Positions 1 to 64,000 of a DNA stretch of 64,000 bases are shown in pieces. The notes under the pieces were generated by a model, which was not told where the DNA came from, did not search any database, and saw nothing but the letters and a program-made list of their open reading frames with translations. The DNA is taken from the NCBI RefSeq assembly GCF_024713945.1, contig NC_134685.1, positions 2,103,001 through 2,167,000 of the forward strand. The letters are read 5' to 3'. Position numbers and translations under genes: made by a program. The DNA comes from Dermatophagoides farinae. Its lineage: Eukaryota > Arthropoda > Arachnida > Sarcoptiformes > Pyroglyphidae. The stretch's first letter is position 1. Each line of letters opens with the position of its first letter.

Positions 1-3000
1 CATCATCCATACATTGTATACAATAGTAAATATAAAAAGAGTTCAAACACAAAGCTTTTTGAGAATGAAAACGACAAACAACTTGAAATTTGGTGGGTGT
101 GGATGGTGGTTGGCCATTTCTTTTTTTTTTCGCCAATATAGCCACAACCACCCACCCACCCAGATTCGTATCGTTGCAATTGTACATTATAAACTAATTT
201 AACCAACAAAAAAAAATTAGAAATCTTCCCCCCATCAACAAGGGAAATATATAATGGAAAAAAAATCTTTTAGCTAAAATGTTGAAAAGAATTTTTTTTT
301 ATTTTTATTTTCGACTAGAATTTGATTGTTGTTGTTGTTGTTGTTGTGTACATTCTCGAAAAAAAGGTGATATGATAATATTCATTCCAATTGATTGGAT
401 AAACACATCATCATCATCATTCAACATCCTGAATATATCCAATGAATCGAGATAAGTAAACGATATAAAGAAAAAAAAATTCTTGCACACAAATGCATTT
501 CTGAATTTTACAAGGATAGAGAAAACTAAAAATTTCAAAACATATCCTTAAGATGTATGTTTATGTGCGTGAAAATAATCAGAAATAGTGAAACAAAACA
601 AAACAAACAAAAAAAAAAAAAAACACGAAAACAACAAAAACAAAATTGACCTCGGCCATGGGAAAGAATTGAATGACTATACACCTGTATATTTTGAGTT
701 TGGTCATCAGCAAAATAGAATTTCCATTTGTATGGAATTGTCTATTACAGCATACACACACACACACATACACTTATATATTCGATTTTTCGTCACCGTT
801 AACCAAAAAGAAAAGAAAAGAAAATTCTACATCTCTCGCACGCATCAATGATCATCATCATCATCATTTTTTGAGGATGTAATGTTTTCAAGTTTGACAA
901 ATGACCAAACACAAACAGACATACACACACACACAGAGACACAAACGACAAGCAATAAAAAGAAACAACCCTTATACACGAATATATTGAGAAAAATAAA
1001 AACCTTGAAGGCAATACAGAATAAAACGAATCTGAAAAACAAAAATCGAAATGAATCGAATACTGATTCATATATATAGAGAGAATGAAATGTTGTTGTT
1101 TTATTTGATGGTTGTTGTTCGACTTTGAAAATTGGAAACTCTTCGCTTTTTGTCATCGACGAATCATCATCATAGAATGGGTGATCTCTGTATGTGTGTG
1201 TGTGTTTGTGTGTATCATATAATAAACGAGAGTCAATGATGATACAAACAAATGAAAACAAAAAAATTTTTTGCTTCAAGCTAAATGATTTTCAATCATA
1301 ACTTTTAAATCAACTCGTTTTTTTGCAGTTGTTGTATTGAATCGATTCGAAAAATAGAATATATGATGATGATGATGATGAGAATGGAAAAATACTAAAT
1401 AACAAGCCATCATTCATTATCATAGCAATGGGCATCTTCATACAATTTACCGAGAACAAAAAAAAATGAAATGAAACACAAACTCAAACGACATGAAGAT
1501 TGAAATTCATGTTACCAATAAATATTCAATGATAATTGATTGATTACGATGTTTTAGTAAAAAAAAATATCTTGACTTACGGAATTGGTAATGAATATTA
1601 TTCAGATATAAATGATTATTATTATTATAAATTGTTGAAAATTGAATCTATTTTGGAATAATAAAATGCTTATCATTAGTCATCATCATCATGGTTTATA
1701 AATTGGTAATAATGAAAAAAAAAATAATAACAAACTTGTTGACAATCACAGAATCAGTCACCTTGACAACCTTGACAACAATTTTATAACAAAAAAAAAA
1801 AAAAAATAGAAAATTCGTTGTTTCGTTGGATAATGATGATGAAATAAGAAAAACGCATCAAATTTTTCGCAACAAATTTTTTTTGTTTGTTGTTGTTATC
1901 ATTGTTATACAAAATAAAAAAATCGAATCATTTCCGCGATAACAACAGTGGTGGTAGTAGTGGTTTATCAAAAGTGTGGCATTTGAAATTCTTAGTTTGC
2001 TAGTAGTTCATTAAACAAAAAAACTAACATCCTATGATAGGCAAAAAGTTTCAATTTATGCTATACTATTCCGTGTACTACTACGACAAACAAAAAAATT
2101 GTCTATTTTCATTATTTCAACAATTTGGATGAAAATAGTTTCGAATTTCGAAATTTTGTTGTTATTGTTGTTGTTGTTGTTTTTGATTTGATCATTTTTA
2201 TTGATTGAAGAAAAATATTCTCACGAATCGTGTGGTTTACCATTATTTTGGTTTGTTTGTTTGTTTGTTTGTTTGCAGAAATTATTCATGTCTATCATTT
2301 TTTTGTTTTTGTTTTTGTTGAATCATGTGATTTGCCGAAACATTCCATTATTCATGTCGGTATATGTATGTTTGTGTTCCAAAAACACTTGATCGAAGAC
2401 AACGAAAAAATTTTTCTTTGAACAACAATATTCCGACAACTAGACATTATTCATATGATGATGGATTCACCAAAAAAAAAACAACAAAAAACAAAACGAT
2501 AAATGTTCCAATGAAATTATTGTTCAACATACAGACAAAAGAACCATATCATTATGTTGTTCATTCATTCGAATGAATTCAAAGTATAAATTCATAGAAA
2601 AACAATGAAAGTGATGGTGGTGGTGGTGGATCAAACAACGAAAAAAAAAATTTTCTCATTCTGGGAATGTTTTTGAAATCTCTATCCATTGTTGTTCAAA
2701 ATATAGACGACATCATTATTTGTTTTGTTTTGTTTTTTTCTTTTTTTTTAGGTGCAACAACCAATAAATGTCAATTGGTGGCTTTTTTTTTGAGTAGTGT
2801 AAAATTTTCGTTCCAGGAGAAAAAAAAACCCGAAACTAAATCGTTGAACAGAAATAGGAATAGTTTTGTAAATTATTCCCAAATGTACCATCAAACCATC
2901 AAATTGGTCATCAAATGATGATGACCAGACACATCAGATTCAAAAATCATCACCAGATTCATAATGATCTCGGAACAAAACACAAAATGTCGAGAACAAA

Positions 3001-3136
3001 TCGAATTTGGGTTTTCGATCATCATCATCATGTGGTGAGCAGTGAAAAGCAGTTTTTTTTCATTTGAATTGCTTTAATATCTTGTTTCTATTTCTATTCG
3101 ATTTTGATAATCTAATTCTTTTTTTCTTGTTCACAG
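1..3136. other. Intergenic or intronic simple-repeat DNA
   Basis: No gene is recognised. The stretch holds CA/GT tracts (around 749-770, 1194-1213), TCA/ATG triplet arrays (around 850-866, 1361-1380), TTG arrays and long A or T runs. Several 60-140 codon open frames exist on both strands, but they run through these repeats and none shows a domain. A phase-0 donor (GTGAGC at about 3036) lies 100 bp before the exon candidate at 3137. Confidence 0.6.
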
Positions 3137-3382
3137 ATTTTCTGTAAAATTTTTTTCTTCACCAATCGCTCATTGTTAAACATATATATATGCGACATTT
3201 ACATGAAAATTCAATTTTTGGTTCTTTTTTTTCACATGGCAGGATTATGCTGTTGGCGATGGTGGTGGTTAATGCCATACCAAACGAATGGAAAATTTTA
3301 TATAAACTGGTCGACAGTTTGTTGGATTGCACTATCTTTATCCACTATAATTGCTCATTCATTTTATTATTCCAAACATTAA
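3137..3382 (+). CDS. Candidate exon, possible chemoreceptor-like membrane segment
   Basis: An 81-codon open frame begins exactly after a good acceptor (TTCTTGTTCACAG at 3136) and ends at TAA. It contains a hydrophobic stretch (FLVLFFHMAGL), then LMPYQTNGKFYINW, then a second hydrophobic stretch ending near the stop. The order hydrophobic helix, GL..PY, short loop with FY.NW, next helix resembles the first part of arthropod gustatory-type receptors. That is only a resemblance by eye. No later receptor exon with the family's C-terminal motif was found, and a second weak fragment of the same flavour near 3600-3790 needs a frameshift. It may be a relic or chance. The start is set by the acceptor, and no initiating methionine is implied. 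Confidence 0.2.
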   Translation: MFCKIFFFTNRSLLNIYICDIYMKIQFLVLFFHMAGLCCWRWWWLMPYQTNGKFYINWSTVCWIALSLSTIIAHSFYYSKH

Positions 3383-6300
3383 AACTTGTGCGTGTGTGTG
3401 TGTGTGTGCGATGAATTCCCGTTATTTAACCCGATATCAAATGGAAAATAATTCGACAGAGAGAGAAAGAAAAAAAACGAATTCTCATTCATTGGGTAAT
3501 CCAATCGTTTTTTTTTCATGTTATCATAATCATTATTGAATCACAATTAGATTATATTTATTTTTGTTTTTCTTTTCCCATCAATAGTAATGAAGAAAAT
3601 TTATTTATTTGTTTTCCAATCGAATCGAATTCTGGTTCCTTTTACAAATTCAACTCTCTATCACTGGTTTTTGTTATTCTTTTTTTTTGGATAAATTCAA
3701 TGAAATTTTAATGAAACAAAATGGAATCTTTTCAAAGTTTCAAGAATCGATTATTGTTTTGTATTGTCTGTATTCTTCACGTAATGACCAGAAAAAAATA
3801 GGTACGTATGCGAATAGTATTCAATTCAATAGAATTAACAAAAAAAAAAATCGATATTTCTGATCATTATTATGTTTGTTTGTTTGTTTCTCACATTTCA
3901 TTCATTCGAATTTTTTTTTTCATTCCAGATTTCCGTTTCAAATATTTATTATTATTATTATTTGATTGTAAACAAAGAACCACTAGCTACATATCTATTT
4001 TTTTTGCATAAAAGAAACTTTTAAATATTTTATCCAAAATTTTTTCATCATCATCATCATCATCATCTTGGATATAATCTAATTTTCAATGTAATTTTTT
4101 TCATCATCATCATCATCATCATCGTTTCTATTTTCAACTTTACTTGACACACACACACACATGGAATTCAAAACAAGGTAATTGATTTACATTTCTTTGT
4201 TGCTCTTTTTTTTTGGTCTTTTCTTAATGATTAGGAACACACACACACAATTACATGCATGTTGTATATATGTGATTGTACGACAACAACAAAAAAAAAA
4301 AAACACGAATGAGGAACAAGAAGAATAAGAAGAAAATAATTGATTCAATTTTACATTTGCCATATACTCGTGAAAACCATTAAGTAAAAAATTTTGTTTT
4401 TTTTTTAATTTTAATTTTTCATTTCATTCATTCTTAAATTAATAATAATGTTGTGTTTTTTTTCTCTTTTTTTTTGTTGAATAATTGTAGACACACGCAC
4501 ACGCACACACACACTTGTTATTATTATTGTCAAATTTTGTCAAGATCAACATTTTTTTTCTGTTGTTGTTGTTGTTGTTGTTGAAAAATGGTTAATTGAA
4601 TTTCAGTTTTTCTTCATTTTTTTTTTTTTTTTGAATTTTACATGGGTAAATTAATTTTTCTTTTTCTTTTCTTTTTTTTTCTTTTGTCAGCAATGAATGT
4701 AATGACATCACATTAATGGAAACATCATCATCATCGTCATCAATAAATAAATGCAAGAATCTTTCAATTCAATAATGATATTAAAATGAAAAAAAAGAAA
4801 AATGGAACGAACAAGCAAAAAACAAAAATGTCAAAATCACCCATTTCTAGTCAAAAAAAAAAAAAAAAAAATTGTCTTGTGTTAATTATCATTATCATAT
4901 GAATAAGTTTATTCGTCATTTTATTCAACAACAATGGCTTTTTCTTATGAAATCACACATACAAAAATTCTCAATGAACAATGATGATGATGATGATGAT
5001 GACATCATTTAAATCATCTTGTTAATTAAAAAAAAACAAAAATTCTAACATGTCCACCATTGGCCATAATTGTTATATATATATATTCATCTGAAAACAT
5101 TATCAACATTGTCTCATTGTATACATGGAACATTTCATTCTCATCATCATCATCATATGACTTTACCTCATTGTCATATATAGATGTAAGTAATCACATT
5201 ATTTTAATTAAGTGTTCTTATTCTTTTTTTTCCTGTTGTTGTTGTTGTTGTTATTGTTTTTGTCATGGTGATGAATACATTATCATCTTGATCATCATCG
5301 ACACGAATAGAACATACGAAAAATTTTTTTTTTTTTTTCGTTTTCAACCGTTCTCTTTATACGTGTGTGTGTGTGTGTGTGTATGTGATTGAATAAAGAA
5401 AAAAGATGAGAAAAAAAAATTCGACAAGAATAATAATGAAAAAATATATATAGTATAGTGTGTGTGTGAAAGTTTTCTTCGTTATTTTATGAATACTCAG
5501 GTTTTTTGTTGTCGCTGTTGTTGTTTGAATTCTATTTTTTCATTTTATTCTTGTCAGAAAATTGTCAAATGCAAAGAGTTTACACACCCGGTCCTTGAGG
5601 GCTAAATAGAATGAAAATGAAATGTGTGTCTGTGTATGTGTGTATTTATTGTGTGCGTTTGGTGTGAAAATAAAATTCATTTTTCCCTTTTTTTTTCTTT
5701 TCACTTTTTCTCATTCTTTTATGCGTCAACTGACTTTGTCAGCAGAAAAAAAAATTTTTTTTGAAAGAAAAAGAGAAAGAATCGTGAAAAAAAAGAAAAT
5801 GCAAATTCTTCACAAAATGAATGAATACAATGTTTTCTTCCTTACTGTTGATTCTCTTTATTCACTTTTCCTGTATTTATTTGTATATATAAAAAAAAAT
5901 AATAATAAATTTTCACTTATGGCCCATTGAAATAATCAATTTCTTTTCACTTTTTTTGTTGTTTAGGCTTTCAAAATCTGAATAGTTAATATCTGAACCA
6001 TCACATCCATCCATTCATCCATCCATCTAATAGAACTATGGCCCCGTAAAAAAATGAAGATAAATTGACCTTTGTTTTTTTTTTTTTTTGATTATGTCCA
6101 CATATTAGTGGTGAGTAGAGTTTTTTTTTGTTGGAGTCAAAAATAAATAATCAAATTTTCTTAGAATCGATTCTGCTCAGGTCAGCAAGAAATGAAACCA
6201 AACGAAATACAATGTGAAACAACAACAAAAAAAAATTCATTTCCATTCACGAAATATATTCATATATAAAGAGCAAAAAAAAACAACAAAACAAAACAAA

Positions 6301-6647
6301 ATATTCTGGTGCATTTATATTCTCTGTCTGCATTAATTCTATGTTTATGTAATAATTTATGATATGATCATGTTCTCCACCTACTTTTGAATATATTCAT
6401 TGAAATCAACAACAACAACAACAACAACAGCAACAGCAGTGAGTAAATAATTTGATTTTTGTTTCTCTACATCGAAATAATGTTTTTTTGTTTTGTTTCT
6501 AGTTGCTAAATGTATAGGTGACAAGATTTTTTTTTGTCCCCTTTATTCTGGAATTCTGTGTGTGTGTGTGTGTGTGTGTTAACGAAAATGAATTTATAAA
6601 TGAATCAAAAGTGAAGAGAAAATCAATGAGAAATTGATTTTTTTTTC
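3383..6647. other. Simple-repeat-rich DNA without a recognised gene
   Basis: Contains (TCA)n at about 4043-4066 and 4102-4123, (CA)n near 4149, 4230 and 4495-4513, TTG/TTA arrays, (GT)n near 5362-5380 and 6558-6579, and a CAA array ending in CAG codons at 6408-6439 directly before a GTGAGT donor-like string. No ORF has a recognisable domain. Confidence 0.6.
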
Positions 6648-7394
6648 TTACGCCAATATATCGGCCACAAACTGAATAAGATTTTTTTTCCTGTTTTTTT
6701 TTTGTTTACTGGTAAGTGTAAAGCCAACAACAAACATACAGCAGCCATACACAAACACAATCCTATTAGCTATTTTTGGGCTACTGGTTAGTTTGAATTC
6801 TTTTCCTGTTTTCTTTTTGCTATATTTTTTTCCCACTGATCTATGATGATTATTATTATTATTATTAAGGCTCTTAAGTTTTGTTTTTTTTTTTTTGGCC
6901 TTTTCACTTTTCACTAAACCATCTAATGTATATTCTGGATTCTTTTTTAGTTTCAATAAACTAAAAACTATAGAATTTAGGATCTTGATCCAGAAACGAA
7001 GACTTTTAGCTGAATTGAGTTGTTGTTTTGTCGTTTTTTTTATTATTCTTAAGAAAAATGTACGAGAATCAAAAAAAAAAAAAAACAAAACAAAGATATT
7101 TCTATTTCTATGTTGATTCCAATGTTGTCCATGAAACAAACAAACAAAAATGATGTGTATTTGTTGTATGTGTGTGGTGTTGTTGTAACAAACCAAAAGA
7201 AAAAAAAACATTTTATTAATAGGAAAATTCTCTATATACAAAGAGAAAAAAAAATGTTCCAAATGGAACCATTTCAGCACCAATGGTGAATGATGATGAT
7301 GGTGAAAAAATATCTTGATTTTGATACTTATACCACCCCACATTTTTATTCTTTTTTTTTTGTCTTGCAACAAAATCTTTAAATCAAACATCAT
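6648..7394 (-). CDS. Unrecognised 248-codon open frame
   Basis: This is the second longest open frame in the window and much longer than expected by chance in DNA this AT-rich. The inferred protein is Lys/Asn/Phe-rich, with poly-His, poly-Asn and Lys runs and one plausible hydrophobic segment near the C-terminus (VFVYGCCMFVVGF). No family is recognised. The last codons overlap a good donor-like string (GTAAGA on the minus strand, near 6656), so the 3' part could be an exon rather than a true C-terminus. Much of the openness comes from A/T homopolymers that avoid stops on this strand, so it may be spurious. Confidence 0.2.
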   Translation of the reverse strand: MMFDLKILLQDKKKRIKMWGGISIKIKIFFHHHHHSPLVLKWFHLEHFFFSLYIENFPINKMFFFLLVCYNNTTHIQQIHIIFVCLFHGQHWNQHRNRNIFVLFFFFFDSRTFFLRIIKKTTKQQLNSAKSLRFWIKILNSIVFSLLKLKKNPEYTLDGLVKSEKAKKKKTKLKSLNNNNNNHHRSVGKKYSKKKTGKEFKLTSSPKIANRIVFVYGCCMFVVGFTLTSKQKKNRKKNLIQFVADILA

Positions 7395-7552
7395 CTACCA
7401 CCACCACCATCACCAAGTCTTATTCTCTAATCATTAACTACAATCACATGTTTATGTGTGTGTGTATGTTTGTGTGTCGTTAATATTAATTTATTTCTAC
7501 TATAGTGAACATATAAAAACGAAATGAAAAAAAAATGATCCAGACTGATTCC

Positions 7553-7553
<1 letters not shown>

Positions 7554-7594
<41 letters not shown>
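7554..7594. repeat. (CA)n microsatellite
   Basis: Uninterrupted CA dinucleotide run of about 41 bp. Confidence 0.95.
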
Positions 7595-7596
<2 letters not shown>

Positions 7597-8186
7597 TACA
7601 CAGAAATACTATCAAACTATTTAACTGGGTGTTTGTTTGTTTGGTATTGAATAAGTAGCTTCTAGATCTAATTTCTGTGGTGTGTGTGTATGTGTGTATG
7701 GGTATTCTTTTGACAAATCTTAATCTTTAAAAGTAGAGAAAGAAAATATTTGTTTCATCACATGAGCCTATTTTTTTTTTTTTTTTGCTCTTGAACCATT
7801 CGTGATGAATTCTTGAATACTTTTTGTTTTCTTAGTTTTTTTTGTTGTTTTCTCTATTTTATGATGATGAAACTATTATTGAACAAATGATTTATATAAT
7901 GAGTAAAGAATGAGAAAAAGAATTCTTTATATAGCCATTGGTCTGTTTGTGTGTGTGTGTGTGTGTTTCTAAAAGTCACGTTCATCAAATTTAAGAAACT
8001 CCTGAAAAAAATTGAATAAGAAAAAAAAATTCCAACAACTCATTCTATAGAAAATGAAAGTATAACGCCAATAAACAACTCACTATAAACGGAATAGAGG
8101 GAGAGAGAGAGAAAACGTTTTAGAATTTAAGTAAAAAAAACAACAACAACAACAACAATACCCATGTTTGTTTATGATGTGAGAGT

Positions 8187-8188
<2 letters not shown>

Positions 8189-8234
<46 letters not shown>
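8189..8234. repeat. (GT)n microsatellite
   Basis: Uninterrupted GT dinucleotide run of about 46 bp. Confidence 0.95.
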
Positions 8235-8235
<1 letters not shown>

Positions 8236-9634
8236 GAGAATTTTTTTTTTACCATTCACATTCATTTGTGTAGATTATAAAAATTTTTTCTTTTAAATGA
8301 ATATAAAAACACTTGAGAATGATGTATATATATATGAAAAAAAACGAGAAAGAATATTCTATGTACATGTAAATGTAAATGCATTTTATGATATCATGGT
8401 GGTAATCATCTTAATCTAATAGATAGATTTTAGATTCACGAATATTGATTTTGGACACCAATAAAGGATAGTAGTAGTAGTAGTATTACTGTCTAACAGA
8501 ATCTTTAGGAATTTCGCCAATTTTACCAATTTTTTTTTTTTTTTTTTAGTTATTGGTACAAATGAAAATGGTCTTTTTCTTCTTGATCATGATCATGATC
8601 ATCTGTCTTGATGGGTCTGTATAAAAATTATTTTTTTTGTGTGTGTGTGTGTGTGTGCTATTCAAGTGAAGAAATTCGTTTGGTCCATTTTTTTTTCTAT
8701 TCACACTTTTTGTTTGTTTGTTTGTGTGTGTGTATAAGTGGCAAACATTCACATTTAGAACACACCGACACCCACTTATCAATATATAATGATTGAATGA
8801 ATTTTCTTTGCTCTTTTCTAATCTTTTTTTTTTGTTCTCATTTTTTTTCTTCTTCTTTATTCACTAAATAAATAATCACGATGATGATGATGATGATAAA
8901 TTAGTAAATAATTGAATTTTCATTTTGCGCATCATCAATCCTGTTGTTTTTTTTTTTTTTTTTTTGAATCGATCGATTTTTTTTTTGTCAATCTCTGATA
9001 CAAGTACGTTATTTGTTTACAAATTAAATTTGTTCAATTTGATTTTGGAGAGAAATAATAAAAAAAAAATAATGTACTTGGGTGGAACAAACTAGCTCGA
9101 CTATTTCGACGATGACGATGATGATGATGATGGACATTAATTTCATTTTTCATAATTTCTGTTTTTTTTTGTTTGCGTGGGTGGTTTGGTTTGTGTGCGT
9201 TAATTTCTTGATATTTTTTTTCTATATATATATATAACTTGCACTTCAAAATAATGGCTGTCAATTTTTTTTTTATTCTTCATTATTCATTATTCGTTTT
9301 TTTTTGGAATCGAATGATTACTTCTTCTTCGATTCTTCGATCATATAATAATAATGATGATGATGATCATTATTATTATTATTATCTCATCATTATGTTG
9401 TCCTGTGCGTGTTTTATTTTGCAAACATTTGATGATTGCGTGTGAGAATCATAAAGAAAAATTACTTCATTCTTTTTTTTTGATATTTTGATGGCCAAAA
9501 AATAATAATGATTCGTTTTTTTTCTCAGATTTCTTGTTTTACTTTTTGATTTGATCCATTATTGGTTTGGTGTACAGTGTGTACACCTATATATATAGAC
9601 GACAAATCATTAAATGAATCACACACACACACAG

Positions 9635-9704
9635 GATTCTGGACTGGATCTCTAATTATCTTGAAGCACAAAATGGCTGGCTACACCCTTGGAATCATTT
9701 TTGA
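9635..9704 (+). CDS. Candidate 3'-terminal exon, faintly Bcl-2-BH2-like
   Basis: A CA-repeat ending in ACACAG provides an acceptor. After one split-codon base there are 22 codons and a TGA. The reading contains LDWISNYLEAQNGW followed by a second Trp and a final Phe. The spacing W-I-x2-Y-L-x6-W-L...W..F recalls the BH2 end of Bcl-2 family proteins (W-x3-YL...W-I-x2-x-GGW..F), but the GG pair is not intact and no BH1 exon was found upstream. All three frames of the opposite strand contain stops, and base composition is more balanced than the flanks, which favours real coding sequence. Membership of the Bcl-2 family is a guess. Confidence 0.25.
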
Positions 9705-11085
9705 CACTTTTAATTTTTTTTTTTTTTGCTTCGCTCTTTATATACTATATATACCATCATAGCTTCAATCAAAATGAAATGGATTTTTTTTTATTCTTGT
9801 TTCTTTGTATTTCAACATTTTTTCCACAAAAAAAGGCCCATGTGTATGTGTTTATTTTCTATTTTTGGTTTTCTAATTAGGATTTTTTTTCTATTCTTCA
9901 TTTATTTTCAAAAAAAAACCATTCGACATTTTGATATTTTGGAAACAAAAAAAAAAAAAAAAGAAATTCGCTGGAACAAAAGATATTTCCAGGATTCTAT
10001 TTTTTTTTTATAATTCAGTGCTCAGCTGAATTCTTCGATTACCAATATGATGTGATGATGATGATCCAATGATGATGAAATAGAAAAAAAAATACAAATA
10101 AATAAAAATGATATCACGCATAAAATCTCATTTAATATCATCATCATCATCATCATCATCATGAGCACTGAACGAACGAGCGACCGATTTCAATACCGGC
10201 GGCTTATATTACACGGTGATGGTATATTTTTGATTCCCGGGTTTTTTTTGTCTTTTTCTTTTTTTTGCTTGCTTGTTGTTGTTGTTGTTTTTTTATACTT
10301 ATTTTTTTCCACTATGTATTTTTATAACAACGTTGATGGAAAATAATCCAGGAGCTCAACTAAAATAACGAATGAAAAAAAAATGAACGTGTCTCTCTCT
10401 GTGTGTGTTTCAAATGTCATTTCTTTTTTCTTTTTTTTTCTTTGAAACAAAATGAAAACCATATTTTGATGGGATTTTTTTTCTCTCTCTCTCCTTTCGT
10501 TCTTTTTCAGTTATTAGATATTAAAAAAAATGGTGTGAACTACACGCACACACACACACACACACACACAGAATCAATTCTTGTGATGATGTGATGATGA
10601 TGATGGAAAAAAATTAATCATTTCACCCTTTAGGCGCAGGTATTTAGAACAGAATTCCAATGGGTAAATAGAATTTGAAGAAAATATGGCCAAAAATCAA
10701 AACAAAATGAAAAAACAACAATTTTGATTTGAACCAAATTGTTTGTTCATCATTCATGTATTCCGGCGGATATATTGATACAGTTCAATATATCCATTAC
10801 CAGAAAATGAAATATACCACCGGCAACAACGAAAAATAATGATGATAAAAACCGAATCGCTAATTTCCATCAGCCAGAAAAAAAATCCGACACATAATGA
10901 TATTATTAGTGGTGGTAATGGTGGCGGTGGTTCTCAACCCATTCCTATTTAGCAGTATCATCATCATCATCATTATTTCATATACAAATAATTTGTTTTC
11001 ATATTTTCAATCAAAAATATATTCATAATGGTTGTTGTTGCGCAAACGCAATCGAATTTGAAGGAAACAACAACAACAACAACAA

Positions 11086-11119
11086 TATTCTGCAATATTT
11101 TTTTTATTATTGCAGAATA
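11086..11119. repeat. Perfect 12-bp inverted repeat
   Basis: TATTCTGCAATA at 11,086-11,097 is matched by TATTGCAGAATA at 11,108-11,119 around a 10-nt T-rich loop. The right arm contains the TTGCAG acceptor of the candidate exon at 11,116, so the hairpin would sequester that splice site if transcribed. Confidence 0.85.
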
Positions 11120-11208
11120 AATGGATTATTTATCCGGACCAGGGTGAAAAACCAACAAAAAAAAAATATTTATCACGTGAAATACTAATGATGGGAAATG
11201 AATATCCG
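11116..11208 (+). CDS. Candidate internal exon, unrecognised
   Basis: After the acceptor TATTATTGCAG there are 31 codons in phase 0 up to a possible donor (CCG|GTATTG). The reading includes WIIYPDQGEKPTKKKYL and REILMMGNEYP. The frame stays open to 11,250, but that extension is hydrophobic and probably intronic. No family is recognised. One minus-strand frame over the same bases is also open, so strand assignment rests on the splice-site fit alone. Confidence 0.2.
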
Positions 11209-13005
11209 GTATTGGTATTCTATTTTTCTGTTGGTGGTGTATTTTTTTCATAAAGATTAATGTAAATCAAATGTTTTCTCAATACATTTTCAGTGAATAA
11301 TAAAATAATGATGATGATGATGATGATCTTGTCTTGTCTTGTGTTTCTTTTTAATGAGTTTGTTTTATTGTGTGTGTGTGTGTGTGTGCATGTAATTAGA
11401 TATATTTGCATTCGCACACACACACACACCAACATTTGACATTAATTGGTAATTTGCATACACACACACACAATGATTATATTTTTTTTTTGCATTAATA
11501 GCTGTTTAATATCATCATTATGATGATGATGATGATTATATGAATAGTTGAAATGTCACGCGATAACCAAAAAAAAAAAAATTTTTGATACCGGATACAC
11601 CCGGTTTTATTCAATTGTCATCAAGTTTGAATTTTTAATTATTTTCCAAGAAAGTTTCATTCGATATCAGCAAAAAAAAAAAAAAGAAAGGAACGAAAAA
11701 AAAACGAAAGATTTTATTACAACAACGACGACGACGATGATGACAAAAAAAAGTTCGCATCCTATTGTTTTTCATTTCGTTCGTTTCATATTAACCCTTT
11801 TTTCCTTGGGATTTCTTTTTTTGGTTCACTGTTCATTCGCTTACAAACTGTTCTTATCATTGGTTGTGATATGAGTGCTATTGGGGTGGAAGAATTGCTC
11901 CTTGTCATTGGGATTTGAAACTTTTTTTTTTTTTTTTTGGTTCTTGATTCTTGATTCCTTGAAACGTATTATTTCATAATAATAAGAATGTTGAGGACTT
12001 AATTTACGATAGATTTTTTTTTTTGCTCTGCATCTCGTTGCTGTGTAGTAGGAAAAAAAAAGTCAATTCATCGTCGTAGTTAGTAATCATCATCATCATC
12101 ATCATGGTAATAATCTTTTCGTTTTGTGTGTGTGTGTTTTTTTTTTATTTGCTGCTGTCACAATTTGATCTTAAACTGACATTGATACTATCTCAATGGA
12201 TAACCATGGTAGCAAGAATTAGAATAATTCTTATTCATTCATTCATTCATTCATGGATGCAGAGCTGTATATATATTGGCATTATTATTATTATTATTCA
12301 TTATCTGAATGAAATTGAAAATGAAAACTGATATCATGATCATGATCATCATCATCATCATAGAATTGTAATGAACCAAATTCTTTCAGTGTGTTTGTAG
12401 TAGTAGTAGGTGGTAGTAGCCAAATGTTTTTTTTTTCATAATCGAAAATTAAACAGAAAAAAAGGATTCATTCTGTTTTGTTTCATTTATTCAAGATTGT
12501 TTCATCTCCACGGAGAGAGAGAGAGACTTTGTATTAGCATTCAGAACAGAATCTAATCCAATAAAACAACGAGTAAGAATTTAGCAATCAAAAAAAAAGA
12601 AAAAGAAACACTACCAGTATACTATGCTACTACTACTACTGGTACTACAACAGAAAAAGAGATTAGACAAATTAATCATGAGATAAGTTTCTCAATTTTC
12701 CATGATGATGATGACGATTCTATCTCTTATATTACATTCCAATTTTAATTTGCAATTGCAAGTTTCAATTTGTAATTCATTGCGATTCATTCATTCATTC
12801 ATTCATTCATTCATTGTGATTCATTTCTATTTTCATTTTATTTATAATCAATCAATCAATCAATCCAATTGATAGGATAAGTATTATATTGAAAGCAATT
12901 GATTTTTCTTGTTTAACAAAAAAAAAAAATTTTTTTTTTTTCAATCATTCCTATATCATATCCAAATGTGTCATTGATTCTAATCACGAATTCTTTTCTT
13001 TACAG

Positions 13006-13105
13006 GAATCATGATAAAGCACTTAATATTATTGCCAAAATAGAGAGAAAGAATTCATCATCATCATCATCATCATCATCACACACAGTTCTACCATTCA
13101 AATAG
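13006..13105 (+). CDS. Candidate terminal exon with NHDKALNII motif
   Basis: A very good acceptor (TTCTTTTCTTTACAG) is followed by one split-codon base, then 32 codons and TAG. The reading starts NHDKALNIIAKIERKN, continues into a Ser run encoded by a TCA array, and ends HTVLPFK. The opening resembles the intracellular helix after transmembrane segment 6 in SLC22-type major-facilitator transporters (x-HDKAL-x-I-x-x-I), and could equally be a TPR-like helix. Transporter exons on either side were not found. The Ser run may be intronic if a weak GT before the stop is used as donor. Confidence 0.3.
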
Positions 13106-16670
<3,565 letters not shown>

Positions 16671-16764
16671 TTTATTCAACCATGTTTTCAAATTTCTTTC
16701 TCTCTCTCTAGCTGTTTTGCCATAATAAAGTGATTCTGATAATGATGATGTGTGATATATTCAG

Positions 16765-16914
16765 CCATTTTCATTATCGTTATTACGTAATACCCCTGAC
16801 TGTGTTCTGTGGCCTGATGGTGATGAATTTTTTTTTTGTGTCACTATGAACCTTTCACCCATGTGTGCGTGTGTGTGTGTGCGTGATTTATGAACAAACA
16901 GGACAAGAATATTG
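16765..16914 (+). CDS. Candidate exon with DCVLWPDGDEFFFC motif
   Basis: Starts after the acceptor-like ATATTCAG and stays open for 49 codons to TGA. The reading has RNTPDCVLWPDGDEFFFC, then NLSPMC, then a Cys-Val run produced by a GT repeat. A Cys-x-(Leu/Pro/Asp/Gly)-Phe-Cys arrangement is reminiscent of small extracellular modules such as chitin-binding peritrophin domains, but the full cysteine pattern is absent. One minus-strand frame is also open. It is best regarded as an unproven exon. Confidence 0.2.
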
Positions 16915-19848
16915 AAAAATGAAGAAAGAAATTGATTATTTAAATGTCAATTGCAATCATTTTTAGCCTGATTCGATTAGCGATCATCATCTAGTGATTC
17001 GTGATGGACGAAAACGAAAAAAAAAATTTGAATAAATAATTTTCAATCAAAGAAAAGAAAAAAAAATCGAAATAAATCCCAATTTCAATAAGCGAATGGA
17101 AGAAACAGAAAAAAAACAAATAAAGAAAGAAGATTGAAATTTATTAAATAAAATTCTGTTTTTTTTTTCTTTGGCAAGCAAACAATGAAAGAAAAGGTCA
17201 TGTGCAATTCTTTATTCGAAGAATCCAGAGAAAGAGGAAAAAACAGCAAATATAAAGAATGAAGAATAAATGAATGAAATGAACATCCAACAGCAACAAC
17301 AACAACAGCACAGGAACAATCCAAACAAATGGAACGCTGTTAGATCCACTTGGTGTGTGTGTGTGTGTATGTATGGTGACAGATGGTTATTTCATTCTGT
17401 TTTTACTGAATCTTTTTTTTCGATTCTTGTGTGTGTGTTCATCATCATAAATGAAGAACGGAAGAGAATCGTAATTTTTTTTTGTTTTTTGTTTTTTTTC
17501 GATTTCAAAATCACAAATTTATTCAACAATCAATTGAATTGTTGTTTTTGTTGTTTGTTGTTTGTTTGTTTTTTTTTTTTTGTTTTCCAGAATTCAACAA
17601 GATTCTGTTTTTGTTTTGGCCAGTTGGTGTGGCACCAACACAAAACAAAACAAAACAAAAACAAAAAATAAACGGTCCGTCTACATGGATGAAATAATAA
17701 CCGGTAAACGACGGTGAACAATAATGATGACCGACCGGCCTATGATCATCGATTCGCATGAAAGTGAAAGTGAAAATTTCACAAGTGTAAAAAATATTGA
17801 TATAAAATGAATATTATTGATCGAGAGATAATATCGATTAACAAACACATCGGAAACATTTTCTAGAATCTAAAAGAGAAGAAAAAAGTTACGCCCGATG
17901 AAAAGAAAAAAAAAATAATGTCAGCTACACAATCAATCGCAAATGGAGGGAAAGAAAGGAAGGGGAAACAACAGCCAAAAAAAAAGGCAAATGGCGGAAA
18001 CCTCACCATTTGCTCAACGAAAGTATTCGGAAGTTTTTTTTTCGGAATATTAACAACATCAATAACAACAACAACAGCGACAACAACAACAACAACAACA
18101 ACAATCTGCAAAGTAAAATGAAAAGCAAAAAAAAACAAACTAAAAGTACCATCATTATCATCATTAACAATATCGAACCGACCGACCGACAGACAGCCAG
18201 TCAGTCAGTCAGTCGAACAAACAAACTACCAGAAAAAACTGTTTCTGATAATCAATACACATTGGGTAACCCGAAGAAAAGGGGAAAAAAATGAAAATTT
18301 CCATTAAGATCATTCGACAGCAGCAGCAGCAGCATCCATCCATCCATCCACCCACCAGTCAATAAGTCAGTCATGGTTTCCATTTTTTTTTATTCTATAT
18401 TCCCACCAAAAGAATCTTGTATCTTCAAGACTGAAAAACTTTCACTAACTGTGTGTGTGTGTGTGTGTGTGTTTGACTAAAAGAGAATGATTTTTTTTCT
18501 GGTCTACAGTGTTTCAATCAAAAAGAAAAAAAAATTCTTTTCTCACTCACTCAACAAGAATAAGTGAATGAATGAATATTTGAAAATGATTCGATGAAGA
18601 GAAAAAAAAACTTCATCAACCAAATATGAAGACAGGAAATAATTTTGAATCCAAATTTTTTTTTGCCTTTCAATATGATATTGATACATTCATGGATGAA
18701 ATTTATGCAGTTTTGTTTCGCTTTCGTTTTTGATATGTTTCAGAATTTTAGTTTTCAATTCTTCTTCTTCTTCCTTTTTCGGTGTTTTATTCACTGTGTA
18801 CAGTTTTTGTGTTTTTTTTTTTTTTTTTTTTGGCAAATTCACTTTCTAGCTTCAAGCAACGTTACTACTTTTCGACATCAGCAGTGAGACATTTGTGTGT
18901 GTGTGTGCGATTCCAATTGGGAATTCTTTGCTTCTTGAAGCTTCTGGATCTCATTAAATTGATTTTTTTTCTGACTTTCATTTCTTATTTTCTTATTTTG
19001 AAAATACAGCCAGAACAAAAAAAAATAATAATAAAAATCTCGATTCAGCGTGCCAAACACTCCATGCATTAGTCTGGTTCAATTTTTTTTTTTTTTTTTT
19101 ATTCTGATGTGTAGATTGTCGATAATGGATCAAGATTTTCATCTTGAAGAATAAAAATCTTGAAAAAATGTGAAGTAAAGAATCGAAACAAATGAAAAAA
19201 AAAATCTTAAATCTGGCACGTCTCATTGTTGATGATGATGATGATGATGATGATTTTTTTTACATTTGGATTTTCATCAGTCCATCCATAGAGAAATAAA
19301 TGATTTGCTTTTGAATGAATCAAATTGAATGCAAACAAACAGCAAAAAAAAAATTAACAATCGACCATCATTAAAGAGAATGATGATGATGATGATGTTT
19401 TTTTTGCGGATCATGATTCATGATTCATGATTCATGATTTTCACAGAATTTTTCTGTTTTTGACCAACCATTATGTGGATCAACGTTTGTTTGTTATGTC
19501 ATTCAAATATGGTGTGTGTGTGTGTGTGTGTGTCAAAATTTGATTTGCCATTTTTTTCGGCATATCAAAAAGAAAAAAAAACGGAAAAAATTTGTTCCAA
19601 ATTTGAATCCAAAAGTGACAATCATATTGTAGTGATAAATAAATAGAAAATGATCATTTTCTACTGTGAATGCCTATATCGAATGTATTATCTTCGTGTA
19701 AACATTATCACCATCACCATCATCATTATTATCGATTCGAATTGATTGAAATTGCTAATAGAAATAAAATGATTGAGAAGAACAAATAATAATAAAAAAA
19801 AACACACAAATATCCGGGAAAAAAATAATGAAATGAACTAAGTTGAAA

Positions 19849-19971
19849 TTCACAGACAAACACAGACAGTCAGTAGTTTAGTGAATGAATGACGAATTCC
19901 CGAAGGGCAATATTTATTTTTTTTTCACTCATTTTAGCCCTGTTCGGACTGTTTGTGTTTATGTCTGTGAA
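19849..19971. repeat. Imperfect inverted repeat, 23-25-bp arms
   Basis: The left arm 19,849-19,871 (TTCACAGACAAACACAGACAG plus two bases) is matched by the reverse complement of 19,947-19,971 with small indels. The spacer is 75 bp and contains its own CCC-GAA-GGG mini-hairpin. This could be a small foldback element or a long hairpin RNA. Confidence 0.6.
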
Positions 19972-22082
19972 CCAGAATAAAAACCAGAAACCGACCAAAA
20001 AAAATAAACCAACACAAATGAAACTAAACTAAGTGCTATGAACTGGAAAACCATGGGTGCCAAATATTTTTTTTTCTATACTGGATGGATGGTGGTGGTG
20101 GTGGTGGTTTTTATCAAATGGGAAAAAAAATTTTTGGATACAATCAACAACAATAATAAAAAGATCATAATCACCAGTTGACCATAGTCAGTTTACCTAG
20201 TCGAAATAGTCGTCAATAAATTAACACACAAAATCCACCACATCCAATAATGAATATTTAGGGCCTAGGAAACAAAACAACGACAACAACAACAACAAAA
20301 AACGATATATTCAATTTATCATCATCATCATGTGTGTCATTTTTTTTTCAATGTATTTCCTTTCATCATAAAAACTGGTGAGAAAGACAAGAAAAAAAAT
20401 ACGCTTTTATTTATATAACAACAACCAAAGGCAAACATTGAACATCCTGATATTATATATTATATAATGATGAAAAACAAACAAACAAACATAAAATCAA
20501 TGTGAACAAATTATGGCCAATTTTTTTCATTATTATTATTATTATTTTCAAGATTAGATATCGATAGTATCGATAAAAACAAAAAATGATTACAAAAACA
20601 TGACCACCATCTCATAGATATAATTACAGCAAATGCTACTATGTAATTATTATTTACCATGATGATGATGATGATTTTTGTTTGAAAAACAAATAAATAA
20701 ATGATTTTTCTGTCTCTGTATTTTTTTGTTGTTGTTGAATGATAATTTGATGATTACGATTTGATTGTGTGTGTGTGTATCATATCAAACTATCGTTAAA
20801 TATCGATATTGTATACAATCGATGTTGTTGTGTTTTTCGAATGAATTTTTTTTTCATTTCATTTTTTTTTTTTTTTGAATATAAATGAAATATATAAATC
20901 ATCTTTCATAGTTCCAGAATAATCGTGTTTTTGTTGTCATTATTATTATTATTCTGATGATGTATCATGTTACAAGGAAGGATTCTGTGTGTGTGTGTGT
21001 GTGTGCGTTGTATTTTTTTCAAATACGATCAAAGAATCTTCATGATGATGGATAATAATTCATTCAAATGTCATCATTATTTGTTTGTTTGTTTGTTTAT
21101 TTATTTTCATAATCATCATCATCGTTGCTGAGCTGGCTGATTCCTTGCATCACACACACCCACACACATACAAAGTGGAAACAAAAAACCGAAAGAAAAC
21201 AAATTCTGCAAAAAAAAATGAAATATTTTCTGCTGTCGAAATTCTACATTTCCCGTAGTGTTATTATTGTTGTTGATCCCTGTTTGTATTATGTACCAAA
21301 AATGTATCCTATTTTGGCGTTTTTGTTTTCCATCGTTTTTTTTTGAATGTTTTGAATATTCTCATTTCATGTCATGTTTTTTTTCATGTGAAATATTCAT
21401 TCATTCATTCAATCAATTTATCATCATCATCATCATCATCAAAAGAAAGAATTGCACAGTTATGGCGTATGTGTCACATTTTTTCTTATATATTCATTCA
21501 AATGGCAAATTCTTTCCAATGATAATTGGTTCCAAATAAAAAAAGAGAATTTTTTTGTTTTTCATTCGACAGAAACTTATTGATTGAATTTTAAAGGAAA
21601 AAGATAAAAAAAAACTTTCTGAAAAGGGAATAAATAAATGAAAAAAAAAGTTCCCAAAAAAAAAGTTCCCAGAAAAAAATGTTCATCAAATACGGAAATA
21701 GAAAAAAAATACAAGAAAAATAAACGAAATTATGATGATGATTTATTGTAATCTTACACACACACATACAGACACAGACTAGAGAATCCTACAGAATCTT
21801 GAATATTCTTCCAAATAATCGACAAATAAATCACCACGAAGATTGGTGTCTGTCTGATTCAAGAACTCTTCTATATTCGAAATCACAAAAAAAAATTCCA
21901 ATTGGAAATGGCAAAAAAAAAGTAAACACGAGAATCAAAAGTAAAATTAGCAAAAATCTCAATGTTCACAACATCATCATCATCATCATCATCAAGAATC
22001 ATGAATCACGAAAATCAAGAATTATGAATTGGAAAACCAAATGGAACACACACACACACATACCCGGTTCTTTTCATTATTA

Positions 22083-22083
<1 letters not shown>

Positions 22084-22117
<34 letters not shown>
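22084..22117. repeat. (TCA)n trinucleotide array
   Basis: About eleven tandem TCA units. Many similar TCA/ATG arrays are scattered through the window. Confidence 0.9.
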
Positions 22118-25100
22118 TGATCATCATCAAATCAAATCAAATGAACCGAAATGAAATTTCCCTTGAGAAGAATTTTGTTCATTCAATTTCATGTTGAAAT
22201 GAATTTTTTGTAAAAAAAAACTACAACAACAACGACAACAACAACAACAACAACAACAAAGATAAACAAACGAAAAATCATTCAATTCAATTCAATTTAA
22301 TCATTCACGATTGCCATTTGACACATTTGATTTTTTTTTTTTTTTAGTTCAACCAAACATAACCCGGAAAAATACTTGTGCATGCACCTAAAAAAAACCG
22401 ACACATTAAAGGAATAGAAAAAAAATTGTGACAAATACACACCCATTATCATCATCATCATCATCATCATCAACAACAACAACAACAAAAATTAATTAAC
22501 ATCCATAATGATGAAGAACTGATGATGGATCAACTCTTTCTCTTTTCTATTTTACTGGAAACCACACAGAAAAAAACCAAAATTCTATCACCAACACATT
22601 AACCGTTGTTGTTGTTGTCGTTTTTTTTGGGTGACAAGTTATAAAAAAAAAATTCAGTGCGTTTTAATCACATTTATTCTGTAATATGCGTATGTGTGTG
22701 TGTGTGTGTAGTTAGCATCATTACAACGATGAAAAAAAAACAAAAACAACAACAACAACAACTTTGATTAATTAGCCAATTTAATTAATTAATTAATTAT
22801 AAAATCTCTTTCACACTCTGTCGTTGTGTTTATGCATTTTTAACAACATGGATATGTGAATGATATCGTTATTGCAGCCATTGTTGTTGTTGTTGTTCAT
22901 TTAATCAATTTTTCTACACTGTCAACATGAATAAAATAATGATAATGTCCATTATTGAGGTAAATTAACTCTTGTATTACACATCAGATAATGAAAACAA
23001 TAATGGACAACAACAACACCTGATAATGACAGACAGACATTATCATCATAATCACCATCATTATCAAAATTGAATTAAATTCTTTTTACTTTGATGAAAG
23101 ATGGAAAATAAAAAGTTTTTTTTCCATCTAACAGAATGAATTTGTGTGCAGAATTTTTGTTTTCTCACATATCTCTCTATCAATGTAATGGATTATTGAT
23201 CATCGATAATTGAATATTGATCAAGTGAAGTTGAAAAAAAAATTAAATGATAATCAGTAGAGAAATAGAGAACCAAAACAAAAAAAATAAATTCCGGATC
23301 TTTACCTGTATTTTAGTTGTGATTCCAAATGACCATTTGTGCTGATGATGATGATGATGATGATGAAAACATAAACAGCACACAAACAACAGAATAAACA
23401 CTGGAAATATGGAAAAACTACACACAAAATTGGCTTATGGAAAAAATGTTAAATTTCACAAAACACACACACACACACATAAGCACAGCAAATATTTGGA
23501 AGTAAAAAAAACAACAACAACAGCCGGAAGGAAGTGACAAATATGAGTTGTGTAGTAATAATCAAGGTAGTAGAAGCAGCACAGAATAACAAACAAATCA
23601 AAAAAAACTTTGAAAGTTTTGATGGATAAAAGTTGATCAAAGACAAACGATGATGATGATGAAAAATGTTGCAATCAGAATTGGAAAAAAACTTTTTTTT
23701 TCTCTTTATTTCTTGAAATGAGATGGATGATGATGATGAAACAATGGAAACAAATGCGATAGAGAGCGAGAATAATGGAATTTATAAAATATTTATTAAC
23801 AACCAGTTAGTGAAACAAGGAGGATCATTTGATTGGATTTTTTTTTTTTTTTGGTTCATCACTGGATCCGAAAAGAGAAAAAAAACCAATATTTGTTGTC
23901 TGATATCATCATATATGATAATGGAATATCGATGAAATATGGATGTGAAAGACAAAAAAAAACCTGGATTATTGGAGACGAAATAATGGAATGAGAAATT
24001 TGGTTTTTTTCATTCATTTCAATTATTCAATTATTCCAGAATGGAACCAAAAAAAAAAAAATTTCATTTTCATATTGCCCTCGAGAATGAAATCCTTTAC
24101 AAAGACAATTTATGCAGAACACGATGAAATGAAATGCCGATCATCTTGATGATGAGAAAAAAAAGAGTTGAAAAAATTCTTCAAACACACACACAGGAAA
24201 TGGGCAATATTTTATTTTTTTTTTTAATAATAATTAATTTGAATGAAAAACAAAACAAAACAAAAAAATTTCATTTCACTTGAATATCCTAACGGCAACA
24301 TTTACTGCAACCATCGAATAAATTTTTGGCATCAAAAAAAAAAAAAAAAAAAAATTCAATTCAATTCAATTTTCGTTCGGTTTCAACAGTCCAAAGTCTA
24401 GAATACGACTAGAATTTTTTTGTTTTCTTGCTGTTGTTGTTGTTGTTGTTCTTGCTTTTTTTTCAATAATTCAGAATATTCTTTCTCTTGTAGTAGTGGT
24501 TAGTAGTAGTAGTAGTGGTTCAAAAAAAAGAAACAATTGATAATGGAACTGAAATGAATAAAAAACAAACGGTAGACGTCTATAAATGTGTATGTGTTTG
24601 GTGATGACCAAAAAAAAAAAAAAAAACACACCACGCTATATATTGGTGTTCCAATTGGAATAATTTTTTTTTTGCCGCATTTTTTCATTATCAATGACAT
24701 GTTGTTTACCGGCAATTGTGTTGTTGTGTTGTTGTTGGTGGTGGTGTGTCAGTTATGGACAATTTTTTTTTTTTTGGAATTTAGGACAAACAAGAATTTT
24801 TTTTTTGTTTTTGTTTTTTTTTCATGAATCCAAATCCAAATCCAATCCATTTCAATCTGTTTGAATTCTGTTTTGTTTGTTTTGTTTCATCCACAATAAA
24901 AAAAACGAATATCCAAACACAAACTAATAAAATGAAATTTATTACCACACTAATAACAACAACAACAACAACAACATTAATAACAAGACAACAACAAGCC
25001 GAATTATTATTACGTTTTGTGTGTGTGTGTGTTTTTTTTTATTTTCATCCCATCTCTCTCTCTATTTATATATATGGAAGAGACAAAATGAAAAACATAA

Positions 25101-28100
25101 GTGGATTTTATGTTTCGTTATACTCATCATCATGGTAATTCACATGATAAAAAAAACAACAACAAGATTTTGTCCATCACCACCACCACCACCCACTTTT
25201 TTTTCAATGATTCTTTCTGATTCTCTCTTCACAGAAACAGAAAAAGGGCTCATGACAAGAATTATACGATCACCAAACGCACACACACACACACACAGAG
25301 AGAGACCAACGAAACTAAACAGAAGGGGAAAAAATCGAATCCAAATAAGTATGGTTTGTTTTTTATGATGCCATTATTTTATTGTTGTTGTACGACTTTC
25401 GTATTTCGCTCACTATAATGATAATGATAGTCATAACATGTAGAAAAAAACCATCCAAAAAAAAAGTAAGCCAACAAGAAGAAAATCTATAAAAGGAAAA
25501 AAAAACAACAGAACAAGCATCCTTTTTCTTTTACCTTTTGGGTATCCGATATAAAATGGATAGATATTAAATTCTGTTATTAATACCAATCAATACCATT
25601 CAATAATGATGATAATGACGAGATGGTGATGGTGATGCTATTTGTTGAGCTAATAAAATATCACCATTGTGTGTGTGTGTGTGTGTGGATCATTCAATGT
25701 ATTTTGTATGTTGATGAGAAAAAGAATGAGAATGAGAATGAGTGGAGAAGAAAAATTCAAGTTTGATTTCAATTTGAATTCGATTCATGTTTCAACAACA
25801 ACAACAAAAACAACAAAAAAAACACTCTGTGTGTGGGTGTGTATTGCACATATCGAATAAAATGATATCGATGCCAATGTTGTTGTTGTTGTTGTTGTTG
25901 ATGATGATAATGATAATGATATTATGAAATCATCATCATCATTATTATTGAAAATTAAAAAGACACGTACAAAGATTTTTACTATTCTATTTTGATAATG
26001 AATTTTGATAATGGTCCGCGGATATAAATGTGAATAATCAACATGATCATATCATCATCATCATCATTATAAATTTGCCAAACTTTTTGTTCATTTTATT
26101 CTTTTACGACTGTTTGTTTGTAAATTGTGTGCACAACACGGATCGAATATTTTGCCACATTGTTGAAAAAAGAATTTCTTTTTCTTCTTCTTTTTTTTTC
26201 CTAGTGAAATTGGTGATTATGCAAGTTGAACCTATAGGAAAAGAATGAAAAGTTAAAATTTCAACATTAAAATGATGATGATAATAACAAACCTATTTGG
26301 CCTCGAACGAAAGAAAAAAAATCGTTGATTGATTCTTATTATTCGATGATGATGTAAAATGAACTGAAATTGATCAAGAATTTCTCATTCTGCTCTGGAA
26401 TATTTATTCATTTCATTTTATGTGTTCGAATTCGAATTTTTAGTATTTTTTTTTCGAATCAAATTCATAAATAACGGAGCGGCGCCACTTGTTATGAAAT
26501 TGCAGAAAAAGAATTTCTTGATTTTTCCAACCGAGCAGAAAGAAAAAGTTTTTGTCTTTTGTATTTCAAAAAATTCAAAAAAAAAGAAAAAATTTGAAAC
26601 CAACAACCCAACCTACCAACAACACGTTGGATTGAATGAATGTTTCAATGAATCATTCAAATAATCACAAAATCTGGATCAAGCACTATGGGTCAACATC
26701 TGTGCTGCAGCAAACAAACAAACAAACAAACAAAAAGGAAATGAAAAAAAATAAAATCAAAAAAGTTTTCACATACAAAGAAAAAAAAACCATGTGCTTG
26801 AATTATTTTTGGCAGCAGCATGTAGAGAATGAAAAAAAAACATACAAACAAACAAACAAACAACAACAACAACAACAATCATAACAAACCAAAATCCAAA
26901 TTGAAAGTCATTTCATTTCATTTTTTTATTATTATCATTATTCTGGTGTGTGTGTGTGTTTGTTTGTTTTGAAACAAAATAATTTTAAATGCGTTTGGTT
27001 GCTGTTCCAGAATCCATTGAGAATTGTGCGATGGCAAATTTGGATGAACAGCAGAAAAACTTTTCACACTTTTTTTTTGTTTTGTTTTGTTTTGTTTTTT
27101 GTTTTTTCAGGACTAAATACAAGCGGAAAAAATTCTTGAAATTTACTTGCGACTAATTTTAAATAAAAAAAAAGTAATTTTCTTTTTCAGTTGTTCAATT
27201 CTTGAAGATTCTGGTTTTTTTTTTAATTTTTTTTTTCATTCGTAAACTTTTTTTTTCCCCAGTAATCATAACTGTGCACGTTTGTTTGTTCCGTTCGATG
27301 ATGATGAGTGGGAATTTGAATTTGAAACCATAACAACAACAACAAACAACCACAACATAATGTGATGGAAATAATTTTAGAAATCAGCATCAACAATAAT
27401 TCCAAATGATGATCATCTTGATGATGATGAGTGGAAAGTTTGATTTTCTTTTTTTTAACGGATTGTGGATGTACCAGATGTTTCTTTTTTTTTTTTTTTT
27501 TTGTTTGGTCTGTGGTCAACCGCGGCTTTTCAATCCATTTTTTTTCTTCTTCTTCTACAACCCAATGTCCATTGGTTGTTCGGTTTTTTTCAACCACCCA
27601 ACAATCATCATTTGTTGATAATCAGCCAAGTTATCAATATAAAAAAAAATCATCATCATTTAATTCATTATACCAGAAAAAAATAAACAAAAAAAATTCT
27701 AGTTTCTCGGAAACTTTTTTTTTCTCACCAGTATCACTTGTATTCAAAGAAATTTTCTGTTTTTTTTTTGTATTTGTTCGATTTTTTTTTTTTTTTTTGT
27801 GTTTGTATACAAACTTTCAAATTTCAAATTATCATTTGCCAAAATTTTCTTTCTTCTTTTTCGTTTCGATCAATTGGGATAATTCAATCGAATGGATGAT
27901 GATGATGATGATGATGATTACATGACCTTGAATTTGATCTACACAAAGTTTGATTTGGTCGAAAATTCTATTACTTGTATTATCATCAAAATTTTTTTTC
28001 TGTTATATATAAAAGAGATATATCGATTGATCGATAGAAATCGATTTTGATCAGTCATGTTTGTGAAAAAAAAGGAGAAGAAATCGAAATCGATTGATGA

Positions 28101-28224
28101 TGATTACGACCATTATATGATGATGATGATGATGGTCTTTACAATCAACCGAAAGGCACAATCATTTTTTTGGCCATTACAACACAATGATGATAATGAT
28201 AAGAATTGAATATTTTTATAAGAA

Positions 28225-28255
<31 letters not shown>

Positions 28256-29254
28256 GAGTAAGAAAATTTAAACAACGGCCGGAAATTGTCTGAAAATAAT
28301 GTCAAGAAAAAAAAGGGAATGCGGAAATCCGTATCCGTATAGAACATTTAATCATCAACCATCATCATCATCATCATCAGACACACGAACCAGCAAATTT
28401 AAGCAAGTAATAAAAAGTTTAAACTAAAATTTTATATTTCATATTTTTTTTTCTCATTTACAGAATAACCTCTTAAAAAAAAAATTTCCCCCCCATGTTA
28501 TTTTTGCTCATAATGTTATGATGAAAATGAAGAATTTATATGAATGATGATTCGACCGATTCGTATCGTGTGGATGAAGAATTTTATTGGCAACAACAAT
28601 AATAATATCCGTTCATGTATGGCACATATATAGCAGAATTTGTTTGTTTTATTTTCATCTTCAATTTGTTCTGTTTTCTTGTATACTGAAATACAAATTT
28701 AGATCACGGCCATCAAATGTTGAAGAAAAATTGAAAATTGCTTTGACATTAAATGGACCGATTCAATAATGGCCACTATATTCGATATTGAATACAATGG
28801 CTATCATCATCATCATCAGCATCGTAATCGCCGTAGTCGTCGTCTTCGTCGTCATTGGAATGATTATCGAATTCAATTGATGAAAACGGAAACGTTTTTT
28901 TTTTTTTGCTTCATTCATTTTTCGTGAAGCAATTTTCTATTTGATGAATTTATTCACCCCCCACCCTATACTACTTTTTGGGTCCCATACGCCTAAACAA
29001 AAAGAAAAAAAATTTCCCGGAAAAAAAACCAAATCAACTACTACTACTACTGCTGTTATCTCTTGTACACGAATGTTACTCAAGCGCCCACACACACAGG
29101 CTATTTGTTTCGTGTCCAATGACCGATGACCATTGTTGTTGATTATTATTATTTTGTTTTTTGTTTGTTCGTTTGAATCAATGATTAAGTGAAGAAATTA
29201 TATTTGTTCTACACACACAACACACACAAACACACGATCATCACCGATTGTAAA

Positions 29255-29285
<31 letters not shown>

Positions 29286-31038
29286 CAGACATTTTTTTTC
29301 CGCTTGTTGTCAATTGATTGTTGTCGAAATTTTCCATTTTTTTTTCTTGTTTGTAATCGTTAATCATAACCGATCATCATCATCATCATCACCGTCATAA
29401 CATTGTTTGTTTATCAGTTTTGTATCCAATGTGAATGAAAAATGTCGAAAAATCCAGAGAAAATAAAACGATCACTTAATCATACAATCAACAACAACAA
29501 CAACAACAAAAAACAACAAACAGTTGACATTGAAAACAAGAGAGATCGACAGAGAGAGAGAGAGAGAAAATCATCATATCTATACAAAATTCTAAATGAT
29601 AAATGGATTCATATTTTAGAATCGGCAGAAAAAACTAACCGATTCTGATTCACATTCCACAATATTTTTTTTTCTTTCTTGGTTACATCATTCTGATCAT
29701 GATGATGATGAAATATCTAATTCTTTGATATATAATGATAATGATGATTAGTATATGTACATGTCATATACACACGATTCCGGGTGCAAATTACTAGCAA
29801 ACAAAACAAAAAAAAACAAAAAGAACCAGAATCTGATTTGTTGTTATTGAATTTCAAGATGAATAACTTGAAATCATGGGTGGGTGGGTGTTTGGTTGGT
29901 TGGTTGGTTTTTTTTTTTGGAGAGAGAAAAAAAAATATTCAGTCAAGTGTAAAATTGAATTGAACGTTTTTGTTTTTTTTCTGGTTAATGTATTGGTCAC
30001 ACACACACACACACCAAAGTGGATGTCGATTTTTACGACCAACAACCGACCGATAACCAATCGAGGAAGGAGAAAAAAAATCAGGCCCATTTTCGGACCA
30101 TTGAAGTATTTTTTTTTTGTTTCGGCCAAAAAAAAGAAAGAAAATTTCGATTCAAATTTGGAATTTTTCTCAATCCGGAATATTAAAAAAAATGAAAATG
30201 AAAACGAATGAAGAATAAAAAAAACTGATTGGCTGAATGACCTAATCAAAAATTCTTTTTTTTTCTTCTTCTTCTTCATCACCAACATTGAATATGGAAT
30301 ATTCTTGCAGACGTACTAGTACTAGTAGTAGTAGTAGACACAAGTGAATCAGAGAGAGAGAGAGAGAGAGAGAAAATTCCATTATTTTTATAATTTGAAT
30401 ATTAAAAAGTTTTTTAGCTTAGCATCTAATCATCATCATTGCAGCGTTTGAAATGTATGTGAAATTGAATCAATTTAAATTTTTAATGGTTAAATCAATC
30501 AATTTGAATCCATTATGAGAACAAAAATACGACTACTACTACTACCACACACACACACACACATCGGGTTATGAAATCATGGTCTCGGTTCGTCAATTCA
30601 AATGATAATAATAATGGTTGATGATGTACCGGCATCATGGATGCATAACGGTTTTTAACTTTAAAAAAAAAAAATTTTTTTTGTTAAAAATTTGCACTTG
30701 AAAGATCCGGAAGAATTACATTGATGATGATGGTGATGAATCTGGTTGGAAAAAAATTTTAAATTTTTTTGTTTGTGTGAATATTCACTAAATTCATATC
30801 GATTTTTTTCAAATAATTTACATTTTCATTGTTTTCAAATAAACAATGCCGGTCATGATAAAAGAAATGTCTAAAATGTTTACACATTTGAATTGGCAAA
30901 CATTTTGTTGTTGTTGTTGTTGTTGTTAGTGTCGAAAATTAGAAAATAACATCGATCCAAGTAAAACGAAACGGAATGGAATGGAAATGAAAAATTACAA
31001 CAAAAAAAAATTTCCTTTCAACAACACAAGAATTTTAG

Positions 31039-31154
31039 ATCAAGTGCAAAACTCTGCTGCTATGGCCCTATGGCGTATAAGTTACAATTATACAAGTGCA
31101 TTTGTTGGAAGATCAAAGAAAATGATCAGAATTTTAACATTAAAATTCTGGTGA
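31039..31154 (+). CDS. Candidate terminal exon, armadillo-like helix
   Basis: The acceptor GAATTTTAG is followed by two split-codon bases, 37 codons and TGA. The reading begins QVQNSAAMALWRISYNY, continues TSAFVGRSKKM and ends in a basic, hydrophobic tail. All minus-strand frames over these bases contain stops, and composition is clearly more balanced than the flanks. A-x-A-L-W-x-[IL]-S is the usual third-helix pattern of armadillo repeats, which is the only family hint. No neighbouring exon could be placed. The final dozen residues may be read-through into an intron. Confidence 0.3.
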
Positions 31155-34100
31155 TTTGAAACAAATTTTTATTTTTATTTTTATTTTTTTTTTGCTCTAA
31201 CGAAATTCCAAGAATCGCCCATTGATGATGATGAGGTTTTTTTCTTATTTTCGAACTTACATTTTTTTTTATTTTTTCTCTCCTAAATTCAACCAATGGA
31301 ATGTGAACAAAACAAAACAAAAAATTAGCTTTTAAATTATGATTTTTGGATTTAAATTTGGAATTTTTATGTGCATTATTACCACCACAACTACCACCAC
31401 CACTGCCAAAGCCTGGTCTAGTTATTAGATTGATTATTATCATTATTGATCGATTGTTTGGAAACAACTTGATATTGAGGGGGTGGGAAAAGGGAATAAT
31501 TGGGTGATTTATTCAATTTCATCAATAATATTAATACATACTGTATGATGAATTCAATCTGCAGAGAGATTTTCAATAAAAAACAACAACAACAGCAACT
31601 ATTGAATATCATAATGGATCCATTATTCGAATGGATAATAATCATAATCATTGATGATGATGATGATGAAAATTCAATTTTTAAACTTTGAAATCATCAT
31701 CATCATCGTTATTATTAAAGTTCAAGCAATGAAATGACTGTGAAATGTTTTCTTTCACAAATCTTTTTTTTTCCAACTGTTTGTTTGTTTGTTTTTCTTC
31801 GATTCAATCATCGACAAAAAAAACAAAATAAAGAAATGTTGTCAATACAAATTGATTGCAAATCAAATAGCAGCATATTGTCCATTGGTCATAATTTCTT
31901 TAAAAAAAAATGATGATTAGAACCGATTCGATTGAGTACTGCTATCGATGATTATTAATGGTAATTGTAATGTTGGTGGTAGTGGTGGTGGTGATGATGA
32001 TTTATAAATGATGTTCCGGTTGATTAACACACACACACAGAAGTCTATAATGTAAATTATATTGACTTTGCCGTTACCGGAACACTGAGAGAAATCCATG
32101 ATAAGGTTGAACCTAGACCTGTCATTTTTAATTTAAACTTTTCATTTCGTTATTCTTTTCCAAATTTTTTTTTGGCTGCAACTGACATTTATGTAAGTGC
32201 ATGTGTGTATATTTGATTCGATCCAGAACTTTGGATCACACACACACACACACACACACAGCTGCAAAAAGTTTTTTTCTCCTCTCTCTCTCGTTTTTTG
32301 ATGATGATGATGGTGGTGGTGGTCGATACAAAAAAAAAATTTTTTTTTTTTTTTTTTTTGATTGTCCGAAAAGTTTTCTGGATTGCCAAAAATATTATAG
32401 CCAGAAATATTATATTCCATAATAATTCCAATTTCACTAAACGATCAAGAATAAGCAATAGAAAGGCATAAATTGAACAATTTCCAATCGATTAAATATT
32501 TTCCACTGTTTTTTTTCCAATATATATATACACTACTTGATGAAATTTTGGATCATTTTCTTGATTTCCAATGATGATGATGATGGCTGGAAAAAAAGGG
32601 TAAATGTGTGCAATTGTGTAAAATGAAAATAAAAATGAAAAAAAATTCTGCAGAAAATCGATTCAATTGTTTGAAATGTTTTTGTTCCACATACACACAC
32701 ACACACACACACACAAATACTGCAATTATTGTATCGCAATGGGACCAAATACCAAACATTGGATATTGCGATAAGAAATGAAAATTTTCTTGACTTGAAT
32801 TGTTTTAAGTGTTTCTGAAATTTTTTTTTTTTTGTTTTGGTTAGTTGTTGGAATCGTTTTTAGCTAATAATTATTATCTGACAATGAACAACAACAACAA
32901 ACAACAACAACAACGACAACAACAACAACAAACTGAATGGTTATCATTCTAGAAAGCAAATTTTTCATGGATGTTATGTGTGTGTGTGTGTGTGTGGATG
33001 GATGTGAATCAAAATTTGATTTGAACAAATTTTCCATTCAAAATGTTGAAAATGTTATTCAAGTGGAAATGAAAAATAAGACCCATAATCAATCAAATGG
33101 TGAAACTGAAAAAACTATAGTGGGGAGATAGTTTTTTTTGTTGTTGTTCCCAAAATTTTAATTCGATTCTCAAATTCTTTGGTTTTTTTGTTTGTTTGTC
33201 TTGTTTTTGACATTTTCCAACGAATTTTTTTTTGGCGAACGAAAAAATTTATTCAGACTAGAATTTTTTTTTCATGGGGGATTCTTGGAAACAATTTCTG
33301 TAAAATTCACTTCAAAAATGTTTGGTTGTTCGGTTGTTTTGGTTTTGATTGAGTTGATCCAGAGAGATTTGTTTGAAGCCAAAAACAAAATTGGATTGTT
33401 GTTGCCATTTTTTTTGCGATTTAATTGTGCACATTGATTGTCTACGAAAGAGATAGAGAAAGAATAAAATAAGAAATAAAACAAAAGTCAATCAACAACA
33501 ACAACAACAACAACAACAACAAACGATAGTAAACATAAACAATCAAATAATAAAACAACAACAACAACAACAACTACAATATCAAATCCAAAAAAAAAAG
33601 TTTTAAATTTCCATGGAATAATCCATATAGATATAGCGATAGTGAATGTATCATAAAACCAAAACAAGAATATTCCTCTTGTTTGTTCATCATTTTGATG
33701 AAATTTTTCACTCTCGTTGTTTTTGTTGTTGTTGTTGTTTTTTTTTGTTGGTCACCGGAGACCAAACACAATAAAACGGCAACAACAACAACAACGTCTG
33801 AACACACACAAGAAAATATTGATGAATTTCCGGCTTTACAACTTACGACCATATTTGTTTGTTGTAATGGAAGAAAAAAATACAATGAAAAAAAAACTTT
33901 TTTTTTTCATTCACTCCATGTTGATATTTGTTGTTGGTTGGTCGGTCAGTCGATCGGTTGGTCAGTTAGTTGGTTGGTATGTTGCAAAATGAAATCAAAT
34001 TTTCTCCAAAATATTTTATCAATCAAGTTTTTTTTTGTTATCTTTGGTCTTTCAATTCTTAAAAGTTTTCACTACAATCAACGACAAACCAAAAAAAAAA

Positions 34101-35711
34101 AACAGAAATTCTTTATCCGAATCCGGAAACTAAATTATTGTCATTGTTCATCATCATCATTTTTTTTTGGTACCAAATAAATAAAGCAACAAATAACGTA
34201 ATCAAAATGAAACAAATAAAATGACGACAAAGTTGATGACAATGATGATGATGATGATGATGATAAAAAACAACACAGAAAAAACGTTTTTTTTTCTTGT
34301 TCATCATCGAAACTAAGTAGAAACAAAAAAAACTTTTTCAATACAATTTTGTTCAACAGACAACAAAAAAAACTGACCAGGATTGATGTGTACAGTAAAA
34401 ATGATGATGATGATGAAGGAAAAGCAAACGGTTCACAGAAAGAGAGAATTTTCAAAGTTTCGGTATTTGTGTGTGTGTTTGGTAGAAATAATTTCACTTT
34501 TTTTTTCATTTACTGCCACAGAAACTTTCTTTATGGTTGATTCAATTCGTAGTTATTTTGTGTTTGTTTGAATTTGGTTGAATTCTTTTTTTGTGTGTGG
34601 GGGAGGGGGGGAGTTGAGAAAAAAAATTTCAAAAGTCAAACACAACCACGTAGAATTGTATCAATTTCATTTTTTCATCACATATATAAATCTTATTTGC
34701 ATATACCACCAATCTATCGAAATCGATACACAACCACCATACCATACCATACTATTGATGATGAACAATAACCAACAATAAAGTCGACAACGATTGTCTA
34801 TGTCTGTGTGATGTGTTCATCATCGACATTCGATGTTTTCATAAAAGGTTGTGTGTTCCAGAATTTCATCATCATCATCATCATCATTTGGTAGCTGTGA
34901 TAGAAATAATGATTTTTTAACGACTTTTCAACAAATCACATTATTGTGTGTGTGTCCGTATAACCATCAAATCAATGTTTTAAGCCTTGTACTATTAAAC
35001 TATTGTCCCAATGGCTTTACGACGACGATGACGACGACAATAACGAAAAAAATAGATTAGAATTGAATTGAAGTAAATTTTCAACAAAAAAAAAAATAAA
35101 AAAATAAAAACTCACTTTTTTTCATTGTTGAAATGAATTCAATTCGGTGGGGGCAGAATCGGGTTGTAGTTTAATGAAACAAAACAATTTTTCATTTTGC
35201 TCCCACCACCATCGTACCATCACCACCACGCACAAAATGAAAAATGATTCAAAATGTCAAATGTTTTTTTTTTGTTTCATTTCACAAACTTTGACCTCTC
35301 GTGTCTCTCCACCCATCAACCAGTAACCAGTTAAGGATTTTCGATTCTTTTCTTTTCTTCTTTTTTTTCGAATACGAGAAAAAAAAAATCGATACATTGT
35401 TTTTGATGGGCAATGAATCATTCGGTGTAGATTTATATCTCCTTTGAGAATTTTCTTTCACAATTATTTAATGTTAAATTCCTCCATTTTTTTCTATAAA
35501 TGTCAGCATTTATGGTTCCGGGGTCAAATCATTTGGCTTTTACAGAAACAAAAAAAACCGATTCAAAAATCCATTGTATGGGCGGGTATATTTCACATGT
35601 GATTCACTTTTCATCGGTTCTGCACGGTTGATTTTTTCCACATCATCATCATGATCCATTTCGATTGGTGTTGGTGTTGGTATTGGTATTGGTGGTGATG
35701 GTGATTATATA
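31155..35711. other. Intergenic DNA up to the retrotransposon
   Basis: Long T and A runs, TTG/CAA arrays (33,497-33,521, 33,556-33,571), TCA arrays (34,866-34,889), CA tracts (32,236-32,260, 32,692-32,715) and GGTC/TTGG cryptic repeats (33,930-33,978). Open frames of up to 165 codons here are driven by repeats. From about 35.1 kb microsatellites thin out. No gene was seen. Confidence 0.55.
35708..35711. repeat. Target-site duplication, left copy
   Basis: TATA directly before the 5' LTR matches TATA directly after the 3' LTR (42,313-42,316). Confidence 0.75.
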
Positions 35712-36246
35712 TGTAATGGCCATGCATCCACTCCCATTTATTTCACTTGTTACTTTCTGGTTACCATATTTGGATTGAAATAATGAATATGGGTGAAGAT
35801 AACAATAAGAAGTGAAGGTGACATTAATTAGCTTATTTTTGAAGATATTTCAAGAATTTGGCAATGATTAAATAGGTCATGAAATTATATTTTCTATTTT
35901 CCCTCTTATTATTTCTTTTGCTTTATTTTTGGCAATCTCTTACGCTTTGCATCTTTATTCTTTTGGTATATAAACCATAGACAGACTGAACATTGGGATC
36001 CGTTATTTCGCCGTTCATTTTCATCTAATTTTATTCTATTTTAATAAATTTTGTTCAATGTCTAAAACGTGTATTTGATGATCATTTATTTCGAGTTTGA
36101 TTGCGTTTAATGTGATCACCGTCGGTTATTTAGATTTTGGAATAAAACGCGACTCTAGTGGCCGAAATAGTGAGTATTATCAATTCTCAACCCTCGATCT
36201 AGCTGTTAAAAAGTCTGGTAAGGAATAACTTCCGCCAGGTCTTTCA
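35712..36246 (+). repeat. 5' LTR (535 bp)
   Basis: TGTAATGG...CTTTCA. Apart from one substitution and a 2-bp TA indel it is identical to 41,776-42,312. Confidence 0.96.
35967..36048 (+). promoter_or_regulatory. LTR TATA box and AATAAA signal
   Basis: TATATAAA at 35,967-35,974 and AATAAA at 36,043-36,048 define a plausible promoter and polyadenylation region inside the 5' LTR. The 3' LTR copy has TATATATAAA at the same place. The transcription start has not been mapped. Confidence 0.55.
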
Positions 36247-36563
36247 AGCCAACAGGATTCAGTCTAATCTGTGACTGGATTCTACTCTATTGCTTGAGAA
36301 TAATAATACTTATTAGACGAACGTTTTTCCTCTATCTATTTTGTGAGTTGTTGTTATATCAACGTTAACTCCAAATATCTCAACACACATTAATCATTCA
36401 AATATAGCGTCCCAGACCAGGGTTTGGTCCATAATAACACGTGTTACAATTATTGAGTCAAATTTATATTATTTATAATATTTTGGACGCCATAAAACTT
36501 CTCTTGGTAAGTTTTGCTTGTAAATAAATTCTTAATTTGTTTTTTTTAATTTTTCTAATTAAA

Positions 36564-37145
36564 ATGGCCACAACAAGATCACTGACTCATGATCTTATCA
36601 AAACTGCCAAGTTGAAGGTTGATCATGTACACAAGACTTTGTTGGAAATTAAAGATGAGGTTGCTAGAGAACTGACTAGCGACCGTATTCAACAATTGTA
36701 TGTCCATTTGGGAGATCTACGTGATTTAATAGTCAACACTATGTCATTAGTAGATAAAGGGGAGAAAGAAGGTAATAAAGTTCTTCCCATTATTGATTTG
36801 GCTACAACTTGTTTGATAATGATAACAGAACTAACTTCTGAATTAGATTCTAAAGCTGTTAGTAGATCTTTATCTCTTCCAACAAGGTACGAAAATGACG
36901 GTGATAGGATCTCTTCCGTTTATACATCAGGTTTGGTAACACCAAAACATTTCGGAAGAAATCTAGAAATTTCGGATCCAACTACTACAGTTTTTACATC
37001 TTCTGTAAAAACAGTTCACACTGAAATGTTTTCCACACCAGAATCCTTGCCAAACACGAGAGGTTTTATTGCAAGATCACTTGTTTCCAGATTATTTTCA
37101 AGACCTAAATTCCTTGATTTAACTGCTCCAAAAACAATTAATTGA
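36564..37145 (+). CDS. Short intact ORF in gag position of the retrotransposon
   Basis: A 193-codon frame opening MATTRSLTHDLIKTAK and closing KTIN-TGA, preceded by a 5' leader of about 320 bp after the LTR. An in-frame upstream ATG at 36,537 would add nine hydrophobic residues, but 36,564 has the better context (AAAATGG). The N-terminal half is predicted helical, with DRIQQLYVHLGDLRDLIV. The C-terminal half is Ser/Thr-rich. There is no CCHC zinc knuckle and no recognisable capsid major-homology motif, so assignment as Gag rests on position alone. It is the only intact frame of the element, which suggests selection or recent age, while pol next to it is ruined. Confidence 0.6.
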   Translation: MATTRSLTHDLIKTAKLKVDHVHKTLLEIKDEVARELTSDRIQQLYVHLGDLRDLIVNTMSLVDKGEKEGNKVLPIIDLATTCLIMITELTSELDSKAVSRSLSLPTRYENDGDRISSVYTSGLVTPKHFGRNLEISDPTTTVFTSSVKTVHTEMFSTPESLPNTRGFIARSLVSRLFSRPKFLDLTAPKTIN

Positions 37146-37375
37146 GAAATTTAACGTTTTCATAAATATTGGTGAAATTAGCTCAATTAGCATTGTCACC
37201 TGTCGAATTAACCTGATGAATGAAGTTTCCCATCAATTTAAGTTTCTATTGTATAAAGAGTTGTTGATCGGATAAAATATTATTTGGGAAAGGTTTGATC
37301 GGTTTGAATATCGAATTATTTCTATTATCAAAAATTTTAAATTGATTTGTCAATTTAACGGTAAAGTAGAATTTT

Positions 37376-38405
37376 TATCAAAGAATTATTCCAAACAAAC
37401 TAAGGTTGCTAGCTCCATTGAATGAATTGTTAAAGTAAGATCGAGATTTTAATTGGACAGCGGATGTTGAAATAACATTTAATAAATAATTAAAATCTTA
37501 ACATCTGATCTGGTGTTACATATCTTTGATCCTGATAAAGCAGTAATTACTATTACTTTTAAATCCAATGTTAGTATTGGGGCTGTCCTTAAACAAAAGA
37601 TACTGAATTGGATGATGACAGAGATATGTTAACGGTTGGGTATTTCTTTAGAAGATTATAACAGTATAAGATAAATTATTCTGCTTTCGAAAATGAATGC
37701 TTAGCTATAGTTGAATTATCAACATACGGGCATCATTAAATGTATTGGAAAGAATTAATAATTCAAACTAATCATAAGTATTTGAAGTTTTCAACTCAAT
37801 TTTACATCCTCAACCATAGAATTTTGAATTGAGTTTTGGGGCTAAAGTCAATACAATTTTGAAGTTGTATCTAGAATGTCTAAAGCAAAGCAGTTCTAAA
37901 GAAAATAAGGTTACTTCATCATCTCGGCTCGGCAGCAGAGCTATCTAAGATAAATTCATATTGATTTTATTGGAAATTTTAGAGAGTTTTCTCTTAATTA
38001 AGGTATTTTCATGTGACAATAGACACATTTTATTGATACGTTTGGGGAGTAATTTCTAAAACCCAAACGTAAGTGATTTTCAGTGATCAAATAATAAAAT
38101 TATATAAAAAAAAAACTTAGTTCTAAGGCTAGAAGGTCCATTAGGAAATTTTAATTTGATTTGTCCATCACCCCCTGATGTAGTGAAAACCGTTTGTGAA
38201 TCATGAAGATATTGTTTACATAGAAAATATTGATCTGGTAAATTCAAATGAGTTAGTTCCTGAAGAATCCGATGAAGAAGAGGAAGACATACAGTATGAG
38301 CAATCAGAGTTAGAAGACAATTTGATCACAAGAAATTTTGAATTAGTTCAAACACCTGTATCTCCACTTCTCTCAACGACATCGACTTCAATTTCTAACC
38401 AAATT
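37376..38405 (+). pseudogene. Decayed pol: RT connection, RNase H, integrase remnants
   Basis: In shifting frames and interrupted by stops, the order is as follows. LAPLNELLK then DFNWTADVEITF (37,410-37,480) matches the Ty3/Gypsy RT-connection pattern. KILTSDLVLHIFDPDK and SNVSIGAVLKQK (37,491-37,600) match the start of RNase H, but the TDAS motif reads TFKS, losing the first catalytic Asp. NYSAFENECLAIVE and QTNHKYLKF (37,672-37,790) match later RNase H, with TDH reading TNH. IHIDFIGNF (37,954-37,980) matches the integrase core start. An acidic C-terminal tail is open at 38,196-38,405. Protease and the YxDD part of RT were not found, so a large deletion has occurred besides point decay. Confidence 0.85.
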
Positions 38406-38801
38406 TAAACACGTCACAACCAACTAGATTGGCGTTAATGAATCATCTGTTTACCATCATAAATCTCCAATTATATGAATCTATCATGTCCCAAGATAAT
38501 AATAATCGAATAAACAACAACATAAAACAATCAAAACAAATGTTAAATTTTCATCAAGATTTTGTTTTCTTCCAACAGTAGTGAATTCAGTAGTTGTCAA
38601 TGTATATAAATCAAAAATATTTTGCTGTATCATACAGTCAGCATTATATTTCCTCTTTCCTTTCCTATTCACACAAATTCGCCATTATTTTCGTTGATTT
38701 TGAAAAAAAAGAAACATCGACTTGTCTACAGCTTACGTCTATGCACAGATCAACATTCATCTTAAATCATTATAAATGGTAATCAAAGGACACTCGTGTG
38801 A

Positions 38802-38975
38802 AGTTTTACAAGATGGCTAAAGAAACGAAGAATAACCGTTTGGTCTTTTGACATCTTTAATGAAATATGTTATGATGCAGTGTTAAATGTGTTTGATGTA
38901 GTGATTTTATCATCAATAGTTGTAGCATCGATGATATTTGGTGCTTTCGTTAAAAAACCGAATACAAATCTCTGA
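38802..38975 (+). pseudogene. Membrane-segment ORF after pol, env-position fragment
   Basis: A 57-codon frame with RWLKKRRITVWSFDIF, then a hydrophobic segment (VVILSSIVVASMIFGAFV) flanked by Lys, then TGA. Its place behind pol and the single membrane anchor are what would be expected for the tail of an envelope-like third ORF, as in some Ty3/Gypsy lineages. No surface-domain motif was recognised and no initiating methionine was found. It may instead be a captured host fragment. Confidence 0.35.
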
Positions 38976-40276
38976 TCAATCAATAACAGAGATAGAAAAT
39001 AGAAGATTTGTCAAAAGATTTATGAAGATATTTACAAATTGATTTAACATCTAACAACGAACTAATCAAAATAGAATGTGTCTACGTAACCAGATTCATT
39101 TCATCTATATTCAGTGCCAGTATTCTACAAGCAGAATGAAGTATCATTGAAGTATTTGAGTGAAAATCTCCGAAGTTGTTTGCAATTAAAACCACAAATG
39201 AAGATAATTGTTGCTTTATGAAATACACTGGTCTGAATTTCTATTCCCTTTTAAAAGCGTCAGACATTTTCTTCGATTTAATTAATGATTATCAATCGAC
39301 ATTTGTGTTCCATTCAATTAGTAAGAAGAATATTTGTCTAGAAGATATATGGAATCTTTTTCACTGTTTGGGTCAACGTTTCCTTATAAGAGTCAAGTTT
39401 ATGGAATTCAACATGGACGAAACATCATTGAAATGGTTGGTTGATAACATAAAAAAAAAAAAAAAAATATCATCATGACAGAATCTTCATAATCAAACCT
39501 CATTGGTCTTCAACGAAAAACTAGCTGTGAATTAAGTGTGATTGAAAAAAAAAAAAATTTTTTTTTTGCAGTCTAAATTATTTATAATTATAATCATTGG
39601 TTAACATATTTGGCACAGAAACTATTCTTTTTTGTATTGTAAAGAAACAATTTAAATTTATTGTATCGAAACAGTTGAATGTGTTTTAAATGTTTTACCT
39701 TGATTGACAAATTATATTTGTAATGAATTTTCATTCTTTGAAAAGCGAATAAGGAATCAATGAACGGTCAGTCTGGTTTTATACTAAACTTTGTTAGGGA
39801 ATTATTTTAGATCACTTTTCATTTCTTTTCTTTTCTTTTCTTTCTTTTGCTTACTTTTATGTGATCTAAATCTTTTCTCAACCCCTACCCCTTTTCTTTT
39901 GCTTCTCATGTATGATATGCTTTTCATTTTTATCAATGTTTACTCATCGAACAAAGAAGATTTTCTAACAAACTTCCAACGTCACTCTCTCTCTTCTAAG
40001 TTGCTTGAAACAAACTACGATGTTTTGAATTGAATATTGTTTTCAACAATTTTTCAATTTAATGGAATTTGTCCATTTCAAATTTCTTTCGTATTGTTTT
40101 TGGAATCTGTTCCTGATAATGGAAAATATAACGATTCATCACAATTCATTATACGTTATATTTTGAAATCAATAATATTGTTGTCATTGGTGACTACCGA
40201 TTTTTATCAGTCTATGATGATAAAATATAAATTGTTGGATACCATTGAAGAAATTCTGAAATCATTGAATATTCTC

Positions 40277-40307
<31 letters not shown>

Positions 40308-41761
40308 TTGAGTGTTCATCTTTGTTTTGAACTAATAGTGAATGATTCATCATTAATTTCATCAATTTACTTTTCAAGATTATTGATCTATCGTAATGAT
40401 AGATATTAAATCTTGGATTAATAATGATTGAAATCGTTATTTCAATCCAGAATATGAGTTATATTCATCAAATATTGAATTGTTGAAATTGTTCATCACC
40501 ATCATTTGATTTAATATCATCACCATCAAAAATTTAAAATTATAGTTTTGTTCAGTGATATTGAATAAGATTTTTTTCAAACGATCTTGGAATTTATCCA
40601 CAATGTTAAAGCAGAAATTTTGGAAAAGAATGATTAATCATGTTGGTCATGATTTAAAATCATTTGAAAATCATTTTTCGAAATTTAATTGATCAATCGA
40701 TTCAAATTATCAAAGTCAAACTTTGGCCATATGAAGAATTTATAAACAATATTTTCAAAATTGATAAAAATCGTGATAATTTTATAAAATGCTATTTCAA
40801 TCATAATTGTGAATTGTTTTACAGAATATCAAAATATGTGAATTATTTACCATCACTATCATCATTACCATTAGTTTTGTTAACTTCATAATCCATAAAA
40901 AAAAAGTGATTCCTGAATATGTTTCCAAATCAAAAACAATATCAACACCCTCACAAAAGTTCACAACGACAACTTTATTGTCATCAATTATTGTTTCGTC
41001 AATAATAACGACGATTATGAATGATAATGGAATAATCAATGTTTGTGAGAAGGATACTTCAATTTAAAAAAAAAAAAAAAAAACGTTTAATTCAACGAAC
41101 TGAATGACTGAAGTGTTTCATTTAAAAAAAAAAACCATCTGAAACATCAATTTTAAGTTGTTATCCAGTTATCAAATCAATATCCTCGAAATCGATTATA
41201 ACCATGAACAAACTTAAAGTTTTCACCTATCTTGAAATTAACTACGAGGAAATCTAAAGTTCCTGTCCATTTTGACAATCAAAACCATGAAATTGAAAAT
41301 AAATAAATCATCAACATCAAAAAAATTAATCCTGAATTTGAAACCTGAAGAATCTAATAAATTGATTCATCAAAGTAATTTGAAAATTCTGAAAAGTTGA
41401 ATCTATGATGATCAACGAAGAGCGTGGAAAATCGATAATCAATATTTTAAAGAAATTCAAATTATTGGAACAATAATTTCTGACATGATCATTTCATTGC
41501 AATTGATCTATTTGATTAAATAATTGAATTCAATTAAAATTAATTGAGAAGAATATGTCATATACCGAAAAATTGGTAATAATTAATAATGATCAATAAT
41601 GAAACAAACAATTCTTCACCTTTGGTAAAAATAGAAGAAGACATAGTGAACCAAAATGAAACAAGCAAGAGTTCAACTGATACATTTGAAAATAAGCTAT
41701 ATCATACACTTTCCTTTTCCTTTTCTTTCTTTGCTCTTTTATTTCCGACCTAATTTCCGTC
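38976..41761 (+). other. Unassigned retrotransposon interior, broken coding-like frames
   Basis: About 2.8 kb without microsatellites but with long, repeatedly broken frames on the + strand: 39,176-39,478, 39,791-40,033, 40,037-40,330 and 40,664-40,891. Readings such as LEDIWNLFHCLGQRFLI and LKSIILLSLVTTDFY are helical and Leu/Ile-rich. Three A-runs interrupt it (about 39,451, 40,278 and 41,066). The texture is that of a decayed coding sequence, not ordinary intergenic DNA of this window. It could be the rest of a third ORF or host sequence picked up by the element. No family is recognised. Confidence 0.5.
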
Positions 41762-41775
41762 AAAGAGTGGGGGGA
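41762..41775 (+). other. Polypurine tract
   Basis: AAAGAGTGGGGGGA, one pyrimidine only, lies directly before the 3' LTR and would prime plus-strand DNA synthesis. Confidence 0.8.
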
Positions 41776-42312
41776 TGTAATGGCCAAGCATCCACTCCCA
41801 TTTATTTCACTTGTTACTTTCTGGTTACCATATTTGGATTGAAATAATGAATATGGGTGAAGATAACAATAAGAAGTGAAGGTGACATTAATTAGCTTAT
41901 TTTTGAAGATATTTCAAGAATTTGGCAATGATTAAATAGGTCATGAAATTATATTTTCTATTTTCCCTCTTATTATTTCTTTTGCTTTATTTTTGGCAAT
42001 CTCTTACGCTTTGCATCTTTATTCTTTTGGTATATATAAACCATAGACAGACTGAACATTGGGATCCGTTATTTCGCCGTTCATTTTCATCTAATTTTAT
42101 TCTATTTTAATAAATTTTGTTCAATGTCTAAAACGTGTATTTGATGATCATTTATTTCGAGTTTGATTGCGTTTAATGTGATCACCGTCGGTTATTTAGA
42201 TTTTGGAATAAAACGCGACTCTAGTGGCCGAAATAGTGAGTATTATCAATTCTCAACCCTCGATCTAGCTGTTAAAAAGTCTGGTAAGGAATAACTTCCG
42301 CCAGGTCTTTCA
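41776..42312 (+). repeat. 3' LTR (537 bp)
   Basis: TGTAATGG...CTTTCA. It differs from the 5' copy by one base and an extra TA in the TATA region. Confidence 0.96.
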
Positions 42313-42316
42313 TATA
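42313..42316. repeat. Target-site duplication, right copy
   Basis: TATA, matching 35,708-35,711. Confidence 0.75.
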
Positions 42317-44715
42317 TTACGGGGGAGTGGAAGGATTTGCGAAACGAAAAATAAAAATCAGCACTTCTGTTCTGTGTGTATATGTTTATGGCAACGGTAA
42401 TGGTGGTAAGGATGGGCAAATGTTGTGTTCAAGAATTTAATTCCAAAACGACAAAAAAAAATTCCATTTTTTTCGATTATAAACATCAAAGATCATCATC
42501 ATCATATATATAATCGAATGATTTGATTCAATGTCATCATCCATTATATATTCGATATATTGCAACGGCGGTCGTAATAACCGATTTACATAGGGAAATA
42601 AAAAAAAAATGCCGGAACCACAATAGAAGAGAGATGGAGACAAAATGTTGATGGTGGTGATGATGATTCCACCATCACTACGAATAATACAGCAGCAATT
42701 TATGAAGAGTTTTGACATTTGAAAACTTTTTTTTCTTTTCTTCATCATCATCATCATTTTGTTTTGACTTTAACGATTGAATTGAATATTAAAACGAACG
42801 AGATTCAATGAGATTCCAGTTTTTTTGACTTTAGTTATGATTGTTGTTGTGTTTATTCACATGTTGACGAAAAAAAAGAAGAAAAATTGAGTGAATGCAC
42901 TGAATGAGATGAATTCATATAAAGCACAACAATGAAATGGGCCTAGAATCTAGGCCCTATAGATGGATGGATGAATGGATGGTTGACTGACTGACTGACT
43001 GAATGAATTCTGTTTTTTTTTCTTCATCTTAAAGATTCATAAGAAGAAATAAAAAAACATTCAAGAAATAAATAAAAAGAACGATGCTGATGATGATGAT
43101 GACGATACTTTCTTCTTCGATGGTTTCGGTTGGTTTGATGATAATAATAAAATGTAAAATGGATGAAAAAAGAAAAAAAAACAAACTGTACAAACAAGTG
43201 ATGTAGTCGTTGTTGTTGTTGTTGTTTTGTTTTTTGTTCATCTTTATATATTATATTAGATGATGATGATGATGCTTTTGCTGTATATAAAGAGAGATGA
43301 ACGATTCTGGATCATGAACTACATTTCATATATTCTCTTTATGAATTCGGATTTATGAAAAGTGGTGGTGTCTGGTCTGGTCTGGTCTATGGTTATATTA
43401 TAATACATGTATAAGATTTGTTTTGCTATTTTTTTCCATCTTGATCTTGATCATAATCATCATTGTGATAGACATCATTTTCGGTTATTGTTTTGATGTT
43501 TTTGTTGTTGTTGTTGTATATATGATTTGGCCATGAGGGAATCTGGTCTATTTTCATTCCATCATCATCATCATCATTGAAAACATTTCATTTTCCGATT
43601 TTTTTTTCCGTCTTGTGATTCTGAAACTTTTATTCGGTTGATTCATTTTTTTTACTTCTTTATATATTTTGAATTCTTATGTTGATCCGTATACATATGG
43701 CTTCCGTGATGGTCATCATCATCAGTTTTCTATGAACGATATATATAGTTATTATTATTATTATTATTGAAAAAAAATATATGCAAGGCCTTTTTACTCA
43801 CACCAAGAGATATTATTGATTCTATTTTTTTTTCTCAGTATGATTGATCGAAAACGGAAAGAAGAAGAAAAAAAAGATTCTTGTCGATCGACATTTTTAT
43901 GATGATGATGATGACGATGAATTGGATGAAAGGAATTTCTTTTTGAAAAATGAAGATTGTAAAATTTCTTTGTAAAGAATTCCTCCCTTATTGTTGTCGC
44001 TGTTTAAAAGTCAAATATGAAGGTAGTGGTTGTTCATTGGTGGTGGTGGTGGTGCTGGCGGTGGTGGTGGTTGAATTGAATCGAACTTGGAAATTTATAA
44101 ATGGAATTCAAGAATCAAAAGAACCATATCATCCATTCATTATATACATAGTGTTTATTTATTCCGTTTCATGATGATTTCACTTGGGAAATGGCAAATT
44201 ATCATCTATGATAAAACAAATAAAAACAAAAAACAAAACAGAATGTCATTAATTGTCACACTAATATAATCATTAAAGAAATAATGATTGTTGACATATT
44301 CCATTTCAACAAATTGAGAAGAATCATAAATGATTTGGTCATCATCATCATCAAGCATCGGTCGTTTGGTCATCACGATCATTTACGATTGATGACAGAT
44401 GATTGAAAAACAATTTTCTATATGAGCAAAAAAAAAAAAGAAAAAAGTAAACAAGTCTATTAATAGAATGAATGATGAATGACGATACAAACTTTTTTTT
44501 TGTGACAATTAACAGTTATAACTGATCATTTTTGCGAATGAGTTTGTGAGTTGAAATTGAAATTTCACAATTTCGGCCGTCCAATCTAGCCTATATTTTT
44601 TTTGATTGAATCTTCCTCATGGAAGGGTCAATAACGCATTTTCACCACACACACACACACACACCTGGAAATGGAATAAAATTATTTGATTCACTGGAAA
44701 AACCATCATTAAAAA
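42317..44715. other. Repeat-rich DNA, no gene recognised
   Basis: Holds TGAC tetranucleotides (42,982-42,999), ATG arrays, a GGT-rich patch (44,036-44,070) and A/T runs. Open frames (e.g. 42,437-42,757 -, 43,950-44,174 +) have no recognisable domain. Confidence 0.55.
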
Positions 44716-44847
44716 ATGATGAGATAAATGGTGATGGTTTTCCAACCCAAAAACCACAAAACAATGTTTTTAAAAACTTTTTTTTCTGTTCTTCTTCTTC
44801 TTTCTTTTTCTTTGTTTGTAATCAATATTAAAAGCAACCAATTCAAT
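44716..44847. repeat. Direct repeat, copy 1
   Basis: Shared with 45,252-45,357 in the order AATGATGAGATAAAT, ACAATGTTTTTAAAAAC, pyrimidine run, TTTGTTTGTAATCAATAT, TTAAAAGCAACCAATTCAA. Copy 2 lacks about 25 bp near the start and part of the pyrimidine run. Confidence 0.85.
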
Positions 44848-45060
44848 TGGTCATCCATCATGATGAAAATGAACAGGAAAAGGAAAGAAAATGTACAACT
44901 TCATCATCGTATGTCACTATCTTCTTCACTCGATGGGTGTGGTGGCAAATGTGTGTATCAGGAAACGGAACAGCTATCTTGGTTGTCCTTGGATTTTTAT
45001 CAAAACTTCAGAATTGAGGAAAAATGGAATATTTTTTCAAAACAAAAATCATTTTTATGA
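44764..45060 (+). CDS. Small secreted-protein-like ORF
   Basis: A 98-residue frame opening MFLKTFFSVLLLLSFSLFV, a textbook signal-peptide pattern: short basic start, then a Leu/Ser/Phe core. A basic stretch (MNRKRKENVQLHHR) follows, then DGCGGKCVYQETEQ and an aromatic tail. It has only two cysteines, spaced C-x3-C. No family is recognised. The ATG context is good (ACAATG). The first 30 codons are duplicated in damaged form at 45,281. The C-terminal half overlaps another open + frame and a minus-strand island, so the mature part is uncertain. Confidence 0.3.
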   Translation: MFLKTFFSVLLLLSFSLFVINIKSNQFNWSSIMMKMNRKRKENVQLHHRMSLSSSLDGCGGKCVYQETEQLSWLSLDFYQNFRIEEKWNIFSKQKSFL

Positions 45061-45220
45061 TACCTCATCGCTGCTAGGAGTGACAATTTTTTGCCCTTTG
45101 ACCTCTAGAGACTCGAGGTATCAAGTTCATATGACATGATTCTTGTACCTTGTGGTGCGACATTGATCATACAATTCCCATCGAAATAAACATGAGAAAA
45201 AAATAGAAATTAAATGGCCA
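45050..45220 (-). pseudogene. Balanced-composition island with CUB-like fragment
   Basis: On the minus strand, 45,095-45,190 reads NCMINVAPQGTRIMSYELD. This matches the CUB-domain pattern C-x-x-x-[IVL]-x-A-P-x-G-x-x-I. A one-base shift gives SLEVKGQKIVTPSSDE ending at a donor-like GTATCA. No acceptor precedes the first part and a stop (TAG) separates the two, so it looks like a relic or two short exons. Composition is far less AT-rich than around it. Confidence 0.25.
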
Positions 45221-45251
45221 GAAATGAATTGAATGAAGAAAAGAAAAACAA

Positions 45252-45357
45252 AATGATGAGATAAATAGTGAAACAAAACAATGTTTTTAAAAACTTTTTT
45301 TTTCTTCTTCTTCTTCTTCTTTGTTTGTAATCAATATATTAAAAGCAACCAATTCAA
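45252..45357. repeat. Direct repeat, copy 2 (degenerate)
   Basis: Partial copy of 44,716-44,847. The signal-peptide ORF seen in copy 1 is reduced here to MFLKTF followed by a Phe run and an early stop. Confidence 0.85.
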
Positions 45358-45372
45358 AATCAAATGATTGAT

Positions 45373-45437
45373 GAACATTAATGTGGGAGGATGAATTGAA
45401 TTGTAGTTTTTTTGATTTGAACATTAATGTGGGAGGA
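45373..45437. repeat. Two copies of a 19-bp motif, 46 bp apart
   Basis: GAACATTAATGTGGGAGGA occurs at 45,373-45,391 and 45,419-45,437. Each contains the perfect palindrome ACATTAATGT. Confidence 0.9.
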
Positions 45438-46348
45438 TTTTGTTTCAATTTTTCTTTTTTTTTACTGATTCATAGCCAAAAAAAAAAACAAAACAAAAAA
45501 AAAAAGAGATTCATTTTAATTTGAATGGATGTATTGGCAAGTGCACATATGTCAAAAAAATAAAATAAATAAAAGAATTCCAATTGTAAAATGAAATTCA
45601 TTTCAATTTTTTAAAGAATCAGATTTATCAAACACTAAAAATTTATAAATGGATAAATAATGAATTCTTATACACATTTCGTTTCATTACACAATCTGTC
45701 AATTATTCCGATTTCCAATTCCATTGTCATTTGGTTGATTCTGATTATTGAACTACAAATATCAAAAAAAAAAAAAAAAAAAAATTCTCATCCATGAATC
45801 GAGTTTTGTTGGATGGAAAATATTTTTTTTATTATTATTCTAACGATACCAACAGCCATCTAGTGCCGGCAAAACAGATTACAAAATTTTGAAAATATTT
45901 AAAACTTTTATTTATTCATTTTTTCGATTTCATTTCATTGATTGAATTTCTTTTTATGAATTTTACAACAAGAATTACATCAACATATCATGTTGTAATT
46001 TTTTTTTGCAAACATTTAAATAAATATTAAATTAAAATAAAATAAAAAAAAAATGCAAATATAAAAATCAGCATATATAGTATGTATGTATGTATGTATG
46101 TGGAAATCACAAAATTTGTCAAATCAAAATTGATGGAAAATTGGAAGATCAATCAAGTAATATGTTTATATGTTTTTTTTAAGGGTAAAGTTGAGCTTTT
46201 TTTTTATTTGTCAAAAAAATGAATAACAGCTAAGGATCACATCTATAGAACAGAAAAAAAATGAAAAGAGAAAATTTAAAACAATGAAAATGCATCAGTA
46301 GCAATTATATTTACATTTTAGGCATTCAATGATCAATCATCATCGATT
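45438..46348. other. AT-rich 3' flank of the membrane-protein gene
   Basis: Long A/T runs, TATG tetranucleotides (46,079-46,098) and several TTTATT strings (AATAAA on the minus strand), consistent with the 3' end of the minus-strand gene. An AGATGGC-type site lies at 45,851-45,870. Confidence 0.55.
45851..45870 (-). promoter_or_regulatory. CTCF-like AGATGGC site
   Basis: The minus strand reads GGCACTAGATGGCTGTT, close to the CTCF core CCACTAGRKGGCRC. It lies about 0.5 kb beyond the stop of the membrane-protein gene. Confidence 0.35.
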
Positions 46349-46967
46349 TCATTTTTCTGGTAAAGTTGTTGTTGTTGTTGGCATTGATTTATCATCATCA
46401 TCATCATCATCAACATCAATAATATCTGATGATAATTCCGTTACTAAATCACTAGATTCTGTATCCATATCATTTTTATTTTTATTTTTATTTTGATTCT
46501 CAATTTCTTTTAGAGTTTTATTGCTAATATAAACTTCAAAACCATCCAAATCGTAAACAATTGTAGCTTCTGGTGGTTCTGTGGTCAATTTTGTTCTATA
46601 TTTTTTTGTTGTCGTATCTAAATTAATGACTGTTCCTGAAAATATATTTGGCAATGGTGATACTGTCGTCGTTATTGATGACTGATCATTGATCGATGTT
46701 GGAATTAATTGGCATTACAAAACTATCATCCATAATAATTGCCTGTATAGTTGTTGTTTCCGTTTGATTTTTTCTAGTCATTTCCGTTGATGATTTATCT
46801 GTAATTGTTGTTGATGCTGTTGTTGTCGTTGTTTCTATTATTGGTGATATTGTCGTTGGTTTGATAATAATTTTCGTATCCGAATCCTGTATCTTTGTTG
46901 TTGTGGTTGTTGCTATTTCCGCCGGAACAACGGTAGTTAACGTAGTCATCGACGTTGTCGTCATTGG

Positions 46968-46998
<31 letters not shown>

Positions 46999-49900
46999 GA
47001 GGGAATGGCTGTTGTTGTTGTCGTAATTTTAGTCACAATTTTTTCTGGATCATTTTTCAGTGTTGTTGTTGTTGGAATGTCAATCATCGATGGTGTCGTA
47101 TTAATAACATTATTTATAGGTGAATTTTTACTCGAAATATTCCATGTATTTATCAATATTCCTACAGTTGTTGATAATGTCGATAATAATGATGGTGTTG
47201 ATTCTTGTTTATTTGTTGTTGTTGTCACATTTTTTCGACTAGATTGGCTATCATTTTTACTATGATTAGAATTTGTTATTGATTCAAAAAATGTTTCCAT
47301 CTGGCCAATTGCATTGAATCCAGTTTCTGGTTTATGTAATACAAATTGATTATAGAATGTAATTGCCAATATAATCGATACAAGAATCAATATCATAATG
47401 GTCATTATAATAATAGCCGAACGACAACAACTTTTCAAATAATTTTCATTTCTAGATTTAATTGTAATCAAATTATTATTCTGAAATTTTTTCTTTTTAT
47501 CATTTTCATTCTGAATTGTTCCATTCATATGATTATCACCGCCACCTCCACGACCACCACCACCACCACCACCACCACGATGACGACGATCCATCTGTTG
47601 CATCATTTCATCAGGTGTCATATCATCAAAAAACATTCTATATGGTTGTTTAAGAATACGTGCTTTTGTTCGATCAGCATTACCATCATCATCATCATCA
47701 TCATCACCATCGTTATTTCGATTTTTTCCATTTGATTCACAATCAATTTCACCAACAAATACTTGATTACGATATACATATGATGATTTATGATTTGATT
47801 GCCGTTGTTGATGTTGATGTTGATTTTTTTTATCTTTTTTCTTTAAATTCATTTTATTTTTATTATTATTACGATCAAATGAATGACTTAATGGTTGATG
47901 TGAATCACCAGAATCCAGACTATTTGGTCCATTTGTTGTTCCATTTGAAATTTCTGAACGATTTTCTGTCAAACTTAATGAATCTAAACGTTTTATATCG
48001 AATGTATTTATATTCATAATGTTTGATGATTCGGAATGTTCATCACCAACAGCAGCAGCAGCATCAGCACCACCAGTTTGATGATAAACCCAACCATATG
48101 TTGGTGATTGTGCACGACGATTAAATAATTTTTTTGTTTGATTTATACCCAATTGTTGCTGCTGTTGTTGTTGTTGTTGTTGTGATGAATTTGGATTTTG
48201 ATAATGATGATTTTGTTCAGATATTGGTGATGGTGTTAAATTATCCATTATTGGTGTTGATATTGAATCAGAAATGGATAATGTTTGTGGATCAACATAT
48301 GAATCTGAATTAGCTGATGATGATAATGATGTCTGTAATGATGTTGTATCCGATGAGATCGATTGTGGTAAACGTGGCCTTGGTGGTGGCGGTGGTGGTG
48401 GTGGTTTCCTCAATAATGTACCAGATTGTGATCCTGGCGTTGATGATGATAATTGTTGTTGTTTTTGTGGTAAAGTACTAAATGAACTTAATGTTGTTGT
48501 TGAATAAGCTGGTACATCATTGATTGTAGATGATGTATAACCACCGACACTATTAATATTTGCCGAAGGCTTTGAACGATTCAATGTATTTGTAATGGTA
48601 AATTGTTGCGTTGTTATTGGTGGTTGTTGATATTTACGTTTTTGTAATGTTGATATTGAATGATAATCCGGTGGTAATGGTGGTAATAGTTCAGCTATTT
48701 TATTTGTAGGTGTTAATTGTTGTTGTTGTTGTTGCTGTTGTTGTTGATCACCACCACTATCAATATCATCATCACATAATAATATATCCGGTGGTGGTGG
48801 TAAATCATCATCTATTTCATGATTATCACCACCACTACTACCATCTGTAATTGTCGAACTATTTGATGATAGTTCGGATACAGATGAATTTCTATGTTGC
48901 TGTTGTTGTTGTTCATTGGTATTTATCATTGATGATGATGATGGACGATAATCAACATAGAAAAGACTAGATGTTGTTGATGGATCACCGGATATATCAG
49001 ATGATTGATTACTAATTGATGATGATGTACTAAATCTTGGATTCATTTGTATTGTTTGCATTGTTTGTATAGTTGGTGGTAATGGATGATTTGAATTAGG
49101 ATTTTGTTGTTGTTGTTGTTGTCGTCGTTGAAATGATGACATTCCTATTGATTGTTGTTGTTGCTGCTGTTGGTGCTGCGATTCATTTGATGTGATATTC
49201 ATATTCGATTTTGTTTCAGCTGATGATGATGTTGTTGTTGTTGTTGTTGATGATAAATGACAAAATTCAATTGGATCACTTAATTTTGATAATGTTGAAT
49301 GAACATTTTTTGTCAAATGAAATGATGGAATGCTACGATTATTGGTTATTATTGTTTGCAATAATTGATTATTATCATTATCATTAGCTACATTCAATGG
49401 ACGTGTTGTTGTTGTTGTTGTTGATGGTGAATGTTTTTGATTTGTACGTATTTCCACTAAATCTGGATGTGGATTCTGTTGTGGTAAATGATGTAAACGT
49501 AATGGATCATCATAATCAGAAATGGCTGTTGGCATAATTGTACCATCATTGAATGCTGGATTGACCACTGGTATTTCATCAACAACAGTGTTAATAAATG
49601 ATTTTGAATGTCTTTTCACTGTTTTTGATGTTGTTACTTTCAAAGGATTATTTTGTTGAATCTGTAGAGAATTTTGACGTGGTAATGATAATGTTTTTAA
49701 ATGCTGTGATTCTAATGTTGGTGTCAATACAAGATGATATGGATTCAATATAACGGATGGTGATTGACCAGTCTGAAAACAAATCAACAGGGCAAAAAAA
49801 AAATTTATTACAATCGATGAATGAATGAATGATTGAATAAAGTGGAATGACCGAATAATCAATAAAAATGTGAAAAAGTTACAGCACATTGAATAATGAA

Positions 49901-52900
49901 ATAAACAAATGATGATGAACACAGAAAGTGTGTAACGCACCACCAATCATTGAAGTTAAACTATTTTTTAATCGAAAAAAATTAACGGGATTTTCTTTCT
50001 GTTTTCTGTTTTTGGTGACGCGTGTCGGTCGAATTCATCATCATTTTTTATTTTATTTTCCATCCATTTTTGAATACAAAAATGATATTATGTGTTCCTA
50101 GCAATTATTATTATTAGTGGTAGTAGTAGTGATGGCAATAGTAGAATATAAATACAAATACCAGGATTCTCATCATCCACCCACGCATACACACACACAC
50201 ACACACATTCATACAAACAACGAAAAAAAAATGACTACAAAACAGTTAGATTACAGATACACATCATACAGAGCCACATATATATGACTAATGCCCAAGT
50301 TATTCATTTTTTTTTTTTTTTTTGGTTGGCTTTTTCTCAAATCTCTCTCTCTCGCCTTATGTGTATATTAATTCAAATGATCGGATGTTCTTAATCATTT
50401 TTCTTTTGAATTTTAATCAATCCAAATCAATGAAATGGCCTGGACACAAAAATGAATGAATCATGATCAATTCACATAACGAGCAACGGATATACGTATA
50501 TACAAAATATGTGCTGTTGATTGAAAAAACGTTGAAATGAAAATTCCACATGTTTAAATAACCAACAAAAACATAAAAAAAAACACATATTGAAATGTTT
50601 TGAATATTTCGGCATATATTTCTCTTTCTCACACAAACGCACACACACAATATTTATTTCCAACAAATGTAAATTATCGCGGCATTTTTTTTTATTTTTC
50701 GTCGATTCGGTTCATTTCAATATGATATTCAAAATCAACGTTTTTTTGTTTTGTTTTGTTTTGTTCAACGATTTTGATCAGTAAAACAGAACAAAATGAA
50801 TGACAAAAATTCAGACAAATCGGTGGTGGTTGGTATATGATGATGATGATGATGAATATGGAATTTTTTGTTTCCACCACATATCATCAAAAAAAACTTG
50901 GCGTAAAATTGAACCAAAAAAAAAAAAAAAAATTTTGTCATCGTCATCCAACGTGAAAATCGTCATCATCATCATCATCAACATGATCACCACCATTTTA
51001 TCTAGCTTAGAAATCTTTGGCCAGGGCCAAACTAAACAACAACAACAACAACAGCTAATACCCTCCACCCAAAATATACACACCAGAAAATGTTTTTCTG
51101 TTTTGTTTTTTTTTTTTTTTTTTTTTTGGTGCAATAACCAAAACATTTTAATGTTGTTTTTGATTCAAATATTACAACATGTATATATATAGAGAGAGAG
51201 AGTTCAATTTCATGATTCGGGTGAAAGTTTTTATTTTCACCAGTTTGTGTGTTTGGATTTTATTTGTTTGTCACACACACGCACAAACAAATATTCATTC
51301 TATGCTGGTTATTGCCATTTGATGTTGATGAATGGTGTGGTTATATTTTGATTACAAATAATCATCATCATCATCATCATAATCATATCATAATCATACC
51401 ACCACTACCACTTCTACTACTACTACTACATATATGGATTATTTTTATTTTTTCAAAACAAAACAAAAAAAAAATATTTACAAATGAGCTACAGATAAAG
51501 GATATGATGATGATGATCATCATTGGATGATTTTTCTATATTTTTTTTTCTCTGACCTTTTTCGACGACGACGATAACACTTTAACGCCACCAATAACAA
51601 AAAAAAAATACTTCCGTTATATATGGCACTTGAACAGGTTGTTTGCCCGATTGTTTTTTTTTCAATCTAGGTTTTTAGGCAATTCATTTTAATGATGATT
51701 TATGATGATGATGATGATCATAATTGATAATCAAATTTATTAATATCAAATAAATGTGAATGGACACACAAAGAGAGAGAGAGAGAGAGAAAAAAAAACT
51801 TCATCATCATTTTAACCCAGACAAATGATTTTCAACGAGTAATAATAATTAAACACTGGAAATATAATGATGATGATTAACCAACACCACCACCACCACC
51901 ACCAACATCGTGTTACCAATGTTTTAATTTCCTCGATTATGGTCGTATATTTAGTTTGATTGATTGATTTCCGTTCACGAATATATGACCAATGATGATG
52001 ATAAGCAACAAAATAAAATTATAGCTACACACATATAATCATTACACACACACATTTCAACAATAACAAATTGACAGAAAAAAAAATGTATAAACAAAAA
52101 AAAACAAACAGCAAAAACTTTTTTTTCTTTTCTTTTCTTTGAATACCAGAGAAAAAAAAATGACTAAAATTTATCTAAACAAAAACCCAAACTAAAAACA
52201 ACACTGATCAACAAGTAGCTGGACCCACACACACACACACACACACACATACACACTTGTTGATCGCGTTTATCATAAAACATGTGTGTGTGTGTGTGTT
52301 CAAAACATTTTTCAAATAACCAAAAAAAAAAAAAAAAAAACGAATGAGAAAAAGAAAATATTTTCATCATTTTAGCGTTTCCTCAAAAATTTTGTTGCTA
52401 TGTTCATTATCAACATTGTTGATCATTCACACACACAGAATGAATGTTTTTATATCAAGATTGGAAATTTCAGATTACCACACACACACACACACACACA
52501 AAATGAAATGAAAAACAGTGAAACAAAAATCAAATCGAAACTTTTTGTTTCTATGAAAAAAAATGACAAAATTGAAAAATTTTTTTGGGAAAAAAAAATT
52601 CCAGAATTTTTTTTCTTTCTTTCTTTCATTTTTACAATTATCATCACAGATATTATCATTATGATAAAAATGGAAAAAAACAATAACAGAAATATGGCAT
52701 TATACATTATAAATTTTGTTTTTTTTTTAAACATCACCCCTTCCCCTTTGATATTAAACATTAAACATTAACAAAAAAAAAAACAAAAAAATGATTCAAA
52801 GATCATTATCACTAGAATTTTGATTAGCATATTAGCGGTGGGTGTGTGTGTAAGTGTGTATGTGTTTGATATATAGTTGAACAAATGATAGATTTTTTCA

Positions 52901-54480
52901 ATGTTAGAAAAATGAATAGAAAAAAAAAGAATGAAAAATTCTTGTTAATGATCAATTGATGGTGGGTGGCTAGGTGGTGGTGGTGATTAAATACGATTTT
53001 AAAATCGAAAAACGGAAAAAGTTGCAGCTACTGCTACTGCTGCTGTTGATGATTAATTTACGGTTCTTGCCAATAATTGATGATGACGACGTAATCGTAA
53101 TTGTAGCCTAGTTCGTGAAGATACCGGTGATGAGTTTACCATCATATTGTAGACAGCAGTAGTAGTACTAGTAGTAGTAGTGCTAGTAGTTGCCACTATT
53201 GTCGTATTAGAATCTGTATCATTACGTAAATTTCGATTGACATTTGTTCGATTATTTCGACGTCGTTTAATGTTACGATTATTATTATTATTATTATTGG
53301 CCGTATCATCATCATTATTTGAATCATTTGTTATTCGCTGTATGGTACCAGGTTTTTCCAATTCCAACAAATGTTCCGGTATTGACCATTTTTTACTCAT
53401 TTGATCACGCCAATGTATGGTTAAACGGCAAATAGGACAGGAAAATAGAAAATTAACTGATACGGAATTTTCAAACCATTGTATGATGCATTTTTCATGA
53501 AACAAATGCATACATGGTAATCGTCTTTTTTTTCCATATAAACACACATAAATATAATGAAATGAAATAATTATCATCATCATCATCAACAACAATCACA
53601 TTCACTATACAAATTACATACCTAACATTTGTATTTGGAATAAATTCATCAAAACAAATGATGCAATTTTCATTGCTCTTGTTGTTACAATTATTGATTG
53701 ATGATGATAATTGTTTTAATGGCTGTTTATTGGATCGGCCACGACGTACAACAATCGATGGTTTATCATTATCATCATTATAATATTTATATGAATATGA
53801 ATAACGATCAACAAAATTGACAAGATTTTGAGTCAATTGCAATGATGATCGATCCATTTTTTAATTTGATTTGCTTTTAGTTTTATTTATTTCTTCTTTT
53901 CTCTATTTCCTATTTCTTTTCTCGATCGATAAAAAAAATGACCACGGCAAAAGTTAGAATTTAAATCCAATACAAACAATATGAAATTTGATTCGTTCTT
54001 TTAATAATCAGTAATAATCATATAATATGAATGAAATTTGATTATTTTCAAACTTTTTAAAAATAAACACACAAATCGAATGAAAATCGAACTCATTTAG
54101 ACAATACAATTATTTCGAATTACTCACTCACTAAATTCACTCGCACACACACACACACAACCATTGTAAAAAAAAAACACGCACACAATTTTTTTTATGA
54201 GATGTTCTTTCATAAACAATGTAAACAAAATTATCGCCATCTTGTGATCAACATTCGAATTGTAATAATTTTATCATCAAATCAATCAATCAATTTGATA
54301 TAAATAGAAAAAATAATAATTGAAAAAAATAACAATCACCACACCTACCTTCATCATCATCATCATACGTGTTGTATTTGCCGGTAATGTATATTGGCCA
54401 TATGTACCCGGTTGCTGTTGTTGTTGTTTTGAACGTTGTTTCTTCTTAATTGTTGTTGATGATGATTGTTGTTGATCCAT
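46349..54480 (-). CDS. Large single-pass membrane protein, Thr-rich ectodomain
   Basis: Proposed join: 54,480-54,349 (44 codons), 49,772-46,719, and 46,681-46,349, about 1172 residues. All phases are 0. The main exon begins after TTTGTTTTCAG at 49,773. The open frame upstream of that is intron. Residues up to about 820 have no signal peptide and are rich in Gln, Asn, Ser and Thr. They include poly-Gln tracts, PPPPPPPPRPRLP (an SH3-ligand type), a Gly run and acidic runs. A hydrophobic helix (AIIIMTIMILILVSIILAITF, about 47,360-47,420) follows KSRNENYLKSCCR, so by the positive-inside rule the N-terminus is cytoplasmic (type II). The rest is Thr-rich with many N-x-S/T sites, mucin-like. The main frame meets TGA at 46,686-46,688. 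A GT..AG segment of only 37 nt (46,682-46,718) would bypass it and restore frame. A frameshift is the alternative. The family is not recognised. Confidence 0.7.
46681..46719 (-). other. Frame break: 37-nt GT..AG or frameshift in membrane-protein gene
   Basis: Without splicing, the long frame ends INSNIDQ-TGA, while an open, compositionally similar frame (Thr/Asp-rich, 110 codons) continues to 46,349. Removing 46,682-46,718 joins DDSF to SSITTT in phase 0. A 37-nt intron is shorter than usual, so an assembly indel or a true earlier stop must be kept open. Confidence 0.5.
49773..53052 (-). other. Part of first intron of the membrane-protein gene
   Basis: Repeat-rich, with CA tracts (50,188-50,208, 52,228-52,249, 52,479-52,500), ATG/TCA arrays, CAC arrays (51,884-51,904) and AG runs. 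The short frames here carry no domain. It starts with a strong minus-strand acceptor at 49,773-49,785. Confidence 0.6.
53053..53857 (-). CDS. RING-H2 finger protein, probable E3 ubiquitin ligase
   Basis: Complete two-exon gene: 53,857-53,622 and 53,524-53,053, with a 97-bp intron (GTATGT...AAAAAG; donor context GTTAG|GTATGT), 235 residues. The splice joins NTNVR to RLPCMH and creates a full RING: Cys65-x2-Cys68, Cys83-x-His85-x2-His88-x2-Cys91, Cys108-x2-Cys111, i.e. C3H2C3. Trp95 lies in the usual E2-contact helix (IIQWFEN). The loop before Cys108 is a few residues longer than typical. RING-H2 proteins transfer ubiquitin from an E2 to substrates. The N-terminal 60 residues are polar and Tyr/Asn-rich. 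The C-terminal half is low complexity (Asn, Thr, Arg) with a basic patch (NIKRRRNNR). No membrane segment was seen, so it is probably soluble. The ATG at 53,857 opens the first frame. The gene sits in the first intron of the larger gene, same strand. Confidence 0.88.
53525..53621 (-). other. Intron of the RING-H2 gene
   Basis: 97 bp, GT..AG. It interrupts the RING between the second and third zinc ligands, a split codon (AG|A) that restores Arg79. It contains a TCA/ATG array, so intron length is likely to vary between individuals. Confidence 0.85.
53858..54348 (-). other. Upstream region of the RING gene, within the host intron
   Basis: AT-rich, with CA tracts and an AGATGGC-type site at 54,236-54,246. 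It likely carries the RING gene promoter. It begins at the donor of the membrane-protein first exon (AAG|GTAGGT at 54,348). Confidence 0.5.
54236..54246 (-). promoter_or_regulatory. CTCF-like AGATGGC site upstream of the RING gene
   Basis: The minus strand reads CACAAGATGGC, about 380 bp upstream of the RING start codon and about 100 bp inside the host intron. Confidence 0.35.
54349..54480 (-). CDS. First coding exon of the membrane-protein gene
   Basis: 44 codons, MDQQQSSSTTIKKKQRSK..., with a Gln run and a Met run, ending in AAG|GTAGGT. The start context is strong (AACAAAATGG). Phase 0 at the donor matches the phase-0 acceptor at 49,773, and the Gln-rich style matches the next exon, which supports joining them over a 4.6-kb intron. 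The join is inferred. This exon could instead belong to a separate transcript. Confidence 0.6.
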
Positions 54481-55003
54481 TTTGTTTACTAATTTTTTTT
54501 TTGTTATGAAAAAAAAAATTCGAATCAACAAGATCACATCACCATCATATATATATATCGATGATTAAATTTCCAACAAGTCAATAATAAACAAACGATA
54601 TTCAATCTAATCTATTTCAAAAGTAAGAAAAAGAATATGAAAAAAAACAAAAAATTGAAAATTGATGTCAATAATAATAATGTAATAATTTTGATCTTTC
54701 ATACAATGTGAATATGAGAAAGACAGACAGACAGACAGACAAAAAAATGAGTTTAATCGATGAACTATTGATTGGTGGGTGGGATGAACAAAACAAAAAT
54801 AAATATATCGATGATGATGACGGTGAAAAAAAAAGACGAGCAATTTTTTGTTTGTTTGTTTGTTTTTCAATTGAATCACAAAACAAAACAAAATAAATTC
54901 TATAAATAGGATGGATGGATGGAAATTGGACCAATCAATCGATTCAATAGACAAATATTTCGGTCAATGGATGACCAGATGATTGTGTGTTTCACACACA
55001 AAG
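54481..55003. other. Region between oppositely oriented first exons
   Basis: Upstream of a minus-strand start (54,480) and of a possible plus-strand start (55,004), so it could be a shared promoter. Contains GACA tetranucleotides (54,721-54,741) and a GATG repeat. No core promoter motif is certain. Confidence 0.4.
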
Positions 55004-55299
55004 ATGAATTTATCGATTGAAGACAAAAAAAAATTGATAAAGGTATGTGAAGTAAATTGGTGATTTCTTTTCTGTTATTGTTTTTGTTTTTTGATTTAAA
55101 TTAGATCAAAATAATCATCACATATCTACCTGAATCAATCACAATTACGTTTTTTACCAAAAAAAAAAATCACACCATTTTGTGGTCATTAATTATGATG
55201 ACATTTTCTGGTTTTTCATTACGTCGTATTATTATTATTATATTTATATATATTTATGGTCGGTCGGTTGATTTGGCAACACAATCATTTGGCAATTAA
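55004..55299 (+). CDS. Candidate two-exon small gene or first exon of a larger one
   Basis: ATG in good context (AAAGATGA) opens 13 codons, MNLSIEDKKKLIK, ending in phase 0 at a consensus donor (AAG|GTATGT, 55,042/55,043). A 62-bp intron ending TTTAAATTAG would join it to 64 codons (55,105-55,296) and TAA, giving 77 residues with a hydrophobic Ile-rich C-terminal half (SLRRIIIIIFIYIYG). Intron size and phase fit. Exon 2 is partly low complexity, so the donor may instead use a farther acceptor, for example 57,901. The family is not recognised. Confidence 0.35.
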
Positions 55300-56470
55300 A
55301 TTCAAAATTTCAAAACAAAAAAAAAATTTTTTATTACCATCCTGTTATGACATTCAATAAAACCGAAAAAACAAAAAAAAAATCAAATGATGGCTATGGA
55401 TAATCATCATCATCATCATCATCATCAATGGATCATTGGATCACATAGATACGCTCATTGTTATAAATGTGTTTTGGCGGTTTTTTTTACATATCGCTCA
55501 ATTCTCAATCATTTCATCTGTGTGTAATATATAATTTCAAATGGGGCGTTTGTGATTTATCAAAAAAAATTTTTTTTTCTAAAGTAAAACATCTACTTGA
55601 TGAGATATGATATGTGTGTGTGTGTGTCTGAAATATCAAACAATCATGTCGTCATATTGAAGATTTTTTTTCTGATTTTTTTTTTCATTCGATCACTAGA
55701 ACAACAACAACAACAACAACGATAACGACGACTACCAGAAAAATGAAATCATGTTGATCCAATTAATTATCATCCATCCATTCATTCATTCATTCAATTC
55801 AATCCGTTTTTCTACTTAATGCCCTTAGATCCGATGTTGTTTTTTTTTCTCATTTGGAGAGTAAGTATATACTGTGTGTTCTACTAATGAAATTGAAATC
55901 ATGTCATCAATCGTAAGTATGATTTTTTTTTTTTGATTTGTTTTTTTCTTTAGTGTGTGTGTGTGTGTGACACATTTTTTTTTTTTTTGGAGACATTCAT
56001 CATACATATATATAGCACCATAATTGGGTAACAACGAAATGTCATTTTGGATCACCGATGATGATGATGATGATTGATATGTGTCGGATTAATTTTGAAA
56101 ATTTTTTTACAAAATTGAAATTATCATCAGGTGTACAAAAAAAAATCACCACACTACACAACTACTACTACACCCACTGGATATAAAAAGTTTTTTAAAT
56201 AAACAAATTTGTGAACATTACCTGTGTGTTCATCGATGAAGAACATGATGATTGATTAGATCGATAGATTCGACACACACACGCACGCACAAAAAAACAA
56301 TCACACACACACACACACAGCCAAATAGTTAAATCAATAATTGATGATCGATTATTACAAATGAAAATTGTAATCAGCCAAAAAAAAATGTCAACATCAC
56401 ATATAATAATCAATTATGACATAACGTTAAATAATAACTAGATGAACCTTGAACCTTGAAGCATTGAACT
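55300..56470. other. Non-coding or ambiguous region
   Basis: Contains TCA, CAA and CA repeats. Two GTAAGTAT strings on + (55,860 and 55,912) sit opposite an open minus frame, so neither strand can be chosen. A short minus patch at 56,218-56,275 (SNQSSCSSSMNTQ) ends in a donor-like CAG|GTAATG and could be an alternative upstream exon of the membrane-protein gene. Confidence 0.4.
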
Positions 56471-56554
56471 TCATCTAAATCCATGTTGATCATCACATAA
56501 TAATTTATCTGGACAATGGTGTTTGTCACATTCATCACACCATCCTTTACTACT
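56471..56554 (-). CDS. Cysteine/histidine-rich 3'-terminal exon
   Basis: After a good acceptor (TTTTTTTTCGTCAG) come 27 codons and TGA. The reading is SSKG then WCDECDKHHCPDKLLC then DDQHGFR. The spacing Cys-x2-Cys-x3-His-His-Cys-x6-Cys could bind one zinc or form disulfides in a secreted peptide. Composition stands out from the surrounding repeats. The only phase that stays open is 0, which matches the signal-peptide-like first exon at 60,138-60,167 but not the one at 61,425. The upstream exon is therefore plausibly 60,138 or an unseen exon in between. The family is not recognised. Confidence 0.5.
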   Translation of the reverse strand, partial: SSKGWCDECDKHHCPDKLLCDDQHGFR

Positions 56555-57900
56555 CTGACGAAAAAAAATGAATGAATGAATGAACGAATTTACTGACAGA
56601 GAAAAAGAGAGAATGAAAGGATATCCGCAAACAATGTTGACAATCAATTTAAATTCATTTTAAAAATTGACAAAAAAAAAATTTTTTCTTCTCTGCTGTG
56701 TGGTTAATTGATTTGGAATCACAATCCATTTTGTTGTTGTTGTTGTGGCGGTGGTTGTGGGTGGTGATGGTGGTGGAAATTTTCCATTTTATGATGATGA
56801 TGATGATGATTGAACTTTATTTCAAATAAACAAAAACGACAAACGCAATGATGACGATGATGATGATGATGATGATAATAAAAAAATGATGATGATATCC
56901 AGCCACAAATCTATTTATATATAGATGATGATGATGATCAAACAATTGGGCAATTGATGCATCTTAATAATAACACACACAGTGGTGTGTGTGTGTACCG
57001 CCTTAATTGATATTTTTTTTCCTGATAGTTGTAGCAAAAAAAAAGATATCGGGTTTTTTTTCTCCTAAGACTGCCATTATGGTGATGATAATGGTACTGG
57101 TGGTGGTGGTGGTGGTGGTGAGGTAGACAGGAAGATAGTGGCATTGTGTGTGTGTGTGAATAAACTCTAAACATATGAACAACAGTTATAAATTGAAAAA
57201 TTCAATTGAATTGTGTGTGGCAAATCAATACAACCAACAACCGACAACAACAACAACAACAACAACGGTGGCAACGAAATTAAATCAGTGCAATGAAATA
57301 ATGTCCATCAAATGGCAAATCATTTCGTTCGTTCATTTCATTCATTTTTTTGACAATGAAATTTCATTCGAAAAATTCAATCATACGAATCGGATACGGA
57401 TCAAGATTAACTAGGAATATTAAAAAAAAAACGATTAATCCAATCCAAATATATCAAATGGTTCAATGTCAATTGTTCAATTGATTGATTGATTGATTGA
57501 TATATACAACAACTATTTCATTGTATATATTGGATATATAAACGATGTAAACAAAAGAAAAACCATTTGAGATTGCAAACATACACACACACACACAGTT
57601 CATCATCAATTTTCATTGATTGATTGATTGATTGGTTGATGGTCATTTTCAGGAAGTATTTGCAATGATGATGGTGGTAATGGTGGCATCCATTATCAAA
57701 TTTAAAAAAAAAATTCTTTTAAATCCAAATCTAAATTTGTTTATCTCCACAAAATATTGATCAAGATATAGACAACTAATTTTTTGTTCTGTTGTTCCTG
57801 TTTAATATTTTTTTTGTTTTTTTTTCGGGCAATAATTTCGATTTGCTCGAATGGATTCTCTCTCTCTTTCTCTCTATATATATGTTCACAATTTTTCCAG

Positions 57901-57990
57901 GATCAATCATGTTTGAAACAAATTCAATTCAATTGTTATATATTCCATAATCATGATCATCATTGTGATCATCAAGGAAATGATATTTGT
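57901..57990 (+). CDS. Candidate Cys/His-rich exon
   Basis: TTTTTCCAG acceptor, then a phase-0 frame with DQSCLKQIQFNC and HNHDHHCDHQGNDIC. The spacing Cys-x7-Cys-x9-Cys-x7-Cys with interspersed His recalls a zinc-binding module such as a B-box, but the match is loose. The frame closes 12 codons later after a Phe run that is probably intronic (a GTATTC donor-like string lies at the end). One minus-strand frame is open too. Confidence 0.2.
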
Positions 57991-59784
57991 ATTCAATTTT
58001 TTTTTTGCTTTCCTGTTTGATATTGGTTTTTTGTTGTTGTTGTTGTTCATTTTCAAAATCAAATTCATATCTGATTGATTGGTTGGTTGGTTGGCTGGTT
58101 GCTTGTTTTGTCTTTTCTTTTGGTTTTTTTTTGTTTCAAATATTAATAAGTTAACCACCACCAACAACAAGATAATCTGAATCTCAAATTCTCATAATTA
58201 CAGGTGGTTAATTAAGTATTAGATTTCCTATTGCAACCATCATTCTTTATTCATCTTCAATTGTCAATGTGAATGAATCTTTGAAATTCGAAGGATAAAA
58301 AGACTATATAATTAAAGAATCAGTTTGTTTGTGTTTTTCTCTTGATAAAATGTGTGAATAATTTCATTTGATTAGATTCAATTGTCTTTTATATTACCGG
58401 AATCATGAGGAAATGATCAATTTGATGGACAGTGTATTATATATACGGGTATTCATTTTTATCATCAATATATCAATCAATCAATCAGCTGTTTGAAACT
58501 CATAATAAAATGAATGAATACATGGATCATGTGTACACGATTTTTTTCTTACATTTATTCCACACGTCGTAATTCATCACAGAAAAAAAGTTGTTCAAGG
58601 TTCAAAGTTTTTTATATTGAATTTTTTTCAATTCATCAATCTTCAATTCTATTGTCTGTTATTAAACCGAATCGAGAATATTGTTTTTTTTTGTTTGTTT
58701 GAATCCGGGCACAAGGAAGTTTTTTTTTTTATTTCTCTTACACAATAGAAAAAAAACGGGTAAGAAAGAAATTTGATGATTTTTGGCCAATGATCAAATG
58801 ATCAATGAATCATGTTTTGACCATATTGTGGGTCAGTGTGTGTGTGTCAACATTTCATTCATTCATTCATTCATTGTGTGTGTATTATACACGTTTTTTT
58901 GGCGATGAATGATGGCGCCAATATTATGTTTCATTTTGAATTGAATTGAATTGAATTTCTGTTGTTGTTGTTTGTGAATTCTTTGAAAACCCAAACAATG
59001 CGTGTGTGTATCGAATATCAATGGATCAATCATCATCATCATCATCATATGGGTCATTCATTCAATCATATCAATCATAATCAATAATGATGTAGAATGT
59101 GAAAGAATTTAATTTCCTTATATATACAAAAAAAAAAAACACTTGACCTTGAAAAAATTGTTTCAAAAAAAATGAAATTTAAATTACGATGCAAATTTGA
59201 ATTTTTTTTTGTGCATACACACAAAACGAAATCATTTTTTTTCTCTCATTTTCCCATCATTATAATTATCAAATTTGAATTTGACTACCTCTTCATAAAC
59301 AAAATTCTGTCATTTGTCATCTTTTCATGTGTTTACAATGATGATGGTAAGACGTAATAATCATTGTCAAGACAATCAAGATGTGTTTTTGGCTTTGTTT
59401 GGATTTGTTTTTTTTAAATTAATTATCACCATCATTTTAATTTTTTTTCATCAAGGAAAAAAAACACCATAGAACGTAGTGATACAGGGTACAGGTATGA
59501 TGATGTAGAGAAAATTTAATTTGCCTTGAAAGTAAATGTGTGTATGTGTACATGTATGGTGACACTTGTTGTTGTTTTTTGTTTTTAATTTTGAATTTGG
59601 TAATTTTTTTTAATAATAATGATGATGATGATGGCAGAATTCATTCATGCATTATTCAATTTTTTTTGTTGTTGTTGTAAAATCTTAGATAATCGATCAA
59701 TTGATCGATTTGATATCGGTCGTTTTTTTTTTTTTGATTGTTAAATATTAACCTCTTTCTTTTTTTTATTGTCTGTGTGTGATT

Positions 59785-59800
59785 GGTTGCCATAGTAACC
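59785..59800. promoter_or_regulatory. X-box-like RFX site
   Basis: GGTTGCCATAGTAACC is a near-perfect palindrome fitting the RFX consensus (GTTGCC, 2 bp, RGYAAC). In animals such sites drive ciliary and sensory-neuron genes. It lies about 120 bp upstream of a + strand ATG (59,921, MKVHQPTYSE) and about 350 bp inside the minus-strand gene start at 60,167. The target is unknown. Confidence 0.45.
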
Positions 59801-60137
59801 ATTTTTTTTTTTTTTTTGGTTGTTGCTATTATCATCATCATCATCATCATCATCGGAAATTGTAAATTCAGCCTAGGTAACCTATCTCTCTCTCTCTCTT
59901 GCTTTTCATACATTCTGATGAAAGTTCACCAACCCACATATAGCGAGGTCAGGTCATGCAAACACACACACAAAAAAAACAAACAAACATCCATTTTTGG
60001 ACACGAATTATATCATATGATGATGATGATCAATCGAAATTCACACGCACACACACACTGATTGAAAATGCCAAAAATTTTTTTTTTCGGCCTCAAACAT
60101 CATCATCAAGCCAAATGAATGAGAAAAAAAAACTTAC

Positions 60138-60167
60138 CAGAAAAAAAAGCGAAATGAAAATTCTCAT
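60138..60167 (-). CDS. Candidate first coding exon, signal-peptide start
   Basis: AACCAATGAG context, then ten codons MRIFISLFFL ending at a consensus donor (CTG|GTAAGT) in phase 0. A basic residue followed by a hydrophobic run is typical for the start of a secreted or membrane protein whose signal peptide is split by an intron. The next exon is unknown. The Cys-rich terminal exon at 56,554 is phase-compatible. Confidence 0.35.
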
Positions 60168-61424
60168 TGGTTGATGGTTGAAATTCTTTATGATTGCCGA
60201 ATGGTGAAGAAAAAAAATTCACCATGATCATTCACCACACACTAAACAAAATTGAAATGAAAACAACAACGACGAAAAAAACACGTGCAATTGGCACAAA
60301 AAACACTGAACGTGGTTCCAAAAAAAACCTACAGCTACTTTCTCTCTTTCTCTATATATATACATGTTGTAACATTATTATTTTTCATCATCTGCCTCTC
60401 CCATGCTCAATTCAACAACAATCGATTGATTGATTGATTTTAAATTGTGAATTGTGAAAATCGAAAATTCGAATTGTTTTTTGTTTTCTTTTACTACTTC
60501 GTGATTTATCATCGAATTATATATTTTTATCAATGAATAAATGGATGATTGTTCATAATTTTTTTTTTGCACAAAAAAAAATTCTGATAAGATTTTTTTT
60601 GCCTTTCCGTGATTATTGATTGATATCATACACACACACACACACAGACATTTGTTTTCAATTTGTCAAATGTTGTTCATTCAATCAAATGCGGTTTTTT
60701 GGCTGCCATTTAAAAGATTTTTTTTTTCATTTATCATCATCATCATTTGTAATAATTTTCTAGTTGTTGTTGTTGTTGTTTTTATTGTCGTTGGTATTTG
60801 GCATCCATTACGATGCAATATTTAATTCTCATGATGAATTTTTCGTTTCTCTCTCTGGTTATTAGATTATTTTGTTATCATTGTCACCAATGAAAGAGAG
60901 AAAAGCCGAATACAGAAATGATAACAGAAACTACAAAATAATAAGTCAAAGTGAATTAAGAAAAAAAAACGAAGATTCCAGAATTTTTAATGAATGAATT
61001 AACCTAAACGTATACATACACACACACACACACGAATCGTGATGAATCGTTATAACCTTGGTGGGCCAAATGAAATGGAAATAAAACTCGAAATTCCACT
61101 TTGTCAAAATCGATCAAAAAAATTTTTTTTTTCTGATGATGATGATGAATGACAAACGTTGAATTATCTTTAAATTGAACATTTGAATTGATTATCGATG
61201 TTGATTATTGATGAACGATGATGACGACGACGACGTTTTAGAGTTGACACTGATGATGATGACGGTTGAAATTCTGATTTTTTTCGTTCGTTCGTTCATT
61301 TCATTAATTAATTTTAATTTGATTTTCAACGCACGCACATACACATGGCAACAACGACAACAACAAAAATTACCAGAAAACGGATATAGAATGAACGGAA
61401 AGAAAAAAAAATTGACGCACTTAC
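60168..61424. other. Non-coding, repeat-rich
   Basis: CA tracts (60,632-60,648, 61,017-61,034), TCA/ATG and TTG arrays and A/T runs. No exon is supported. Confidence 0.5.
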
Positions 61425-61491
61425 CAATTAGCCATAAAAGATGATGCATGAAACAGGAAAACAATAAAAATTTGCAGACGATATTAGCCAT
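61425..61491 (-). CDS. First coding exon with signal peptide
   Basis: 22 codons plus one base: MANIVCKFLLFSCFMHHLLW and two further residues, ending CTAATTG|GTAAGT, a perfect donor in phase 1. Length and pattern (Lys then a Leu/Phe core) are those of a signal peptide, so a secreted or type-I membrane protein is expected. The next exon must start in phase 1. The terminal exon at 56,554 does not fit directly, so at least one intermediate exon or a different partner is needed. No family can be named from a signal peptide. Confidence 0.5.
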
Positions 61492-63542
61492 TCATGTGAT
61501 TTGCATCTTTTTTTTCATTCAATCAAAAACAACGAAACAAACATCAATCCGATATATTCAACTGGTGAACGACAACTGAATCTGTGAATAAAATAAAAGA
61601 AAGTAGAAGAAGACAAACAAAAAAACTTTCATCCTCATTCATTTATCATTAATTTAATTTACACAAAACAAAAAACACAGGTAAACACACTGTACAAAAC
61701 ACGCACACAGGTAGATACATGTTTCTCTGTCTCTCTCTTTTTCTCTGTGTGATGTTTGTGCAATCATCATTTTTATCGATTCTCATCAAAAACAACCACT
61801 ACTACTACAACGATTTTTAATATGGTAAAAAAAGCGTCATCACCATCATCTTTATTATCCACACACTCACACACACACACATTGCATTTTTTATCGATTC
61901 GTTTCGTTTGAATTTTCTATCCATCCATCCATCCATCCATCCATTGCAAATGGAAAAAGTGAAAAAATACCTTTATCATCGACAACAACCACCATAACCA
62001 CCACCACCACAATTATTGACCATCATTTGTTATTTGAATTCAATAGAAATCAAATTGTAAATTTTTCGTTTTTTATATTGACTCGTTGCTTGTTTGTTTG
62101 TTTGTTCATATGATGAATGTTTGCTCTGAATAAACATGCACACACACACAAGAAATGTATGTGTGCATATTGTACAAATAAAACCGACAAGTTGCTGTTG
62201 TTTAATGGTTATATATTGGATCGAAACAAAACAGACCAAAAAAAAAATTTGAATTGATAATGATGACGATAATGTCCATGTGTGGATTTGAATCAATTGA
62301 AGAATATATTATCGGTAGAACTGACCAGTTTTTTTGATTTTTTTGTTTCTCGGTCAAGGATTTTTTTGTTTTTTTTTTTGCTAGCTTTTTTTTCTGGAAA
62401 AAAAACTTCATTATTTGGTTATTGTTTTTCCTGTGAAAAAAAACGAAATGAAAAAAAATTTCAAGTTTCAAGATATAACCACTACCATTGAAATGATCAC
62501 GAAAAAAAGTTGTATATTTTTTTATGGTGCAATAAATAATGAAAAAAAAGCAATGACCAATACGATGATTGCACACACCAATCATCAACAAATCGAATAT
62601 AAAAAAAAACAACGCCAACAACAACAACAAAAACAATTCCAAAGTGATGCCAATTGACAAGTAAATGAAACACTTTGAATACAATGAAAATAAAGACAAC
62701 AACAACAACAACAACAACAACAAACGACAAACAATCGGATTTATAAATTTCTTTATTATCATGAATGTAGTTATAATTGACAACATTGTATTCATGCTGG
62801 ATGCTAGTAGTTAGTAGTAGTTGTAGCAGTTGGGTATTATTAAAATTGATGATGATCAAATCATTCAAATCATTTCAATTTTCTCTTTCCACTGACCATG
62901 TGTTTCTTAATTTTTATATTACATCGTGATGTAATCATCATCTTCATCATTTGATGATTTGTTTTTTTTTGTTTTGTTTATAATTTCTGGTCATTTGTTC
63001 ATTGTTGTTTTAAATGATTGGGTTTCGTACACACACACACACACACACAGACAAACAAAAACATAGTTACAGAGTTAGCACCTGTTTATTCGATGATGAT
63101 CACGATGCTTAAATGTTTTTTTTTTTTGGATTCCAAGAATAATTGATGATCAATTGATTAATTGTTTATCATTGGTAGTTGTCATATCATGTTGTTAAAA
63201 ATTTCACTTTCCTTTTTTTTCCTTATCTTTTCCTTGTATTCTAATGAATATTGATGAATGGTGTGTGTGTGTGTGTGTGTGTAATCAATGAATGAATGAT
63301 TCATACATTCATATATCATCAATATGACATCATTATTGCAATTGATGCGGCATTGATTAATTATGCGCAGATGTAGATGGCAGCACGTTGATCAAAAAAA
63401 AAATTTTTTTGAAAATACATTTTTCAACGATAGATGGCATCATATTTTTTTGTTTTTTGAATTTTAATCAAAATCAAAAAATTTTTTTTTTTTTCTTCAA
63501 ATATCGCCCACATCATTTTTCTTTTCACATTCAAGATGAAAC

Positions 63543-63577
<35 letters not shown>

Positions 63578-63882
63578 ATAAATTTATATGGTCGATGAAT
63601 TCAATTACATAAGCCACACTATTGATTGTATAGCTTGTTTGGTTGGTTTTGTGTATTGAAGAAAATTAATCTTATTTTATTTCATTTTGATAGATTCTGG
63701 AAGAATCTAGTACTCACAAAAACAAGTTTTTTTGTTTGTTTGTTTGTTTCGTTAAGAATATGAACCCGGATAACTATAATGACGACAACAACAACAACAA
63801 CAAAAACAGTAACAACAATAACAACAACAACAACAACAAATGAATAGAGAGCTTGAATGAAAATGAAAAACAATTGACTAAA
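61492..63882. other. Mostly non-coding; upstream of genes on both sides
   Basis: CA tracts (61,870-61,881, 63,030-63,049), GT tract (63,261-63,281), CAA arrays (62,697-62,723), CATC repeat (61,921-61,943) and an ATG array (63,544-63,574). A 197-codon minus frame at 62,202-62,795 is hydrophobic then Lys-rich and spans CAA arrays, so it is probably spurious. Two AGATGGC sites lie at 63,374 and 63,431. Confidence 0.5.
63374..63442 (+). promoter_or_regulatory. Paired AGATGGC (CTCF-like) sites
   Basis: TAGATGGCAGCA at 63,374-63,385 and TAGATGGCATCA at 63,431-63,442, same orientation, 57 bp apart, about 0.45-0.5 kb upstream of the CDS start at 63,883. Confidence 0.4.
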
Positions 63883-64000
63883 ATGAATTTTCCTTGGTCC
63901 ACTAAACTAAATATATATCCACTTTTGCAATTGAATCCAAATGAAAATTGTGAATCCATTTCATTTCAATTTATCGATCACAATATAAAATATAGTGATG
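63883..64000 (+). CDS. 5' end of a protein-coding gene, cut by the window edge
   Basis: MNFPWSTKLNIYPLLQLN, then NENCESISFQFIDHNIKYSD, open to the last base (39 codons seen). Codon texture is unlike the surrounding repeats. The same frame is open back to 63,844, where an in-frame TGA (63,841-63,843) closes a separate small Asn-rich ORF (63,760-63,843, MNPDNYNDDN...). Either that is an upstream ORF, or an AG at 63,846-63,847 is an acceptor and coding starts earlier. The minus strand also has an open frame, but it is Leu-run dominated. The family is not recognised. Confidence 0.5.
   Translation, partial: MNFPWSTKLNIYPLLQLNPNENCESISFQFIDHNIKYSD

What the first reader, a model, noticed from the sequence alone, without database searches (positions are those of the whole stretch)
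35712..42312. Near-identical LTRs around a dead, deleted pol: likely trans-mobilised element
The two LTRs differ by one base and one TA indel over about 535 bp, which implies recent insertion. Yet pol has lost protease and the RT active site, carries many stops and frameshifts, and has RNase H motifs altered at catalytic positions (TDAS to TFKS, TDH to TNH). Only the short gag-position ORF is intact. This fits a non-autonomous family that keeps its cis signals (LTR, polypurine tract) and perhaps one protein while borrowing pol from a partner.
Basis: partly seen in the sequence, partly recalled or inferred. Interest (0 to 1): 0.75.

Follow-up and report, generated by a model that had tools for sequence, protein, structure and literature searches.

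The report
Dead mite retrovirus-like element still copying
A broken retrovirus-like element in a house dust mite genome has lost nearly all its genes yet inserted recently in two places, so it very likely moves by borrowing proteins from an intact relative, a known life-style of parasitic DNA.

Summary
Window 35712-42312 is a complete LTR element: two LTRs (one substitution and one TA indel apart), 4-bp target duplication, tRNA-Ser-like primer site, polypurine tract, a 193-codon gag-position ORF, and relics of pol, env and further ORFs. The host is most likely Dermatophagoides farinae (Der f 2 match). A second full-length copy on another contig has different flanks, its own target duplication and identical LTRs. 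It carries 27 of 28 of the same stops and the same four large gag-pol gaps. The lesions therefore predate both insertions, and the family was copied while dead. The only relative found with exactly matching polypurine tract/LTR start and an open gag-pol ORF is one recent insertion on contig 5 (LTRs about 69-74% identical to the window's), which also carries an env-like ORF and extra ORFs. Best reading: a small non-autonomous endogenous-retrovirus family mobilised in trans, probably by that lineage. The intact ORF is only the Gag N-terminus, so Gag too must be borrowed. Selection on this ORF is not shown. This is a new member of a known kind (compare mouse IAP 1delta1, ETn/MusD, plant TR-GAG). 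Trans-mobilisation itself is inferred.

The parts
35708..35711 (.). left target site duplication TATA
   Evidence: flank ...TTATATA before TGTAATGG; right flank TATATTACGG
35712..36246 (+). 5' LTR, 535 bp, TG...CA
35967..35978 (+). TATA block TATATAAACCAT, identical in the contig-5 relative
   Evidence: run of 12 identical bases, given there for the 3' LTR; 5' LTR coordinate read
36247..36260 (+). primer binding site AGCCAACAGGATTC, 14/14 complementary to tRNA-Ser(CGA) starting 6 nt inside the tRNA 3' end
36506..36512 (+). possible splice donor GGTAAGT, conserved in the relative (consensus recalled)
   Evidence: alignment; coordinate read
36564..37145 (+). intact 193-codon ORF = N-terminal part of Gag only; same stop in both copies
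   Evidence: single-sequence model gives long helices 3-33, 39-65, 74-100 and a low-confidence rest
37132..37266 (+). relic of the start of RT; about 558 codons before it (presumed capsid, zinc knuckles, protease) missing
37330..37859 (+). RNase H relic with stops and a frame change; RT catalytic core before it missing
37884..38066 (+). integrase relic with stops; about 118 codons before and 197 after it missing
38199..38459 (+). relic of the pol C-terminal tail
38614..39426 (+). env-like relic, several frames
39875..41741 (+). relic of the extra downstream ORFs of the relative (first part weak, E 0.037; clear from 40612 on)
41762..41775 (+). polypurine tract AAAGAGTGGGGGGA
41776..42312 (+). 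3' LTR, 537 bp
42313..42316 (.). right target site duplication TATA

Best explanation
A small non-autonomous family of a Ty3/Gypsy-type, env-bearing (retrovirus-like) element in what is most likely Dermatophagoides farinae. An ancestor with gag-pol, env and extra ORFs lost capsid, protease, RT and integrase but kept LTR promoter, primer site, leader, polypurine tract and LTR ends. Its RNA is packaged, reverse transcribed and integrated by proteins of a related competent element, most likely the lineage of the contig-5 copy. Shown: two independent recent insertions with shared prior lesions, and shared cis signals. Inferred: transcription, packaging, and who the helper is.
For: Second full copy on C7, alignment bounded at the LTR ends, target duplications TATA versus TGTA. 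89 substitutions in 6579 compared sites between copies. LTRs within a copy differ by 1 substitution plus an indel (A) or by 0 (B). 27 of 28 stops and all four large gag-pol gaps are shared. Relative on C5: gag-pol open; RVP, RVT_1, RT_RNaseH and Integrase_H2C2 over their Pfam cut-offs; LTRs 1 mismatch apart. LTR start 20/20 (A's 5' LTR has one change), PPT to U3 junction 20/20, PBS core 11 nt, TATA block 12 nt and leader blocks identical to A or B.
Against: Only two copies found. The candidate helper is one copy whose LTR is about 69% (ungapped; 62% with gaps counted) to 74% (matched parts only) identical. No expression or packaging data. No empty-site or polymorphism data. Another helper absent from this assembly is possible.
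Confidence: 0.85

Rival explanations
1. Old insertion whose LTRs were homogenised by gene conversion, making it look young.
For: LTR divergence within a copy (0-0.2%) is below the divergence between the two copies (1.35%).
Against: Two sites with different flanks and target duplications share the same lesions over the whole body. Copy B LTRs are identical too. The LTRs of A and of B differ from each other at three positions fixed within each copy, as expected of two insertions from two templates.
Confidence: 0.06
2. The element copied itself recently with its own pol, which decayed only after insertion.
For: Gag-position ORF is open.
Against: 27 of 28 stops and the four large gag-pol gaps are common to both insertions, so they predate insertion. 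No copy with intact pol of this family was found.
Confidence: 0.01
3. The helper is not the contig-5 lineage but another retrovirus-like family with the same polypurine tract and TGTAAT ends, or an element missing from the assembly.
For: Four further PPT-U3 junctions with 2-3 mismatches (AGTGGGGGGATGTAATATCC type), besides a 3-mismatch relic at C9:406910, and 25 env-like matches exist. Contig-5 LTR is only about 69-74% identical to A.
Against: Only C5, A and B share the junction exactly (3 of 8 hits); PBS core and leader blocks are shared with C5.
Confidence: 0.3

Closest known systems
Mouse IAP 1delta1 subtype
   Same: Endogenous retrovirus with part of gag and pol deleted, needs Gag and Pol in trans, keeps a partial gag product, causes recent insertions (PMC6466679, passages read)
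   Different: IAP 1delta1 makes a gag-pol fusion that helps in cis; here only the Gag N-terminus remains and help in cis is untested; two copies only; Ty3/Gypsy-type and in a mite
ETn/MusD
   Same: LTR element without own machinery moved by a coding-competent relative (PMC6466679, passages)
   Different: ETn has no coding capacity; here one short ORF and recognisable gene relics remain
TR-GAG elements (plants)
   Same: LTRs plus a gag ORF, pol absent, transposition shown in Arabidopsis (PMC8704663, passages read)
   Different: TR-GAGs encode a full Gag; here the parts after the Gag N-terminus are gone
Errantiviruses (Ty3/Gypsy with env)
   Same: gag-pol-env order in the relative; 4-bp YRYR-like target duplications (preference recalled); tRNA-Ser primer (recalled for some members)
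   Different: TG..CA LTR ends, whereas most LTRs of the Zam errantivirus clade lack them (PMC3601003, passages); fused gag-pol frame; extra ORFs after env; no phylogeny done

Membership tests
Non-autonomous (trans-mobilised) LTR element | paired LTRs with target site duplication | tested here: met
Non-autonomous (trans-mobilised) LTR element | PBS and PPT kept | tested here: met
Non-autonomous (trans-mobilised) LTR element | no usable pol | tested here: met
Non-autonomous (trans-mobilised) LTR element | several copies inserted after pol was lost | tested here: met
   two copies
Non-autonomous (trans-mobilised) LTR element | coding-competent partner with the same cis signals | tested here: inconclusive
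   one open-frame relative with exact LTR start, PPT and PBS core but LTR about 69-74% identical
Non-autonomous (trans-mobilised) LTR element | mobilisation by the partner's proteins | not testable with these tools
   needs experiment
TR-GAG | complete Gag ORF | tested here: not met
   only the Gag N-terminal part aligns; about 558 codons after it are missing
Ty3/Gypsy | protease-RT-RNase H-integrase order in pol | tested here: met
   in the relative: RVP, RVT_1, RT_RNaseH, Integrase_H2C2 in that order; rve at 32.5 bits is just below its cut-off of 32.6. Relics in the window in the same order, protease excepted
Errantivirus | env gene of insect retrovirus type | tested here: inconclusive
   530-aa ORF after pol in the relative, but no Pfam envelope family reached E 0.1
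Errantivirus | placement in a pol tree | not tested
   no reference set at hand

The most novel reading that the evidence does not exclude
The surviving Gag N-terminal helical domain is the element's own working part: it joins the helper's Gag shell and favours packaging of its own RNA (or interferes with the helper), so a capsid-less Gag fragment serves as a parasite's boarding pass.
Probability: 0.18. Interest if true: 0.65.

Novelty: new member of a known kind. Interest (0 to 1): 0.42.

Why it matters
It is a clean natural case, in a mite reported to lack the piRNA pathway (PMC5805368, passages read), of a retrovirus-like element that kept inserting after losing capsid, protease, polymerase and integrase. 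With one open-frame relative sharing its cis signals, it gives a small system for asking which signals suffice for cross-mobilisation and whether a Gag fragment helps.

Tried and rejected
First thought that 39164-41060 held a captured chemosensory receptor gene. A Lig_chan search of the genome gave 35 matches, none inside the element or copy B, and the contig-5 relative showed these are env and extra-ORF relics. A tRNA scan in bacterial mode found no tRNA at 4 loci; with introns allowed, 1 of 4 (L046) is tRNA-Ser(CGA).

Selection on the Gag ORF: 0 stops in 193 codons against 26 in 1113 aligned codons of the other relics (expected about 4.5, Poisson chance about 0.01, my arithmetic; some relic pieces overlap in different frames, so this is rough). 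But the 8 differences between the copies are 7.5 nonsynonymous to 0.5 synonymous, not different from neutral (chance of 7 or more of 8 is 0.40). dN/dS against the relative is 0.57 for gag-N, higher than for the dead pol (0.39), env (0.32) and extra-ORF (0.45) pieces (those pieces were chosen by protein similarity, which lowers dN). So purifying selection is not established.

Low-stringency blastn of window 35001-43000 against L010-L014 gave many AT-rich matches of 52-58% identity, above all in L013 and L014; these were ignored. The fold model of the Gag piece was made from a single sequence (mean pLDDT 62.7) and not searched further because helical bundles match widely.

Full report
Setting. 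The window is contig 9, 2103001-2167000, of a 62.4-Mb, 22-contig genome. A 96-residue piece of a group 2 mite allergen gene in that genome matches Der f 2 best in the PDB, ahead of Der p 2, so the host is most likely Dermatophagoides farinae. No relatives of this genome are held.

The element. Copy A spans 35712-42312 with LTRs of 535 and 537 bp that differ by one substitution and a TA indel. The flanking 4 bp are TATA on both sides. After the 5' LTR comes AGCCAACAGGATTC, a 14/14 match to the complement of tRNA-Ser(CGA), beginning 6 nt inside the tRNA 3' end. The 13-mer search behind this gave 7 hits in the genome against 0 for the reversed control: 3 in this element group (A, B and the contig-9 relic), 1 in the tRNA-Ser gene, 3 elsewhere (no tRNA found at those 3). 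A polypurine tract AAAGAGTGGGGGGA abuts the 3' LTR.

Second copy. A search with the LTR gave 9 matches, and body searches gave 6 and 4; the tool calls such counts lower bounds. One other full-length copy was found, B on contig 7, minus strand, 2038368-2044965. Alignment of A and B stops within a few bases of the LTR ends, the flanks are unrelated, and B has its own duplication TGTA. B's two LTRs are identical. A and B differ at 89 of 6579 compared sites, with 15 indel events. Three LTR differences are shared by both LTRs of each copy, so they were most likely present in the templates.

Shared lesions. Against the gag-pol of the contig-5 relative, copy A retains residues 1-166, 725-787, 986-1162, 1281-1341 and 1539-1625 of a 1625-residue frame (numbered from the start of L045, which lacks the first residues of Gag), and four blocks between them are missing. 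Of 28 stop codons in the matched gag-pol, env and extra-ORF pieces, 27 are stops in B too, and B's gag-pol pieces have the same boundaries apart from the last (1539-1617). The lesions therefore predate both insertions. The element's last copying events cannot have used its own pol or capsid.

History. Within-copy LTR divergence is 0-0.2%, but A and B differ by 1.35%. The templates had thus diverged before these insertions. Divergence is uneven: 24/2590 up to 38301, 56/2183 in 38302-40500, 9/1806 beyond (chi-square p about 7e-9; the regions were chosen after seeing the data, but the densest 2.2 kb held 60 substitutions and 0 of 5000 random placements reached that). Recombination between template lineages, as retroviral reverse transcription allows, is a natural reading; uneven decay is another.

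Relative and possible helper. One element on contig 5 (1139797-1149956, minus strand) has LTRs one mismatch apart, TATA next to both ends in an AT-repeat context, and a single open gag-pol frame. RVP, RVT_1, RT_RNaseH and Integrase_H2C2 pass their Pfam cut-offs; rve misses its own by 0.1 bit. A 530-aa env-like ORF and two overlapping further ORFs follow. Env has no envelope family at E 0.1, and neither extra ORF has a match over a cut-off. Its LTR is found at full length only at its own two ends (8 matches in all). It shares with A and B the first 20 nt of the LTR (copy A's 5' LTR has one change), the PPT-U3 junction (20/20), an 11-nt PBS core, TATA and leader blocks, and a 27-nt block in the LTR. 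The longest LTR run was reached in 1 of 2000 shuffles and the longest leader run in 33 of 2000. Genome-wide, the 20-nt LTR start has 13 hits at up to 3 mismatches (control 0), 6 of them exact: both contig-5 LTRs, both B LTRs, A's 3' LTR and a fragment on contig 4. The PPT-U3 junction has 8 hits at up to 3 mismatches (control 0), 3 of them exact: C5, A and B.

What the surviving ORF is. It aligns to the N-terminal part of Gag in the relative, upstream of the presumed capsid region and zinc knuckles (these parts recognised by eye; DUF1759 scored only E 0.076). A single-sequence model shows three long helices in residues 3-100 and a low-confidence rest. Evidence for selection on it is mixed, as told under tried and rejected.

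Mechanism, step by step. Transcription from the LTR: inferred from the conserved TATA block. Packaging by foreign Gag, priming by tRNA-Ser, reverse transcription and integration by foreign Pol: inferred from kept cis signals and recent insertions. Insertion after loss of pol: shown. The contig-5 lineage as helper: plausible, about 0.6.

Comparison. PMC6466679 (passages) describes IAP 1delta1 proviruses that need Gag and Pol in trans while their partial gag-pol product helps in cis, and ETn moved by MusD. PMC8704663 (passages) shows a plant TR-GAG transposing. PMC3286476 (passages) describes mosquito non-autonomous LTR elements without a known master copy. The present family works like these. 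It is not a TR-GAG, since Gag is incomplete. PMC3601003 (passages) says that most LTRs of the Zam errantivirus clade lack the TG..CA ends that this element has, which speaks against filing it there. [quoted passage not shown] farinae and siRNA master loci for transposons.

Print. Searches naming Dermatophagoides or mites listed no paper whose title or abstract start points to this family. The list shows 12 of 300 papers, none of which names Dermatophagoides. Of the listed papers, the passages of PMC5805368 (no mention of LTR or gypsy), PMC6275457 (retroviral gene expansions in trombidid mites) and PMC4641413 (Gypsy and Copia fragments in the scabies mite) were read; PMC3286476, also on the list, was read in passages; the rest were seen as listings. 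This covers only the open-licence library.

Noticed in passing
L010:2009-3947 (contig 5, minus strand): Two overlapping extra ORFs (376 and 316 aa) after env in the open-frame relative. By eye a signal peptide and a membrane segment; no Pfam match over a cut-off. Relics also in the window element and copy B, and a 51% match at C7:3028966 with 5 stops. Function unknown.
   Followed up: partly
contig 9, about 405785-422723 (outside window; partly L012): Cluster of broken retrovirus-like pieces: env piece 93% identical to the contig-5 env, an A-like LTR/gag start, and several RT and env matches. Could be a transposon-control locus; not tested.
   Followed up: no
C5:2852901, C6:2880120, C6:2889341, C7:2128815: Four PPT-U3 junctions of type AGTGGGGGGATG(T/C)AATATCC, probably a sister family.
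   Followed up: no
L052 near 1500 (contig 10:493448): Inverted repeat whose arms include GCCAACAGG and CCTGTTGGC, resembling the primer site; no tRNA found.
   Followed up: no
L045:322-5199: Gag and Pol of the relative lie in one open frame, with C/H-rich clusters (by eye) and a very weak DUF1759 match (E 0.076), a family recalled from BEL/Pao Gag, next to a Ty3/Gypsy-type pol.
   Followed up: partly
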